Origin: an uncultured Saccharospirillaceae bacterium
GTDB taxonomy: Bacteria > Pseudomonadota > Gammaproteobacteria > Pseudomonadales > Natronospirillaceae
Assembly (NCBI GenBank): GCA_913063165.1
Contig: CAJXZL010000002.1
Span: 62,001 to 126,000 of the forward strand
Length of the DNA stretch: 64,000 bases
Direction of reading: 5' to 3'
The notes beneath the pieces are model-generated. The model worked only from the letters and a program-made list of their open reading frames with translations, ran no database searches and was not told the origin of the DNA. The position numbers and the translations under genes were made by a program. Position 1 is the first letter of the stretch, and each line of letters starts with the position of its first letter. This document shows, piece by piece, positions 1 through 64,000 of this stretch.

Positions 1-1350
1 CCCCGTGGTTGGTCCCTTAAAACACATGTATTAGGCGACGGCATTGGCATGTTCAGTAGCCATATCAATGTCGAGGGCATACCAAGCCTTGATGCGCCGA
101 TAAACCTTGTCGCCACCCTAACGGATATGCCCGTGGTACTTTTCTCGGCGTTAATTGACCCCACTATGACAGCTACCGGCGAATTGTCGGCGCAAGTTCA
201 GGTGTTAGGTACTGCTGCTCAGCCGGATATTTCAGGTGTATTGTCGTTGGCAGGCGGAACATTCGAGCAAGAGGGTATCCCTGTGGCTGTCGATAACGTT
301 AATGTCGATGTGTCACTGAGCCATGACACAGCAGCGATCGACGGTCACTTCACTATTGGCAGCGGTAAAGGGCAAATCCATGGACGTGCAGCTTGGATAG
401 ATGGCGGTTGGACGTCGACCATTGAGATGACCGGTGCCAATATGATCGTTAAAGATCCCATGATGACGCTGGCTATTTCACCTAGCATCACGCTAACGGT
501 TACCGAGACTGGAGCCGATATAAAAGGGGTTGTTGAGATACCATCAGGCAATATAAAAATCTCGTCACTTCCAGACGCTGCCGTCACATTGTCGAGTGAT
601 ATCCTGGTAATACAAGATGATGTTGTGGCAATACCCCCACCAAAATATCAATTAACAACCAATATTGATGTCAAGTTAGGAAGCGCCGTATGGATTGAAG
701 CCTACGGATTAAAATCTCGATTAGTAGGTGGCGTTACCATACGACAAAAGGATGTTTCCGACCCGCAACTGTATGGCCAAATAGAGACACAGGATGGCAG
801 TTTCAAAGCGCTTGGAGCAAACTTAGTGATTCGCAGAGGCAAACTCATTTTCTCTGGACCAATCGACAAGCCCCTTTTGGATGTTGAGGCGGTGCGGGTT
901 GTCAATGACATCACTGCGGGCATATTGGCGAGGGGTGTGGTGACTGAGCCTGAAATCACATTGTTTTCTGAGCCGGCTATGACTCAGGCTGCAATTTTAT
1001 CCTATATAATGCGTGGGCAACCACTAGAAGGGGGAGCAGTGTCAGAGGGACTTCTGGCCACGAAGGTCGCGATGGGCATTGGCATATATGGAAGTGATTC
1101 ACCGTTAACTGCAGTCAGTGAAAAATTAGGGATCGAAGATTTCAATATTGACGCAGAGGGGACATCCGACTCCGCTCGCATCGCTCTAGCAGGCTATCTA
1201 TCGCCGAGACTCTATTTTAAATATGGAGTCGGGGTTATGAATGCAGCCAATGAAGTAACTTTACGATACAAATTGTTGCCGCGCTTGTTTGTTGAATCGA
1301 TAACGGGAATCAATAGTGCAGTCGATCTTATCTATACTGTAGAGTTTTGA
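1..1350 (+). CDS. tamB: TamB C-terminal part (translocation and assembly module), 5'-truncated by window edge
   Basis: The frame is open from base 1, so the gene starts upstream of the window; 449 residues are visible. TamB is an inner-membrane-anchored, periplasm-spanning protein that works with the outer-membrane protein TamA in envelope and lipid homeostasis. The visible part shows the repetitive beta-rich pattern of the DUF490 domain (alternating short hydrophobic strands and glycines). It also has the conserved C-terminal block with an ILSYIMRGQPL-like segment (about residues 332-342) and an aromatic last residue (VEF), as expected for a protein engaging a beta-barrel partner. tamA would be expected upstream, outside the window. 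The next gene starts 214 bases downstream and seems unrelated. Family assignment is firm; the exact start cannot be seen. Confidence 0.9.
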   Translation, partial: PRGWSLKTHVLGDGIGMFSSHINVEGIPSLDAPINLVATLTDMPVVLFSALIDPTMTATGELSAQVQVLGTAAQPDISGVLSLAGGTFEQEGIPVAVDNVNVDVSLSHDTAAIDGHFTIGSGKGQIHGRAAWIDGGWTSTIEMTGANMIVKDPMMTLAISPSITLTVTETGADIKGVVEIPSGNIKISSLPDAAVTLSSDILVIQDDVVAIPPPKYQLTTNIDVKLGSAVWIEAYGLKSRLVGGVTIRQKDVSDPQLYGQIETQDGSFKALGANLVIRRGKLIFSGPIDKPLLDVEAVRVVNDITAGILARGVVTEPEITLFSEPAMTQAAILSYIMRGQPLEGGAVSEGLLATKVAMGIGIYGSDSPLTAVSEKLGIEDFNIDAEGTSDSARIALAGYLSPRLYFKYGVGVMNAANEVTLRYKLLPRLFVESITGINSAVDLIYTVEF

Positions 1351-1564
1351 GTGGACAATTTATACTGGTAGCACTGACCGAATTGTTATATTGAGTAATG
1401 CAAATTTTGCTCAGAACAATAAAGATTCATGACATTGTGGGTTAAAATCTGGTAAATTGAGAAATTGAATGCCGTTTGGAATATGAAAAATGGCGGAATA
1501 TACCCATTGAAACACATTAATTGAGTAAAACTCGGTATGATGCACAAGCAATTGATCGGTTTGA
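1351..1564. other. Intergenic leader before the signalling operon
   Basis: This AT-rich 214-base gap separates tamB from the exported-protein gene. Two overlapping minus-strand frames here look like chance. A TATGAT hexamer at 1536-1541 could be a -10 element, but the nearest TTGA-type hexamers are badly spaced, so I do not call a promoter. Confidence 0.3.
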
Positions 1565-2713
1565 ATGACCATGCCTGATTTGTCGCCACGCCGCGGATCT
1601 GCTGCAAGGATATCGTTGCAACTATTTGCACTGTCGTCCGCCATTTTATTCCAAATGTTGTTGGTAAAGCCGTTAAGTGCGAGTGAACAAAACAGCAATC
1701 AAACACCGGTAACTGTTACCGCCTATGCCCTTAAAAACCACAAACAGCTTGCATTGATATTGGCCTATGCCCGATATCGGGATGCCATGAAGTACGTGGA
1801 TTTTCAACTGGAATTGAAAAACCGTGTCAGTGAAATTGGCATAGCGACCTATAACAACCCCAATGCAATAGCCATTATTCCCATTATCGATTCAATTGAA
1901 TTAATGGTAAATACAAGTGCTTTAGCCATTGTCAATTTCGCCTATTCAGGTCCAATAACTGCAGTACTAGCCTCAGACAATCAAGACACCGATATTGACA
2001 AGCTAAATCTTACCGAAGCGTTGTTATTGAAGCTCGAATCACCTGTGTACACAGGTACAAAAGGTGCCATCTTAAATGATAAATCTCATACTGTAGAATC
2101 CCTGTGGACGAGCCGAATGATTACGGATCGATATGGCCTAAATATAATCAATTGGCCTGTCAGGCTGCTAAGGGTCGACGGTACTCAGATTGAACGCCAA
2201 CTAATTGAATTCGACAACCAAAACGTTATTCTATATGTGGGACCCTATTGGTTGCAGACCAATTACGACGATATGCAGGCCGTATTTGTTAGCGAGAAAA
2301 TGCCTGATGAACTTGGCCTCTACCGAGATGTCATGATCTCAAGTTTAGAAGGTAATGAGATCAATGCAGGTGCTGTCAAAGAAATCCTGTCTTTCATCGA
2401 ATTGTCTGCAACGGATATCGCTACCGCAGCCACCGAAGGTGGTTTAGCCTTCGATGTGCTACTGAATGACTTGCAATCGGTTATACCTGACTTGCAAAGT
2501 GACAATTTGAAAGGGTTAATTACCTTACCCCACATGATCTCAAGCGGATTGACATTCGAAGATATTGTCCATGCCTATACACCGCAGGATATTGCGTTGA
2601 AGGACATTACAGCAATTTACCAAGATACAGATAAACAAGGCCATTTCTTACCGCAATTAATGCTTGATACCCAGTTGATAACTGACTGGATATCCGTCGA
2701 AAACCTAAATTGA
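1565..2713 (+). CDS. Predicted exported protein of unknown family, first gene of a sensor operon
   Basis: I do not recognise the family of this 382-residue protein. The N-terminus has a basic stretch (SPRRGSAAR) followed by a hydrophobic segment (about residues 17-36) ending in LSASEQ, so export to the periplasm is likely. The mature part has an alternating alpha/beta feel (for example residues 44-130 and 160-240), which could be a periplasmic binding-protein-like fold, but no signature motif confirms that. The stop codon lies 15 bases before the likely ATG of a giant hybrid histidine kinase, which is followed after 27 bases by a response regulator-GGDEF gene, so the three are probably one operon. 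By position I infer that it presents a signal to the kinase's periplasmic domain. It lacks any predicted enzyme motif that I can see. Confidence 0.7.
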   Translation: MTMPDLSPRRGSAARISLQLFALSSAILFQMLLVKPLSASEQNSNQTPVTVTAYALKNHKQLALILAYARYRDAMKYVDFQLELKNRVSEIGIATYNNPNAIAIIPIIDSIELMVNTSALAIVNFAYSGPITAVLASDNQDTDIDKLNLTEALLLKLESPVYTGTKGAILNDKSHTVESLWTSRMITDRYGLNIINWPVRLLRVDGTQIERQLIEFDNQNVILYVGPYWLQTNYDDMQAVFVSEKMPDELGLYRDVMISSLEGNEINAGAVKEILSFIELSATDIATAATEGGLAFDVLLNDLQSVIPDLQSDNLKGLITLPHMISSGLTFEDIVHAYTPQDIALKDITAIYQDTDKQGHFLPQLMLDTQLITDWISVENLN

Positions 2714-2728
2714 TCGTTTTTTTTGGTT

Positions 2729-5700
2729 ATGGAAATACATAGCGTGAAGCAACTAGATCAAGTGAAAAAATATCCTTTAGCCCACTATATTATATTGTGG
2801 AGTGGCTTGATATTTCTTGTGCCTGTCGCGTTTATTCTTAGCGTTCCACTATATCTAAACTTTGAAAGCGTTGATAAGGCAAAGGAACTCTCCTTAGATG
2901 TCGATTTATCTTCCATTATGACGTCTATCGATGTGGTCGAACGGCGCCATTATGGTCAGGCATTAGGTATCTCTCGCAGTGGCAATATCAAACGTACTGC
3001 TAAGGATCTACTGAAATTAGCGAATAAATCGCCCCTTGGCACCACCATGAACCCTGAATTCGAGGCATTAGCTGACCGTTTTGAAACTTCAATATTCGAA
3101 AACATAGTGTTTAGAACATCAGTATTTGATGATGTACTCCTCCTCAATGTTTACGGAGATGTCGTCCTATCTCTTTATGACGATACTTTGAGTGGGCAAT
3201 ATTTTAGTGATACCTACCTTGAACAACAGGTTGTAATTGATGCATTGTCTACAAGTTTTCAAAATAGGATCATCCGTTTTACGGGCTACTTCCTTTCTGA
3301 ACCTGATGCCACTATAAAGTCTGGCTTTTATATAGCACCCTTGTCCTCAGAGGGGTTGGATGGCAATGGGCACCTCGGGTTTTTGCTTTTTAAGGTCAAC
3401 GGTGCAGCCTTATATAATGCGATGCAACCACCTTTTAGCGACTCTTTTTTCAAGAAAACATACATGTTAGACGACCAGTTTTCCTATCTAAACATTTCAG
3501 ATTCTGAATCAAGTCAACTGTTAAGCATCAATGCACAAGATCGTGTTGTGTTAGCGCGAAATATTGTAGAGATGGATACCCGTGACGAATACACACAGGT
3601 AGCAGACTCTTTTGTCACATTGGAAAATATTGATGGGAAAAAGCATAGCACTGTCTTGATTAAGAATCCTAAAGACAGCAGCTATTGGTCCTACTTGATG
3701 ATTCAAGTCGATAGCAACTTACTAAAGCGGCATAGCAACCTACTGATCGGTAGCGCCGTAATATCTTTTGTTATTTTTATAATTGCACTATTGCTGTTAA
3801 GTAAAGTCTTAAAACGACTTGTTCTCAGACCCATTTTTTCAACCATGGCAATTATGAAACGTACGCTTGATACTGGAATTGCCCCTGAGGCTACGGCATT
3901 AAATCATAGCGTTTTAGAGATTCAACAACTATATGAAGTAGTCAACGAATCTGCTATCGAGCTGTCTCGCCAATCTCTGTTATTAAATAATGCTTTTAAA
4001 AGTGCTCAAGACTCCATAAAAGAAAACGCTGATATTATGCAGGCAGTAGATAAGCACGGTGTCTATTTTGTAACGGATATTTGGGGGACGATCACTTGGG
4101 CCAATAATGCGCTGTGTTCAGTGCTTGGTGTCGAGGCTGGTGAATTGGTTGGCCGAAATCATCGTGACCTGATACTTAATGAATTTACAAAGCAGCAATT
4201 TGATGATGTATATGCAGATTTTCTCAGGGGCGTCTCGTGGAATGCAGAAATAACCAACCAAACACTCGATGGTAGAGAGTATCAATTGCGTTTGACCATA
4301 ACCCCGTCGATAAACAGCGAAGGTAAAGTACAAAAATTTTATGGTTTTGGCGTAGACGTTACGGAACAAAACCGATCGATTGACGAAGCTATTGAAAATG
4401 AGACGCAACTGCATCTGTTGTTGCAAAATGCAAATGCAAACCTATATAGATATGACATGGTAAATGAAAGATTTTACTTAGATGGCATGAATTATCAAAA
4501 GTTGGGGTATCTGTTTTCAGATGATCTTTCAAGTTTTGAAAAGTGGATTTCCCTCATCCATCCTGACGACAAACTACGTGTGGTCGAGCTATACCATCCT
4601 GAAAAAAATGCAGAAAAACCAATTGCTATTGAATACCGTATGGTCGGACTCGATGGACAGATTCTTTGGTTTTTAGATGCAGGTCCAGACAGAATGGAAC
4701 GAACTGCCTCTAATGTTTTGCACCCTATCCATTCGTACCCTGGCATTAGGATAGATATCACTGGCTCAAAAGAACTGAGACAGAAAAACTTAGAAAACCA
4801 AGCTGTGTTAGAAGCCATTTTCGAAAGCTCACTTGAGGGCCAAATTTTAACAAACACTCAGGGCGTTGTTTTTAACACAAGTAAAAATCTTACCACTTAT
4901 TTTTCTCGTATCAATATCATCGGCTTAACAATGAAGCAGTCGCTAGCCTCGTTTAAGCGCTCCATTGTGGAGGAATCAAATGAGAGGTTGTTGGATTTTG
5001 TTCAACGGCTTGGGGATGACCCAATAGCAACCCAGGCCATAAGTATTCATATTGTGGATGGCCGCAGTTTCACATTTACAACAGCGCCATTTACGATAGA
5101 CAACCAATACAGTGGGCGGATTTGGACCTTTGTAGACGTCACGGATGATGAAAATAAAAAGCAAGAACTGATCAATCAGAAAATAGAAGCTGAATCAGCC
5201 AACATTGCCAAATCTGAATTCTTAGCGGTGATAAGTCACGAAATCAGAACCCCACTGAACGGCGTCATAGGTATGCTGGATCTGATTAGAAGCGAGGAAG
5301 GAATTCCGATATCGACCAAGAACAGAGTAGAGATGGCCATCAATAGCGGCAATCGTCTTGTAGAATTAATGAACGAGATTACACAATGGTCAAGAATTGA
5401 ATCAGGTAATAGAACGCTTGTTAAAAAGCTTTTTGAGCCCGAGGTGGTGCTGTTTGACTCATTAAAGTCACTGTCAGCGTTAGCCAAAGATAAAGGCATT
5501 TCCATGATTGTGGAAGAGGATAACCAGACGATTATGCCATCGTTAATAATGCAGGGCGATGTCGCTAAATTCAAACAAGTGATATTTAACATCGTCGGCA
5601 ACGCCATTAAATTTACAAATGCAGGTTCTGTTACCGTTAAAGTCGGTTATGACATTGGTGAGAAAAACTTATGCACTATTCGATTACAGGTTATAGATAC

Positions 5701-7549
5701 CGGCATTGGGATTGCGAAAAAGGATATCGGAAAATTATTTACGCGCTTTCAACGTATCGATAACAGCACCTCCAGAACAACTGGGGGCACAGGATTAGGA
5801 CTCGCTATCACAAAATCCTCTATTGATATAATGGGTGGAACCATATCAATTTCGAGCGAGCTTGATAGGGGCACAACGGTTGAATTGACTATCCCCTTTT
5901 TATCAATTAATACTTTAGAATCAGATCTAAATATTCCAGAGTTAACGTCGAAGATTGTTGTCATTACATGCCTCAAAAATGAGGTCAAAGGTGTCCGATT
6001 ATCAGGCTATCTGCGGCGAATGAATGTCAAACATATGGCTTTTGAATCGTTAGAAATGTTAAATGCGCAGATTCACAGTAAGGACGCACCACTTCGTATA
6101 GAAAATGACGAGACGTTATTTGTATTGATCGATCATGGGTATGGAGCAGATTTAGTGGTCGATTGTTGGGGAAGTATTCAGAAATTACTAGAGCCCTCAG
6201 TCGTTCACGGCATTGTTTTGGTGGATGACATTCTGGGTTCCGAAGAGAAGAGATATGCCACATGTGGAATAGACGCAGTTTTAAACAGTCCTATTAATTA
6301 TCAGTATCTCTACAGCGCCGTTAGTCTTATCGCATCAAAAAGTCCCCTCATGGCATTCGCTGATCCCTTAATTAATATTGAATTTTTGGATTGTTTCACA
6401 CTCCCAAAATCAGCATTAACGCGAGCCGATTTTGACACTACATTTGGTCTGGGCAAGCGGATACTCGTAGTCGACGACCAGGAGATCAATTTACATGTGG
6501 CACGAGGTATTTTAGAAAACTTTTCTTTTAACGTAGACACCGTTTCTTCCGGATCTGAAGCGATCATTCAATTGCTCAATTCTAAGGATAAGCAACGGTA
6601 TGATGTATTGTTACTGGATATTCAGATGCCATCTATGGACGGTTTCCAATTGTGCAAAAACATCCGTGAAGGTCAGGGTGGACGTTTTTATTCCAATGTA
6701 CCTATCATTGCAGTATCAGCGAATACGAGAAAAGAAGATATGATCCTTGCGTTTGAGGCTGGCATGAATGACTTTATTTTCAAGCCAGTAACACAAGACA
6801 TCGTAATCGAAAAGCTCGCAAACCTTCTTGATTTTAGTAGTAAAGCTGTTCAATCAAACTCAGGTTCAAGCGACGTTACCAACAGACCCAAACCCGTCAA
6901 GAAACCAACGGATTCCAGTAAGAAAATCGCGAGCGTCGTAGATACTGATCAAATATGGAACAAGCATGAACTGGTAGAACGTATCGGTGACTCTGCTGAT
7001 TTGATGTCGGAGATATTGACGTCGGTGATAGATGATATGCCGGGCAAATTAGACGAACTATCAATCCATTTCGCTAAAAAAGATCTAGCAGGATGTAAAA
7101 TAACGCTGCATACATTGAAGGGGATTGGTGCAAATATTGGTGCGAATGAATTGGCTAGGTTATGTAAATCAGCAGAAACATACGCAGAAACCCAAGCAGT
7201 GGCTGAATTAAGCGCTGCTATTTTAGCAATTAAATCATCAGTCGCAGTCTTAACCGATATATTAAGTAACGATGCGAGTATGCAATCGGCTGGTGCCGTT
7301 AAGGCACGCGTAAGTGTAAGTGTAGATGTACCTGAGTTGCTTAAGATACTTGAAGCATTGCTCGACAACATTATGAGTGGTGGGTTTGTTTCGCATGCCT
7401 GTTTAATAGATTTACAAAAACTTTCAGCAAGCGACGAGAATCTCGCTGCAAAACTGACCGATATATCTAGGAATGTTTCCCATTTTAATTATGATAAAGC
7501 GATGGGCGATATTAGAGGCCTTATCAAGCAATTGAGCACAGAATTGTGA
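2729..7549 (+). CDS. Hybrid sensor histidine kinase with PAS domains, receiver and HPt
   Basis: This 1606-residue inner-membrane hybrid kinase runs an internal His-Asp-His phosphorelay. Order of parts: membrane segment (about 18-42), a large periplasmic sensor region, second membrane segment (about 340-362), then PAS domains at about 440-550 and 555-690 and a weaker third at 700-810. The HisKA domain follows, with phospho-accepting His837 in ISHEIRTPLNG, then an ATPase domain with N box (NIVGNAIKF), DTGIGI and GGTGLGLAI. A degenerate receiver-like segment follows (about 1070-1200). A true receiver has acceptor Asp1297 in LLLDIQMP and the DDQE acidic pocket. A C-terminal HPt domain has His1461 in LHTLKGIGANIGA. 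ATG at 2729 is preferred; a TTG six bases upstream is also in frame and neither has a clear ribosome-binding site. It sits between an exported protein and a response regulator-GGDEF gene, its likely input and output. Confidence 0.93.
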   Translation: MEIHSVKQLDQVKKYPLAHYIILWSGLIFLVPVAFILSVPLYLNFESVDKAKELSLDVDLSSIMTSIDVVERRHYGQALGISRSGNIKRTAKDLLKLANKSPLGTTMNPEFEALADRFETSIFENIVFRTSVFDDVLLLNVYGDVVLSLYDDTLSGQYFSDTYLEQQVVIDALSTSFQNRIIRFTGYFLSEPDATIKSGFYIAPLSSEGLDGNGHLGFLLFKVNGAALYNAMQPPFSDSFFKKTYMLDDQFSYLNISDSESSQLLSINAQDRVVLARNIVEMDTRDEYTQVADSFVTLENIDGKKHSTVLIKNPKDSSYWSYLMIQVDSNLLKRHSNLLIGSAVISFVIFIIALLLLSKVLKRLVLRPIFSTMAIMKRTLDTGIAPEATALNHSVLEIQQLYEVVNESAIELSRQSLLLNNAFKSAQDSIKENADIMQAVDKHGVYFVTDIWGTITWANNALCSVLGVEAGELVGRNHRDLILNEFTKQQFDDVYADFLRGVSWNAEITNQTLDGREYQLRLTITPSINSEGKVQKFYGFGVDVTEQNRSIDEAIENETQLHLLLQNANANLYRYDMVNERFYLDGMNYQKLGYLFSDDLSSFEKWISLIHPDDKLRVVELYHPEKNAEKPIAIEYRMVGLDGQILWFLDAGPDRMERTASNVLHPIHSYPGIRIDITGSKELRQKNLENQAVLEAIFESSLEGQILTNTQGVVFNTSKNLTTYFSRINIIGLTMKQSLASFKRSIVEESNERLLDFVQRLGDDPIATQAISIHIVDGRSFTFTTAPFTIDNQYSGRIWTFVDVTDDENKKQELINQKIEAESANIAKSEFLAVISHEIRTPLNGVIGMLDLIRSEEGIPISTKNRVEMAINSGNRLVELMNEITQWSRIESGNRTLVKKLFEPEVVLFDSLKSLSALAKDKGISMIVEEDNQTIMPSLIMQGDVAKFKQVIFNIVGNAIKFTNAGSVTVKVGYDIGEKNLCTIRLQVIDTGIGIAKKDIGKLFTRFQRIDNSTSRTTGGTGLGLAITKSSIDIMGGTISISSELDRGTTVELTIPFLSINTLESDLNIPELTSKIVVITCLKNEVKGVRLSGYLRRMNVKHMAFESLEMLNAQIHSKDAPLRIENDETLFVLIDHGYGADLVVDCWGSIQKLLEPSVVHGIVLVDDILGSEEKRYATCGIDAVLNSPINYQYLYSAVSLIASKSPLMAFADPLINIEFLDCFTLPKSALTRADFDTTFGLGKRILVVDDQEINLHVARGILENFSFNVDTVSSGSEAIIQLLNSKDKQRYDVLLLDIQMPSMDGFQLCKNIREGQGGRFYSNVPIIAVSANTRKEDMILAFEAGMNDFIFKPVTQDIVIEKLANLLDFSSKAVQSNSGSSDVTNRPKPVKKPTDSSKKIASVVDTDQIWNKHELVERIGDSADLMSEILTSVIDDMPGKLDELSIHFAKKDLAGCKITLHTLKGIGANIGANELARLCKSAETYAETQAVAELSAAILAIKSSVAVLTDILSNDASMQSAGAVKARVSVSVDVPELLKILEALLDNIMSGGFVSHACLIDLQKLSASDENLAAKLTDISRNVSHFNYDKAMGDIRGLIKQLSTEL

Positions 7550-7576
7550 CGTATCGATATCGCATGGAGTATTCAT

Positions 7577-8461
7577 TTGAGCGATAAAAAAATGCCAGTA
7601 ATAATGATCGTTGATGATGAACCCATCAACATTTCTATATTAGCCAATATATTTGAGTCCTCTTATGACATTAAGGTCGCTACCAGTGGTGCTCGCTGTT
7701 TGAGTCTAATTGAATCAGGTGTCACACCTGATCTCATTTTAGTAGATATCATGATGCCTGATTTGAGTGGTTATGAGGTACTGGAGCTTTTGAAGGCAGA
7801 TCCAACCACTATGAATATCCCCGTCATATTCGTATCAAGCAATGACACGCAAGCAGACGTAGCGAAGGGTATTAAACTGGGTGCATCCGATTATATTACC
7901 AAGCCTGTTTTTCCTGCCGTAGCCATTGCTCGGGTTAGTATGCATTTGCGCTTAAAACAACAATCAGATGAATTGCGGAAAATGGCACTATTTGACCAAT
8001 TAACCAATTTGTATAATCGACACTACTTAATCGAGGCAGGAACTCAGCGGTTATCAGAAAGCTATCGAAATAACAGCGCTCTGGCACTGATCATGCTAGA
8101 TATTGATAACTTCAAGCATCTGAATGATGTACACGGCCACGACTTTGGCGACAAAATTTTACAGCAAGTGAGTAAGACGATTTCAAAAGACTGTAGATCG
8201 ATCGACATTGTTTCTCGCTATGGTGGCGAGGAATTTTTTATTTTGTTACCTGGATGCGGCTTTGAAGAAGCAATGTCTAAGGCTGAGAGCTTGCGTGTTG
8301 CCATCGAAGAAAACGCAATGCACGCCATTAGGGTTACGGCAAGCTTTGGTGTCTGCGCTAAAAATGATACGGTTGAAACACTAGCCTCATTGATAAAGCG
8401 CGCCGATATCAATTTGTACAAAGCAAAAAATAATGGCAGAAACTGTGTATTTGGAGCTTGA
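7577..8461 (+). CDS. Response regulator with diguanylate cyclase (REC-GGDEF) output
   Basis: This 294-residue cytoplasmic protein has an N-terminal receiver (DDEP acidic pocket, acceptor Asp in LILVDIMMP near residue 57, Lys in ITKPV). A GGDEF domain from about residue 135 carries the active-site motif GGEEF. It should make cyclic-di-GMP when the receiver is phosphorylated. An RxxD inhibitory site (RSID) lies five residues before GGEEF, so feedback inhibition by product is expected. The start is TTG at 7577, supported by GGAG at 7566-7569 with seven bases of spacing; no ATG fits as well. It follows the hybrid kinase by 27 bases, and I infer that the kinase's HPt domain is its phosphodonor. 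This resembles WspR/PleD-type output proteins in architecture, not necessarily in target. Confidence 0.93.
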   Translation: MSDKKMPVIMIVDDEPINISILANIFESSYDIKVATSGARCLSLIESGVTPDLILVDIMMPDLSGYEVLELLKADPTTMNIPVIFVSSNDTQADVAKGIKLGASDYITKPVFPAVAIARVSMHLRLKQQSDELRKMALFDQLTNLYNRHYLIEAGTQRLSESYRNNSALALIMLDIDNFKHLNDVHGHDFGDKILQQVSKTISKDCRSIDIVSRYGGEEFFILLPGCGFEEAMSKAESLRVAIEENAMHAIRVTASFGVCAKNDTVETLASLIKRADINLYKAKNNGRNCVFGA

Positions 8462-8508
8462 GCTAAGCGATCAAGTAACCGCGTTATCTTATTGTTACCC
8501 GTATTTAA

Positions 8509-8545
8509 AAAGCCACTGTCGCCGAAAAGCAACAGTGGCTTTTTG
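8509..8545. terminator. Bidirectional rho-independent terminator
   Basis: A 10-bp perfect stem (AAGCCACTGT at 8510-8519 with its complement at 8532-8541) is followed by a T-run on the plus strand and an A-run-derived T-run on the minus strand. It lies between the REC-GGDEF gene and the convergent malic enzyme gene and can serve both. Confidence 0.85.
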
Positions 8546-8549
8546 TCAA

Positions 8550-10259
8550 TTACACCCGCCTATAGGGCATATATTCCGCTTCCCACATGCGTTCGGCGAG
8601 ATAGCCATCTAGATTTTCTGGTAGAAAATCGATGGAACTATCTTTCTCTAGCATTTCTTCTAATACAGCCTTAGCAATCCTAAAGGATATGGTTCGTAGG
8701 TCGTGAATCTCAGGGTATACCGACCCATTGGCAAGCTGTTCGTCTGTTAGGCATTGTGCCAATTCAAACGCAGCTGTGGTAAACATATCTTTATCCATGA
8801 TCGATACTTTTGACAAGATAGCTGCCAATCCCACGCCTGGAAAGATAAATACATTATTACCTTGCCCCACGCGGTGAGTGACGCCCTTGTAAGTGACAGG
8901 CTCATATGGGCTGCCTGTCGCCACGATAGCCTGACCGCTACTCCATTTATATAAGTCTTCTGGTATCGCCTCTGAATGCGTTGTTGGGTTGGACAATGGA
9001 AAGATAATAGGGCGGTCTGAATGGCGGAGCATCAAGGATACATGAGTCTCTGTAAACGCTTGACCGATGCCACTGGTTCCAATCAATACCGTAACGGGCA
9101 CTTCTGTTAACAAGGACTCCAGATTGACTCGCTCTAGATCTGTCCAAGCAGTTACCTGTATACGAGATTTGGCGTAGGTGCGTTTGAATTCATCAAGGTT
9201 AGATCTGTCCGTCAGTACCACACCTTGACTGTCCAAAATAAAAATACGATCAGTAGCCTGTTCTGGTGTTAACCCATCCCGCACAAGTCCTGCATGAATT
9301 TGGTTGGCAACACCCACACCGCCAGCGCCAGCGCCATAAATGGCATAAATTTGATCGCTGATTCGTTCATTCTTGATACGATTGGCACCGATGACGCCTG
9401 CCAATACCACTGCTCCTGTACCCTGAATATCGTCATTAAAAGAGGGTAGGGTTTCGTGGTATCGCTCAAGATTATTAAACGCGTCCGACTTGCTAAAGTC
9501 TTCCCATTGTAAAACGGCTTTTGGAAATGCGTGTTTTACCTGAGCAACAAAGGTTGCAATAAATGTGTCGTAGGCCTCTCCAGTCATGCGTCTGTGTGGC
9601 ATTCCCAGATACATTGGGTCATTGAGTAACGACTCATTGTCGGTGCCGACATCCAATACAATGGGTAGGCAACTGGCGGGGTGTATGCCCGCGCCAAGGG
9701 TATATAGTGACAGCTTGCCAATGGGAATCCCCATACCACCGACACCTTGGTCACCAATACCTAAAATAGCTTTACTGTCGGTAACCACAATAATTTTGAT
9801 ATCTTTCGCACTAAAGTGATGGGCCATTTGGGCAATAGATGACACATTTTGTGGGGAGATATACAAACCGCGCGTTTTTTGGAATCGATGGCTGAACTCT
9901 TGGCAGGCCAATCCTACGGTAGGTGTATAAATTATCGGCGTCATTTCATCTAGGTGTCGAGACACCAATGCATAAAACAGTGTTTCGTTGCGGTCTTGCA
10001 GGGCACGAAGAAATACATATTTTGAAATATTTGAATCTTCAGACAAAAATCCTTCATAGGTTCTTTTTAATTGTGCATCGAATGTTTGAACCATGGGTGG
10101 CAATAATCCGACCAAATCAAAATCGATCCGTTCTTGTTCAGTGAACGCCGTGCTCTTATTCAATGTACGATCATTCAGTAATGCAGCGCCTGTTAGCGAG
10201 ACAGGTCTAAAATATGTTCCATCCTCGTCTTTCCAGCGCAGGTATTTTGCAATTGACAT
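8550..10259 (-). CDS. maeA: NAD-dependent malic enzyme
   Basis: The 569-residue cytoplasmic enzyme decarboxylates malate to pyruvate with reduction of NAD, linking the TCA cycle to pyruvate. The size and N-terminus match the large single-domain SfcA/MaeA type, not the 750-residue MaeB fusion. Visible signatures are YTPTVGLACQEFSH with the catalytic region, RGLYIS, the metal-binding WEDF and NDDIQGTGAVVLAG stretch, and the dinucleotide-binding GAGAGGVG motif. NAD preference is inferred from family membership. It is monocistronic, with a shared terminator downstream and about 170 bases to the next minus-strand gene upstream. Confidence 0.95.
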   Translation of the reverse strand: MSIAKYLRWKDEDGTYFRPVSLTGAALLNDRTLNKSTAFTEQERIDFDLVGLLPPMVQTFDAQLKRTYEGFLSEDSNISKYVFLRALQDRNETLFYALVSRHLDEMTPIIYTPTVGLACQEFSHRFQKTRGLYISPQNVSSIAQMAHHFSAKDIKIIVVTDSKAILGIGDQGVGGMGIPIGKLSLYTLGAGIHPASCLPIVLDVGTDNESLLNDPMYLGMPHRRMTGEAYDTFIATFVAQVKHAFPKAVLQWEDFSKSDAFNNLERYHETLPSFNDDIQGTGAVVLAGVIGANRIKNERISDQIYAIYGAGAGGVGVANQIHAGLVRDGLTPEQATDRIFILDSQGVVLTDRSNLDEFKRTYAKSRIQVTAWTDLERVNLESLLTEVPVTVLIGTSGIGQAFTETHVSLMLRHSDRPIIFPLSNPTTHSEAIPEDLYKWSSGQAIVATGSPYEPVTYKGVTHRVGQGNNVFIFPGVGLAAILSKVSIMDKDMFTTAAFELAQCLTDEQLANGSVYPEIHDLRTISFRIAKAVLEEMLEKDSSIDFLPENLDGYLAERMWEAEYMPYRRV

Positions 10260-10426
10260 GGATAGTACTCCCGAAGTGATTGTTTAAGTGGCTATAAACA
10301 GCATGCAAATAATGCAATGCCATTAAAAAATAATCCTGCATTAAAGATACAACATTTTAGAGATTGCGCAGGCCTTTAAGGTAATAAATTCTTGAATAGG
10401 ATTACCTTGTGTCACCGTAACTGACC

Positions 10427-11740
10427 TTATCCCAACACATTGCCGATCCCCTCGGTTGCAGTCCGTTTTCTGGAAAAAGTGGCCAAGTTTATGCGGTTAC
10501 CTGTTAGTGGCAGGGTATAATGACATGGGTGGCTATCGTGGTCGCTCCCAGATTCGCAATATTCAATGAGTGTTTTCATTATTGAACCGATCATTGGGCC
10601 ATTCTTAAATTGATTGCCACTGGTGCCCACTGCCATGTAGAAGCCATCCAGACAGGAGCGATCGTATATTGGCGTCCAATCTTGGGTCACGTCATAAAGG
10701 TCTGCTACACCACTGGCCCGATCAGGTATTGATAAGCTGGGTATACGCAATGCAGCGCGATAGACTTGAGCAGTCCAATTGTCAGTCGGATTTTTATTGA
10801 GTGTTTCAGGCTCATCTATCCATTCTAGCGGGTCACAGGCTGGCTCAGTGCCACCCACAACAAATTTATTACTGGGTTCGGTGCGATAATAAACCCCTGC
10901 ATCGGTGTCCATGACGATGGCTTTTTGATCGGTTATCCGAGTAAAGGACTCCGGTCTCTGTAAACTACAGGTTTCCTGTCGTAATGGACGACCCTGCACC
11001 AGCATGTCGCCTTGCACGTTGGCCATGGCATTTACAACCGTTGAATAGGGACCTGCAGCATTAACCACAATGCGGCATGACAGCTCGGTGACGTTTGAAC
11101 CTTCCAGAAGTAGTCCCGTCACTCGCCCGTTGTCTTGTTGAATACCGCATACCTTGGTGTGAAACATAAATTGCGCACCATAGCACTCTGCGGACTCTTT
11201 GAGATTTTGCGCAGCCTGCGCAGGATCAGATATATAGCCAGCATCTGGGGTCCAATAGCCTCCAGACATGGTCACTCCGCTTGGTTCGCCAAAGTCGGGA
11301 TGATCAGGGCGCTTAGGTGGGGCAAACGACACCATGTCAAAACCAGGAAAGTGGTGCGCTACAGTTTCGTTGTTCCACAACGTCCACGGGATGTTGAGGC
11401 TTGTTAGGTGGGACAAACTGTTTTCCATTGCCTCATCATGACCATTGTTGAGATAGAGCATGCCGGCTTCATAGAATTCAACCAGCGGTGACGGGCCAAT
11501 ATCACCCAGACAGGTACGCCATTGACGCCATTGCTGTAGGCTTTCCCACGCCAGAGCTGTGCTGTCTAACGTAGAATACGGCGTGCGTACAATGGCCGAT
11601 GAATTGCTGGTTGACCCATAGCCTGCGGCAGGCAGGGGGTCAATGCAGATAACGGAGTAGCCAGCTTTTGCCATTGCATGAGCGGTACTGGTTCCGACTA
11701 TACCAGCACCAATTATGGCAACGTCGTAGGATTGATTCAT
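10427..11740 (-). CDS. FAD-dependent oxidoreductase of the DAO family (amino/imino-acid oxidase-like)
   Basis: This 437-residue flavoenzyme begins with a Rossmann motif GAGIVGTSTAHAMAKAGY (residues 11-28), followed by an acidic residue binding the ribose and a second FAD contact near the C-terminus (MAVGTSGNQFKNGPMIG). These are the hallmarks of the D-amino-acid oxidase/sarcosine oxidase family, which oxidises secondary or primary amines to imines. The substrate is not visible in the sequence. The gene is divergent from an ALDH7-type aldehyde dehydrogenase across a 283-base gap. In Pseudomonas, a similar oxidase (AmaA, L-pipecolate oxidase) feeds aminoadipate semialdehyde to an ALDH7 enzyme (AmaB), so a lysine/pipecolate role is plausible by analogy only. 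No membrane segment or signal peptide is seen. Confidence 0.8.
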   Translation of the reverse strand: MNQSYDVAIIGAGIVGTSTAHAMAKAGYSVICIDPLPAAGYGSTSNSSAIVRTPYSTLDSTALAWESLQQWRQWRTCLGDIGPSPLVEFYEAGMLYLNNGHDEAMENSLSHLTSLNIPWTLWNNETVAHHFPGFDMVSFAPPKRPDHPDFGEPSGVTMSGGYWTPDAGYISDPAQAAQNLKESAECYGAQFMFHTKVCGIQQDNGRVTGLLLEGSNVTELSCRIVVNAAGPYSTVVNAMANVQGDMLVQGRPLRQETCSLQRPESFTRITDQKAIVMDTDAGVYYRTEPSNKFVVGGTEPACDPLEWIDEPETLNKNPTDNWTAQVYRAALRIPSLSIPDRASGVADLYDVTQDWTPIYDRSCLDGFYMAVGTSGNQFKNGPMIGSIMKTLIEYCESGSDHDSHPCHYTLPLTGNRINLATFSRKRTATEGIGNVLG

Positions 11741-12023
11741 AATTTCCTTCTATTATGTTGATAAGACAACACTGTTATGCCGCGACCAAAGGACTGTGCA
11801 AAGGTTTCAGCGCCTAAAATAATTGTTTTTATAAATGCCTTGACCAGAGCGTTCAATCGGGGAAACTATATCGCTGAAAATAACAAATAGAAATACAGTA
11901 AAGCTGAGGATGTAACATTCTTTGCTTATGAATTGCGCGGCCTCATTTATTTCAATACATCTATAGCTCCGCTTGGCTTAAGAGCGCTCCGGTCGCTTCA
12001 CCCATTGATAATCGGTACCCATT
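11741..12023. promoter_or_regulatory. Divergent control region for the FAD oxidase and ALDH7 genes
   Basis: This 283-base intergenic region must hold the start signals of both divergent genes. A TTGACC hexamer lies at 11840-11845 without a convincing -10 at good spacing, and TCAGCG/CGCTGA half-sites flank it. No clear operator stands out. Confidence 0.35.
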
Positions 12024-13565
12024 ATGAACTTAGAAAGTTTACACAGTCTTAAATTGTTCCTAAACGCAGGCGATAAAACACTGCCGGCGGTCTCTAGATT
12101 CGGACAACAACTTGCCGGTAACGGTGATGCTTGCACGACATTTTCACCCATAGACGGAACGTCATTAGCACAATTTAGCGATGCCAGTTCTGATCAGATT
12201 GATGATGCCATAGCGCAAGCACAAACCAGTTTTGAAATGTGGCGAACGGTACCGGCACCGAAAAGAGGCGAATTGGTGAAGGCTATTGGCGACATTGCGC
12301 GCGAGCACAAGCAACTGTTGGCCGACATCATCACACTTGAGTGCGGGAAAATTGTTCAGGAATCATTAGGTGAAGTCCAAGAGTGGATTGATATCTGCGA
12401 CTTTGCTGTTGGCCTATCACGTCAGTTACATGGCCTTACTATCGCCAGTGAGCGACCTGAACATCGTATGATGGAGCAGTGGCACCCACTAGGACCCATC
12501 GGTGTCATAACTGCATTCAATTTTCCGATGGCCGTATGGTCTTGGAATGCCATGCTAGCGTTGGTCTGTGGCAACACCATCATTATAAAGCCATCAGAAA
12601 AAGCGCCACTGTGCGCATTGGCATGCCACCGCATTGTCACCCTAGCGCAAGAACGGTGTGGCATAGACATTCCAGCGTTGAATCAAGTAATTTTGGGTCG
12701 TGCAGATGCAGGGGCACACATTGCTGCCAGTACTGCCATACCGCTGGTGTCTGCAACTGGCTCTGTGCCAATGGGTAGAAAAGTGGCTTCTGTAGTGGGC
12801 GCGCGATTGGGTCGGTCGTTATTAGAACTCGGGGGCAATAATGCCTGTATTTTAACACCTGACGCCAATTTGGATCTGGCTATTCGTGGTGTGGTGTTCT
12901 CTGCAGTAGGTACCTGTGGTCAGCGATGTACTACCATGCGGCGATTAATTGTACATAAGTCCATCGCCCAAGAAGTGAAACAACGCTTGGTTGCAGCATA
13001 TCAAACATTGCCAATCGGCGATCCATCAGTTAATGGCACCCTCATTGGTCCACTGATCGATCAGTTGTCGGTTGACGCAATGGCAAGGGCATTAGACAAC
13101 AGCGTGAAAGAGGGTGGTGAGATTCTCTGTGGTGGCGTTACCGCAGACGTTCCAGAGTCACTCGGTGGCTTTTATGTGAAACCTGCCATTGTGGCAATGC
13201 AAGCACAAACGGCCACAGTGGAGACCGAAACCTTCGCACCTATTCTCTATGTGATGGAGTACGACACACTAGACGAAGCGATTGCGCTTCAAAATGATGT
13301 CCCCCAAGGGCTGTCCTCATCAATTTTCACCAACAATTTGCAAGAAGCCGAACTATTCCTGGCAGCAACAGGGTCTGATTGTGGTATTGCCAATGTCAAC
13401 ATCGGTACTTCTGGTGCGGAGATTGGCGGCGCATTTGGAGGAGAGAAGGAAACAGGCGGTGGCCGTGAAAGCGGATCTGACGCTTGGAAGAACTATATGC
13501 GCAGAGCAACTAACACGATTAACTATGGAAAAGAGCTTCCATTAGCACAGGGGATCGAATTTTAA
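12024..13565 (+). CDS. ALDH7-family aldehyde dehydrogenase (aminoadipate-semialdehyde dehydrogenase-like)
   Basis: This 513-residue NAD(P)-dependent dehydrogenase oxidises an aldehyde to the acid. Catalytic Cys302 sits in GTCGQRCTTMRR, the form typical of the ALDH7/antiquitin subfamily, and general base Glu268 in LLELGGNN. FNFP and KPSEKAPLCALA are the cofactor-pocket motifs. ALDH7 enzymes act on alpha-aminoadipate semialdehyde in lysine catabolism or on related aldehydes such as betaine aldehyde. The neighbouring divergent FAD oxidase supports an amine-to-aldehyde-to-acid sequence. The liv amino-acid transporter begins 146 bases downstream but has its own promoter-like sequence. The enzyme class is firm and the substrate is inferred. 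Confidence 0.9.
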   Translation: MNLESLHSLKLFLNAGDKTLPAVSRFGQQLAGNGDACTTFSPIDGTSLAQFSDASSDQIDDAIAQAQTSFEMWRTVPAPKRGELVKAIGDIAREHKQLLADIITLECGKIVQESLGEVQEWIDICDFAVGLSRQLHGLTIASERPEHRMMEQWHPLGPIGVITAFNFPMAVWSWNAMLALVCGNTIIIKPSEKAPLCALACHRIVTLAQERCGIDIPALNQVILGRADAGAHIAASTAIPLVSATGSVPMGRKVASVVGARLGRSLLELGGNNACILTPDANLDLAIRGVVFSAVGTCGQRCTTMRRLIVHKSIAQEVKQRLVAAYQTLPIGDPSVNGTLIGPLIDQLSVDAMARALDNSVKEGGEILCGGVTADVPESLGGFYVKPAIVAMQAQTATVETETFAPILYVMEYDTLDEAIALQNDVPQGLSSSIFTNNLQEAELFLAATGSDCGIANVNIGTSGAEIGGAFGGEKETGGGRESGSDAWKNYMRRATNTINYGKELPLAQGIEF

Positions 13566-13574
13566 GGTTTTTTA

Positions 13575-13602
13575 TTGTCAAACCGCCTTGTCGTAGTATA
13601 AT
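13575..13602 (+). promoter_or_regulatory. Predicted sigma-70 promoter for livK
   Basis: TTGTCA at 13575-13580 and a consensus TATAAT at 13597-13602 are separated by 16 bases, 110 bases upstream of the livK start. A strong GGAAGG ribosome-binding site precedes the ATG at 13712. This fits a highly expressed binding protein. Confidence 0.6.
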
Positions 13603-13711
13603 CACTACGTTCTGCTCTGAATTAATTTTAAAAGTGTGCGAAAGTTGCTTGTTTTTTACTAATTAATAAGAATTAGATCACATACTAAAAAAACAATAAG
13701 GAAGGTCCAAC

Positions 13712-14827
13712 ATGCATAAAAGTATCAAAATCTCTGCATTAGCAGTCGTCACAGCTGGCTCGCTAATCGCAGGCTCAGCAATGGCTGAAATCAAAATTGG
13801 TGTTGCTGGTCCTCACACAGGTCCTTACGCAGCGTTCGGTATGCAATTATGGAAAGGTGCTTCTCAAGCAGCTAAAGACATTAACGCAGCTGGCGGTATT
13901 AATGGCGAAATGATTGTTTTGGTTAAGGGCGACGACCGTTGCGAGCCAAAAGAAGCTGTTTCTGTTGCTAACCGCATGGCAGACCAGGATGGCGTAGCCG
14001 CTGTTGTCGGTCACTTCTGTTCATCAAGTTCTATTCCTGCTTCAGTTGTATATGACGAAGCTGGCGTGTTCATGATTACCCCTGCATCTACTAACCCAAC
14101 TGTAACTGACCGCGGCCTACCTGGCGTTTTCCGTGCATGTGGTCGTGATGATCAGCAGGGTATCGTTGCTGGTGAATACATCGTGAATACGTTGAAAGCT
14201 AAAAGCGTTGCGATTATTCATGACAAGGACACTTATGGTCAGGGCCTAGCCGACGCGACTAAAAATACCCTTAATGGTTTGGGTGTTACAGAAGTGTTGT
14301 ATGAAGGTTTGACACGTGGTGAGAAAGACTTCAACGCATTGGTTACTAAGATCAAGTCAACTAAAGCTGAAGTTGTATACTTCGGTGGCTTGCATTCAGA
14401 AGCCGGTCCATTGGTTCGTCAGATGCGTGAACAGGGCCTAACAGCATTGTTTATCTCTGGTGACGGTATCGTATCTCAAGACTTCGTAACTGCTGCTGGC
14501 GGTGCTTCATTCGTTGAAGGCGTGTTGATGACTTTCGGTGCTGATCCAACATCATACCCAGCGGGCGCTGAAGCAGTTGCTTCATTCAAGGCAAGCGGTT
14601 ATGAGCCTGAAGGCTATACCATGTACTCTTACACTGCTATGCAGGTAGTTGCTGCAGCAATGAACGGCGCTAAGTCTAACGACGGTATGAAAGCTGCTGC
14701 TTGGTTGCACGCTAACGGAAACATCGCTACTGCTATGGGCTCTAAGAGCTTTGATAGCAAAGGTGACTTGACTGTTTCTGACTACGTTATGTATGAGTGG
14801 AAAGACGGTAACTACGCTGAGAAGTAA
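13712..14827 (+). CDS. livK: Branched-chain amino-acid ABC transporter, periplasmic binding protein
   Basis: This 371-residue periplasmic protein captures leucine/isoleucine/valine-type substrates for the LivHMGF permease. A classic signal peptide (KSIKISALAVVTAGSLIAG, ending at AMA before EIKIGVAGPHTGPYAAFG) is followed by the type I binding-protein fold of the Leu/Ile/Val family. Conserved ligand-pocket features include HFCSSSSIPAS and TPASTNP. Codon use is noticeably biased towards frequent codons, consistent with strong expression. It heads the cluster livK-livH-livM-livG-livF, separated from livH by 264 bases that contain a terminator-like hairpin. The real ligand could be another amino acid or amide, since the family is broad. 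Confidence 0.93.
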   Translation: MHKSIKISALAVVTAGSLIAGSAMAEIKIGVAGPHTGPYAAFGMQLWKGASQAAKDINAAGGINGEMIVLVKGDDRCEPKEAVSVANRMADQDGVAAVVGHFCSSSSIPASVVYDEAGVFMITPASTNPTVTDRGLPGVFRACGRDDQQGIVAGEYIVNTLKAKSVAIIHDKDTYGQGLADATKNTLNGLGVTEVLYEGLTRGEKDFNALVTKIKSTKAEVVYFGGLHSEAGPLVRQMREQGLTALFISGDGIVSQDFVTAAGGASFVEGVLMTFGADPTSYPAGAEAVASFKASGYEPEGYTMYSYTAMQVVAAAMNGAKSNDGMKAAAWLHANGNIATAMGSKSFDSKGDLTVSDYVMYEWKDGNYAEK

Positions 14828-14843
14828 TTCAAAGCGGTCTGAC

Positions 14844-14907
14844 GCTGCAGTTTAACTGCAGCAACTATAACCGGGCTCATCCTGTTGGGGTTTGCCCGGT
14901 TGTTTTT
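14844..14907 (+). terminator. Terminator/attenuator between livK and livH
   Basis: Two hairpins follow the livK stop. The first is GCTGCAG/CTGCAGC (14844-14862, 5-base loop). The second is ACCGGGC/GCCCGGT (14870-14900), followed by TGTTTTT. The second is a typical rho-independent terminator and would reduce read-through so that binding protein is made in excess over permease. Confidence 0.75.
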
Positions 14908-15091
14908 GATATCGATACTGGTAATTCGTTGCGCTAGATTTTTACCTAGATGTAACACCCTCCAGTAATTAGCTTATAGCCCCACAGTCCCTGCAGTTTT
15001 ATCTGTGCCAATCTAAAACACGAAGCCTGCTATTGGGTTAAAAGCATCGTTGTTCTGGCGGGTCTGTTTTATACATATATTGGGTGATCCA

Positions 15092-16012
15092 ATGGATAGT
15101 TTAGCTATTATATTGCAACAACTTGTTAACGGCCTGACGCTAGGTTCTGTATATGGCCTTATCGCAATTGGCTATACCATGGTTTACGGTATCATAGGCA
15201 TGATCAACTTTGCCCATGGCGACCTGTACATGGTGTCTGCTTATTTAACTGCCATCTTTTTGGCACTACTGTCTTTCTTTGGTATCGATTCCTTACCCGT
15301 TGTACTGTTTCTAACACTGTTAGGAACCATGGCCATTACTGGCGTGTATGGCTGGGTGATTGAGCGTGTTGCTTATCGTCCGTTACGTAATTCGACGCGA
15401 CTAGCGCCATTGATCTCAGCAATCGGTATTTCATTTGTATTACAGGAATACGTGCGCATTAACCAAGGATCTAACGACCAGGGTATTCCCGCGTTATTGT
15501 TTGGCGCTGTGCGCGTTCCAGTCGGCAATGATTTCTTTCAAATCACCTATTCGCAAATCCTAATTATCGTTGTGTCTTTATTGGGAATGGGTTTGTTAAC
15601 CTATGTTATTCAAAAAACCGAGTTAGGCCGACAGTGTCGTGCGACTCAGATGGACAGAAAAATGTCCGGAATTTTAGGCATTCACACTGACCGCATTATT
15701 TCGACGGTGTTCGTTATCGGCGCAGCAATGGGTGCAGTGGCGGGTGTATTGGTAACCCTTAACTACGGTTCATTTAACTTTTCAAGTGGCTTCATTATCG
15801 GAATCAAGGCCTTTACCGCTGCTGTATTGGGTGGCATTGGTTCGCTTCCTGGCGCTATGTTGGGTGGTATTGTATTGGGCATGGCAGAGTCACTATTTTC
15901 CGGCTTGGTTAACACTGACTACAAAGACGTGTTTGCCTTTGGTTTGCTCGTGACTGTCATGATCTTTAAGCCTAGTGGTCTTCTAGGAAAACCTGCTGTG
16001 GAGAAAGTGTAA
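15092..16012 (+). CDS. livH: Branched-chain amino-acid ABC transporter permease LivH
   Basis: This 306-residue inner-membrane permease has eight or so hydrophobic helices beginning with LVNGLTLGSVYGLIAIGYTMVYG and the family signature GMINFAHGDLYM. Together with LivM it forms the channel through which substrate delivered by LivK is moved. ATG at 15092 is chosen over an in-frame start 42 bases earlier because the protein then begins at the family-typical position and is preceded by GGGTGA. The conserved EAA-like cytoplasmic loop is visible near ATQMDRKMSGILGI. It is followed two bases later by livM. Confidence 0.94.
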   Translation: MDSLAIILQQLVNGLTLGSVYGLIAIGYTMVYGIIGMINFAHGDLYMVSAYLTAIFLALLSFFGIDSLPVVLFLTLLGTMAITGVYGWVIERVAYRPLRNSTRLAPLISAIGISFVLQEYVRINQGSNDQGIPALLFGAVRVPVGNDFFQITYSQILIIVVSLLGMGLLTYVIQKTELGRQCRATQMDRKMSGILGIHTDRIISTVFVIGAAMGAVAGVLVTLNYGSFNFSSGFIIGIKAFTAAVLGGIGSLPGAMLGGIVLGMAESLFSGLVNTDYKDVFAFGLLVTVMIFKPSGLLGKPAVEKV

Positions 16013-16014
16013 CC

Positions 16015-17310
16015 ATGAATATAAAACACAGCTTTTTGGATGCATTTGTCGCAGCCATTTTGGCAACGATTGTTTTTGGCCCCATCATGGGCATCGTATT
16101 AGACGGATACTCATTTAACCTAGACGTTCCTCGCGTCGCCATAATTGTTGGTATCATTTTTGTTGGACGATTTGTTTTCCAGCTCACCATATCAACACAA
16201 GGCGGACGAGACTTTTTTCAGCAGTTTGAAAAAGGACGTGCCGGTTCTATTGAAGTAACGGATCCGGGTATTAAAACAGTACTCGCCAAGGCTATACCCT
16301 TTATTATGTTGGCCGCGGCTATCTTGCCTTTCTTCATTGGCAAATACTGGATTACGATCTTGATTTTGGCCTATATCTATATCCTATTGGGTCTGGGTCT
16401 CAATATCGTCGTGGGCTTGGCTGGTCTTCTTGACCTTGGTTTTGTTGCTTTCTACGCCATTGGTGCTTATGGATTGGCACTGGGCAGTGAGTATTTGGGC
16501 ATTGGTTTCTGGATTGCTTTGCCGATGTCAGCCATTTTGGCCGCGAGTTTTGGTGCAATTCTGGGCTTTCCGGTGCTGCGTATGCACGGAGATTATTTGG
16601 CGATCGTGACACTCGGATTTGGTGAGATCATCCGTTTGGTATTAAACAACTGGTCTGCGTTCACGCATGGCCCTAACGGCGCCAGTGCACCGCCAGCTAC
16701 CCTGTTTAATCTCGAATTCAAACGCACTGCTGCTGAAGGCTATACGCCGTTTCATGAATTCTTCAATATCGATTACAACTCAACACACCGCTATATCTTC
16801 ATCTATTTGCTGGTCCTAATCGCCGTGGCTTTTGCTCTGCGATTGAAGCACCGATTGGTGAAAATGCCTATTGGTCGCGCGTGGGAAGCATTGCGCGAAA
16901 ATGAAATTGCCTGTCGTTCATTGGGCATGAACCACGTCACTATCAAGTTGTCAGCCTTCATGATGGGCGCTGCGATTGCTGGTGTTGCTGGTGTGTTTTT
17001 TGCTGCAAAAGACGGTTTCGTTAACCCAGCGTCATTTTCGTTTATCGAATCTGCGTTAATTTTGGCGATTGTTGTTTTGGGTGGATTGGGCTCGACTGTC
17101 GGCGTGGTTATTGCCGCTTTGTTGGTCATTCTGATTCCAGAAGTAATGCGTGAATTCTCTGAATACCGTTATCTCGTATTTGGCCTATTGATGGTCATTA
17201 TGATGATTATTCGTCCTCGTGGCTTAATCACTATTAAGCGCGATCGAAAGTTCAGTACCAAAGGCGAAGGTGCCGTGGTAGAGACCAAACAAGGGGAGGG
17301 TGCAGCATGA
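16015..17310 (+). CDS. livM: Branched-chain amino-acid ABC transporter permease LivM
   Basis: The 431-residue inner-membrane partner of LivH is longer than many homologues because of an extra N-terminal region with two hydrophobic segments (about 10-60) and a charged linker before the core. The core carries GLGLNIVVGLAGLLDLGFVAFYAIGAY-type helices and the cytoplasmic loop GRAWEALRENEIACRSLGMN that contacts the ATPases. The C-terminal 25 residues are charged and probably cytoplasmic. The gene starts two bases after livH and overlaps livG by four bases, indicating translational coupling. Confidence 0.94.
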   Translation: MNIKHSFLDAFVAAILATIVFGPIMGIVLDGYSFNLDVPRVAIIVGIIFVGRFVFQLTISTQGGRDFFQQFEKGRAGSIEVTDPGIKTVLAKAIPFIMLAAAILPFFIGKYWITILILAYIYILLGLGLNIVVGLAGLLDLGFVAFYAIGAYGLALGSEYLGIGFWIALPMSAILAASFGAILGFPVLRMHGDYLAIVTLGFGEIIRLVLNNWSAFTHGPNGASAPPATLFNLEFKRTAAEGYTPFHEFFNIDYNSTHRYIFIYLLVLIAVAFALRLKHRLVKMPIGRAWEALRENEIACRSLGMNHVTIKLSAFMMGAAIAGVAGVFFAAKDGFVNPASFSFIESALILAIVVLGGLGSTVGVVIAALLVILIPEVMREFSEYRYLVFGLLMVIMMIIRPRGLITIKRDRKFSTKGEGAVVETKQGEGAA

Positions 17311-18182
17311 GCAAAAACATTCTCACAATCGACAAACTGAGCATGCGATTTGGCGGCATTTTGGCGTTAGACAATGTTTCTTTTGAGGTCGAGAAAGGCT
17401 CTATTACAGCACTTATTGGCCCTAACGGTGCAGGTAAGACAACGGTATTTAACTGTATTACTGGCTTTTATAAAGCGACATCGGGTGCATTAACACTTCA
17501 CACCCGACAAGAGCCAACGTCTATTAATAAGGTGTTAGGCCAACCTTTTCAATTAGACGATATCTTTAAGCCAAGACAGCTGGCTAGCCGTATTTTTTAT
17601 AAAATGTTTGGTGGCACACACCGTGTCAACATGGCAGGTTTGGCACGTACGTTCCAAAACATTCAATTGTTCAACGATTTGACTGTTATTGAAAACCTAC
17701 AAATTGCCCAACACAACACGGTTAATAAAAGTTTGTTTGCTGGGGTATTTAATACCAAAGCCTTTAAAGAGTCTGAACAAGCGTCTATCGATCGTGCTTA
17801 TGAACTGCTTGAGGTTTTTAATCTGACAGCAGATGCCAACCGTTTGGCGGGTGAAATGTCTTATGGTCAGCAACGTCGTTTGGAAATTGCTCGAGCGATT
17901 TGCACCAACCCAGAAATGATTGCTTTGGATGAACCTGCTGCAGGCTTGAATCCAAATGAAACAGAAGCCTTGGCCAAAATGATTCAAATGCTACGCACAG
18001 AATTTAAAATGACTGTGATGTTGATTGAGCATGATATGGGCATGGTTATGAAAGTTTCGGATTTCATTATTGTATTGGACCATGGTGAAGTAATCGCCAA
18101 AGGCACACCAGACGAAATCTTGAATAATCCAAAGGTCATTGCAGCCTATCTGGGCGTGGACGACGACGAGGTGGCCGCATGA
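17307..18182 (+). CDS. livG: Branched-chain amino-acid ABC transporter ATPase LivG
   Basis: This 291-residue ATPase energises the LivHM permease. Walker A is GPNGAGKTT (about 36-44), the Q-loop is in LARTFQNIQLF, the signature is MSYGQQRRLEIARA and Walker B is MIALDEPAAGLNP. The final switch His is in LIEHDMGMVM. An insertion between Walker A and the Q-loop (about residues 60-108) is typical of LivG/BraF proteins. The ATG overlaps the livM stop and its own stop overlaps the livF start, as expected in this operon. Confidence 0.95.
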   Translation: MSKNILTIDKLSMRFGGILALDNVSFEVEKGSITALIGPNGAGKTTVFNCITGFYKATSGALTLHTRQEPTSINKVLGQPFQLDDIFKPRQLASRIFYKMFGGTHRVNMAGLARTFQNIQLFNDLTVIENLQIAQHNTVNKSLFAGVFNTKAFKESEQASIDRAYELLEVFNLTADANRLAGEMSYGQQRRLEIARAICTNPEMIALDEPAAGLNPNETEALAKMIQMLRTEFKMTVMLIEHDMGMVMKVSDFIIVLDHGEVIAKGTPDEILNNPKVIAAYLGVDDDEVAA

Positions 18183-18895
18183 GCGATAAAATTTTAGAAA
18201 TTAAGAATCTCAATACGTTTTATGGACCTATACAGGCGTTGAGAGATGTCAGCCTAGACGTTGAGCAGGGCGAGATTGTGACGCTTATTGGCGCAAACGG
18301 TGCTGGTAAATCGACATTATTGATGTCAATTTTCGGTAATCCGAGAGCGGCAAGCGGTGAAATCCTTTATAAGGGCACCAATTTGGTCAATATCCCCACC
18401 CATAAGATTGCAAAATTGGGTGTGGCTCAGGTACCAGAAGGGCGTCGCGTATTCTCTGGCATGACGGTTGAAGAAAATTTATTGATGGGTGCTACGCCGA
18501 TTGGTATGTCGCATGCTGATGAAGACATCAAGCGAATTTATGAATTCTTCCCTCGCTTGTTAGAGCGTCGTAACCAACGGGCTGTCACCATGAGTGGTGG
18601 CGAGCAGCAGATGCTAGCCATCGGTCGTGCGTTAATGGGCCGTCCTGAGTTGCTACTACTTGATGAGCCGAGCTTGGGTCTGGCACCGATTATCGTGAAA
18701 CAGATTTTCACTAAACTTAAAGACATTGCTGCCGAAGGCACAACGGTGTTCTTGGTTGAGCAAAATGCTAACCATGCATTGAAGCTTGCAGACCGAGGCT
18801 ATGTGATGGTGAACGGTCAGATTCGTCTGACGGGTACCGGTGATGAGTTGTTGGCAAACGATGAAGTGCGTGAGGCCTATTTGGGCGGGCATTAA
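18179..18895 (+). CDS. livF: Branched-chain amino-acid ABC transporter ATPase LivF
   Basis: This 238-residue second ATPase of the transporter has Walker A GANGAGKST, Q-loop VAQVPEGRRVF, signature MSGGEQQMLAIGRA and Walker B LLLLDEPSLGLAP. The switch residue in LVEQNANHAL is a Gln-Asn form of the H-loop that is normal in LivF. It overlaps livG by four bases and ends the operon just before a strong terminator. Confidence 0.95.
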   Translation: MSDKILEIKNLNTFYGPIQALRDVSLDVEQGEIVTLIGANGAGKSTLLMSIFGNPRAASGEILYKGTNLVNIPTHKIAKLGVAQVPEGRRVFSGMTVEENLLMGATPIGMSHADEDIKRIYEFFPRLLERRNQRAVTMSGGEQQMLAIGRALMGRPELLLLDEPSLGLAPIIVKQIFTKLKDIAAEGTTVFLVEQNANHALKLADRGYVMVNGQIRLTGTGDELLANDEVREAYLGGH

Positions 18896-18907
18896 TCGGT
18901 AAGCGAT

Positions 18908-18938
18908 TTAAAAAGGATGCCTTGGCATCCTTTTTTTT
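18908..18938 (+). terminator. Rho-independent terminator of the liv operon
   Basis: A stem of AAAAGGATGCC with its complement closes a two-base loop and is followed by eight T residues. It lies 13 bases after livF and faces the end of the convergent SRPBCC gene. Confidence 0.88.
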
Positions 18939-18950
18939 CGTCCGCTTTAC

Positions 18951-19412
18951 TTAAGACATTACCTGTATAAGCTGATCCAGGCATTGGTTCCATCCGGATT
19001 CAAATCCCATTTCTTCATGTTGTATGCGGTCTTCTTCATTCTTGTGTAAAACACGCACATCATAGTGGGTGACACCTGCATGTTCCGACAGGCGCAGTAT
19101 CACGGTAGAAAACGAGGTACCAGAGGGTCGAAAGTCTGATCCTAATGCATCCGTAAATATTAATTCCTGTTCGTGTTTCACCGACAGATAGCATCCCAGA
19201 TTTTCCATACGCTGACCATCAGGTCCGGCAAAGACTGTTCTAAAGAGACCTCCTGGGCGCAGATCTATGTCACATGCCTCTACGTGCCAAGGTGCAGGGC
19301 AAAACCACTTTATTAATAGCTCTGGCGTGGTCCAAGCCTTCCAGACCAAGGCTTTAGACAGGGCGATTTCGCGGTGCATGGTTAAGTCTAATGATGGGTT
19401 ATTCGAAGTCAT
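18951..19412 (-). CDS. SRPBCC/AHSA1-family protein
   Basis: This 153-residue protein has the START-like fold of the AHSA1 (activator of Hsp90 ATPase homologue) group. Visible features are the opening TMHREIALSKALVWKAWTTPELL, the WFCPAPW turn, the DLRPGGLFRTVF strand and a closing helix ESGWNQCLDQL. Bacterial members bind small hydrophobic ligands or act as accessory proteins, mostly without a defined role, so I give no function. It lies 25 bases downstream of yqgE on the same strand and may share its transcript. Confidence 0.85.
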   Translation of the reverse strand: MTSNNPSLDLTMHREIALSKALVWKAWTTPELLIKWFCPAPWHVEACDIDLRPGGLFRTVFAGPDGQRMENLGCYLSVKHEQELIFTDALGSDFRPSGTSFSTVILRLSEHAGVTHYDVRVLHKNEEDRIQHEEMGFESGWNQCLDQLIQVMS

Positions 19413-19437
19413 GTCTGATCATAGTCTCGGTGGTTTG

Positions 19438-19968
19438 TTATTTAAGAAATGCGGGATTGATACCCATTTTTTTGAGGGCCAAATCTCTTTTTTCTGCGTC
19501 TTTTTGATGAAATAGAATGGCGTTATCGGCAGGACAGGCAATCCACACGTGATCTTCTAACTCCGATTCCATTTGACCGGGGCCCCAACCGGTATATCCC
19601 AAACACAGGATAAATTCACTTTTATCGTCTGTCATGAGTTGTGACAAATGCGCAGGACTGCCGGATACGGACAAACCATGACCACTGTAGCTGGTGTCGT
19701 CATCTCCAGTATGGCGTGACAATATTAATGCCTGATTACGACTGACAGGACCGCCATAATAGGCGGTATCGTTGCGATGTGTTGATGGGAAGGATACACC
19801 CATCTTTTGCGCCACGTCTGTCAACAGCGTAGCTACCGGCTTATTAACTACCAATCCCAATGCGCCATTGCTGTCATGTTGGATGATATAGACCACAGCA
19901 TGGTTAAAATAGGGGTCGTCCATTTCTGGCATAGCGACAAGAAAATGGTGTTCGAGATTCAAAGACAT
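19438..19968 (-). CDS. yqgE: YqgE/AlgH family protein (UPF0301)
   Basis: This 176-residue protein has the family hallmarks MSLNLEHHFLVAMPEMDDPYF, VVYIIQHDSNGALGLVVNKP and GYTGWGPGQMESEL. The molecular role is not settled; the Pseudomonas homologue AlgH affects alginate and virulence phenotypes. The gene is divergent from a protein-kinase-like gene whose start is 63 bases away, and the downstream SRPBCC gene is close behind. Confidence 0.93.
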   Translation of the reverse strand: MSLNLEHHFLVAMPEMDDPYFNHAVVYIIQHDSNGALGLVVNKPVATLLTDVAQKMGVSFPSTHRNDTAYYGGPVSRNQALILSRHTGDDDTSYSGHGLSVSGSPAHLSQLMTDDKSEFILCLGYTGWGPGQMESELEDHVWIACPADNAILFHQKDAEKRDLALKKMGINPAFLK

Positions 19969-20031
19969 AGCGCAGTTTATCCATTACAGTATTGCCAATA
20001 TCATATAGCTATCAGGGTCGAAGGTAACGCA

Positions 20032-21885
20032 GTGAGTGATGATTTTACCAATATAAAACATTTCTATATTTCAGAAGAACAGTCTATTTACCTACTGAGC
20101 CACAAAGACGCGCAGCGTCAAAGGGCGTGGGAAAAGTTATGCCAATTACAACTTAAAAAGTTGGGCTATTCTGATATAAAAATGATCGGTAAGGGTGCCT
20201 TTGGATTCGCATTTTCCGGTATCGCAAATGATGATAGCTCCATCGTTTTCAAATTCTCTCGCATGACTCTGCCTGAACATGTACAGGATCGCTTAGAGGA
20301 TGAGGGCTATATGCAAAGCCGTATTCTGGCCCCGCAAATTCCCAAATATCAAGACTTTCAACGGGTAGGTGCCCAGCGCGTGCTGATGATGGATTTGGCA
20401 CCTGGCCTAGACCTAGACCGATGGCTTTTGGAATATGGCAGCCCTGAGCCCCGCGTAGTCGTGAAGATAGCAACCCAATTAGCGCGACTGATTCAGGTAT
20501 TACGCCAACATGAAGAATCAGGGGCACCCAAACCCATCGTACATGGCGATATTAAGCCATCAAACGTCGTATTTGATCCACTGAATGAAACCGTTCAACT
20601 CATCGACTGGGGTAGCAGTGTATTTGCACAACTGGATTCAGGCGGCCAGCCAGTTGGTGGTAGCGTCTTGGATTTGATGTCTGGCGATGTTAACCAGACC
20701 AACTCTAGGCTGGGCGATGTGTATTTTATTGGTAAGGAACAGATGTCTGGCAAGCAATCGTCACCGCGGTTTGACGAGCAGGGATTGGCAGCTACGATTT
20801 ATGCCATTGCTGCCAACATGCCCTGTCGATTTGGGAGCCATGTGGTGACTCCACAATCCATTGGCCTACCGATTGAATTTGCGCAAATTCTAACCAACCT
20901 GCTGTCTGATTCTCTGGAGTTGCAACGCAAGGCTGGGGACTATTTGCTCGCCAATATCAGTCGTATGGACCATTGGGTCATGCCTAAATCTGAGGTTGAG
21001 ACGCCTACGTCAATCGTGCCCGTGTGGACACATGACAATGATGTTGCCATTGACACCGTGGTCTACAGTTCCAGAAAGAGCTTTTTACGCCAGCACAATG
21101 TTGACGAACACCTTGCAAGTATTAGTGATGCGCAGTTAGACCGGTATTACAAAAACTATTTGACCGGCATGGGCGATAAAGAAAAGGGGTTGTTGGCCAC
21201 AGTCAGTCGCTTGGGGCAATATCCCATCGTTGGGGGTCTCGCCATACATTGGGACGAAACTGGCCATGTGTCTATCGACTCAAGCTTGAATCTCTATGAA
21301 CCGAGCATGCGACGGTCGTTTATTCAGGTGGTCAATAATTTGGTGATATTGGCACGAAGCATTCGCAAACCCGGTATTTTTAAAGCCTGTATGTTCAATG
21401 CCAGAGACACCATTCACATCGAACGCGCCGATTCGGCTCAGCCCTTTGTAGCAGGTGCAGATGATCGGCTCGGCTATGTGGTGTCTGCGGTGGTTTTGGA
21501 AAATGACAATCTCGAGCATTCCTATTTTGAAGATGGTGAAGACCCGGATGAATTGCTCAAGCTGCCCGTCGAAATCATGAACGAAATTATGGCACTTAAC
21601 ACCATCCATCATACCGGTGTGATTATTTTTGAAGCCCTCGATAACCACCTGAAAATTCATAACTATTACCGGTTATTAGATCCCACCAGAGAAGCTGAAT
21701 TTTCGCAGCATCTAGAAAGACTGTTGGCAGCGGTACCCTTGATAACGGGATTAGGTATTTCGGGCTTTATGAAGTTGCCATTTAAAAACACCCGACATTT
21801 TGAATGCCAGGACAAGGCAGGTGAGCATTTCTATCCTACCAACCCCTTGGCGGCAGCCGCTCGGTCATCGAGCGATGATAATTAA
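20032..21885 (+). CDS. Eukaryotic-type Ser/Thr protein kinase-like protein with a C-terminal extension
   Basis: This 617-residue protein has a protein-kinase fold in its first half. It has a glycine-rich loop IGKGAFGFAFSG (52-63), Lys74 in VFKFS, a catalytic loop HGDIKPSN (171-178; Asp173 as base, Asn178 for metal), and DWG (192-194) in place of DFG. The catalytic residues are intact, so activity is plausible, though small-molecule phosphorylation is equally possible. The C-terminal 350 residues match nothing I know and have no membrane segment. GTG at 20032 is the likely start: AAGG at 20021-20024 lies seven bases before it. The longer frame would overlap yqgE antisense. It stands alone, divergent from yqgE, with no phosphatase or FHA gene adjacent. 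Confidence 0.8.
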   Translation: MSDDFTNIKHFYISEEQSIYLLSHKDAQRQRAWEKLCQLQLKKLGYSDIKMIGKGAFGFAFSGIANDDSSIVFKFSRMTLPEHVQDRLEDEGYMQSRILAPQIPKYQDFQRVGAQRVLMMDLAPGLDLDRWLLEYGSPEPRVVVKIATQLARLIQVLRQHEESGAPKPIVHGDIKPSNVVFDPLNETVQLIDWGSSVFAQLDSGGQPVGGSVLDLMSGDVNQTNSRLGDVYFIGKEQMSGKQSSPRFDEQGLAATIYAIAANMPCRFGSHVVTPQSIGLPIEFAQILTNLLSDSLELQRKAGDYLLANISRMDHWVMPKSEVETPTSIVPVWTHDNDVAIDTVVYSSRKSFLRQHNVDEHLASISDAQLDRYYKNYLTGMGDKEKGLLATVSRLGQYPIVGGLAIHWDETGHVSIDSSLNLYEPSMRRSFIQVVNNLVILARSIRKPGIFKACMFNARDTIHIERADSAQPFVAGADDRLGYVVSAVVLENDNLEHSYFEDGEDPDELLKLPVEIMNEIMALNTIHHTGVIIFEALDNHLKIHNYYRLLDPTREAEFSQHLERLLAAVPLITGLGISGFMKLPFKNTRHFECQDKAGEHFYPTNPLAAAARSSSDDN

Positions 21886-22011
21886 GGGCATCTACCGATA
21901 TGATTGATATATATCGTTCATATTTGTTACGTAACTGGTTACATTGCAGGTGTAACCTGCTGGCTGTACCCATAGCCCTGTTCCTCCTTACCTCAATATA
22001 GGAAAAGCACC

Positions 22012-22761
22012 ATGTCGAATACTTTGGCCATCATTGGCGGTACGGGCCTTACCCAATTGGAAGGCTTAACCATTCTGCAAGCACACGACGTCTATACGCC
22101 TTATGGCCGTCCATCTGCTCCCGTATTGGAAGGGGTCATTGAAGGGATGCGCGTGTTGTTTCTGGCACGCCATGGTCACCCGCATACCATTCCACCGCAC
22201 AAGGTCAATTACCGCGCCAATATATGGGCACTGCAATCACTCAATGCCACCGACATCATTGGTATTAATGCCTGCGGCGCTATTACCAAATCGGTACTGG
22301 ATGCACAATTGGTTGTACCAGACCAAATCTTGGATTACACCTGGGGTCGTGAGCATACTTTTTTCGATGGCACTGGTGATGCTGTACAGCATGTCGACAT
22401 GTCCAATCCTTATTCGGCTAGTTTGCGAGAATTGCTGATTGATGGTGCCCAATCGTCTGACATCGATATCGTCAAACAAGCTGTTTATGGCGTCACTCAG
22501 GGGCCACGTTTAGAGACCGTTGCCGAAATTACTCGGATGGAATTGGATGGATGCGACCTTGTGGGTATGACCGGCATGCCGGAAGCGGCATTGGCGCGAG
22601 AACTCAAAATGCAATACGCCAGCCTGTGTGTGTTGGTTAACCCTGCGGCCGGCAAGGGACACAAGGTGATCACATTAAAAGACATCAATGAGGCTGTCGC
22701 TAATGGCATGGTCAATGTGCTGGCAGTACTAAAGAAATCGCTCGAAGCCTATCATTATTGA
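22012..22761 (+). CDS. S-methyl-5'-thioinosine phosphorylase (MTAP/PNP family)
   Basis: This 249-residue enzyme of purine and methionine salvage has GGTGL for phosphate binding at the N-terminus, LARHGHPHTIPPHKVNYRAN, and the late motif GMTGMPEAALARELKM that places the base and ribose. Pseudomonas aeruginosa carries a closely similar enzyme that splits methylthioinosine rather than methylthioadenosine. The NACGAI segment and shorter length resemble that subgroup, but substrate choice is inferred. It appears to be transcribed alone. Confidence 0.82.
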   Translation: MSNTLAIIGGTGLTQLEGLTILQAHDVYTPYGRPSAPVLEGVIEGMRVLFLARHGHPHTIPPHKVNYRANIWALQSLNATDIIGINACGAITKSVLDAQLVVPDQILDYTWGREHTFFDGTGDAVQHVDMSNPYSASLRELLIDGAQSSDIDIVKQAVYGVTQGPRLETVAEITRMELDGCDLVGMTGMPEAALARELKMQYASLCVLVNPAAGKGHKVITLKDINEAVANGMVNVLAVLKKSLEAYHY

Positions 22762-22960
22762 CAGGTGGATAAGCACAGGTGTGTGATGCGGCCCTCGCCA
22801 GAGGGCTACCGCTGTATTTTGCCTGTCTATGTGTGTTGGTGACCGCCCCCGGCAGAGCAGGGGCATAACCTGATTATGATGACAGATATCATTGAAGCGG
22901 CTGGGCAACCTATTGTAGGTCCATAGGTGGCAGGATGGCCTGATTAGCTTAACCGTTGGC

Positions 22961-23173
22961 CTATTTCTTAAAGTATAGAAAGAGTCCTACGATGATATCT
23001 AGGGCACCAAAAATGTAAAAAGCCATCACTTCGTTAGTATTGGAACCGGTTAGGGCTTTAGTAATACCAGAGGTAATAGAGCCAGATTGTTGATAGCCCC
23101 ACAGCGCTAACCCCGTGCCAATAACAATCAAAACAATGCCAATCACTTGTAGAGAGACCGATTTTATCGCCAT
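22961..23173 (-). CDS. Small DUF3185-type membrane protein
   Basis: This 70-residue protein has two hydrophobic helices (about 7-26 and 49-67) linked by a Gly/Ser-rich loop with SGSITSGITKALTGSNTN. Length and pattern match the small DUF3185 family of inner-membrane proteins, which has no known function. The stretch between it and the upstream phosphorylase gene (22762-22960) contains only a short GC-rich hairpin (CCCTC/GAGGG near 22792-22807). Confidence 0.75.
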   Translation of the reverse strand: MAIKSVSLQVIGIVLIVIGTGLALWGYQQSGSITSGITKALTGSNTNEVMAFYIFGALDIIVGLFLYFKK

Positions 23174-23259
23174 GGTTTTGCTCCGACAGGGTGTATTTGT
23201 AATCTCTTAAATAGCCTATTTTTTGATCCAATTTAATCGCGCATGCGGGCTAGCGGTGC

Positions 23260-23934
23260 TTAGACATAAGCGTATGTACCACCCGCTTCTAAGGCCCTTT
23301 GATAGGCGGGCCGTGCCTGAATGCGTTTCACAAATGCGCTGATATTGGGCATCGACTTACCCCCTTCTCGCGCAATGATGACTTCCAAAGGAAAGCTCAT
23401 TTGGAAATCGGCACCGGTCATCTGTGCACCACAAAACCATTCGTTTTTTGCCAGGTGGTTTTCAATAAATTGCGTATTGGCCTTCACATTTGGACCCGCA
23501 TAAGCAGCAATGGCCGAGTCGGCAATTTTTCTAGCAATTGGTTTTATAAAAAAGGGCATTGGCGCTACTTTTACGCGGTCAAACATGCCCTTTATTAGCA
23601 ATTGGGTCATGGCGGTACCTTCGGCAAAGTGCATCCAGTAGTTAAACTGAATAGCTTCAGGGGTCCCTTTGGTTGGCGTTACGATGTGAGACTGCTCCGT
23701 CGCAAAACGATCACAGAGGTATTCGATAATGGCGCCCGATTCTGCCACGATATCCTCACCGTTGGTAATGACTGGTGATTTGCCCAATGGGTGGACTTGT
23801 TTTAACGATTCAGGCGCTAAGTTTGTTTTTCGGTCACGCTGATAATGCTGAATCTCATAGGCCACGCCCAGTTCTTCCAATAGCCAAAGGACACGCTGTG
23901 AACGGGAATTGTTTAAGTGGTGCAAAGTCATCAT
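23260..23934 (-). CDS. Glutathione S-transferase family protein
   Basis: The 224-residue soluble protein has an N-terminal thioredoxin-like domain (LHHLNNSRSQRVLWLLEELG, cis-Pro region GKSPVI, then ESGAIIEYL) and an all-helical C-terminal domain. In the active-site turn Asn8-Asn9-Ser10-Arg11-Ser12, Ser10 is the likely thiol-stabilising residue. Substrate is unknown. A second ATG codon immediately follows the first. It seems to be a single gene transcribed away from the phosphomannomutase region. Confidence 0.88.
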   Translation of the reverse strand: MMTLHHLNNSRSQRVLWLLEELGVAYEIQHYQRDRKTNLAPESLKQVHPLGKSPVITNGEDIVAESGAIIEYLCDRFATEQSHIVTPTKGTPEAIQFNYWMHFAEGTAMTQLLIKGMFDRVKVAPMPFFIKPIARKIADSAIAAYAGPNVKANTQFIENHLAKNEWFCGAQMTGADFQMSFPLEVIIAREGGKSMPNISAFVKRIQARPAYQRALEAGGTYAYV

Positions 23935-24287
23935 ATGGGTAGACTCACATTGAATGAATGTCTTTGATCAGAATGATCACCTTACACATTGAGTGCTAGG
24001 CAATAAATTATGTGCTGATAGTGCATCATTTGCCACAAAAAAGGCCGCGTAAGCAGCCCGTTACAGGAGAACCGAGTGCGCTAACCAAGGGCTGTAAGCC
24101 TAACCCAATGCCCGCTGATCGTTACTAACCTGCGTTATCCTGCATTATCCTGCATTATCCTGCGTCATTCTGCTTTAGCGAGCGCTTCAGACTTTTTCCT
24201 TAACCTGTTGCTAGTACGGGCCAAAACACGCTAAGAGCGAAACAGGGGCAGGGGATCGCCGTTCAATCATGCCCTGCCACATATCCG
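23935..24287. other. Intergenic region between GST and phosphomannomutase genes
   Basis: This 353-base gap has no supported gene. It contains a short 10-bp tandem repeat at 24131-24173, listed separately, and a GGCAGGG/CCCTGCC pairing just after the phosphomannomutase stop without a T-run. Confidence 0.5.
24131..24173. repeat. Tandem 10-bp repeat, about four copies
   Basis: Units of TGCRTTATCC are repeated head to tail: one with G and two with A at position four, then a diverged TGCGTCATTC and a partial TGC. It is noncoding. Confidence 0.8.
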
Positions 24288-25652
24288 TTACTGGCGTAAC
24301 AATGCCAATATCGCATCGGTCTTTTCTTGCATTAGTTGGTCGTTTGCCCGGGTTTCTAGGTTCAAACGCACCACAGGCTCAGTATTCGATTTTCGCAAAT
24401 TAAATCGCCAATCAGCAAACGTCAGTGATATGCCATCGATAAAATCTTCAGCAATCGCTTCTGCCTTGTACGCTTGGTAGACACGCTCTATCGAGGTATC
24501 GGCATCTTTCACCTTGCTGTTAATTTCACCAGGCGATGGATACCGTGCGATAGCTGCTTGGGTAAGGTCTTTGAGTGTTGTCTGTTTTCTAGACAACAGG
24601 TCGATCACCAATAACCAAGGAATCATGCCTGAGTCGCAATAAGCAAAATCTTTGAAATAGTGGTGCGCACTCATTTCACCACCATAAACCGCATCTTCTG
24701 CGCGCATTTTTTCCTTAATAAAGGCATGGCCCGACTTGCACTGAATGGCCTTGCCGCCGTACTGGCGAATAATGTCTTCAGTATTCCAAGTCAATCTGGG
24801 GTCAAAAATGATGCTTGCATCAGGCTGTTGCTGTAAAAAAGCTTCAGCCAATAGGCCAACAACATAATAGCCTTCAATGAACTTGCCATCAGCATCCCAC
24901 AGAAAACAGCGGTCAAAATCGCCGTCCCAAGCAATGCCCATGTCGGCGCTATGCTTGACTACTGCTGCACCGGTTACCGGTTGTTGGTCATGTAATAGCG
25001 GGTTGGGGATGCCGTTGGGGAAGGTCGCATCAGGTTCATGGTGCATTTTGTGAAAGGTAATGGGGGCACCAGCCTGAATAAAAGCCTGTTCAATACGATC
25101 CACCGTTGGGCCTGCAGCACCATTGCCGGCATTCACGACCAAAGTCAGGGGTGTTAATGCAGACAGATCGATATAGGTCATCAGGTGGTCAATATAAGCC
25201 TGACTGTTGTCAACGTAGCGCAGCGTGCCCTTGTTGGTGATCGCGGGGAAGTCATTGGCAACCGCAAGGTCATGAATGACATTCAATCCGGTATCACCAG
25301 AAATGGGTTTGGACAATGCGCGAACCATTTTCATACCATTGTAGTCGATAGGGTTATGGCTAGCGGTCACCATACAACCGCCATCGGCCTGCAAGTGGCT
25401 GGTGGCAAAGTAGATTTCTTCGGTACCACACATGCCAATATCAATGACATCCACGCCCGAATCCATAACACCCTGTGCAAACGCAAGTTTCAGTGTCTCT
25501 GATGTTTCTCTGACATCACCACCCACCACAACGGTCTTAGGTGCTAAGTAGGCGGCAAAGGCTCTGCCTACACGATAGGCGATATCTTCGTTTAATTCGG
25601 TGCCTAGTTGGCCGCGGATATCGTAGGCCTTAAAACAGGTTAGGGTGGTCAT
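24288..25652 (-). CDS. manB: Phosphomannomutase/phosphoglucomutase
   Basis: The 454-residue enzyme interconverts hexose 6-phosphate and 1-phosphate. Catalytic phosphoserine is in [15 protein letters not shown], the metal-binding loop is DGDFDRCF, the sugar-recognition loop is [10 protein letters not shown], and the phosphate-binding loop is [12 protein letters not shown] near the C-terminus. With ManC (at 31.9 kb) it would supply GDP-mannose for exopolysaccharide or O-antigen; the two genes are unlinked here. It follows hisI by 94 bases on the same strand and could be read from the znu-hisI transcript. Confidence 0.93.
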
Positions 25653-25746
25653 GTGCTACTCCTTGTAACGATTGACGCCTGTGGCTATGTGAAACAGGAT
25701 GAACGCGTGATGCGTCAACGGTGCTTTGATGTCGTTTTACGCCGCA

Positions 25747-26154
25747 TTATTGCGGATTTGCAGTAATGTGGCTCTGTTCTTGGTCAATTTCAATAAAGAA
25801 ACAACTGCGGCGATTGGTGTGGCAAGCAGGACCCTGTTGGTCGACCTGCAGCAGCAAGGTATCGCCATCACAATCAGTATGCATAGTAATGAGCTTTTGG
25901 GTGTTGCCAGACGACTCACCTTTTCGCCAAAACTGTTGCCGCGACCGCGACCAGTAACACACCTGACCAGTCGATAAGGTCGTTGCGATGGACGCGGCAT
26001 TCATCCACGCCATCATCAATACTTCACCGGTACCCTGCTGTTGGGCTATAGCCGGTATCAGGCCTTGTTCATTGAAACATAGGTGTTCAAGTAGCGCCGC
26101 AGTTGCGATGCGGTCACCCGCTTTTTGGTCTGCTAGTGCATCAAATAGGTTCAT
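25747..26154 (-). CDS. hisI: Phosphoribosyl-AMP cyclohydrolase, stand-alone HisI
   Basis: This 135-residue enzyme opens the purine ring of PR-AMP, the third step of histidine synthesis. Family motifs are VLMMAWMN, GQVCYWSRSRQQFWRKGESSGN and HTDCDGDTLLLQV. The Asp triad (DCDGD) binds magnesium, and three Cys residues (in DCDGD, PACHT and RRSCF) match the zinc ligands of the canonical enzyme. It is not fused to HisE and is not with other his genes. Instead it lies 39 bases after znuB, in what looks like a zinc-import operon. Some bacteria carry zinc-responsive second copies of zinc enzymes; whether this is the only HisI cannot be seen here. Confidence 0.92.
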   Translation of the reverse strand: MNLFDALADQKAGDRIATAALLEHLCFNEQGLIPAIAQQQGTGEVLMMAWMNAASIATTLSTGQVCYWSRSRQQFWRKGESSGNTQKLITMHTDCDGDTLLLQVDQQGPACHTNRRSCFFIEIDQEQSHITANPQ

Positions 26155-26193
26155 GATGTCTCTACTGTTAATGGATATGAGGATCTGCGTTGG

Positions 26194-26982
26194 TTATTGA
26201 GATCGTTTGCTGAATACAAGGCTGCCGAGAAACAAAATGGCAGCGGCTAGAACAATGGCAGGACCGCTGGCAGCGTCCCACCACCACGACAGACCCAAAC
26301 CACCGATGACTGCAATAGCACCCAGAAACGAGGCGAGTATCGCCATATGTTCAGGCGACTTCGCCAATTGTCGGGCTGCTGCCGCTGGAATTATCAATAA
26401 CGAGGTTATCAGCAATATGCCGACTACCTTCATGGCCATCGCTATGGTCACCGCCATCACCAACAAGAATATTAAATGCACACGGGTGACATTGATGCCC
26501 TCGGCTTTGGCCAATTCGGGTGACAGGGTAATCATCAACAGATCGCGCCAGCTATAGATCAAGGCAGCCATCCCAAACGCAACCACACCGTATATTTGCC
26601 ACAAATCGGCAGGCTGTATCGACAATAGATCGCCAAACAGCAAAGCATTGAGGTCGATTCTGACGTTATCCATAAATCCGATGGTGAGCAATCCGATCGA
26701 TAATGCTGTGTGGGATAAGATGCCCAGCAAGGTATCCGTCGGCAATAGGTTTTGACGTTCGAGAAAAAACAACAAAGCGGCCAATGTAATGGTGGTCGTA
26801 ATAAGCCCGAGCAGCGGGTTGATATTCAACAAAATGCCGAGTGCAACGCCCAGTAATCCAGAATGAGACAGGGTGTCACCGAAATAGGCCATGCGACGCC
26901 ATACGACAAAGCTCCCCAAGGGGCCAGCGATTAAAGCAACGCCGATACCACCAGCAATGGCGAACCAAAAAAAGCTATCCAT
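26194..26982 (-). CDS. znuB: Zinc ABC transporter permease ZnuB
   Basis: The 262-residue inner-membrane permease of the ABC-3 family starts MDSFFWFAIAGGIGVALIAGPLGSFVVWRRMAYFGDTLSH, a typical ZnuB beginning, and has about seven or eight helices. ATG at 26982 is chosen; the frame extends 55 codons further upstream but that part lies inside znuC. It overlaps the znuC end by eight bases, so the two are translationally coupled. The C-terminal basic SKRSQ is cytoplasmic. Confidence 0.92.
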   Translation of the reverse strand: MDSFFWFAIAGGIGVALIAGPLGSFVVWRRMAYFGDTLSHSGLLGVALGILLNINPLLGLITTTITLAALLFFLERQNLLPTDTLLGILSHTALSIGLLTIGFMDNVRIDLNALLFGDLLSIQPADLWQIYGVVAFGMAALIYSWRDLLMITLSPELAKAEGINVTRVHLIFLLVMAVTIAMAMKVVGILLITSLLIIPAAAARQLAKSPEHMAILASFLGAIAVIGGLGLSWWWDAASGPAIVLAAAILFLGSLVFSKRSQ

Positions 26983-27712
26983 GCGAATGTCCTTGGTCGT
27001 CGAGCCGGTGTTCGTGATTGTGGTGGTGGGTATACAAACCCAGTGCGGCTTGATTGGCACCAAACAATTGCTGAAATTCGGGATGGTCTTTGACCGACTC
27101 AGGGGTGCCAGAGCAACACACATGGCGATTGAGGCAAATAACCTCATCGGTTTTCGCCATCACAATGTGCAGGTCGTGAGACACCATCAAAATGGCGCAT
27201 CCAAGGGTCTTTCGCAATTGATGAATCACTTCATATAAAGCGATTTCACCGGTGTAATCAACGCCCTGAACCGGCTCATCCAATACCAATAAATCGGGTT
27301 TGCGTACCACAGCGCGCGCCAATAGGACCCGCTGAAATTCACCACCACTGAGCTTTTGAACCTGTTGATCGCGTAAATAGCTTACGCCAGTCAGTGCCAA
27401 TGCCGTGTCTACCTCTTCGTTACTGACAGGGTGTGGCAGGCACAGCAGTTTCTTGACGGTGAGGGGCATTGACTCATCGACGTGGATTTTTTGGGGCATA
27501 TAACCCACCTTAAGACCTGATTGACGCGTGACTTGACCGCTGTCGGGCTTTTCTATCCCCAACAAAATCTTAACGAAAGTCGATTTTCCTGCACCATTAG
27601 GACCTATCAGGGTGACGATGGTGCCAGGCACCAATTGCAGCGAAACGCCTTCTAATACCTGTCGGCCCTGTCGCGAAAAATGGATGTTTTGAGCAGTTAA
27701 TACCGGAGTCAT
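26975..27712 (-). CDS. znuC: Zinc ABC transporter ATPase ZnuC
   Basis: This 245-residue ATPase has Walker A GPNGAGKST, signature LSGGEFQRVLLARA, Walker B LLVLDEPVQGVD and switch His in MVSHDLHIVM. The C-terminal tail is rich in histidine (YTHHHNHEHRLDDQGHSHG), as in many ZnuC proteins, consistent with metal sensing or handling. It is divergent from znuA and followed by znuB and hisI. Regulation by Zur is expected from the family, but I could not identify a convincing Zur palindrome in the short znuC-znuA gap. Confidence 0.94.
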   Translation of the reverse strand: MTPVLTAQNIHFSRQGRQVLEGVSLQLVPGTIVTLIGPNGAGKSTFVKILLGIEKPDSGQVTRQSGLKVGYMPQKIHVDESMPLTVKKLLCLPHPVSNEEVDTALALTGVSYLRDQQVQKLSGGEFQRVLLARAVVRKPDLLVLDEPVQGVDYTGEIALYEVIHQLRKTLGCAILMVSHDLHIVMAKTDEVICLNRHVCCSGTPESVKDHPEFQQLFGANQAALGLYTHHHNHEHRLDDQGHSHG

Positions 27713-27821
27713 AAAGTGCCCTTGGGCTACCCTTATAGGTGAATAGTGGTTGTTAGGCCATTTGTTGAACGCTATGATGCGCAGCTTTAGTGATTTTGTC
27801 TATAAAAGGTGGTTGATTTTG

Positions 27822-28721
27822 ATGGGTCGAATGTCCTTAATGTTGCTTTTGCTTTCTCAAATAGGTTGGGCAGCTGATGTGCGGGTGTTGGTCAGTATCG
27901 CACCGCTGCACAGTTTGGTTTCCAGCTTGACCGTCGGCATCATGCAACCCGAATTATTACTATCAGCAGCGACAACACCCCACCATTTTCAGTTAAAACC
28001 GAGCCAGCGCCGCCAAATTGCACAGGCTGACCTGATTATTTGGGTTGGTAGCGGATTAGAAACCCCATTGGTGCGCACGCTAGAAAATGTCAACGTCCCT
28101 AGTCTGTCGCTAGACCAGTACGGCTCAGGCTTGTCTTTACTTCCCTATAGAAGCGATGCACTGGATCAACATGGGGATGATGAGGACCCAGATGCCCATG
28201 ACGATGCCGATATTGACCCCCATTTTTGGCTCAACCCCAATAACGCCATAGCCTTTGTAGATGCTATTTCACCCCATTTGTTAACCCTGTTCCCAACGTC
28301 TGAAACGCTGCTTATGGCAAATCGACAGACATTAGTAACCCAATTAATTGCCGACCACCGGCGGTGGCAAACCCAACTGGCACCGTTTCACAATCAAAAC
28401 ATCATGTCTGCGCACGACGGATTTCAATACTTTGAAACCGAATATGGTTTACACCATGCTGGCGCTATTCAGCTCAATACCGAGGTGTCTATCAGTGTGA
28501 AACGGGCAGCACAGCTGCGACAATTGTTAGCCTCTGCCGCGGTAGATTGTGTGTTTAGCGAACCGCAAATCAATACCAAACAAGTACTGAATTTGCTCGA
28601 CGGCATGTCGGTAGGACTGGCCCTGCTTGATCCTATGGGATTAACCCTTGAACCAGGTCCCAGCTTGTATCCTGCGATGATGCAAGCCAACGTCGATGCT
28701 GTGGCCAGCTGTTTGCAATGA
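27822..28721 (+). CDS. znuA: Periplasmic zinc-binding protein ZnuA
   Basis: This 299-residue cluster A-I binding protein delivers zinc to ZnuBC. The chosen ATG at 27822 has AAGGTGG at 27806-27812 nine bases upstream and gives a compact signal peptide (MGRMSLMLLLLSQIGWA before ADVRVLVSIAPLHSLV). In-frame starts at 27750 and 27774 would give an unusually long leader. Metal ligands are expected in TTPHHFQLKPSQ, DPHFWLNP and SAHDGFQYFE. An acidic, His-containing loop (DQHGDDEDPDAHDDADID) between the first two is the usual zinc-capture loop. It is divergent from znuCB. Confidence 0.92.
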   Translation: MGRMSLMLLLLSQIGWAADVRVLVSIAPLHSLVSSLTVGIMQPELLLSAATTPHHFQLKPSQRRQIAQADLIIWVGSGLETPLVRTLENVNVPSLSLDQYGSGLSLLPYRSDALDQHGDDEDPDAHDDADIDPHFWLNPNNAIAFVDAISPHLLTLFPTSETLLMANRQTLVTQLIADHRRWQTQLAPFHNQNIMSAHDGFQYFETEYGLHHAGAIQLNTEVSISVKRAAQLRQLLASAAVDCVFSEPQINTKQVLNLLDGMSVGLALLDPMGLTLEPGPSLYPAMMQANVDAVASCLQ

Positions 28722-28738
28722 TACTGGTCGGGCCAGCA

Positions 28739-29158
28739 TTACTTCGCTGAACTTCCTTGGGTGTGTAAGGCACCCAAATTATCCAGCTGTAGCTGCAAGG
28801 CACCGCCAGATATATAGATTTCAATAAAGCAAATCACCAAAGACGTCGTTAGCAAAGCAAGACTTACCCCAAACACATAAGCAGCAATCGCAGACAAATT
28901 GATCAAAACCAAAGCCATCGACACCGTACAGCAAATAAATGACAACACACTAAACAGCTGCATGGTGCGAATCAGTTTAATCCTGCGTTGCAGATTTTCT
29001 ATTTGAGCGCGCATGATACTATCGGCGGTTTCGTGATATTGTTTGTACAGAGCGCGAATCAGGTTGGCTATTACCAAAAAACGGTTGGTATACGCCAGTA
29101 ACAACAAGGAAATTGCGGGAAATAGTAACGCTGGTGTGGTCATGCCTAAGGCTTCCAT
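28739..29158 (-). CDS. DUF2721-family membrane protein
   Basis: This 139-residue inner-membrane protein has three hydrophobic segments (about 9-28, 66-90 and 95-115). A charged helix between the first two (LIRALYKQYHETADSIMRAQIENLQRRIKLIRTM) is characteristic of DUF2721. The function is unknown. It is convergent with znuA, with an 17-base gap, and divergent from the TerB-like gene across 44 bases. Confidence 0.82.
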   Translation of the reverse strand: MEALGMTTPALLFPAISLLLLAYTNRFLVIANLIRALYKQYHETADSIMRAQIENLQRRIKLIRTMQLFSVLSFICCTVSMALVLINLSAIAAYVFGVSLALLTTSLVICFIEIYISGGALQLQLDNLGALHTQGSSAK

Positions 29159-29202
29159 ACTGACTCCTGTTTAATTCAACATACAGAGATAATACATCGA
29201 AT

Positions 29203-29643
29203 ATGATTAATCGCATTATGGAATGGTTTCAATCTCCAGGGGAAACGCAAAAACCTTTGGACAGTAATGTGGCAGCTGGTGTCTTAATGGTAGAAATTAT
29301 GTTGGCCGACGACCACTGGTCTGAAGTTGAAGAGACGCAAGTACGCACCTTATTAGAGCGGTCATTTGCATTGGATACCGCTGCCCAAGATGAAGTGTTA
29401 GACGCTGCACAGCAGCTGGTAAAAGAGTCCAATGACCTGTATCGCTTTACCAGTCGTATCAATGACGTGTATGACACCGATGAGAAATTCAATTTGTTGG
29501 TGGCATTGTGGAAAGTGGCCTTTGCTGATGGCGAGATTGACCGATATGAAGAACACATGATTCGCCGTATATCGGAACTGCTCTATTTGCATCACTCGCA
29601 TTTTATTCAGGCCAAGCATACCGCTCTAAAAGCGCAGGGGTAG
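29203..29643 (+). CDS. TerB-like (tellurite-resistance fold) protein
   Basis: This 146-residue all-helical protein has two TerB half-repeats. The first is around AAGVLMVEIMLADDHWSEVEETQVRTLLE and the second around LLVALWKVAFADGEIDRYEEHMIRRIS, each with the acidic D-x-x-(W/I)-x-x-x-E pattern that can hold metal. Despite the family name no tellurite function can be inferred; no other ter genes are nearby. It lies 78 bases upstream of uvrB on the same strand. Confidence 0.85.
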   Translation: MINRIMEWFQSPGETQKPLDSNVAAGVLMVEIMLADDHWSEVEETQVRTLLERSFALDTAAQDEVLDAAQQLVKESNDLYRFTSRINDVYDTDEKFNLLVALWKVAFADGEIDRYEEHMIRRISELLYLHHSHFIQAKHTALKAQG

Positions 29644-29721
29644 GCCAAAGAGCGACATGGGCCACATAGGCGGCTAGACTCAAAACCTGTCATCCACTTT
29701 AACTTGACGATTTAATAATCT

Positions 29722-31758
29722 ATGACAAAAAGACAGTTTCAGGTGCATTCTCCCTTTGAACCAGCAGGCGATCAACCGACAGCCATCAAAGGCTTGGTTG
29801 CTGGGCTAGAGGCTGGTTTGGCTGCCCAAACACTGTTGGGTGTCACAGGTTCAGGCAAAACCTTTACCATCGCAAAGGTGGTTGAGGCAGTACAGCGACC
29901 TACCATCGTTATGGCCCACAATAAGACGTTGGCCGCGCAACTCTATGGGGAGTTTAAAGAATTTTTCCCCGACAATGCTGTTGAGTACTTCGTGTCCTAT
30001 TACGATTACTATCAACCAGAAGCCTATGTGCCGTCATCAGACACTTTTATCGATAAAGACTCCTCTATCAACAAGCACATTGAACAAATGCGCCTGTCGG
30101 CCACCAAGGCCCTCCTTGATCGCGAGGATGTCATCATTGTTGCAACTGTTTCTGCCATCTATGGTTTAGGTGACCCAGATGCCTATGCCAGCATGCGATT
30201 ACATATTTCACGCGGTGAAGTCATAGACCAACGGGGCTTGCTGCGGCACTTGGCCAACTTGCAGTACACCCGAAATGATGTCGATTTTCAGCGCGGTAAC
30301 TACCGCGTGAAGGGTGATGTCATTGATATCTATCCGGCAGAATCTGAATTTGAAGCGCTGCGCATCATGTTGTTTGATGATGAAGTGGAGCATTTAGCGA
30401 TTTTTGACCCCTTAACGGGTGAAGTGTTTCGTCGGGTGGCGCGTTATACCGTGTACCCTAAGTCACTGTATGTCACGCCCAAGGAAACCGTCGACCGCGC
30501 CATCGGTAGCATTGAAATCGAGCTGAGAGAGCACCTGCTGTTTCTTCAAAAAGAAAACCGTTTGGTAGAGGCACAGCGATTAGAGCAGCGCACCAAATAT
30601 GACTTAGAAATGCTGCGGGAGCTTGGATATTGCAATGGCATTGAAAACTATTCACGCCATCTAACGGGTTTAGAAGCCGGCGTAGCACCACCGACCTTGT
30701 TTGACTACTTGCCGCCTAACGCCTTGTTAATCGCTGACGAATCACACGTCACCATTCCACAAATTGGTGCCATGTATAAGGGAGACCGGTCTCGAAAAGA
30801 AACCCTGGTAGAATATGGTTTTCGCTTGCCATCCGCCATGGATAACCGACCGTTAAAATTCGAAGAATGGGAATTTCGTAAACCCCAATCGATCTTTGTG
30901 TCTGCAACTCCCGGTAAATATGAAGCAGAGCACCAGCAAGCGGTAGTAGAACAGGTGGTCCGACCCACAGGTCTAGTGGATCCTGAGGTAGAAATAAGGC
31001 CACAGGGCACCCAAATCGATGACCTATTGCACGAAGCCCGCATCCGGGTTGAAAAGGGCGAACGGGTACTGGTCACCACCTTAACCAAGCGCATGGCTGA
31101 AGACCTAACCGATTACTTATCGGAGAATGGCCTCAAAGTGCGGTATTTGCATTCAGATATCGACACCGTCGAGCGCGTGGAGATTTTACGGGATCTCAGG
31201 TTGGGTGTTTTCGATATTTTGGTCGGCATCAACCTGTTACGTGAGGGTTTGGACATTCCAGAAGTGTCGTTGGTAGCCATTCTCGATGCCGATAAAGAGG
31301 GCTTTTTGCGGTCTGATCGCAGCCTGATTCAGACCATCGGCCGTGCGGCACGTCACCTTCATGGTCATGCCATACTGTACGCAGACCGCATAACAGCGTC
31401 GATGCAACGGGCAATGGACGAAACAGACCGCCGCCGTAACAAACAGGTTGCGTTTAACCTCGCTAATAACATCACGCCGCGTGGCATTGTGAAGTCGGTT
31501 ACCGACATTATGGAAGGCTCTGTTATTCCGGGCAAAGGCTTTAAAACCAGTGCACAGAGTCGCAAAGATCTACAGCAGGTTGCTGAATCGGCCTCAGGGT
31601 ATGGCGATGGTCATGTGATGAGCGCCATTGAGATCGTGCGTGAAATTGGTCGCTTAGAAGACGTCATGCATAAAGCAGCCAAAGCCATGGAATTTGAAAA
31701 GGCAGCCCAGTATCGAGACCAGTGGCTGTCGCTAAAAGACCAGTTACGGTCAGCATAG
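29722..31758 (+). CDS. uvrB: UvrABC excinuclease subunit B
   Basis: The 678-residue nucleotide-excision-repair helicase-like protein receives damage from UvrA and positions UvrC. Walker A is [10 protein letters not shown] near residue 40, and the beta-hairpin region [21 protein letters not shown] is intact. DEAD-box-like DESH and motif VI IGRAARH are visible. The C-terminal UVR motif (about 635-670, [17 protein letters not shown]) binds UvrC. Length is normal. I see no clear LexA box in the 78 bases upstream. It is followed by the manC gene after 134 bases. Confidence 0.97.
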
Positions 31759-31892
31759 GCCAGAAAAAAGAAGGCCAGCAAAATGACATCCATCACCGTT
31801 TTCTGGCAATGCGTTAGAATTATCGCACGGCATGGTTTACTATGCCGCACCAGCATTCAAGCCGATAAAACAGCTTTTACAGGGAGAAACAC

Positions 31893-33299
31893 ATGATTGT
31901 ACCCGTCATTATGGCAGGGGGTTCAGGGACGCGCTTGTGGCCATTATCAAGAACACTCAATCCAAAGCAGTTCTTGCCGCTCACTGGTCAGCATACGATG
32001 TTGCAACAAACCGTACAGCGCTTGTCCGGTTTATCTATGAGCAACCCGATGACCATCTGCAATGAAGAGCATCGATTTATCGTCGCTGAACAGCTACGTG
32101 ATATTGACGCATTGGGGCCAGTCATTCTTGAGCCTGTGGGACGAAATACGGCTCCAGCGATCGCATTGGCAGCCTTGGCGGATCAGCAGCAGGGCAAAGA
32201 CTCCCTATTGTTGGTGTTGGCAGCAGACCATGTTATTGAAGACAAAGCGGCTTTTCACCACAGTATAGAACAGGCTTTGCCATTAGCCCAAGCTGGCAAT
32301 TTGGTCACCTTCGGAATCGTGCCCAATAGCCCCCAAACCGGTTATGGCTATATCCAAGCAGGTGCCGCAGTAGCAGCTGGGTTTACCGTAAACCGTTTTG
32401 TAGAAAAACCGAATATTGAAACCGCTGAAGCCTATGTCGCTTCAGGTGATTATTTCTGGAACAGCGGTATGTTCCTGTTCCGTAGCAGTGCCTATCTTGA
32501 AGCACTGGGTAAGCACCGCCCTGATATTTTAGAAGCCTGCCAATTATCAATGGCCACTTTGACACCAGACTTAGACTTTGTGCGCTTGGACGTTGCTGCA
32601 TTTACGGCCTGCCCAGATGAATCGGTTGATTATGCTGTGATGGAGCAAACTGATAAGGCTGTTGTCGTGCCACTTGATGCGGGTTGGAATGATATTGGCT
32701 CCTGGTCAGCCGTGTGGGACGTCATGGATAAAGACGCTAACGGTAACGCAACCAAGGGCGATGTATTGCTGGAAGCAAGTGACAACAACCTGGTCATGGC
32801 TGAAGGCCGTTTGGTCAGTTTGCTCGGCGTTAAAGACCTGATTGTGGTCGATACCAAAGATGCCATTCTGATTGCGGATAAACATCGGGTTCAGGATGTC
32901 AAAATGTTAGTGAATCGTTTGAAATCAGCAGGCCGCACGGAATGGCGTAATCACCGTGAAGTCTATCGTCCTTGGGGACATTATGATTCTATCGATGCAG
33001 GCGAGCGGTATCAGGTAAAGCGCATTTTTGTCAAACCCGGTGCCAAACTGAGTGTGCAAATGCACCACCACCGTGCAGAGCATTGGATCGTGGTATCGGG
33101 CACCGCAAAGGTTACCAAAGGGGAGCAAACCCTACTGGTCACTGAAAACGAGTCAATTTATATCCCACTGGGTACCGTGCATGCCTTAGAAAATCCTGGA
33201 AAAGTACCGCTTGAGCTCATTGAAGTGCAGTCGGGAACTTATTTGGGTGAAGATGACATCGTACGACTCGAAGACCGTTATGGCCGCGCGCCCAATTAA
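31893..33299 (+). CDS. manC: Mannose-1-phosphate guanylyltransferase/mannose-6-phosphate isomerase
   Basis: This 468-residue bifunctional enzyme of GDP-mannose synthesis has a pyrophosphorylase signature [20 protein letters not shown] at the N-terminus. Sugar-binding FVEKP (about 169-173) and WNSGMF follow. A C-terminal cupin domain carries the isomerase ([15 protein letters not shown], about 388-402). A good ribosome-binding site (AGGGAGA) precedes ATG 31893. It ends in a strong terminator and appears monocistronic. The phosphomannomutase that completes the pathway is 6 kb upstream on the other strand. Confidence 0.95.
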
Positions 33300-33410
33300 C
33301 AGACTGGGATTTTTTGCGAGGGTCCACACGTTTTTCAAGTGAATACTGAGCGGCCGGTAAATGACAGTGCTAACAGATCGACTGTGAATACTCGACCTAT
33401 AGCATGAAAG

Positions 33411-33435
33411 AAAGCGGCCTGTGCCGCTTTTTTTG
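33411..33435 (+). terminator. Rho-independent terminator after manC
   Basis: AAAGCGGC at 33411-33418 pairs with GCCGCTTT at 33423-33430 around a four-base loop, followed by T residues. It lies before the end of the convergent gene at 33458. Confidence 0.85.
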
Positions 33436-33457
33436 TGCCTACTTAAAGCCCCGTTGC

Positions 33458-34564
33458 CTATTCGTCTTGGCAAAACCAAACAGCCCGTAATTCAGGCAAT
33501 TGACACAGCTGCTCGGCAATGATGGCGACATCTACCACATAATACAGTGAGGCAAAGCCAAAGTTGTCGCGGCCCAGATTGTGATAAATCAAGCCGGTCC
33601 CGATATCTTCAGCACTATAGCGCGCGGCGTTTGTTGCAAAATGAGTGGCCGCTTGGTTACGCTCAGGATCATCCAACAATCGCCTTACCCGACCAATGCC
33701 ACTGTGGTAGCTCTGTACCAACAACATCGAAAACAAGGTGTCCTTTTTAGCTTGCGGCAAATTGCCAAAGGTACTTTCAAATGCGGGTAGCAAATTGCGT
33801 CTATTTTGCTGAAACAGTCTGACTGCGCAGTCTACCTGAGCCATGCGGTGCTGATAAAACCGCTCTGGGATTTCACAATCTTGTAATACGCTTGGCTTCA
33901 ACTGCAACATACCGATGGCATTGTCTAGCGAAACACTGCCCTTAGATGCGCCACTTTCTATAATAATTTGTCCCAAAAGATACCGAAACTCAGCTGCCAC
34001 GATGGGCTGCGAAATGATATCGGACTTTGTGCGATACACCGCTTCCACGACCTCTATCAAGGGCACCGGACTGGCCTCTGTACCAAGTGACATACCATCC
34101 CAGGTGCCCCAAATTTTATCTGACGCCATGCGTCCCAGCAGGCGATCAAATGCGGCATTCACATTCACATGGGGCTGATGGCAATTCAGCGCGAAAGGGT
34201 AACCAATCTCGGTATCTGAGCCAGCGATCCATCGGTTTACTTTACCGGCACGTTGAAGCTTTTCACGCACGTCGTTAATACGTTGCTGATTGGCAATTGA
34301 GTCTTCTGCGTTGTCGGAAAAAGTGAGAAAAACGCCCCGGTCATCAAACAGAATATGGCGTTCCGAACGGTCGCAGAATCCGTTTTCGAGCAACACCCAA
34401 CGACGAATGGTGCGCAGGTTATTGTGATAGTCTTTTGAATAGACATAGGGAAGGGCGCGAATAACATCTTGCCAGTCGCCTGCCTGAGCAGACGTTAGGC
34501 TAAACGTACCCAGTGTTAGAACCAATACCAGCAGCCGCACAGTACCGTGAATGACTGACATCAA
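33458..34564 (-). CDS. Exported protein with a lysozyme-like (lytic-transglycosylase-type) domain
   Basis: This 368-residue protein has a signal peptide (about residues 1-28, ending TSAQAGDW) and acts in the periplasm if mature. The C-terminal half resembles the SLT/lysozyme fold. A helix with a candidate catalytic Glu sits in LGQIIIESGASKG (about residue 197). It is followed by the NAIGMLQLKPSVLQDCEIP turn, comparable to the GxMQ-type block of transglycosylases, and a Tyr-containing QSYHSGIGRVRRLL segment. The N-terminal half is unfamiliar. The identification is by motif pattern only, and it might not be enzymatic. The gene is convergent with manC and divergent from a methyltransferase gene. 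Confidence 0.6.
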   Translation of the reverse strand: MMSVIHGTVRLLVLVLTLGTFSLTSAQAGDWQDVIRALPYVYSKDYHNNLRTIRRWVLLENGFCDRSERHILFDDRGVFLTFSDNAEDSIANQQRINDVREKLQRAGKVNRWIAGSDTEIGYPFALNCHQPHVNVNAAFDRLLGRMASDKIWGTWDGMSLGTEASPVPLIEVVEAVYRTKSDIISQPIVAAEFRYLLGQIIIESGASKGSVSLDNAIGMLQLKPSVLQDCEIPERFYQHRMAQVDCAVRLFQQNRRNLLPAFESTFGNLPQAKKDTLFSMLLVQSYHSGIGRVRRLLDDPERNQAATHFATNAARYSAEDIGTGLIYHNLGRDNFGFASLYYVVDVAIIAEQLCQLPELRAVWFCQDE

Positions 34565-34740
34565 TTGCCTATTTCATGAATGAATGAGCCACGATTATCA
34601 ACCTTATGCACAAAGGCTACAACCGCTGGCGTTCAAACAAGCAAGACATTGCTACCGATCAACCTTTTCATAGAATGGCGCTATGACGAACCATTAAATT
34701 AGTCTAACCTAATATATCTATTTGAAGCGAGACACTGGGC

Positions 34741-35373
34741 ATGGATTCAAGGACACACTGGGAATCAATTTACAGCACCAAAAACCCCGCACAGGTCAGT
34801 TGGTTTGAAGCTGAGCCAATTCGTTCATTCGGTTGGGTAGCAGCCTATTTACAGGACAAAACACAGGGCGTTGTCGACATCGGCGCAGGTGCGTCATTGC
34901 TCTCCCAAAGGCTGGTAGAAGCCGGTTATTCCAATGTGTCTGCGTTGGATCTGTCCCATGCTGCGTTACAGGTCGCCTCAATGCGCTATCTCGCAAGTGA
35001 GGCTGGCACCAAAAGCCCAGAATGCATTCAGTGGCTAGTGTCAGACCTGTTGTCGTGGAAACCTACCCAACAATATGCTGTTTGGCATGACAGGGCAGTC
35101 CTCCATTTTTTAGATAATGCGATGGATCAAGCTGCCTATGTGGCGCGGTTAACGGCTGCATTGAAGCCCGGTGGCCATGCCATTATTTCGGTGTTCGCAA
35201 CAGACGGTCCAACGCACTGTAGTGGTATTCAGGTGCAACAATATGATCCATTGATGTTAGACAATTTACTGGGTAAAAGTTTTAACAGGATAGAAGCCAT
35301 AAAATGGCAGCACCGAACGCCTAACGGCACAGAACAAAATTTTCAAACAGTCATCTATCAACGCACAAATTAA
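34741..35373 (+). CDS. Class I SAM-dependent methyltransferase
   Basis: This 210-residue protein opens with HWESIYSTKNPAQVSWFEAEP, a leader common to a group of small bacterial methyltransferases. Motif I is VVDIGAGASLLSQRLVEAG (about 42-60), followed by an acidic motif II (VSALDLSHAAL) and a post-motif WHDRAVLHFL. The substrate is unknown. It appears monocistronic and is preceded by 176 bases of noncoding DNA. Confidence 0.85.
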   Translation: MDSRTHWESIYSTKNPAQVSWFEAEPIRSFGWVAAYLQDKTQGVVDIGAGASLLSQRLVEAGYSNVSALDLSHAALQVASMRYLASEAGTKSPECIQWLVSDLLSWKPTQQYAVWHDRAVLHFLDNAMDQAAYVARLTAALKPGGHAIISVFATDGPTHCSGIQVQQYDPLMLDNLLGKSFNRIEAIKWQHRTPNGTEQNFQTVIYQRTN

Positions 35374-35664
35374 ACGCTAAATCACTTTATAAAAGTCATG
35401 TAAACTATTGTTATATAAAGATTTTGTTGATATTGATAACACGAAAACGCTTAACGCGCTGCGACACTCAATGGCGACATTTTCAAGCCAGGTATTGACT
35501 GGCTGTGCGCAGGTAGCAGCACCCACCAATCCAAAAGTCGCATTGAATACACCAATAAGTGCAGGCTATTTTCACCACACATTTTGGCGAAAACACCCTG
35601 AATGCGATAGGGTTGTCGGCACAGTATATAAAACAATAACAACAGGGAGAGAAACACTTCAGCT

Positions 35665-37254
35665 ATGGCACATTCTCAGATTGATACACTCATCATTGGT
35701 GGCGGACACAACGGCTTGGTGTGCGCCTGTTACCTAGCGGCCGCTGGACAAAAAGTAACCATACTTGAACGCCGCGAGATTGTTGGTGGCGCTGCAGTTA
35801 CCGAAGAATTTCACCCGGGTTATCGCAATTCAACTGCGAGTTACACCGTCAGCCTGCTAAATCCTAAAATCATCAAAGACCTGCACTTAGAAGCGCACGG
35901 ACTCAAAGTGGTGTTGCGGCCACAAAGCAATTTTTGGCCACTACCTAACGGCGATGCTTTATCGCTGTGGGGCAATATTGAAAAGACACAGGCGGAATTT
36001 GCACGCTATTCAGAAAAAGATGCAGCAGTCTTGCCTGAGTTTTACGCCATGTTGGAAACCATAGCCGATGTATTGCGGGAGGAACTACTACGAACACCGC
36101 CTAACGTTGGTGGTGGACTCGCTGACTTGATACGTGCTGGCCAGTTTGGTTTGCGCGCCAAGAAACTGACGATGGCACAACGTCGTGACGCCATGGCCAT
36201 GTTTTCAAGGAGCGCTTCCGATGTATTAGACGCTTGGTTTGAAAGTCCTCATGTAAAAGCGGTCTTTGCTTTTGATAGTATCGTAGGCAATTACGGCGCA
36301 CCTTCTACGCCAGGCTCAGCTTATGTGTTGTTGCACCACGTATTTGGTGAAGCAAATGGTGTCAAGGGCGCTTGGGGCCATGCAATAGGCGGCATGGGTG
36401 CAATCACGACAGCTATGCACGCTGAGGCCGTCCGTTTGGGTGTTACCATCGAAACTAACGCTGCGGTCAAAGACATTACCATCGTCGATGGTCAGGCCAC
36501 GGGTGCGGTTTTGGAAGACGGAAGATCCTTTTCGGCCAAAAGGGTGGCAGCCAATGTTGGACCCAAACTGTTGTTTGACCAGTTGGTGCAGCCGCAACAT
36601 CTTGATGCCGATTTTAAGCGTGCAGTAAAGGGGTTCAAAACGGCTTCTGGCACCTTCAGAATGAATGTGGCCTTGTCAGAGCTGCCTGATTTCAAAGCCA
36701 AACCTGGTAAGGAACAACAATTACACCATCAGTCAGGCATTATCATTGGACCGACCATTGAATATCTTGAACAAGCCTATTTTGATGCAAAGCAATTTGG
36801 GTGGGCTAAGAAACCTATCGTAGAGATGCTAATTCCATCAACGGTTGACAGCACTTTGGCGCCAGAAGGCCACCATGTCGCTAGCTTATTTTGTCAGCAA
36901 TTTGCACCTGAATTGCCCAATGACCAAAGCTGGGATGACCACCGAGAAGCGGTTGCTGATCTGATTATCGAAACCGTGAATCAACATGCGCCCAACTTCA
37001 AGGCTTCTGTTATTGCGCGTCAAATTCATTCGCCGCTGGACCTTGAACGCAAATTCGGACTCATGGGTGGTGATATTTTCCACGGCGCGTTGTCACTGGA
37101 CCAACTCTGGGCTAATCGACCGTTTATGGGCTATGCAGACTACCGAAGCCCCATAAAAAACTTATACATGTGCGGTTCTGGCACCCATCCCGGTGGTGGT
37201 GTCACGGGCGTACCTGGACACAATGCTGCCAAGGAAATTTTGAAAGACGCTTAA
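35665..37254 (+). CDS. PYROXD2/phytoene-desaturase-like FAD oxidoreductase
   Basis: This 529-residue flavoprotein has an N-terminal FAD motif LIIGGGHNGLVCACYLAAAG (9-28), an acidic ribose contact in ILERREIVGGAA, and a C-terminal GSGTHPGGGVTGVPGHNAA block that closes over FAD. This layout is typical of the PYROXD2 (COG1233-type) group related to carotenoid desaturases; no carotenoid genes are near, so that role is not implied. GGGAGAG lies upstream of ATG 35665. A 291-base noncoding leader precedes it and a terminator follows. Confidence 0.88.
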   Translation: MAHSQIDTLIIGGGHNGLVCACYLAAAGQKVTILERREIVGGAAVTEEFHPGYRNSTASYTVSLLNPKIIKDLHLEAHGLKVVLRPQSNFWPLPNGDALSLWGNIEKTQAEFARYSEKDAAVLPEFYAMLETIADVLREELLRTPPNVGGGLADLIRAGQFGLRAKKLTMAQRRDAMAMFSRSASDVLDAWFESPHVKAVFAFDSIVGNYGAPSTPGSAYVLLHHVFGEANGVKGAWGHAIGGMGAITTAMHAEAVRLGVTIETNAAVKDITIVDGQATGAVLEDGRSFSAKRVAANVGPKLLFDQLVQPQHLDADFKRAVKGFKTASGTFRMNVALSELPDFKAKPGKEQQLHHQSGIIIGPTIEYLEQAYFDAKQFGWAKKPIVEMLIPSTVDSTLAPEGHHVASLFCQQFAPELPNDQSWDDHREAVADLIIETVNQHAPNFKASVIARQIHSPLDLERKFGLMGGDIFHGALSLDQLWANRPFMGYADYRSPIKNLYMCGSGTHPGGGVTGVPGHNAAKEILKDA

Positions 37255-37275
37255 TTTCTCATGAGCGAACACCAC

Positions 37276-37304
37276 ATAGGCCCGCGTCATTGCGGGCTTT
37301 TTTA
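37276..37304. terminator. Terminator between convergent genes
   Basis: GCCCGC at 37280-37285 pairs with GCGGGC at 37292-37297 (six-base loop), followed by TTTTTT. It overlaps the stop region of the minus-strand acyltransferase gene. Confidence 0.8.
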
Positions 37305-38558
37305 GGTTCGTTGTTTTTTGTACCAAGGAAACCACTGTTCAAAACGCCCTTCAATAAACCAACGCTCAATGGCGTAATAGGTGACTATGCCAAACAAGAA
37401 GGACAGCGCAATTCCCAAAACTGCCAAACCAGCAAGCCCCCAGAGACTCAGCTGTGTAAGACCTGCATCGCCAAACAACAGGTAGAACGCCGCAAACAGA
37501 AACACCGGGTGAAAGAGATACATCGAATAGGAAACACGGGCAATGGGATACCAAGCAGGGTGACTGAGCAATCGGCTTGTTACGCTATTCTTTGCAGAAG
37601 ACAAAACCGTGACCATCAAAAGGATGGCCGCAAATAAAGTGAAGAGGGGACGTCCAACTAACATGCTGGTTTTGTAGATGACTCTTTGCCAAGGCGTCAT
37701 GTGCTCAAAGGTTTGGTAAAGATCGACGGACGCAATGAACCACATCCCCAACAATGTAGCCACTACCAGCAATTTCGTTTGCCAGACATGGGTAGCTAAC
37801 CAATCCGTTAACAGGTCTCGACGAAACACCCAGAGCCATGCCGCTAACAACCCAAATGCGTAGGCTGCCATGCGCACAGTCGGTAACACATACAAATATT
37901 GCATGTAATACAGCATGGTATCGGTGTCATTGGTGCGCAAAACATCCATGACTGTCGCCGTTCGCAACCCATCAGATTGCAGATAAAACCAGGCTGTCCA
38001 TGCTAGGGGAATGGCGATAAAGAAACCCGTTAGTACCGCGAATCGACGGCCAGTGTTAGCAAAGGCAATCAACAACGGGAAAAAGGCATAAAACTGAAGC
38101 TCCACTGACAAGGACCAGCTCCAAGGAATGACGATGGCCTTCAAATCGACGATATTGTTGAGCGCAAATAGGTTTAACAACACGTGGTAATCCCATCCGT
38201 CACCCAACATCACTAACAGCAAAGCGAAGAGATAAACGGGATATATTCTCAATAAGCGCTTGGCATAGAAACGGGGCATTTGAATGCCACCCGTGTTGGC
38301 GTTTTCTTTGAACAGCTGACTGCCAATCAAAAATGCGCTCAGCACAAAAAACAGGTCAACACCAAAGTCACCACGTTTTATCCAATGCAAATACCATGGA
38401 AAACTGTCAGAAAATGACACGAATTGTGAAAACTCAGTAAAGGCATATTGGCTAAAGAAATAGGCGTGGAACACAATCACCAAAATAATTGAAATCGCAC
38501 GAAACCCATCTAATGGGTCAAGATTTCCCTTTCTGCGACGAACAAAAACTTCTTTCAT
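37302..38558 (-). CDS. Acyltransferase 3 family membrane protein (OafA/YrhL type)
   Basis: This 418-residue inner-membrane O-acyltransferase has about ten hydrophobic helices. The N-terminal LDGFRAISIILVIVFHAYFF carries the conserved Arg and His of the family, and GVDLFFVLSAFLIG the second signature. Such enzymes add acetyl or other acyl groups to extracellular polysaccharide, lipopolysaccharide or peptidoglycan. No periplasmic SGNH domain is attached. The acceptor is unknown; the scattered manB and manC genes give only a loose polysaccharide context. Confidence 0.9.
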   Translation of the reverse strand: MKEVFVRRRKGNLDPLDGFRAISIILVIVFHAYFFSQYAFTEFSQFVSFSDSFPWYLHWIKRGDFGVDLFFVLSAFLIGSQLFKENANTGGIQMPRFYAKRLLRIYPVYLFALLLVMLGDGWDYHVLLNLFALNNIVDLKAIVIPWSWSLSVELQFYAFFPLLIAFANTGRRFAVLTGFFIAIPLAWTAWFYLQSDGLRTATVMDVLRTNDTDTMLYYMQYLYVLPTVRMAAYAFGLLAAWLWVFRRDLLTDWLATHVWQTKLLVVATLLGMWFIASVDLYQTFEHMTPWQRVIYKTSMLVGRPLFTLFAAILLMVTVLSSAKNSVTSRLLSHPAWYPIARVSYSMYLFHPVFLFAAFYLLFGDAGLTQLSLWGLAGLAVLGIALSFLFGIVTYYAIERWFIEGRFEQWFPWYKKQRT

Positions 38559-38922
38559 GTATTCAGCGCCCTTGGATTAATGCGCCATTATAGGGAATTT
38601 TTCTCCCTGTGGTCTTCTATTGATTACAATCTTTTTTAATTGGGGGTTATTGCATGGCGTTCGTGTCTTTACAGCGCATGCGGAGGTCAAAAGAGCACTG
38701 TTATTGGGCAGTCTGCCATTTTACTCACGTGGTAGTCCGCTCCTTGTATATATGCGACATAATTTGGTGTTAGGGCATATTTCTTATGTCAATTCAGGAA
38801 TGAATGATAGAAAATACCCTCACTATTTTTTGCTACTCTGTACGAAAGGTGTAGGCATGAAACCTACTCTACCTAGTGCGGTGTGGCTGTTACCCTATTT
38901 TTGAGCGTTGGAAGAGGTAATT
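38559..38922. other. Leader region before the glutamate dehydrogenase gene
   Basis: This 364-base gap between divergent genes holds the promoter region of gdhB. I see a small GTAGG/CCTAC hairpin near 38851-38867 but no convincing promoter hexamers. A 94-codon frame starting with TTG at 38620 has no recognisable product and I treat it as chance. Confidence 0.4.
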
Positions 38923-41900
38923 ATGACCAGTGACATTCGGGTTGTACGTCAAGATCTAATCGATACATTAAAAACACGTCTGAAATCCCATTTTCCTGAG
39001 AGCAAAGAGCCTGCTTTGTCTTTGATGATTCAAAAGACTTTCGAACACCTCTCTCTTAATGACCTCAAAGGCTACAGCGAAACAGATCTGGCTGGTCTCT
39101 CCGTATCACTGTGGCAACATCTACAAACGTGGGACAGACAGGCACCCGTCGTCAAAGTATTTAACCCCGATATTGAACAGCACGAATGGCAATCAACCCA
39201 TACCATCGTATTGGCGCTTTGCCCAGAAGTACCCTTTGTTCTGGATTCTATGCGGCTAGCCCTTGAACGCTGTGGCGCTCGCATTCACACCATTATGCAC
39301 AGTGAGTTTGGCGTCGTACGCGATGACAACAATCAATTGGTTTCCTTGGGTGAAAAGGGTGACCTCCGCGAATTGATGGTGTATTTCGAAATTGACCGAG
39401 AAACCAATCCCAGCGAATTGGCGGTACTCGAGCAAGCCATTCATGAAGTCCTCGCCGACGTAACACTTGCGGTGGGTGACTTTAAAATGATGCTTGAGAA
39501 AACCACTGACGTCATCGAAGAGTTGGCTAAAAGCCAGCCATCATTTCTAGATGGTGATGCCGTTGACGAAGTGCGCGTATTTATGAAGTGGTTGGGAGCA
39601 AACCATTTTACCTTCTTGGCATACGATGAATATGAAATCGTTAATGACAAAATTAAGCAGGTAAAGGGCAGCGCACTGGGTTTGTTTAAAAAGCGTAAAA
39701 AACCCAAAATTGCTCATATCGATTCTGTTAATGACGACATGAGTAAGTTTGTTTTTGAACCGCGTCTGATTTCTTTTCACAAATCTGGTGTGAAATCGAC
39801 GGTACATCGCTACGCCTACTCTGACTATATCTTGATTAAGAAATTCAACAAGCAAGGTGACGTGATTGGTGGCCGCCGTTTCTTGGGTCTGTTTACATCG
39901 TCTGTGTACAACAACAGTCCGCAAAACGTGCCTGTTGTGCGTCGAAAAATTGCGTTAGCACTTGAAAAATCGGGTTTCAAGCCAGGCACCCATAATTACA
40001 AAGAGCTCACCCAGATCTTGTTTAGCTTTCCAAGAGATGAGCTCATCCAGTGTACATCTGATGAACTATTGGCCGTCACCTCGCAGGTTTTGGCGATTCA
40101 GGAAAGACGGCAGATCCGTCTGTTTTTGCGTAAAGACCCCTACGGGCGATTCGTGTCAGCATTGCTTTATATTCCCAAAGATATTTACAACACCCGGTTG
40201 CGTGAAAACGTCCGTAAAATGTTAATGCAACATTTTGACGTTGATGGCTGGGATTTCACAACTTTCTTTAGCGAATCCATCTTGGCAAGAAGCCGGTTTG
40301 TATTCCGTCTAAAAACCCCTATCGTCGGCGAAATAGACTTCGACATGCTAGAGAAGAAGGCTATCAATATCGCACGTCAATGGACGGATGAATTACGCGA
40401 GTCATTAACAGACGCATTGGGCGAAGAGGTAGGTGTAGAGCAATACAACCACTTCGAGGAAGCATTCCCAACCAGTTACCGTGAACACTTTAGTGCTCGG
40501 GTTGCAGTGACTGATATCCAGCGCATTCAGGCGCTCAGCATCAAAGATAACAACCGCTTGGCCATCAATTTTTATCGCAGCCAAGAACCCCAGGGAAGCG
40601 TACTCAAGTTAAAGATTTTTCACTACAACGATGCCTTGCTGTTGTCTGATCTTATCCCCGTGCTAGAAAATCTCGGCCTAAAGGTCGTCGACGAGCTGCC
40701 GTTTAGGATTCGCCTGAGTGATGATAATTGCTGTTACATCTATGATTTCAGCTTGCTGTATGATGATTCACCGAATATGGATCCGACCGTCAAGCGTGAA
40801 ATTTTCAACGATGCCTTTATCAACGTGTGGTATGGCAAAGCCGAAAACGACCTATTTAACCGTCTAGCGCTTAAAGCAGACCTCACTTGGCGCGAAGTAG
40901 CTGCTTTCCGCGGATATGCCAAATATATGAAGCAATTGGGTTTTAGCTTCAGCCCACAGTTCATTGCAGAAACCTTGTTAAAACATGGCGAGGCTGTCGA
41001 TATTTTGGCATGGATGTTTGCTTATCGGTTCAATCCAAAGCATGTGAACGCGCCTGAAGAAACAGTCAAAGGACTTAAGCCTCGCTTGGACGAGATTTTA
41101 GACAAGATCCAAAACCTCAGCGAAGACAAGATCATTCGCAAGTATTACGAATTGATTCACGCCACCATGAGAACCAACTTTTATCAGTTGGACGCGGACG
41201 GCCAAGCCAAGGAATATATCAGCTTTAAGTTCAGCCCCAAATTGATCACCGAGATGCCATTACCTAAGCCTATGTACGAGATATTCGTCTATGCGCCGCA
41301 TTTTGAAGGTGTGCATTTACGCGGCGGTAAGGTTGCACGGGGTGGTTTGCGTTGGTCTGACCGCATTGAAGATTTCCGTACTGAAGTATTGGGTCTGGTG
41401 AAAGCACAGCAAGTTAAAAATGCTGTCATTGTACCCGTGGGTGCCAAAGGCGGTTTTGTTGCGAAGCAAGTGCCCGTAGACGCTGACCGCGAATGGATCA
41501 TGGCCAATGGCATTGCCTGCTATAAGATGTTCATTCGAGGATTGCTCGACATCACCGATAACATTATTGAAGGCGCCGTGGTGCCACCAACTGATGTGGT
41601 GCGTTTTGACAAAGACGATCCGTATTTGGTCGTAGCAGCAGACAAGGGTACAGCCACCTTCTCAGACATCGCCAATGAAGTGGCCATCCAATACAACCAT
41701 TGGCTTGGCGACGCTTTTGCATCGGGTGGCTCGAATGGTTATGACCACAAGAAAATGGGCATTACCGCTAAGGGTGCTTGGGTTAGTGTACAGCGCCATT
41801 TCCGCGAATTGGGCCTCAATACCCAGCAAGATGCCTTTACCGTCGTAGGTATTGGTGACATGGCTGGTGATGTGTTTGGTAACGGTTTGTTGCGTTCAGA

Positions 41901-43746
41901 CAAGGCAAAATTGATTGCTGCGTTCAACCACCTGCATATATTTATAGACCCTAAGCCTAATATGGAAGCTACCTTTGCCGAACGCCAGCGTCTATTTGAT
42001 ATGCCGCGCTCTAGCTGGGCTGATTTCAATAAGGACTTAATTTCAAAAGGCGGTGGCATATTCCTACGTGCTGCTAAGTCGATCCCAATTACTGCAGAGA
42101 TGAAAGCCCGCTTTAACATTGCGGAACCACGTCTGACGCCCAACGAACTGATTGTTAAGTTGCTCATGGCCGACGTTGATCTGTTGTGGAATGGCGGTAT
42201 CGGCACCTATGTTAAGAGCCGCACTGAAAACCATATAGACGTAGGCGACAAAGCGAATGATGCGATCCGTATCAATGGTGAGCAGCTGGGCGCACGTGTG
42301 ATAGGTGAGGGTGGCAATCTAGGCATGACCCAACTCGGTCGTGTGGAATTTGCCCTAAAGGGTGGCCGTTTGTTCACTGACTTCATTGATAACGCGGGCG
42401 GCGTAGACTGCTCTGACCATGAAGTAAACATCAAAATTCTATTAGATGGTTTGGTGGCAGCAGGTGATCTCACCGTGAAACAGCGCAACAATTGGCTGTT
42501 GAAAATGACCGATGACATTAGCCATTTGGTGCTCACCAACAACTACCGCCAAGCACAAGCACTGAGCCTGTCCATGGCAGAGAGTGGTGCACGTATAGAA
42601 GAGTACCGCCGGTTAATTAACCAGTTGGAAGAATCTGGTAAGTTGAACCGCGAATTAGAATTTATCCCGTCAGATGACGTCATCACTGAACGCAAAGTCA
42701 TGGGTGTGGGACTCACTGCACCCGAACTGGCTGTATTGATTAGTTATGGGAAAGGGAACCTAAAAGAGCAGCTTATCGCATCGAAGTTGGGCAATGACGA
42801 AAATGTGACCGGAGAAGCGTTTTCAGCATTCCCAGACATGTTGGTTAAAGCCTTTGAACCCTCGGTATATACGCACCGCTTGAAGAACGAAATTGTGGCC
42901 ACTCAGGTATCCAATGACATGTTTAATCACATGGGCATTACCTATTTGAACCGCTTGCAGGAAAGTACAGGTGCCACTGTTGATGAAATCGCCAAAGCCT
43001 ATTTGGTGGCGCGTGAATTGTTTGACCTTCACGGCATCACACGCAAGATTGAAGCACTTGACTACATCATTGATGCAAAGGTCCAGATAAAAATGATGCA
43101 ACGCGTCATTCGGTCCGTGCGTCGGGGTAGCCGCTGGTTGGTGAAAAATAACCGCTTGGGTATAAACGTTGAGCAATTGACTACCCAGTATGCCGACAGC
43201 ATTAAAGAAATGGCCAATCGGTTACCGGATCTGTTATTGGGCGATGCACAAAAACATTGGCAGACTGAGTTTGATGCCTTTGTAAAAGATGGCGTCCCTG
43301 AAGCATTAGCCAGCCAAATCGTGTCAGTTGAATATCTCTATAACAGTTTGGGGGTAATTTCAGTCACTACCGCCGTTGGCAGCGACCTCATTGAAACCGG
43401 CAAAGCCTATTTCAATATTGGTAATGGCCTTAACCTGGTTGATTTCGTGGCGCAATTGAACAACCTTGAAGTGGCTTCTCACTGGCAGGCAAGGGCGCGC
43501 GAGTCTTATCGCGACGATATCGAATGGCAACAACGTCGTATCACCCAAGGGCTCCTCATGTCACGGCCAGAGGGTATGCATATTGAACAGGCTATTTATG
43601 ATTGGATGCAGCGCAATGAAATTTTGGTGCTTCGCTGGCATAAAATGGTCAAAGAAGTACTGACTACCAATGAATCGGAATTTAGTATGTATGCGGTGGC
43701 AATTCGCGAGTTACTCGACCTGTCACAAGCTGCAATCGCCGAATAG
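38923..43746 (+). CDS. gdhB: NAD-specific glutamate dehydrogenase, large (180 kDa) type
   Basis: The 1607-residue cytoplasmic enzyme deaminates glutamate to 2-oxoglutarate, usually in amino-acid catabolism. Length matches the large GDH class (about 1600 residues). The N-terminal half is regulatory with ACT-like segments (about 90-170 and 400-500). The catalytic core is in the second half, with HLRGGKVARGGLRWSDR, VGAKGGF containing the substrate Lys, and VVGIGDMAGDVFGNG forming the dinucleotide-binding turn. ATG 38923 is chosen because GAAGAGG at 38911-38917 sits five bases upstream; a TTG 15 bases earlier is in frame. It is monocistronic with a long terminator, and fits metabolically with the liv transporter and amino-acid oxidation genes. 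Confidence 0.96.
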   Translation: MTSDIRVVRQDLIDTLKTRLKSHFPESKEPALSLMIQKTFEHLSLNDLKGYSETDLAGLSVSLWQHLQTWDRQAPVVKVFNPDIEQHEWQSTHTIVLALCPEVPFVLDSMRLALERCGARIHTIMHSEFGVVRDDNNQLVSLGEKGDLRELMVYFEIDRETNPSELAVLEQAIHEVLADVTLAVGDFKMMLEKTTDVIEELAKSQPSFLDGDAVDEVRVFMKWLGANHFTFLAYDEYEIVNDKIKQVKGSALGLFKKRKKPKIAHIDSVNDDMSKFVFEPRLISFHKSGVKSTVHRYAYSDYILIKKFNKQGDVIGGRRFLGLFTSSVYNNSPQNVPVVRRKIALALEKSGFKPGTHNYKELTQILFSFPRDELIQCTSDELLAVTSQVLAIQERRQIRLFLRKDPYGRFVSALLYIPKDIYNTRLRENVRKMLMQHFDVDGWDFTTFFSESILARSRFVFRLKTPIVGEIDFDMLEKKAINIARQWTDELRESLTDALGEEVGVEQYNHFEEAFPTSYREHFSARVAVTDIQRIQALSIKDNNRLAINFYRSQEPQGSVLKLKIFHYNDALLLSDLIPVLENLGLKVVDELPFRIRLSDDNCCYIYDFSLLYDDSPNMDPTVKREIFNDAFINVWYGKAENDLFNRLALKADLTWREVAAFRGYAKYMKQLGFSFSPQFIAETLLKHGEAVDILAWMFAYRFNPKHVNAPEETVKGLKPRLDEILDKIQNLSEDKIIRKYYELIHATMRTNFYQLDADGQAKEYISFKFSPKLITEMPLPKPMYEIFVYAPHFEGVHLRGGKVARGGLRWSDRIEDFRTEVLGLVKAQQVKNAVIVPVGAKGGFVAKQVPVDADREWIMANGIACYKMFIRGLLDITDNIIEGAVVPPTDVVRFDKDDPYLVVAADKGTATFSDIANEVAIQYNHWLGDAFASGGSNGYDHKKMGITAKGAWVSVQRHFRELGLNTQQDAFTVVGIGDMAGDVFGNGLLRSDKAKLIAAFNHLHIFIDPKPNMEATFAERQRLFDMPRSSWADFNKDLISKGGGIFLRAAKSIPITAEMKARFNIAEPRLTPNELIVKLLMADVDLLWNGGIGTYVKSRTENHIDVGDKANDAIRINGEQLGARVIGEGGNLGMTQLGRVEFALKGGRLFTDFIDNAGGVDCSDHEVNIKILLDGLVAAGDLTVKQRNNWLLKMTDDISHLVLTNNYRQAQALSLSMAESGARIEEYRRLINQLEESGKLNRELEFIPSDDVITERKVMGVGLTAPELAVLISYGKGNLKEQLIASKLGNDENVTGEAFSAFPDMLVKAFEPSVYTHRLKNEIVATQVSNDMFNHMGITYLNRLQESTGATVDEIAKAYLVARELFDLHGITRKIEALDYIIDAKVQIKMMQRVIRSVRRGSRWLVKNNRLGINVEQLTTQYADSIKEMANRLPDLLLGDAQKHWQTEFDAFVKDGVPEALASQIVSVEYLYNSLGVISVTTAVGSDLIETGKAYFNIGNGLNLVDFVAQLNNLEVASHWQARARESYRDDIEWQQRRITQGLLMSRPEGMHIEQAIYDWMQRNEILVLRWHKMVKEVLTTNESEFSMYAVAIRELLDLSQAAIAE

Positions 43747-43770
43747 GGCTAAATTTTGACCGGCAATACC

Positions 43771-43816
43771 AGCAGATAGGGCACGAAGGAAATGGCTTCG
43801 TACCCTATCTGCTTTT
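43771..43816 (+). terminator. Long-stem terminator after gdhB
   Basis: The arms AGCAGATAGGG plus ACGAAG (43771-43788) pair with CTTCGT plus CCCTATCTGCT (43796-43813), with a single mismatch (C at 43782 with A at 43802) and a seven-base loop. TTTT follows. The 18-base arms make this an unusually long terminator hairpin. Confidence 0.82.
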
Positions 43817-43891
43817 ACGTTACATTGCCCATGCGAACCCCATTTCCTGCAACAGTAGTAAACATCCATATTTACTGACCAAGAGGCATCC

Positions 43892-44908
43892 ATGTATTCA
43901 CTCGTTAGAAAAGCTCTTTTTCAATTTAGCCCTGAGATTTCACACGAAATATCCATGGATAGTTTAGATGCGCTTTACCACCTTGGCATTCTTGGGATGG
44001 TTTCGCCTGCGCCAATTAGCGCACCGAAAACCATCATGGGTATCTCGTTTCCTAACAGTGTTGGTTTGGCAGCGGGACTTGATAAAAATGGCGAACATAT
44101 CGGTGCACTGTCTGCACTGGGTTTTGGCTTTATTGAAGTGGGTACCGTGACACCGCGGCCACAACCAGGCAACCCCAAGCCACGTTTGTTTCGTTTGCCG
44201 CAAGCCAATGCGATCATTAATCGTATGGGCTTTAATAACAAGGGTGTCGATTACTTGTTAGCCCAAGTGAAGCGGTCAAATTTTGATGGTGTATTGGGCA
44301 TTAATATCGGCAAGAACAAAGACACGCCTGCTGAGCAAGCCATAGATGACTATCGCATTGGTTTGGAAAAAGTGTATGACGCAGCCAGTTACGTCACTAT
44401 CAATTTATCATCTCCCAATACCCCGGGATTACGGGATTTACAGTTTGGCGAGCCGCTAAAGGTGTTGCTGCATGGACTAAAAGAAACGCAGATGGCACTT
44501 GCTAAGAGCCGAGGGGTCTATAAGCCGATTACGGTAAAGATCGCGCCTGACATGGACCTTTCCGATATCCAAGACGTGGCAAAGACTTTGATTGAATCTG
44601 GCATTGATGGCGTCATCGCCACCAACACCACCATCAGTAGGCAGGGCGTTGCCAACCTACGCTTTGGGAACGAAACAGGTGGTTTGAGCGGCGAGCCAGT
44701 ATTTGATGCTGCTAACCATACGTTAACGCATCTCAATGAGGCCCTAAAAGGACAAATACCTATCATCGGTGTTGGTGGCATTAGCAGTGCGGCTGATGCT
44801 GTGAAAAAAACGCAATTGGGTGCTGACTTGGTGCAGATTTACACGGGCTTCATATATCAGGGTCCGCGTTTAATTCGAGAATCAGCCCACGCCATTGCCG
44901 GTCTTTAA
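43892..44908 (+). CDS. pyrD: Dihydroorotate dehydrogenase (quinone), class 2
   Basis: The 338-residue membrane-associated flavoenzyme of pyrimidine synthesis passes electrons from dihydroorotate to quinone. The N-terminal helical tunnel region (YSLVRKALFQFSPEISHEISMDSL) marks class 2. The core has GLAAGLDKNGE, the NRMGFNNKG turn, LNISSPNTPGLR with the catalytic Ser (here INLSSPNTPGLRDLQ), and the FMN phosphate site GVGGISSAADA. Length is standard. It is a single gene 145 bases after gdhB. Confidence 0.96.
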   Translation: MYSLVRKALFQFSPEISHEISMDSLDALYHLGILGMVSPAPISAPKTIMGISFPNSVGLAAGLDKNGEHIGALSALGFGFIEVGTVTPRPQPGNPKPRLFRLPQANAIINRMGFNNKGVDYLLAQVKRSNFDGVLGINIGKNKDTPAEQAIDDYRIGLEKVYDAASYVTINLSSPNTPGLRDLQFGEPLKVLLHGLKETQMALAKSRGVYKPITVKIAPDMDLSDIQDVAKTLIESGIDGVIATNTTISRQGVANLRFGNETGGLSGEPVFDAANHTLTHLNEALKGQIPIIGVGGISSAADAVKKTQLGADLVQIYTGFIYQGPRLIRESAHAIAGL

Positions 44909-44947
44909 GCACCGCATTGCATGCAACTAGCCTGTAGTTAAACGGCA

Positions 44948-44995
44948 ATTCTGTTAATCGGCTATTCTGTTAATCGGCTATTCTGTTAATACGCT
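44948..44995. repeat. Three tandem copies of a 16-bp repeat
   Basis: The unit ATTCTGTTAATCGGCT is present twice exactly (44948-44963, 44964-44979) and once with two changes (44980-44995, ATTCTGTTAATACGCT). It lies just after pyrD in noncoding DNA. Confidence 0.9.
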
Positions 44996-45065
44996 GCGCC
45001 TATCTAGCACAGGTCGACTGCTGAGTTGCCTATGGGCATTGGCATCGCTGTCATGTTGGAAGACT

Positions 45066-45986
45066 TTAAGGTTTCAACAGATATTGCGTGACTGCATTCA
45101 AATCCTGAGCACCTAAGTGTAGGGCTGTGGCATCCGTAACTTCGCTCATATAGCTGCCGACAAAATCACCATTAGGTAGCATGCCATAACCCAATAGCAT
45201 GTCGAGGTCATCGGTTGACCAGCCATCAGCAAGCAATGCTGATGCGCGAATGTCCGCCGCCACCGTTTGTGACTTTCCTAATGTTCCACCAGACAATTTT
45301 CTATCCGGGACGATAACCCCAAGTCTGCTTCGCGGTGAATGGCATTCCACACAGTGCATCACATGATTCACCAAATAGGCGGCGCGGTCGTCACCCACAG
45401 TGGGCGTCACCTTAGGACCATACTCAGGGGAGAAATACAGGGTCTGCCAACCTATCATGAGCGGTCGAATGCTAAAGGGTAACGAAATGTCATGGGCCAC
45501 TGCTGGTTGCTTATAGCGTGGCATTATTTGTATTGCCGCCCACATATTCACAATATCTTGGTCCGACAGGCCGCTGTAAGCCACATAAGGGAAGGTGGGA
45601 TAATAGGGCATGCCATCTGGATTTTGACCACGCCGCACGGCACGATCAAAGTCCTGCAGAGTCCATTGACCAATACCCAAGTCTGGATCGGCACTAATAT
45701 TCGGCGGGTAAAATGCGCCAAAGGGGGTGTCAATGGCGACACCGCCCGCTAACAATCGATAGGGGTAATTGTCCAGATTGGTGTGACAGGCAATACAGCC
45801 AGCTAATGCCAGCAGTTCTGCGCCTGCAGCTGCATCAGCAGATGCAATAGACTCAGCAGCGATTGAAGGCTGTGGAATGCGGGTATATTGAAATGCAATC
45901 ACCACCAGCAATAGGATGGTTCCAATCAGCAATCTGGTGACTAGAAATGACCTATTGGACATTTTCTGCTTCAGCTTATCGGTCAT
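45066..45986 (-). CDS. Membrane-anchored di-haem cytochrome c
   Basis: This 306-residue protein has one N-terminal hydrophobic helix (about 15-36, LVTRLLIGTILLLVVIAF) and a periplasmic part with two haem c sites, CIACH (about residue 60) and CVECH (about residue 213). Proline/Met-rich segments such as NPDGMPYYPTFPY and GYGMLPNGDFVGSYM supply likely axial ligands. It resembles the cytochrome subunits that accept electrons from periplasmic dehydrogenases, but no dehydrogenase gene is adjacent. It overlaps the upstream cytochrome c' gene by 11 bases, so the pair is probably co-translated. Confidence 0.85.
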   Translation of the reverse strand: MTDKLKQKMSNRSFLVTRLLIGTILLLVVIAFQYTRIPQPSIAAESIASADAAAGAELLALAGCIACHTNLDNYPYRLLAGGVAIDTPFGAFYPPNISADPDLGIGQWTLQDFDRAVRRGQNPDGMPYYPTFPYVAYSGLSDQDIVNMWAAIQIMPRYKQPAVAHDISLPFSIRPLMIGWQTLYFSPEYGPKVTPTVGDDRAAYLVNHVMHCVECHSPRSRLGVIVPDRKLSGGTLGKSQTVAADIRASALLADGWSTDDLDMLLGYGMLPNGDFVGSYMSEVTDATALHLGAQDLNAVTQYLLKP

Positions 45987-46443
45987 TAATTCTGTTTCTA
46001 AAAAATTTGTGACAACCCGAACAACTTTGGGCTACTAACTTAAAGGTAGCCAATGCTGTGGCATTTCCCTGAGGAATTTCGCCCATTAATCGACCGAGTT
46101 GCAAGGATAACTTGTTCATCCGCGTTTCAAAGTCATCCCATGATGTTTCAATGGTTTTTTTGGCACGGGAACCATCTTCTGGATCGATATGCGATTGATA
46201 GAGTTGCAGCAATTCTGGAGTAACGTTTTCCTGAAGAATAGCAATAGAGGAGAGCAGTTGCGCTTCATCCCATTCCGCCTTTCCTGCAAAAATAGGGGTT
46301 ATGATTTTCATTTCGGTGCCCATGTGTTTCATCACCGCCTGACGGTCTTCAACCGGATCATCCACATGCGACGCAGCTGCATAGGTGATCGGAAACACAA
46401 GTAAGCTTATTGCTATTACAAGTCCTTTTAACATAGCCGACAT
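45976..46443 (-). CDS. Cytochrome c' (NO-binding type) protein
   Basis: This 155-residue exported protein has a signal peptide (about residues 1-24, ending TYAAAS). A four-helix-bundle pattern ends with a C-terminal CSGCHKFFRNR haem site near residue 144. A haem-binding CxxCH close to the C-terminus is the hallmark of cytochrome c'. Members bind nitric oxide or CO, or carry electrons. It lies directly upstream of a di-haem cytochrome gene and overlaps it. Translation could begin at the ATG for residue 1 or residue 4. Confidence 0.87.
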   Translation of the reverse strand: MSAMLKGLVIAISLLVFPITYAAASHVDDPVEDRQAVMKHMGTEMKIITPIFAGKAEWDEAQLLSSIAILQENVTPELLQLYQSHIDPEDGSRAKKTIETSWDDFETRMNKLSLQLGRLMGEIPQGNATALATFKLVAQSCSGCHKFFRNRINDR

Positions 46444-46886
46444 CTTAGCACGATAACCATAATTCCTTTAATTCTCATATTTCTGTATTTTGTGCTGGCT
46501 ATTGTAGCCCACTATTGATTGTCATTAGTACCCATAAACGGAAAAAATTGCTGAATTCTCTTAAAACATAGGTAAAACACACAAAACGAATCCCATCAAT
46601 GACGCATGTTGCCCAATTCAATGCTTTCACCGGTAGGGTATGAACAGCAATATCAAGAGAGACTGGGAGGCGTTTACAGCACTGGTGGCGATTCAAACTT
46701 CAATCATATTGCCGCACCGTTGCAGGCCTTAGATGCGACTCATCGACAACAATTAAGTACCGGCAATGAGTGGTTGTCGCAAGTACAAGGGGGAGGCATC
46801 ATTGCACCATTCTAACAAGTCTTTATACTGTGCCCAGCAGCCCAGTTCTACAGGTCAATGTCTCTCACTAAGAATGCCTAAATTGT
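46444..46886. other. Intergenic region between cytochrome c' and the EAL fusion gene
   Basis: This 443-base divergent gap has no recognised gene. A plus-strand frame of about 64 codons (ATG near 46621 to 46815) has protein-like composition but no ribosome-binding site and no family I know, so I do not call it. Confidence 0.35.
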
Positions 46887-48881
46887 ATGAATAATTTACG
46901 CCACACAATCATTAAGCGGCTATTGCTCTGCATACTGCTCGCTCCTGCAATGGTGGTTGCTGAGCCTGTAGATCTCTATTTAAAGTGGTACCACAAGGCA
47001 CAATTTGCGGGCATATACATGGCCGAAGTTAATGGCTATTTTGTGGATGAAGGCCTTGAAGTCAATATCGTCTCTTACGACCCGCAATTTCCTCCACTGC
47101 TCGCATTAAAAGAGGGCATTGCAGAATATTCCTTACAAGATCCAGAAATATTCTCACAAATATCAGAGGGGCTAGATTTTGTCACTATCGCCACCTATGG
47201 TCAGCAGTCGCCTTGGACCTTGGCGGTAGACCACAGTATCAAGTCTATAAAGGATTTGTCTGGCAAAACCATATTGGTGCCATTTGGGCATGCCGACAAA
47301 ATTTTGGCTGGGATCATAAAGGCTGAAAACCTACTAGACGTTGCTGTACAACCTTATCAAACACCTGCAGAATTCAAATATCTCATCAGCACAAAATCGA
47401 TACAGGCAATTTTGGGATATCGGTCAAATGAAGCCTATTTCTTTCAAAAAATACACCCGGACGCGCGCTTTTTTGATCCTACTATCGTTGGCTATAATCG
47501 TGTCGGTGACGAAGCCCAACCAGTGCGGCTTTACAGCGACATGCTGGTAGCAACACGAGATGAAGCCACTAATAATCCTGAGCGTGCTGCAGCTATGATT
47601 CGCGCAGTGAACCGTGGCTGGGAATATGTTATTAAAAACCCCGCCAAAAGTCTGGATACCATTCTAAAGCATTACTTTATTGAGTCATCTGGATTTGACC
47701 GAGAACAGTCTGCATTTGAACTGGAATTTATGATTAAGACGGTAGCGCTTCCCAGTGTTCCGATCGGTAGTCAGAGTACTGTGCGATGGGAAATGATACT
47801 GGATTATTATCGAACAATTGGCATTGTATCGGATGAGCCTATCGATCTGTCCCACTATATTTGGGATGGCCGATTGCTAGAAAGTAAAATCAAAACCACT
47901 ACGCGCAACGTAAAGGAAACCGCGATAGGTGTGGCCGTGTTTTTCCTTACTATCATGGCGTTACTGTTATTTATATACCGTAAGAATCTTGCGAGTTGGA
48001 TAGCAAACAAAGTGTTATTGAGAGACATTCGACGAGGTATTAAAGCGCAGGAATTCATTTTCCATTTCCAACCTATTGTCAGACCCAGTGGTGAGATAGT
48101 CAGTGCTGAGGCACTCGTACGCTGGGCTCATCCAAGTAAGGGCTTGACCTTTCCAGACTATTTCATAGATGCCATTGAGCAAGACCTTCAATTGGTTCAA
48201 AAATTCGACCTCTACGTCATAGAAAACGTCTTAAAATCATTGTCTGAAATGCCACACGAGGTCATAAAAGACCTGACGTTTTCAATAAACGTTTCGATTC
48301 ACTTTTTTTCGATTCCTCAATTTGATGCGAAAATCATCGAACTGGGCAATGTGTATGGGATTTCGCTTAAACAACTCGATATTGAGTTAACTGAAAGGTT
48401 GTCTGTGAGCCATTTTGAAGACTTGGCCTCGTCGGTCAAACGATTAAAAAACATCGGGCTAAGCGTGACACTAGATGACTATGGCACGGGATATACTTCA
48501 TTAAATATGTTGAACATCGTGCCGTTTGATAAATTGAAAATAGACAAGAGTCTCATCGACCTTATCGAACATTCTGAGCGCGCACGCGGCACACTAAAAA
48601 GCATTCACATGCTGGCCGGGGTTCATAATATGAGTATTGTCTGTGAAGGCCTAGAGTCATCTGATCAGGTCATGGTGGTACTCAATGAAATTGGCGGCTA
48701 TTCCCTCAATATGCAGGGGTACTATTATAGCAAACCGCTTCCATGGGATATTTTACAATATGGCATTTTCCCATTGGGCGACCAACCCGTTAGACGGGTA
48801 GGCAAAGACATCATTGATCCCGATAAAATTCGCTTAGAGAAATTGCACAACCTCGAAAAAATGGTGGCAAACAACCACTAA
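46887..48881 (+). CDS. Periplasmic binding domain (NMT1/THI5-like) fused to EAL phosphodiesterase
   Basis: This 664-residue inner-membrane sensor has a signal sequence (about 1-25) and a periplasmic substrate-binding domain (about 26-340). That domain begins VDLYLKWYHKAQFAGIYMAEVNGYF, like NMT1/THI5 and riboflavin/pyrimidine-precursor binding proteins. One membrane helix follows (about 346-368), then a cytoplasmic EAL domain (about 385-640). The catalytic set is complete: Glu408 in AEALVRW, Asn in SINVS, Glu in ELTE, DD in DDYGTGYTS, Lys in KIDKSL, Glu in CEGLES and Gln in MQGYYYSKP. It should hydrolyse cyclic-di-GMP, controlled by a periplasmic small molecule. It stands alone. The ligand is unknown. 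Confidence 0.9.
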   Translation: MNNLRHTIIKRLLLCILLAPAMVVAEPVDLYLKWYHKAQFAGIYMAEVNGYFVDEGLEVNIVSYDPQFPPLLALKEGIAEYSLQDPEIFSQISEGLDFVTIATYGQQSPWTLAVDHSIKSIKDLSGKTILVPFGHADKILAGIIKAENLLDVAVQPYQTPAEFKYLISTKSIQAILGYRSNEAYFFQKIHPDARFFDPTIVGYNRVGDEAQPVRLYSDMLVATRDEATNNPERAAAMIRAVNRGWEYVIKNPAKSLDTILKHYFIESSGFDREQSAFELEFMIKTVALPSVPIGSQSTVRWEMILDYYRTIGIVSDEPIDLSHYIWDGRLLESKIKTTTRNVKETAIGVAVFFLTIMALLLFIYRKNLASWIANKVLLRDIRRGIKAQEFIFHFQPIVRPSGEIVSAEALVRWAHPSKGLTFPDYFIDAIEQDLQLVQKFDLYVIENVLKSLSEMPHEVIKDLTFSINVSIHFFSIPQFDAKIIELGNVYGISLKQLDIELTERLSVSHFEDLASSVKRLKNIGLSVTLDDYGTGYTSLNMLNIVPFDKLKIDKSLIDLIEHSERARGTLKSIHMLAGVHNMSIVCEGLESSDQVMVVLNEIGGYSLNMQGYYYSKPLPWDILQYGIFPLGDQPVRRVGKDIIDPDKIRLEKLHNLEKMVANNH

Positions 48882-48893
48882 ATTCGCCTGCAT

Positions 48894-49997
48894 TTACTCT
48901 GGTGAAAGTAGCAGTTCCCACAAATTCTCTAATTTTGATACCCACCATGCGCGTTCGTGTGCCTGAATGTTCCATCCCAAATTAATCTCAAACTTACATC
49001 CAGTGGCATAGGGTCGTACCATGGGCAGTAATGCAACATTGTGCTGCGCCATCCATTGTATACATCGTGATAAAACCACTTCTGGAGACACATCTATAAA
49101 CAGGTGAAACATTGTCGTGTGTGGTTGTGTCGGCACGGTATGGGTGTTTGGTTGTTGATTGCACCAAGCAGCAAGCCACTGAGCCGCCTCAGAGGCACCC
49201 GATAGTGCGCCGACATTCTCGTCTAAGCCCTTATGCGCAGAAAGAAGGCTTGGGTATGCTGTAACAACGTTTCCACCAGCACGGCGGGCCCATACAGTAG
49301 CCTTGGCGATAAACTCGGGTGAAGCCAATAATAGGGCACCCGAAATTGCGCCCACATCTTTGTAGAGACTGACGTAAACAGAATCGAATAACGCCACAAT
49401 GTCGTGAATGGGTCGATTGAAATACGCAGTGCATTGCCAAATGCGGGCGCCGTCAAGGTGGAATGCGATATCACGCGATCTCGCCCAATCACTCATGGCG
49501 ACCAATTCCTGCCATGACGGAAGTTGCCCTCCAATTTCGCGCATTGGCAATTCGAGTACAATCGCTGCAATCTTGCCATCAATGGCTTCCAAATCAATGA
49601 CAGTTGGCACCCGATCAATCGACCCAATCAATACTGCGTCCAGACCGTACAGTGCCTTGTAACCCTGTTGTTCATGCAACTCAATATGGCAGGTCCCATG
49701 CATCGCAAATCGCGTACTGCCTTTTTCTTCAGACCACAGCTTGAGTGCGATAGGTTGGGCCAGGGTGCCACTGGGCAGGTATAGGGCATCCGGCATGTTG
49801 AATAAGGTGGCGACACGAAGTTCAAGGTCACGTATTAATGCACCGCTGCCATACACATCGCGGGCGCTAAACTTCATCGCATATTGTGCTAGTGACTGTA
49901 GCTGCTCTGCCATGGTCTGCGTTGGATGCCCAACCAATGCGCTGGTGCATTGGCGTGTGGCGTCTTGAAATTGCGTCTTCAGGTGTTCCATATCCAT
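48894..49997 (-). CDS. Threonine aldolase family PLP enzyme
   Basis: This 367-residue fold type I PLP enzyme of the beta-eliminating lyase/low-specificity threonine aldolase family splits threonine or related beta-hydroxy amino acids to glycine and an aldehyde. The PLP contact is HLDGARIW (about 200-207), and the Schiff-base Lys is in SLYKDVGAISGALLLAS, a divergence from the more usual LSKGLGAPVGS. ATG 49997 is chosen with GGGA seven bases upstream; an ATG at 50024 is also in frame. It is convergent with the EAL gene, 12 bases apart. Confidence 0.85.
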   Translation of the reverse strand: MDMEHLKTQFQDATRQCTSALVGHPTQTMAEQLQSLAQYAMKFSARDVYGSGALIRDLELRVATLFNMPDALYLPSGTLAQPIALKLWSEEKGSTRFAMHGTCHIELHEQQGYKALYGLDAVLIGSIDRVPTVIDLEAIDGKIAAIVLELPMREIGGQLPSWQELVAMSDWARSRDIAFHLDGARIWQCTAYFNRPIHDIVALFDSVYVSLYKDVGAISGALLLASPEFIAKATVWARRAGGNVVTAYPSLLSAHKGLDENVGALSGASEAAQWLAAWCNQQPNTHTVPTQPHTTMFHLFIDVSPEVVLSRCIQWMAQHNVALLPMVRPYATGCKFEINLGWNIQAHERAWWVSKLENLWELLLSPE

Positions 49998-50182
49998 CGT
50001 GATATCCCATAAACCACATGACATTATTCACACCAATATAATCGTTTTGGCGGCGTATGACGAAAGAAACCCTCAGATTGATGCCCTGCATCAAAGCGGT
50101 CAACCAATGGTGCACTGCGTATCTGGTCGCCAACTTGCTACAATACCTTTCAACGACTCACTATGCGCATTGAATCTACTAC

Positions 50183-50776
50183 ATGAAAACAGTTGCACAG
50201 GAAGCATCAGATCGCTTTACCATCAAAAAATCGGAGTTTATTGGCATCATTGTGCCCGTCAATAGCATGTCTGAAGCAACCGAACGTGTCACGGCAACCT
50301 GGGCGCAGTTTGATGGTGCAAGGCACATTGCTTGGGCTGCGAATGTCGCCAATAGGGTTCGCATGAGCGATGACGGAGAACCCTCAGGTACCGCAGGCAT
50401 GCCCATCTTAAACGTTCTCCAACATCAGGCGATTGACCAGGTGTTATTAATGGTAGTTCGCTATTATGGTGGCATTAAACTCGGTGCAGGAGGGCTCACA
50501 CGAGCCTACTCCCAAGCTGCATCCATGGCCGTTCAAGCGGCGACCTATATTCCTTACATCGCTACAGTTATGTGTCGTATTACCACAGACTATGCCAAGG
50601 AAGCCCAAGTACGGCATTTTGCCCAACAATTCGATGCAGCACTGTTGGATACGTCTTACGGAGAATCATGGACCGTGACTATTGAAGTACTAGCAACACA
50701 CCTTGAGGCATTTAAAGTGCAATTGACCAATGGGCTACAGGGCCAATTAAGCTTTGAAGTACTGACAGATTCTTAA
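50183..50776 (+). CDS. YigZ/IMPACT family protein
   Basis: This 197-residue protein has the UPF0029/IMPACT N-terminal domain with KKSEFIGIIVPV, the ARHIAWAA segment, MSDDGEPSGTAGMPIL and VVRYYGGIKLGAGGLTRAYS, and a shorter DUF1949-like C-terminal domain. Its bacterial role is not settled. No strong ribosome-binding site precedes ATG 50183. It is convergent with the tus operon. Confidence 0.9.
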   Translation: MKTVAQEASDRFTIKKSEFIGIIVPVNSMSEATERVTATWAQFDGARHIAWAANVANRVRMSDDGEPSGTAGMPILNVLQHQAIDQVLLMVVRYYGGIKLGAGGLTRAYSQAASMAVQAATYIPYIATVMCRITTDYAKEAQVRHFAQQFDAALLDTSYGESWTVTIEVLATHLEAFKVQLTNGLQGQLSFEVLTDS

Positions 50777-50868
50777 CCGATGGGCGCTATAGAGGCATGG
50801 GACGCTAGCGGGGTTTCTTGCTTGATATTACCGGAGTTTCCTTGCTACTTGGCGCTGCCATCAAGCGG

Positions 50869-51180
50869 TTACAAGCAATTCTTTGGCTTGGGCAGACCCG
50901 ATAATAGCGCAATCATTTTTGCAGGAGATTGACCAAACAATTGCATCAAATAGATACTGCCCGCTTTCTCTGCACCTAAATGGATCTTGATGTACCGAGC
51001 CAAAGGCCGTTGCGAGGGCGCGTGGTCAAACTCTTGGTAAAACTGACGCGCTAGATTGATGATGACCCAATGGGCGTCCGTCAACGTAACACCCTCGTTG
51101 GTGGCCAGTTCGTGCGCTACGTCGTTGGTCCAGGATGTCCAGTCTTTGAGAAATCCCGCTGGATCCAATGCGAGGTTCAT
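50869..51180 (-). CDS. tusE: Sulfur relay protein TusE (DsrC-like)
   Basis: This 103-residue protein takes persulfide from TusBCD and passes it to MnmA for 2-thiouridine synthesis at tRNA position 34. The DsrC-like helical fold is followed by a C-terminal arm GLPKPKNCL whose penultimate Cys is the sulfur carrier. The second Cys seen in DsrC of sulfur oxidisers is absent, which supports TusE. ATG 51180 overlaps the tusB stop as ATGA; an in-frame TTG six bases earlier is less likely. Confidence 0.92.
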   Translation of the reverse strand: MNLALDPAGFLKDWTSWTNDVAHELATNEGVTLTDAHWVIINLARQFYQEFDHAPSQRPLARYIKIHLGAEKAGSIYLMQLFGQSPAKMIALLSGLPKPKNCL

Positions 51181-51443
51181 GGCCAAGATACCTGATTGTC
51201 ATGTTCCAGCAATAGGTTAACAAACGCGTCAATAGTCAGCAGGAATCCCACCTGTGCGTCCACCACCATACCGCGAGCAGCGACATCATCCGAAATAAAA
51301 TAGCAGGGCACATCGGGCAGTCTGTCAGGCTGGTCGACACAAAGAACGCCTGCGCCTTCAAAGACGACAACATCGCCGCTACGGACAAATGTCACGCAAT
51401 GAGACAGGGCGGTAGCGCTTGAGACTACATGACAAGTAGACAC
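51177..51443 (-). CDS. tusB: Sulfur relay protein TusB
   Basis: This 88-residue DsrH-like subunit of the TusBCD complex has the short alpha/beta fold CHVVSSATALSHCVTFVRSGDVVVFEGAGV, with most family features in order. It starts with GTG, two bases after the tusC stop, and overlaps tusE by four bases. TusB itself is not thought to carry sulfur. Confidence 0.88.
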   Translation of the reverse strand: MSTCHVVSSATALSHCVTFVRSGDVVVFEGAGVLCVDQPDRLPDVPCYFISDDVAARGMVVDAQVGFLLTIDAFVNLLLEHDNQVSWP

Positions 51444-51445
51444 GG

Positions 51446-51793
51446 TTAGTACACCTGTATTTCTTGAAATTCAGCGAATAGAGTGACTTGCTCAGCGGCA
51501 TTCAATGACACGGCATCGTCACCTAGGGTACCGACTGCATAGCGATGGCTATCACCTGCATAATATAGACGCTCGACACCATACATGGGTAAAGCAGCAA
51601 TTTTTTTCTCAATTGATTTTCGTTGCAACACTTTACTGTCGTGACCTTGACGTAAACAGGCTATGCCGTCTCCTACAAACAGCACAGCCACGTCGACATC
51701 AAACACCGCGGCAGCGTAAGCCATATCGATAGCATCTGACACTGTCGATGACGCATAGGGATCGGTCTGGATAATAAACAGCACGCTTTTCAT
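51446..51793 (-). CDS. tusC: Sulfur relay protein TusC
   Basis: This 115-residue DsrF-like subunit of TusBCD begins MKSVLFIIQTDPYASSTVSDAIDMAYAAAVFDVDVAVLFVGDG, the usual first half of the fold. ATG 51793 overlaps the tusD stop by one base (TAATG), which supports this start over a longer in-frame extension inside tusD. Confidence 0.92.
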   Translation of the reverse strand: MKSVLFIIQTDPYASSTVSDAIDMAYAAAVFDVDVAVLFVGDGIACLRQGHDSKVLQRKSIEKKIAALPMYGVERLYYAGDSHRYAVGTLGDDAVSLNAAEQVTLFAEFQEIQVY

Positions 51794-52179
51794 TAGGCAA
51801 AGGTCACTTGTTTGAATGAATCGTCCAAACCGCTTACCCATTCGCCCAAGCCAGTTATTTCAAAACCACTGGCTACATTCGCTTGAGGCAGACCCTGTGA
51901 AGCCGCTTCTTGTTCATTAACAATGCCGCGTCTTAATGCAGCGGCAACGCACACATACAGCGGGGTATTAGTGGTCGACTGGATGTTTTGCCATGCCGAT
52001 GTCATTGCCAACTCATCTTGATCAGGAACCAAGAGCGCAGAGGCAACCGTGACTGCAGATTCATAAAAAAATACGTGGGAGAGTTCATGGCCTTGCTGGA
52101 GAAGGGATTGGCAGGTTTTTAGTGCCAACAGGTGCCCCGATTTGTCCGGCGCCGCACGTACTGTCACCGAAAATTTCAC
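51793..52179 (-). CDS. tusD: Sulfurtransferase TusD
   Basis: This 128-residue DsrE-like subunit accepts sulfur from TusA. The Cys in PLYVCVAAALRRGI (near residue 78) corresponds to the persulfide-carrying Cys of TusD. It heads the order tusD-tusC-tusB-tusE, all overlapping or nearly so. The operon lies downstream of the yccA terminator on the same strand, so it must have its own promoter or rely on read-through. Confidence 0.93.
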   Translation of the reverse strand: MKFSVTVRAAPDKSGHLLALKTCQSLLQQGHELSHVFFYESAVTVASALLVPDQDELAMTSAWQNIQSTTNTPLYVCVAAALRRGIVNEQEAASQGLPQANVASGFEITGLGEWVSGLDDSFKQVTFA

Positions 52180-52216
52180 ATTGAGGTCCTTTTATCGTCA
52201 AAAACGAGCAGGCACA

Positions 52217-52252
52217 AAAAAGGCACTGTCTTTTACAAAACAGTGCCCTTGA
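52217..52252 (-). terminator. Terminator after yccA
   Basis: On the minus strand GGCACTGT pairs with ACAGTGCC around a ten-base loop and is followed by a run of six T. It lies between the BI-1 gene and tusD. Confidence 0.85.
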
Positions 52253-52256
52253 AGTG

Positions 52257-52925
52257 TTAGTCGTCGTTCATCACACCGAGAAGGTGTAGCAAGTGAATGA
52301 AGATGTTAAATACATTCATATACAGGCTCACCGTAGCGCGAACATAGTTAGTTTCGCCGCCGTGGATGATACGGCTAGTATCGAACAAAATGAGGCCAGA
52401 CATGATCAGAATAATCACGCCAGACATGACCATGCTCAATAATGGAATCTGTAAGAAGATATTGGCCAACATTGCTACCAACACCACCATCAAGCCGACA
52501 AACAAAATACCGCCCATAAATGAGAAGTCTTTGCGTGTTACCAAAGCATAGCCAGACAATGAAAAGAAGATAATGGCTGTGCCTGCTAGCGCCTGAAGCA
52601 CCAAACCACCCATGCCAGCAGCCACATAGGCGCTTAACATTGGTGCCAAAGAAGCCCCTAATAAACCCGTGAGGACGAAAGTCCAGACAATACCCATGCC
52701 TGAGTTTATTGAGCGTGGCAAAACAAACCACATGATACCAATAGCGGCGAACATCATGATCAGCGCTACACCTTGGGATAGACCTACCATCATCGCAATG
52801 CCAGCAGTGAACGCACTGAACAACAAAGTCATTGATAATAGGGCATAAGTATTCCGAAGCACCTTGTTCGTTTGTGTAACGCCCGAACCCGTAGCCGTGG
52901 ATTGCATGTCTTGGTACTCAGCCAT
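52257..52925 (-). CDS. yccA: Bax inhibitor-1/YccA family membrane protein
   Basis: This 222-residue protein has seven hydrophobic helices and the BI-1 signatures, starting MAEYQDMQSTATGSG, with VLRNTYALLSMTLLFSAFTAG and a C-terminal FDTSRIIHGGETNYVRATVSLYMNVFNIFIHLLHLLG. Bacterial YccA modulates FtsH proteolysis in E. coli, and others act as pH-sensitive calcium leak channels. ATG 52925 is preferred over one 15 bases upstream. It is divergent from psrA. Confidence 0.92.
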   Translation of the reverse strand: MAEYQDMQSTATGSGVTQTNKVLRNTYALLSMTLLFSAFTAGIAMMVGLSQGVALIMMFAAIGIMWFVLPRSINSGMGIVWTFVLTGLLGASLAPMLSAYVAAGMGGLVLQALAGTAIIFFSLSGYALVTRKDFSFMGGILFVGLMVVLVAMLANIFLQIPLLSMVMSGVIILIMSGLILFDTSRIIHGGETNYVRATVSLYMNVFNIFIHLLHLLGVMNDD

Positions 52926-52961
52926 TTTTGAACTCCGCATGTTATTAGGATAGTTACAGCT

Positions 52962-52989
52962 ATTATGGGGATCATGGGACTGTTTGCAA
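52962..52989 (-). promoter_or_regulatory. Possible sigma-70 promoter for yccA
   Basis: Read on the minus strand, TTGCAA (52989-52984) and CATAAT (52967-52962) are separated by 16 bases and end 37 bases before the yccA ATG. Confidence 0.4.
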
Positions 52990-53053
52990 CCACGAAATGT
53001 GTTTTTTGACGCTTAGGATTGTCGAAAATGAGTAAAGTTATGGCGCTTGCGTA

Positions 53054-53102
53054 TTGACAAACAGTCGATTGAAACATACGTTTGAAACAACTGTTTGAAA
53101 CA
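53054..53102 (+). promoter_or_regulatory. psrA promoter overlapped by PsrA-type operators
   Basis: A consensus -35 TTGACA at 53054-53059 is followed 17 bases later by a weak -10 at 53077-53082. Across and after it lie three 10-base elements spaced 13 bases apart: GATTGAAACA (53067), GTTTGAAACA (53080) and GTTTGAAACA (53093). They form two GAAAC-N4-GTTTG sites (53071-53084 and 53084-53097), the reported PsrA motif. The position over the promoter predicts autorepression. Confidence 0.75.
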
Positions 53103-53114
53103 AAGTGATTCTTT

Positions 53115-53765
53115 ATGACACAGAACGATACGGTCACGCGTATTTTAAATGCCGCAGAGACTTTATTTGCCGAAAAAGGCTTTTCAGAAACCACCTTGCG
53201 ATCCATTACCGAGCAAGCGAATGTCAATTTGGCAGCGGTTAACTATCACTTTGGCTCTAAAAAAGCCCTTATCCAAGCAGTGTTTGCGAGATTTTTGAAC
53301 CCCTTCTGTGTATTGCTTGACAGCAACCTTGATGCATTCGAAGCCCAGACAACCAAGCAGACTACCGACCTTCATGGCGTGTTAGGTGTATTAGAACGTA
53401 CCCTATTGGCGTCATTGACCGGTGACACAAGCCAAGAACGGCTATCTATATTTCTCAGATTGCTGGGCTTGGCCTATACGCAATCTCAAGGGCACATGCG
53501 GCGCTTTTTGAAAAGTAACTATGACGTTACCTACAAACGCATAGTTTCTGTTATTCAGGAATCAAATCCCGATGTATCCGAAAACGATTTGTTTTGGCGC
53601 ATACACTTTGCTGTCGGCAGCATGATTTTCACCTTCTCCAGCATTGAATCATTGCGGGCCATCGCTAACAATGATTTACACACTGACAATACGGTACCTG
53701 ATATTGTTAAAATGTTGATTCCATTTATTGAAGGCGGCATAAACCGTCGCCTCGTGGCGCCTTAA
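53115..53765 (+). CDS. psrA: TetR-family regulator PsrA (fatty-acid-responsive)
   Basis: This 216-residue regulator has an N-terminal helix-turn-helix (about 10-55; NVNLAAVNYHFGSKKALIQAVFARFL). Its sequence closely follows Pseudomonas PsrA through the ligand domain (FLRLLGLAYTQSQGHMRRFL and LFWRIHFAVGSMIFTFSSIESLRA). PsrA represses fatty-acid oxidation genes and itself, is released by long-chain fatty acids, and activates some stress genes. The PsrA-type sites immediately upstream support the assignment independently. Divergent yccA is 189 bases away. A TGTCAGTAG/CTACTGACA hairpin at 53776-53800 may end transcription. Confidence 0.9.
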   Translation: MTQNDTVTRILNAAETLFAEKGFSETTLRSITEQANVNLAAVNYHFGSKKALIQAVFARFLNPFCVLLDSNLDAFEAQTTKQTTDLHGVLGVLERTLLASLTGDTSQERLSIFLRLLGLAYTQSQGHMRRFLKSNYDVTYKRIVSVIQESNPDVSENDLFWRIHFAVGSMIFTFSSIESLRAIANNDLHTDNTVPDIVKMLIPFIEGGINRRLVAP

Positions 53766-54042
53766 CACGGGCCGATGTCAGTAGAGATAGCCTACTGACA
53801 ATTTCATCTTTAACCCTGTATCATAAGCACCCATTAATGAGGCTCGCTGCGACAGTTGCCTTCGGGTAATTGCCGAGATCGCTATGGCCTAAAGCCCAGT
53901 GGCGTTGTGATAGGCGACTTGGTTAGTCATCAATGCTAAGTTAGTCGTTCTGAACCCACTACTTATCATCCATGTATTCACGCCCATTGTGCCTTCCAAA
54001 ACACTTGGAAGTAGGCAATGTGCGACTTATTAGGAAACAGTC

Positions 54043-56925
54043 ATGCCCCTAAACCCAGCATTTGAACTCCTGCGAGAACAGTCAATCGATTCTCTCAATA
54101 TCGTTGCGCAGGAATATCGTCACCTTAAGACTGGGGCAGTGCATCTCCATCTACAATCTGATCATGATGAAAACGTCTTTATGGTCGCATTGAGAACCGT
54201 TCCAGTAGATTCGACGGGTGTAGCACACATTTTAGAACATACCGCGCTGTGTGGCAGTGAAAAGTACCCAGTGCGTGATCCGTTCTTCATGATGATTCGG
54301 CGCTCACTGAATACCTTTATGAATGCCTTTACTAGTAGTGACTGGACCGCCTATCCCTTTGCCAGTGAAAATAAAAAAGACTTCTTCAATTTGCTCGACG
54401 TGTATTTGGATGCGGTTTTCTTTACCAAATTAGACCTATTAGATTTTAAGCAAGAAGGCCACCGGGTTGAGTTTGAGGAACCTAATAACCCAGCGTCTGC
54501 CTTGGTGTATAAAGGCGTTGTATTTAATGAAATGAAAGGTGCGTTGAGTTCACCCATACAAAAGTTGTGGGCAGATTTAACCCATGAATTGTTTCAGACC
54601 AGCACCTATCACCATAATTCTGGTGGCGATCCAAAGCACATCGTGGATCTAACCTATGATGGCTTAAAAGCCTTTTATAAGACCCATTATCATCCCAGCA
54701 ATGCCATGTTCATGACCTTTGGTAATACGCCAGTCGATAGCATTCATCAACGAATGGAAGACAATGTATTGTCACGGTTTGAAGCCTCAGATAAGCCAGT
54801 CATAATTCATCCAGAACAGCGTTGGGATGCCCCTAAGAAAGCCACGGGCCGCTATGTGGCAGAGGCAGGGGAGACTGATAAAAAGACCCATGTTGTCATG
54901 GGATGGCTTTTAGGCGAATCAGCTAATCTGGTCGAACAGCTTGAAGCACACCTATTGTCCAATATCTTGCTCGAGAACAGTGCCTCGCCTTTGCGCAAGG
55001 CGCTTGAGCAAAGCGACTACGGTATGGCGCCGTCACCGCTGTGCGGCTTAGAAGATACGTCGCGTGAGATGGTATTTGTCTGTGGTCTAGAAGGTACCGA
55101 TGCCGAGCATGCCGAAGCCATTGAAACGCTCATCTTGTCTACCTTAAACCAAGTAGTTGCTGACGGAGTGCCATTAGACAACGTAGAAGCGGTACTGCAC
55201 CAATTAGAACTGAGTCAAAGAGAAATCGGTGGCGGGCATTACCCCTATGGTCTGCAACTGATGCTGGGGTGTTTACCGGCTACCGTCCACCGTGGCGATC
55301 CGATGGCATTGCTCGATATTGACCCGGTCATTAACGAATTACGCATAAAAATAAAAGACCCATGCTATATCACTGGCCTCATTACGAAGCTGCTGGTTGA
55401 TAACCCACATCGATTACAGTATGTCATGACACCTGATAGTGAGTTGGCCGCTGCAGAGGAAATGGCTGAAAAGCGCCGATTGGAAGACATCAAACAATCG
55501 TTGAGCGAAGATGATCGCGCACAAATCGTAGCACAAGCCAAAGCGCTAACTGACCGACAAGCACAGGTTGACGATCCCGACATTTTGCCCAAGGTCACCT
55601 TAAAGGATGTGCCTAGTGACATCCATACGGTGTCTCCCGTGCTAGAAACACCGGCTCACACCCAATATACGGCCGGTACGAACGGGTTAACCTATCTCCA
55701 AATCGTATGTAATCTTCCTAAGTTTACCGATGAAGAATTGCAGGTTTTGCCTTTGTTTTCGTCGCTTTTGACTGAATTGGGTGTAGGGGAACACGACTAT
55801 TTGGCTATTCAGGAACAACAAACTGCCTGTACTGGCGGGTTAAGTGGATGGTTGAGTTATAAAGCCGATCTGACGGACACCAGGGTATTGCAGGGTAACT
55901 TTGTGTTGTCTGGAAAGGCCTTGAATAGAAATCAAGCTGAATTGGAAGACCTCATGCACCGCACGTTGTTTTCATTGAGGCTCGATGAAAGAGACCGAAT
56001 ATTCGATCTTGTTAGCCAGATCCGTGTACGAAAAGAGCAATCAGTTACGGGTAACGGGCACGGCCTGGCGATGTTAGCAGCATCTGCTTTTTGGTCTCCC
56101 GGCATCGCCGTCAATAACCGGCTGTCAGGAATTGCCAGCATCCAGTCGGTGAGAAAATTACACGACAGCCTAAACACCCCTGCAGCCTTTGATCACTTCA
56201 TTACCCTGTTGACTCGCATACGGGACAAGATTATTGCAAGCGACAAACACACCCTATTAATTACCGATAGCCAAACGCCACTGATAAAGCCCGCATTTGA
56301 CGCACCACTTGAAGGCAACCTACATCCGCTACAAGGACTTGCAGATTCGGGGCGCAACGTCGCTTGGATAACCAATACACAAGTCAACTTTTGTGCCAAG
56401 GCATACGCCACTGTGTCTCCTAGTCATCCAGATAGCGCCGCACTGACGGTACTGGCCGGACTCCTGCGTAATGGATATTTACACCGCGCCATTCGTGAGC
56501 AAGGCGGAGCCTATGGTGGCGGAGCTTCGCATGACGCAACACATGGTGTATTTCGTTTTTATAGTTACCGCGATCCACGACTGACAGACACATTGTCAGA
56601 CTTTGACCAAGCACTTCAATGGTGTATAGATACCGACATTTCTGAACAAATGTTAGAAGAGTCTATTTTGGGTATTATAAGTTCAATGGACAAGCCGGGA
56701 TCGCCAGCTGGTGAAGCAAAACAAGATTTCCACAATAAACGTTTTGGTAGAACGGAAGCGCAGCAACGTGCCTACAGAAAAGCCATTCTCGAAACGAATG
56801 CACAGGATCTAAAACGGGTCTGTTCAGATTGGCTATTAAATAAGCCGTCATCGGTTGCCGTGGTAACAGACCAAGGACATAGTGACGAAGCGATTGGGGC
56901 AGGTCTCTCAATTTTGAAACTTTGA
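54043..56925 (+). CDS. M16C metallopeptidase, presequence protease (PreP) type
   Basis: This 960-residue zinc peptidase of the insulinase clan has the inverted zinc motif HILEH (62-66), followed by TALCGSEKYPVRDPFFMM, which is diagnostic for the PreP/Cym1 group, and a distal Glu about 75 residues later. Four alpha/beta modules with a hinge helix region (about 480-520, rich in charged residues) match the family length. Bacterial members degrade peptides in the cytoplasm or periplasm; I see no signal peptide. AGGAAAC precedes the ATG. The 277 bases upstream hold the possible psrA terminator and nothing else clear. Confidence 0.92.
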   Translation: MPLNPAFELLREQSIDSLNIVAQEYRHLKTGAVHLHLQSDHDENVFMVALRTVPVDSTGVAHILEHTALCGSEKYPVRDPFFMMIRRSLNTFMNAFTSSDWTAYPFASENKKDFFNLLDVYLDAVFFTKLDLLDFKQEGHRVEFEEPNNPASALVYKGVVFNEMKGALSSPIQKLWADLTHELFQTSTYHHNSGGDPKHIVDLTYDGLKAFYKTHYHPSNAMFMTFGNTPVDSIHQRMEDNVLSRFEASDKPVIIHPEQRWDAPKKATGRYVAEAGETDKKTHVVMGWLLGESANLVEQLEAHLLSNILLENSASPLRKALEQSDYGMAPSPLCGLEDTSREMVFVCGLEGTDAEHAEAIETLILSTLNQVVADGVPLDNVEAVLHQLELSQREIGGGHYPYGLQLMLGCLPATVHRGDPMALLDIDPVINELRIKIKDPCYITGLITKLLVDNPHRLQYVMTPDSELAAAEEMAEKRRLEDIKQSLSEDDRAQIVAQAKALTDRQAQVDDPDILPKVTLKDVPSDIHTVSPVLETPAHTQYTAGTNGLTYLQIVCNLPKFTDEELQVLPLFSSLLTELGVGEHDYLAIQEQQTACTGGLSGWLSYKADLTDTRVLQGNFVLSGKALNRNQAELEDLMHRTLFSLRLDERDRIFDLVSQIRVRKEQSVTGNGHGLAMLAASAFWSPGIAVNNRLSGIASIQSVRKLHDSLNTPAAFDHFITLLTRIRDKIIASDKHTLLITDSQTPLIKPAFDAPLEGNLHPLQGLADSGRNVAWITNTQVNFCAKAYATVSPSHPDSAALTVLAGLLRNGYLHRAIREQGGAYGGGASHDATHGVFRFYSYRDPRLTDTLSDFDQALQWCIDTDISEQMLEESILGIISSMDKPGSPAGEAKQDFHNKRFGRTEAQQRAYRKAILETNAQDLKRVCSDWLLNKPSSVAVVTDQGHSDEAIGAGLSILKL

Positions 56926-57025
56926 CGAAGAAACAGGTTATGGGTAGACTCATGCTATCTCAACGATGATTGGTTCGGGATTATTGTGATATGACAACAG
57001 ATAAAGCTTATGGCTGGAGACACGG

Positions 57026-57976
57026 ATGAAAGCAGCGCCAACACCCAACGATGAACAAACGCGCATCGCAACACTGAAAGCATTGGATCTCTTAGATTCC
57101 AAACCGTCTGAAAAATTTGATCAAATTACACGTTTGATTAAACCACTTTTTGACGTGCCAATCGCGTTGGTGTCGTTGGTAGACACACACCGACAGTGGT
57201 TTTTATCTAATGTGGGACTTGACGCATCTGAAACACCGCGTGACGTGTCATTTTGCGGCCACGCGATAATGACCAACGATACATTTGTCATTGAAGACAC
57301 GCATTTAGACCCAGATTTCGCAGACAACCCATTGGTACTCGGTGACCCTAATGTGCGGTTTTATGCCGGCGTACCGCTGCTGACCGCGAATAATTCAAAG
57401 ATAGGAACGCTTTGTATTATCGACACCAAACCTAGAAAATTTACGGCTGCGGATGACACTGTTTTAAGGACCTTAGCTAGTCTCGTTGAAAGGGAAATCC
57501 GAGAAATTAACTTTAACACTACTGATGAACTAACGGGCATACCCAATTTGCGCGGTTTTGTTTCACTTGCAGCGCCAATGCTGAGTCACGGTGACAATGC
57601 TAGCGAAACTAGCGTTTTAGTTGCGTTGACGCTATGTGGCCTAGACAAAATCAATAATGAAGAAGGTAGGTTAGTCGGTGATAAACTCTTAAGTTCCTTT
57701 GGGACCATCCTATCCACCACACAAAATTTTGCCGACATTTGTTGCCGCGTTAAAAATAATGATTTTGCGTTATTATTCATTGATGCTGAGCTAAGCGATG
57801 CACATCAAAAATTGTCACAATTTTCTTCTGAATTAGTTTCACTGTTATCTAAAGCTTGTGACATGGAGTTTGGCGGCGTTTCTGTAAAATATGGCGCGAC
57901 TGTCATCAATCATGGCGAGATAGTAGACTTTAAAATGGCCTACAATACCGCACTAAGCGAGATTGAAATGGACTAA
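57026..57976 (+). CDS. GAF domain protein with a degenerate GGDEF domain
   Basis: This 316-residue cytoplasmic protein has a GAF domain (about 25-160, with VALVSLVDTHRQWFLSNVGLDASETPRD, FCGHAI and FYAGVPLLT, a form common in cyanobacterial-phytochrome-like and GGDEF proteins). A C-terminal domain of GGDEF shape follows (DELTGIPNLRGF). The active-site motif reads KNNDF (243-247) and no inhibitory RxxD site precedes it. Loss of both glycines makes cyclase activity unlikely. It may bind GTP or a partner, acting as a sensor. GGAG lies before ATG 57026. It follows the PreP gene by 100 bases and ends in a terminator. Confidence 0.85.
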   Translation: MKAAPTPNDEQTRIATLKALDLLDSKPSEKFDQITRLIKPLFDVPIALVSLVDTHRQWFLSNVGLDASETPRDVSFCGHAIMTNDTFVIEDTHLDPDFADNPLVLGDPNVRFYAGVPLLTANNSKIGTLCIIDTKPRKFTAADDTVLRTLASLVEREIREINFNTTDELTGIPNLRGFVSLAAPMLSHGDNASETSVLVALTLCGLDKINNEEGRLVGDKLLSSFGTILSTTQNFADICCRVKNNDFALLFIDAELSDAHQKLSQFSSELVSLLSKACDMEFGGVSVKYGATVINHGEIVDFKMAYNTALSEIEMD

Positions 57977-58007
57977 ACGCCATACCCGTTAGGATACTGC
58001 ATCATTG

Positions 58008-58038
58008 AAAAAGCCTGACCTCTGAATCAGGCTTTTTT
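58008..58038. terminator. Bidirectional terminator
   Basis: AAAAAGCCTGA pairs with TCAGGCTTTTTT around an eight-base loop. It serves the GAF-GGDEF gene and possibly convergent xthA. Confidence 0.88.
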
Positions 58039-58070
58039 GTGGCCTCTGGGGTCACGACGACCACAAAGGA

Positions 58071-58895
58071 TCACAACAATTTGAGTGTAAAATCTGCAAA
58101 AACGGGGGCGTGATCTGACGGTTTCTCCATGTCGCGTATGTCATAACTCACATCACTTTCCGTCAATAAATCCAGTAGTGGCTTGGTTACCATGATGTGA
58201 TCGATACGCAGGCCACGCTTTGGTGTGTCTTCAAAGGCTCGAGAACGATAATCAAACCAGCTATATCGATCGGTAACATCTGGATACAAATGGCGATAAC
58301 TGTCGGTGAGCCCCCACGCATTTAGCCGCTCCATCCATTCACGTTCTTCCGGTAAAAAAGCACACTTTCCTGTTTTCAACCACCGCTTTGCATTTTCGGG
58401 TTTAATGCCAATATCCGTATCAAAGGGTGCAATATTGAAATCGCCTACGACTGCAATAAGATCATCTGGTGTATAATTATTTTCTAACAACGCCAATAAG
58501 TCTGCATAGAACTGCATTTTTGCTGGGAATTTGGTTTCATGTGAGCGACCTTCACCCTGTGGGAAATAGCCATTCATAAAGGTGAAATCTTTTCCCGTAT
58601 CTGTTTTAAAAACGCTGCGAATAAACCGCTTTTGGGCATCTTCAGCATCATTTGGAAAGCCCCGAACCACCTCAATTGGTTTGATCCCTAGGGTCAAATT
58701 CGCGACCCCATAGTGTCCTTTTTGTCCGTGATGTTCTGATATAAAACCGAGGTCTGATACGGTCTCAAGTGGGTATTGGCTGTCATCTACTTTGATTTCC
58801 TGCAACCCAATAACATCCGGCTGCAACTTTTTTAACGCATCCAATTGATGAAATCGTGCCCGTAAGCCATTGATATTAAAAGATACTAAACGCAT
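58071..58895 (-). CDS. xthA: Exodeoxyribonuclease III
   Basis: This 274-residue AP endonuclease/3'-5' exonuclease of base-excision repair begins MRLVSFNINGLRAR and contains LQEIKVDDSQYP (metal Glu), GDFNIAPFDTDIGI (catalytic Asp-Asn), RIDHIMVTKPL and the closing SDHAPVFADF. Length and motif order are standard for XthA. It is convergent with the GAF-GGDEF gene and divergent from tdk across 88 bases. Confidence 0.95.
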   Translation of the reverse strand: MRLVSFNINGLRARFHQLDALKKLQPDVIGLQEIKVDDSQYPLETVSDLGFISEHHGQKGHYGVANLTLGIKPIEVVRGFPNDAEDAQKRFIRSVFKTDTGKDFTFMNGYFPQGEGRSHETKFPAKMQFYADLLALLENNYTPDDLIAVVGDFNIAPFDTDIGIKPENAKRWLKTGKCAFLPEEREWMERLNAWGLTDSYRHLYPDVTDRYSWFDYRSRAFEDTPKRGLRIDHIMVTKPLLDLLTESDVSYDIRDMEKPSDHAPVFADFTLKLL

Positions 58896-58983
58896 GTAAA
58901 ATTCCTAAATTGATGCTTTGGTGTGAAGTGTGTTCAGGATAACATAGTGCCACGATCACCATGAACAAATCAGGTAACCCAAT

Positions 58984-59571
58984 ATGGCACAGCTGTACTT
59001 TTATTACTCTTCGATGAATGCAGGAAAATCTACTGCACTACTACAATCTGCTTATAATTATCGCGAACGTGGTATGAACGTTTTGCTATTAACCGCACTC
59101 ATTGATGACCGGTTTGGCAAGGGCAAAATTCAAAGCAGAATCGGGTTGGGCTCAGATGCAGAAACCTTTACCTCTGACATGAATCTCTATGACCACATCC
59201 TCTCAATGCAAGCCAAAGACCCGCTGAACTACAGCTGCATCTTTGTAGATGAAGCGCAATTCTTAACAGAAGACCAAGTAAACCAGCTGTCCGATATTGT
59301 TGATAGCCATAACATACCCGTGTTGTGTTACGGCATTAGAACGGATTTTAGGGGCGAGCTATTTCCAGGATCAAAGCGGCTTTTAGCAATATCCGACAAA
59401 CTCACCGAATTGAAGACCATTTGTCATTGCGGAAAGAAAGCCATCATGGTGGTCAGAAAGGATGAACAGGGACGCGCTGTGGCTCAAGGAGACCAAGTCG
59501 TCATTGGTGGCAACAGTACCTATGTTTCTCTGTGTAGAAAACACTATAAAGCGGCAATAGCAGGCAATTAA
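58984..59571 (+). CDS. tdk: Thymidine kinase
   Basis: The 195-residue type II (TK1-like) enzyme phosphorylates thymidine for salvage. P-loop is SSMNAGKST (near 9-17), the Asp-Glu-Ala-Gln motif IFVDEAQFL holds the catalytic Glu, and the lasso region carries [13 protein letters not shown]. Zinc-type Cys residues appear as CHCGKKA and the late CRKHY, as in E. coli Tdk. The gene is followed by a strong AT-rich hairpin. Confidence 0.94.
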
Positions 59572-59608
59572 CCAGCAATCTGCACGTATGCTGCTAACTT
59601 ATATAATT

Positions 59609-59642
59609 AAAAAGAATATAAATATGTAATTATATTCTTTTT
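59609..59642. terminator. AT-rich terminator hairpin after tdk
   Basis: AAAAAGAATATAA (59609-59621) pairs perfectly with TTATATTCTTTTT (59630-59642) around eight bases, ending in a T-run. The 13-bp stem is almost wholly A-T, which is weak as a stem but has terminal Ts on both strands. Confidence 0.6.
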
Positions 59643-59699
59643 GGTACTATTTAATTCCCAGTACACTTGCCCGTCATCAAGTTCATGTGAGGCTTCACC

Positions 59700-60668
59700 G
59701 TGTCAAAAATCTTTTCGAATAACCCCGATACCATTGGAAACACACCCTTGGTAAAACTCAATCGCGTCATCGACCATCCCCATGTTTATGCCAAGATCGA
59801 GTCGAGAAATCCAAGCTTCTCGGTCAAATGTCGAATCGGTGCCAGTATGATATGGGATGCAGAAGCCAAAGGCGTGCTATCTCCAGGTAAAGCGCTCATC
59901 GAGCCTACCAGTGGTAACACAGGGATCGCACTGGCCTATGTTGCGGCGGCCAAAGGGTATCCATTGACGCTCACGATGCCTAGCACTATGAGCATCGAAC
60001 GGCGTAAACTGCTTTCTGCATTGGGTGCAACGGTGGTGTTGACTGACGGTGCGAAAGGTATGAATGGAGCGATTCAAAAAGCACAAGAAATCAGAGACGG
60101 CGACCCTGATACCTATGTCCTACTAGGACAGTTCGATAATCCAGCGAACCCTGCGATCCATGAGACCACGACTGGGCCAGAAATTTGGGATGCCACTGAT
60201 GGTTCGATTGATGTATTTATAGCCGGCGTAGGTACGGGTGGCACCATTACAGGGGTCAGTCGCTATGTAAAGCAGACAAAAGGCAAATCAATAGTAAGTG
60301 TTGCCGTCGAACCGATAGATTCACCCGTGATAACCCAAGCCTTGGCTGGCCAAGAAATCAAACCAGGTCCCCACAAAATCCAAGGAATAGGCGCAGGATT
60401 TATTCCAAAGAACCTTGATCTCAGCATGGTGGATCGGGTAGAGCAGGTGTCAAATGAAGACGCATTTGCAATGGCACACGAACTGATGAAAAAAGAGGGT
60501 ATTTTAGCCGGTATTTCCTCAGGCGCCGCGGTTGTTGCCGCTAAAAGAATTGCTGAGCTGCCAGAATACGCCAACAAGCATATTGTGGTTATGTTGCCCA
60601 GTTCTGCAGAGCGCTACCTATCGTCTCCCTTGTTCGATGGCCATTTTGACGAAGCATTAATCGGCTAA
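59700..60668 (+). CDS. cysK: Cysteine synthase A (O-acetylserine sulfhydrylase)
   Basis: The 322-residue PLP enzyme makes cysteine from O-acetylserine and sulfide. The PLP Lys is in [16 protein letters not shown], and substrate binding is [11 protein letters not shown]. The sequence [32 protein letters not shown] and the ending [12 protein letters not shown] follow CysK closely rather than CysM. The start is GTG at 59700, with GAGG at 59689-59692 seven bases upstream. It is a single gene; sulfur relay genes lie 8 kb away. Confidence 0.95.
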
Positions 60669-60840
60669 CTGAATCACCTCTCTGTATTATTCAACTGGGT
60701 CATAGGGATCGCTCCTATGGCCTTGTGGAGCGACCTTAAACAGTTGATACTAGGCGCCTGAGAAAAACAAATATAATTGCCAAACGAATGACACATCTGT
60801 TTGTGATCATGATGGACCATGAATGAAAATAGCTATCTAG

Positions 60841-62133
60841 GTGTATTTACATTTGAAGAACAAACGCCCCAATTTATCGCTGGATACACTCCATGCCTAC
60901 GCTGAAATTTTAGACAAGGTAGGTACCTACGTTTATACCAAGAATATTCTTGGTGAATACACCTATGCCAACGAACTGGTGTGTAAACTGTTTGAACGCA
61001 GTCTAGATAACGTGATTGGTCAAACTGACATCCAACTATTTGGAATTGAATCAGCTGCTAGATTAAAAGCAAACGATGCGAAAGTTATGCAAGCAGGGCA
61101 GACAATAGAGACCACCGAAAGCCTTTTTATCAAAGCGCTGAACCAAATACGGACTTTTTGGGCAGTAAAGTCTCCGCTTAAGGACGACAATGGCGAGATC
61201 AACGGCTTGCTGGGTGTATCAACGGATATCACACACCAAGTGAATCTGCAAAAAAAGGCCAGTGCGCAATCAACACTGTTAGACTCGGTACTCAATAATT
61301 TAGAAGACTTCATTGGACTAAAGGACAATGAACAAAGATATTTGTATATCAATCAGGCTGGTGCAAAGAAGCTGGGAACCACAGTAGCCGAAGCCATTGG
61401 TAAAACTGATAAAGCAATATTAGAAAATACAGTCTCTAGCGCATTCGACCGATTGGAACGCCAGAGTCTTGACACTATGTCCAAGGTGGCAGAGGAAATC
61501 ACCGTAGGTGAGGGCGTAAATAAGGAGTTCTTTTGGTCGGTTAGGATACCCCTTGAACTTGAAGATGGTTCACCCGGCGTGGTTGGCATTTCAAGTAATG
61601 TCACCGAATTGTCTCGTTTAAAGGAAGATTTTAAAAAGCTGGCCCTCACTGATAGCCTGACAGGCATCTCGAATCGCCGCCATATTCTTGACGTCGCTGA
61701 AACAGAATTGAAACGTATGCACCGTTGGAATGAAACGATGGCCATACTGGTGATCGACATCGACGCCTTCAAAACCATCAATGACAGTTACGGGCACCAA
61801 ATGGGCGATAACGCGATCATAGCCATTACGGAAGCCTGTAAAAATAATATTCGGGATATTGATCATTTTGGTCGAACAGGTGGGGACGAATTTTTGGTTA
61901 TTTCTCCAAAATGTAATCGATCTGAAGCGGAACTTCTTGCCAAGCGACTACAGGATGCTGTCAACAATATTATCTTAAAAGATAACAGTGGAAACTATAT
62001 TAGGACGACTTGTAGCTTCGGATGCGTCGTTAGTGAACCAGGCGACGCCACGTTTAGTCATTTGCTTGCTGAAGCAGACATTGCTATGTACGAATCTAAA
62101 TCTAACGGCCGTAACAAGATCACGTTTACCTAA
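60841..62133 (+). CDS. PAS-PAS-GGDEF diguanylate cyclase
   Basis: This 430-residue protein has two PAS domains (about 18-135 with TYVYTKNILGEYTYANELVCKLF, and 140-260 with NLEDFIGLKDNEQRYLYINQAGAKKLG). An active GGDEF domain (about 275-430) has the motif GGDEF in GRTGGDEFLVIS and an RxxD inhibitory site (RDID) five residues before it. No membrane helix is seen, so sensing is cytoplasmic. The GTG at 60841 directly follows an in-frame stop and no ATG is available; TTG at 60853 is another possible start. No ribosome-binding site is obvious. It borders the gene-poor right end of the window. Confidence 0.9.
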   Translation: MYLHLKNKRPNLSLDTLHAYAEILDKVGTYVYTKNILGEYTYANELVCKLFERSLDNVIGQTDIQLFGIESAARLKANDAKVMQAGQTIETTESLFIKALNQIRTFWAVKSPLKDDNGEINGLLGVSTDITHQVNLQKKASAQSTLLDSVLNNLEDFIGLKDNEQRYLYINQAGAKKLGTTVAEAIGKTDKAILENTVSSAFDRLERQSLDTMSKVAEEITVGEGVNKEFFWSVRIPLELEDGSPGVVGISSNVTELSRLKEDFKKLALTDSLTGISNRRHILDVAETELKRMHRWNETMAILVIDIDAFKTINDSYGHQMGDNAIIAITEACKNNIRDIDHFGRTGGDEFLVISPKCNRSEAELLAKRLQDAVNNIILKDNSGNYIRTTCSFGCVVSEPGDATFSHLLAEADIAMYESKSNGRNKITFT

Positions 62134-62724
62134 CATCCCATCATTGACCCTCGCCAGTTTCATCACAGCATGACACGTCATGATTACATATTCATTTATC
62201 TTATAAATCAATAACTTACTACATATATGTAAAGTCATATCTGTAATATTGCCGCGCGACATTACCGGCCTCAATAGTATCGAACACACTGGATGTGCTA
62301 GCGTCAGAACCTCATAGCCGTTCGCTCCCTAGTACCCATTCAAACTCCAAAATAGCAATACCTAAAAACAGTCACAACGCAGTGTAGGGCACTGAATAAG
62401 CGCCAATACCATCCATTTATAGGTCGTATGACTACCGGTTAGACATGCCGGCTATAGTGTACTGGCCACAAAAAAGGTTTTGGACAACCATAAGTAATGC
62501 CAGAAAGCGTCGTATCCATTGTGTATAGGTACCTAATCTTTGGTAATCGTTTGCCAGGCCAGCAATGTATCAGGAATCCAACGAAGGTCATTATGAGGGT
62601 GAAAATACTGACGTGATGCGAATGTCGATGCGATTGTCAATGCTAAGTTTACTGTGTTGGAGGAACATAAGTGCGCTTAGATCAATACAGATAGGGTACA
62701 GACCAACAAACATAGCTACCTTCG

Positions 62725-62756
62725 CTATTTCCTGTAATCTTTATTACAGGAAATAG
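62725..62756. repeat. Perfect 14-bp inverted repeat with 4-base loop
   Basis: CTATTTCCTGTAAT (62725-62738) and ATTACAGGAAATAG (62743-62756) are exact complements. A consensus TATAAT (62757-62762) abuts the right arm on the plus strand. No T-run follows on either strand, so it is not a classical terminator. It could be an operator, or a remnant of a mobile element or toxin-antitoxin control region. Confidence 0.9.
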
Positions 62757-62803
62757 TATAATGACCCGATAATGATCCTTTATTGGACTTTTGTTGCGCT
62801 GTA

Positions 62804-62911
62804 GTGACACTTTGGTTTGATTACGCTCTGCGTTTGTTTGAGTCAATGCAGGCAGCTGTGACACTTTGGTTTGATTACGCTCTGCGTTTGTTTGAGTCAA
62901 TGCAGGCAGCT
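62804..62911. repeat. Exact tandem duplication of a 54-bp unit
   Basis: Two identical 54-bp copies (62804-62857 and 62858-62911) begin GTGACACTTTGG and end CAGGCAGCT, followed by a third start, GTGACA. The unit is a multiple of three and is open in at least one frame on each strand. Complete identity suggests a recent duplication. Confidence 0.95.
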
Positions 62912-63026
62912 GTGACAAATCGGGATGCCTGAGCACCATGTCTTCTACTTTAAGCACACAGCGACGATTCGTTGTAACGGTTAACACAGCACTTTGTGTT
63001 TGCATCCCATTTCCCGTATCCCGTTT

Positions 63027-63605
63027 CTATTGCGCAGTTTGCTCAGGATTATCGATCACCCGCAGTATGCGGCAAGGATTACCCACAGCAACCACATCCG
63101 AAGGAATATTCTTGGTCACCACACTGCCCGCGCCGATAACCGTTCTGTCGCCAATGGTCACGCCGGGGCAAACAATGACACCACCGCCAATCCACACATC
63201 CTCACCGATGGTGATGGCGGATGCGTATTCAACACCAGCACGGCGTGGCGCCGCTTCGATCGGATGCTCTGCAGTCAATAATTGCACACCGGTGGCCAAC
63301 ATGGTCCCACGCCCGATATGAATGGGTGCATCGTCTAATATGACGCAGTTAAAATTCATATAGACATTGTCACCGAGAAACAAATTACTGCCATAATCGA
63401 CTTGGAATGGCGGCTCTATCCATACGCCTGTGCCCATTTCACCCAATAATTCTTTAAGTACCTGTATGCGCAACTTTTTTTCGTTGGGCAACGCTTGATT
63501 GAATTGTCTGCATAACACCCGTGAACGCAGTCTCATTGCTGTCAATTCTGAATCTTTTGGATCGTAAGGCGACCCAGCAATCATTTTTTCCAACTCTGTT
63601 TCCAT
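63027..63605 (-). CDS. Maltose/galactoside O-acetyltransferase-like hexapeptide-repeat enzyme
   Basis: This 192-residue trimeric acetyl-CoA transferase of the Maa/LacA family has the N-terminal Mac domain starting METELEKMIAGSPYDPKDSEL. The left-handed beta-helix follows with FLGDNVYMNFNCVILD, catalytic His in LLTAEHPIE (about 114-122) and DVWIGGGVIVCPGVTIGDRTVIGAGSVVTK. The acceptor sugar is unknown. ATG 63605 matches the family start; ATG 63614, just after GGGAG, and longer starts are also in frame. It is divergent from a recombinase gene at the window edge. Confidence 0.9.
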   Translation of the reverse strand: METELEKMIAGSPYDPKDSELTAMRLRSRVLCRQFNQALPNEKKLRIQVLKELLGEMGTGVWIEPPFQVDYGSNLFLGDNVYMNFNCVILDDAPIHIGRGTMLATGVQLLTAEHPIEAAPRRAGVEYASAITIGEDVWIGGGVIVCPGVTIGDRTVIGAGSVVTKNIPSDVVAVGNPCRILRVIDNPEQTAQ

Positions 63606-63784
63606 TACGCCCATCACTCCCTGTCGTGGTTTAGGGTACAAACTACACCCAAGAACGGCCTTTTTGAATTGAAAACAGCCCTTTTATAGTGAAATCTTGT
63701 TTTGCTTGCCTGCAATGACTGATACCTTGATACTTTATAGCCGCCCATCAACGTTTGACCCTAACGGAACCCACACCAACTGCC

Positions 63785-64000
63785 ATGAAACCGCCAATTC
63801 CCTTACTGGACAATTTTGACCATATCGACAACCCATTTCGGCACCGTATTACGTTGACTGAATCGGTTGCTGCCCGCGTCATGATTGACTTGGCGGTCGC
63901 CAACACCGAATTTTCTTTGGCCTTGCAGTTTATCTATTCCTATCGCGGTAGCCCAGATACCTCGGCCACCTATCGACGCGAGGTCGAGCGCCTGTTGCAA
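63785..64000 (+). CDS. Tyrosine recombinase/integrase N-terminal part, truncated by window edge
   Basis: A frame open from ATG 63785 to the last base gives 72 residues. The segment FSLALQFIYSYRGSPDTSATYRREVERLLQ (about residues 43-72) matches the core-binding (SAM-like) domain at the N-terminus of tyrosine recombinases, where a SPxTxxxYRREVERLL pattern is usual. The catalytic domain lies outside the window, so neither activity nor subfamily can be judged. An overlapping minus-strand frame is its shadow. The upstream gap of 179 bases is shared with the divergent acetyltransferase gene. Confidence 0.7.
   Translation, partial: MKPPIPLLDNFDHIDNPFRHRITLTESVAARVMIDLAVANTEFSLALQFIYSYRGSPDTSATYRREVERLLQ

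Follow-up and report, generated by a model that had tools for sequence, protein, structure and literature searches.

The question raised by this locus is what an exported protein does whose gene stands directly in front of the genes for a large hybrid histidine kinase and a diguanylate cyclase. A sequence-only reading had proposed that it is a dedicated signal-binding partner of the kinase in the control of cyclic-di-GMP. The features below are located in the window, by which we mean the whole stretch of 64,000 nucleotides that was analyzed.

1565 to 2713, plus strand: ORF of 382 aa, gene of the exported protein (gene 1)
2729 to 7549, plus strand: hybrid histidine kinase gene, 1606 aa from ATG 2729 (TTG 2723 is the other possible start)
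7577 to 8461, plus strand: REC-GGDEF diguanylate cyclase gene, 294 aa, assigned from Pfam and motifs
8510 to 8547 (approximate), no strand: inverted repeat with T-run between the cyclase gene and the convergent downstream gene, read from the sequence

With the kinase starting at ATG 2729, the genes form the tight same-strand run that had been described, 15 and 27 bases apart. The inverted repeat is likely a two-way terminator, as its sequence suggests, and was absent from the list of a terminator scan.

The kinase matched the Pfam families HisKA, HATPase_c, Response_reg (once), Hpt and PAS, and all residues of a hybrid phosphorelay were found at the positions previously assigned to them: His837 in the H-box (SHEIRTP), Asp1297 as REC acceptor (LLLDIQMP) and His1461 in the Hpt motif (HTLKG). 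Two of the three PAS-like segments that had been read from the sequence were recovered by Pfam (about residues 448-548 and 591-652, TTG numbering), while the third was not confirmed. The stretch from about 1070 to 1245 gave no Pfam match and is probably a degenerated first REC domain. The periplasmic part, equally nameless in Pfam, could be identified as a remote dCache domain by profile comparison: hhalign against the dCache domains of 51 kinases (see below) gave a probability of 95.7% over 347 columns, and the score against the dCache profile was 25.7 bits, with 8.5 bits for the best of 1000 shuffles.

The third protein, matched by Response_reg and GGDEF in Pfam, carries the REC acceptor D57, GGEEF at 216 and RSID as RxxD site at 207. 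It is a predicted diguanylate cyclase, in line with the sequence-only reading. Its top matches were the third-gene cyclases of related systems (46-49% identical); since cyclases without an adjoining binding protein are almost as near (G009 45%, G022 44%, G031 42%), this similarity is not specific to the system. On the cyclase tree the system label changed six times, a number as low being obtained in 279 of 500 shuffles. As trees of kinase core and cyclase did not place the window firmly and the members of the system did not form one clade, a single origin of the three-gene unit is not claimed.

To the sequence-only reading the exported protein belonged to no recognised family. Its N-terminus, read by eye, contains a signal-like segment. 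No Pfam family matched it, the NMT1_2 model (PF13379) included, a search of the PDB by sequence gave no match, and the single NCBIfam match was far under its cut-off. In 95 other related genomes a direct search returned no match at E<=0.01, no relatives were found in viral contigs, genome contigs and plasmids, and in the own genome gene 1 is present once, with no second copy. When 390 genomes of the order were scanned at looser settings, two good candidates emerged: G161, which matched in one frame with two collinear pieces, and G167, which had a second, weaker piece. The gene of each lies directly 5' of one for a hybrid kinase that carries dCache and HAMP domains, and both proteins matched NMT1_2 (1.6e-16 and 5.3e-19, respectively). 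Two weak matches of the same scan, G177 and G234, had no adjoining kinase and were dropped. An alignment of the two candidates retrieved 73 loci from named genomes, which were thus picked by sequence and not by their neighbours. Strong matches to this clade in the order sample amounted to nine, in 8 of the 390 genomes; they are not independent of the named loci, because several share contigs. A plasmid search with one relative (L113) likewise returned nothing.

A profile of the clade was built from those 62 loci, out of 70 in which a binding-protein ORF was present, that passed a length filter of 340-430. The window protein scored 33.4 bits against it, in two collinear pieces (window residues 26-85 and 265-312 to profile positions 13-70 and 265-312), compared to 8.1 bits for the best of 2000 shuffles in which the first 38 residues were held. 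When the profile was run on the 56 ORFs of the window, gene 1 alone was reported. Furthermore, hhalign of the window protein against the clade gave a local probability of 93.4% on residues 268-310. All 37 clade relatives that were scanned matched NMT1_2, and the sole PDB sequence match of the clade was 3un6, an ABC substrate-binding protein, so that the window protein connects to NMT1-like proteins through intermediate sequences. These comparisons indicate that the exported protein is a remote and extremely diverged relative of the NMT1-like (NrtA/SsuA-type) substrate-binding proteins. The earlier suggestion that the 382-residue protein may represent an undescribed family is thereby corrected.

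A likeness to OpuAC (glycine betaine) had been suspected by eye and was rejected. A PF04069 scan of 96 genomes did not list gene 1, and the two matches in the own genome at E<=10 both lay elsewhere. Its own profile score was below 0, neither the profile nor hhalign scored better than chance, and weak OpuAC matches in other loci had no adjoining kinase.

Single-sequence structure prediction of the window protein gave a pLDDT of 31.8. An AlphaFold2 model on 59 rows reached a mean pLDDT of 57.1, with values under 50 in the middle and confidence confined to about residues 49-85 and 268-310; being built on the alignment of the clade, it is not independent evidence. Foldseek with this model returned nothing at E<=0.001. 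In a second structural comparison with VIA, rows near the top for the model comprised 3un6, a CmpBCD domain, Thi5, CmpA, NrtA and TauA, at Z values of 7.1 and lower, a level that is common by chance.

To survey the genes next to the binding proteins, neighbours were called by bait BLAST, and by Pfam for unclear cases. Testable were 68 of the 73 loci, as three have no binding-protein ORF and two lie at contig ends. The next gene encodes a dCache hybrid kinase in 51 of these 68 loci (17 of the 51 with a REC-GGDEF gene in third place) and any dCache receptor or chemoreceptor in 63 (51 kinases and 12 others). After any other ORF in these loci, a dCache kinase follows in 2 of 688 cases. Apart from the kinases, the next gene codes for a chemoreceptor (four loci: L108, L118, L125, L136), a dCache-SpoIIE protein (L099, L128), a short broken dCache ORF (L088, L149) or a dCache receptor that is cut by, or ends near, a contig end (L090, L094, L105, L124). 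In L111 a Peripla_BP_5 protein comes next and then the kinase, in L104 and L112 the binding protein follows CheR-CheB with a kinase further upstream, in L146 it stands head to head with a kinase, and in L086 it is next to a REC-GGDEF protein. Homologues of gene 1 are therefore not mostly located away from kinases, the finding that would have spoken against the proposed partnership; almost all adjoin dCache kinases or other transmembrane receptors. Gene 1 itself occupies the same position, 15 bases in front of a dCache-like receptor. The gene context thus points to a sensory role of the clade, and the proposal that gene 1 encodes a signal-binding partner of the kinase is well supported by it.

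Subsequently, divergence of the window copy was compared with that among 15 of the 17 three-gene loci. Median identities among members and of the window to members were 63.4% and 21.7% for the binding protein, 36.0% and 16.0% for dCache, 50.8% and 36.4% for the kinase core, and 36.8% and 47.1% for the cyclase. Change in the window system is greatest on its sensor side and smaller in the core, while its cyclase is ordinary. Moreover, among 81 columns that count as invariant for the clade (identity of 95% or more across 58 relatives), the window protein retains 26, against a leave-one-out minimum of 84% for members; the figure is rough because the middle of the alignment is poor. With this loss, the pocket and docking surface of the window protein may be gone.

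In 47 of the 51 binding protein-kinase pairs, the distance of the binding protein correlated with that of dCache when the kinase core was removed (partial r 0.53, 0 of 2000 permutations), and did not correlate with that of the core when dCache was removed (partial r 0.005, 874 of 2000 permutations). This correlated divergence fits a sensor pair in which the binding protein would dock on dCache, and it is also compatible with both genes moving together as a cassette.

Since most clade-invariant residues are lost and identity is 22% compared to 63% within the clade, gene 1 may be a decaying remnant of an ancestral partner that has no present role, the kinase-cyclase pair sensing alone via dCache. 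Such a pair does exist in the window's own family: G009, the only genome of interest in a search with the kinase N-terminus, encodes a kinase of 1577 aa and a REC-GGDEF protein of this kind, with an aldehyde-dehydrogenase-like gene (named by eye) upstream in the place of the binding protein, and the clade profile found no binding protein genome-wide. The partner can hence be lost, and the window copy may be on its way out. However, a neutral remnant at about 20% identity would be expected to have been broken long ago, whereas the frame of gene 1 is intact over 382 codons, its codon-position composition is coding-like and resembles that of its neighbours, and the signal-like N-terminus is kept. 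We therefore regard a loss of function as unlikely, if the most serious of the rival explanations.

Two further explanations are much weaker. The lack of a direct Pfam or PDB match, and of an NCBIfam match above its cut-off, is what would be seen if gene 1 belonged to an undescribed family of envelope proteins with no relation to the NMT1-like ones. This is very improbable given that the profile matched in two collinear places with a score far beyond any shuffle, the hhalign probability of 93% and a gene position identical to that of the clade. Even less credible is a binding protein of an ABC importer encoded elsewhere, with its place before the kinase being incidental. The superfamily is mostly dedicated to transport, and among 13 loci of canonical NrtA-like proteins, found as weak matches, 9 contain an adjoining ABC permease-like gene. 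In contrast, the clade adjoins receptors, and in the 70 loci where a binding-protein ORF is present, bait searches detected no ABC permease, although this crude screen could miss divergent ones; three ABC ATPases were seen at a distance, about 1.6-4.9 kb away. The single copy of gene 1 in this genome likewise speaks against an importer.

Taken together, homology of all three parts, a gene order kept in many genomes and the correlated divergence of binding protein and dCache were observed, and a sensing unit of three genes appears real, its sensor being an NMT1-like binding protein that has diverged far. Probably the three genes constitute a phosphorelay converting a periplasmic signal into c-di-GMP, with the gene 1 product as the sensing binding protein. 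According to this model, the latter would be a periplasmic substrate-binding-type protein of NMT1-like ancestry that senses and does not transport. It would dock on the kinase at the dCache domain, ligand binding or release would alter kinase activity, and phosphate would pass from His837 via Asp1297 and His1461 to Asp57 in the REC-GGDEF protein, the cyclase activity of which would change upon phosphorylation. We infer docking, ligand control, the phosphate route and the direction of the effect. In this genome both the binding protein and dCache are so distant from the clade that a change of ligand and of docking mode is probable.

More speculatively, the clade could be a widespread, undescribed group of NrtA-like proteins that abandoned transport and became a detachable subunit that binds the ligand for transmembrane receptors of several output types, namely hybrid kinases with c-di-GMP cyclases, SpoIIE phosphatases and chemoreceptors, and that evolves jointly with dCache as a cassette; the window pair might then have been jointly re-tuned to a new signal with the output fixed. 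This wider idea is rather doubtful. In many marine genomes, and for several types of output, the gene context of the clade suggests sensing, and its hosts include the cultured Shewanella benthica, Pseudoalteromonas denitrificans, Litorivivens and Psychromonas hadalis, in which ligand and docking are testable. The window copy in turn illustrates how far a sensor pair can drift while the output is kept.

Kinases switched by periplasmic binding proteins are known from TorT-TorS and LuxP-LuxQ. Kinase activation by a periplasmic binding protein whose gene adjoins that of the kinase is also described for BctC-BctE (PMC11113362, PMC9602780). According to PMC9602780, few binding proteins that switch receptors have been characterised, about 10 of them for sensor kinases, and a review names SBP_bac_3 as the only member of the periplasmic-binding-protein clan studied in c-di-GMP networks (PMC8846402). 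In a literature search, from which subscription papers were mostly beyond reach, NMT1-like proteins paired with kinases were not found. A binding protein that switches a kinase is thus known logic, while the clade, its range of outputs and the pairing with c-di-GMP were not found in the literature searched.

Within its own superfamily, the window protein is remotely related in sequence, via the clade, to NMT1-like proteins (PF13379, NrtA/CmpA type; relatives of SsuA, TauA and ThiY), from which it differs in not standing beside an importer and in having lost most signature motifs. An NrtA-like protein that is used as a sensor has been described in NasS of the nitrate/nitrite sensor NasS-NasT (PMC3795266), and the next-best match of the clade profile outside the clade was a NasS-like gene following a NasT-like gene (G203, names read from neighbours). 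NasS, however, is cytoplasmic, has no signal sequence and holds an ANTAR protein, whereas the window protein has a signal-like N-terminus and adjoins a kinase in place of the ANTAR protein NasT; an identity of gene 1 with NasS was therefore rejected. A close counterpart is L113 of a Neptuniibacter MAG, in which order, sizes and domain plan are as in the window (binding protein 386, kinase 1598 and REC-GGDEF protein 294 aa). In L113, however, the motifs are retained and HAMP is detectable alongside two REC domains, while the window kinase shows one REC and no Pfam HAMP. With TorT-TorS, LuxP-LuxQ and BctC-BctE the system shares the logic of a binding-protein gene beside that of its kinase, but those pairs employ other binding-protein families, whereas the window combines an NMT1-like protein with a dCache kinase and a c-di-GMP output.

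In the window, the three-gene unit of exported protein, hybrid kinase and REC-GGDEF cyclase is flanked by the following genes.

49-1350, same strand as the unit, upstream: TamB-family protein, matched in its C-terminal part
8550-10259, convergent, downstream: reads, by eye, as a putative NAD-type malic enzyme

At six loci from other genomes (L083, L093, L096, L097, L145 and L151), the kinase is followed by a CheR-like gene, and in 5/6 of these a CheB-like gene comes next. A locus of a genome from the window's own family (G009) carries an additional REC protein, whose C-terminal part carries no family name; third REC proteins resembling it were observed at L098 and L102.

L183 (G009), 2715-9484: kinase, REC-GGDEF protein and additional REC protein, binding protein absent

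Other receptor types were also observed behind members of the NMT1-like binding-protein clade. A chemoreceptor gene comes after the binding protein at L108, L118, L125 and L136, and a four-helix-bundle sensor (4HB_MCP, Pfam) was detected in three of the four chemoreceptors. In two Methylophaga genomes, a dCache-HAMP-PAS-SpoIIE phosphatase receptor directly follows.

L099, 7917-11505: binding protein and SpoIIE receptor, receptor domains by Pfam
L128, 7971-11580: binding protein and SpoIIE receptor, receptor assigned by bait (BLAST-based)

At L090, L111 and L119, a Peripla_BP_5-like second periplasmic binding protein adjoins the NMT1-like protein or its kinase, suggesting two binding proteins for each receptor.
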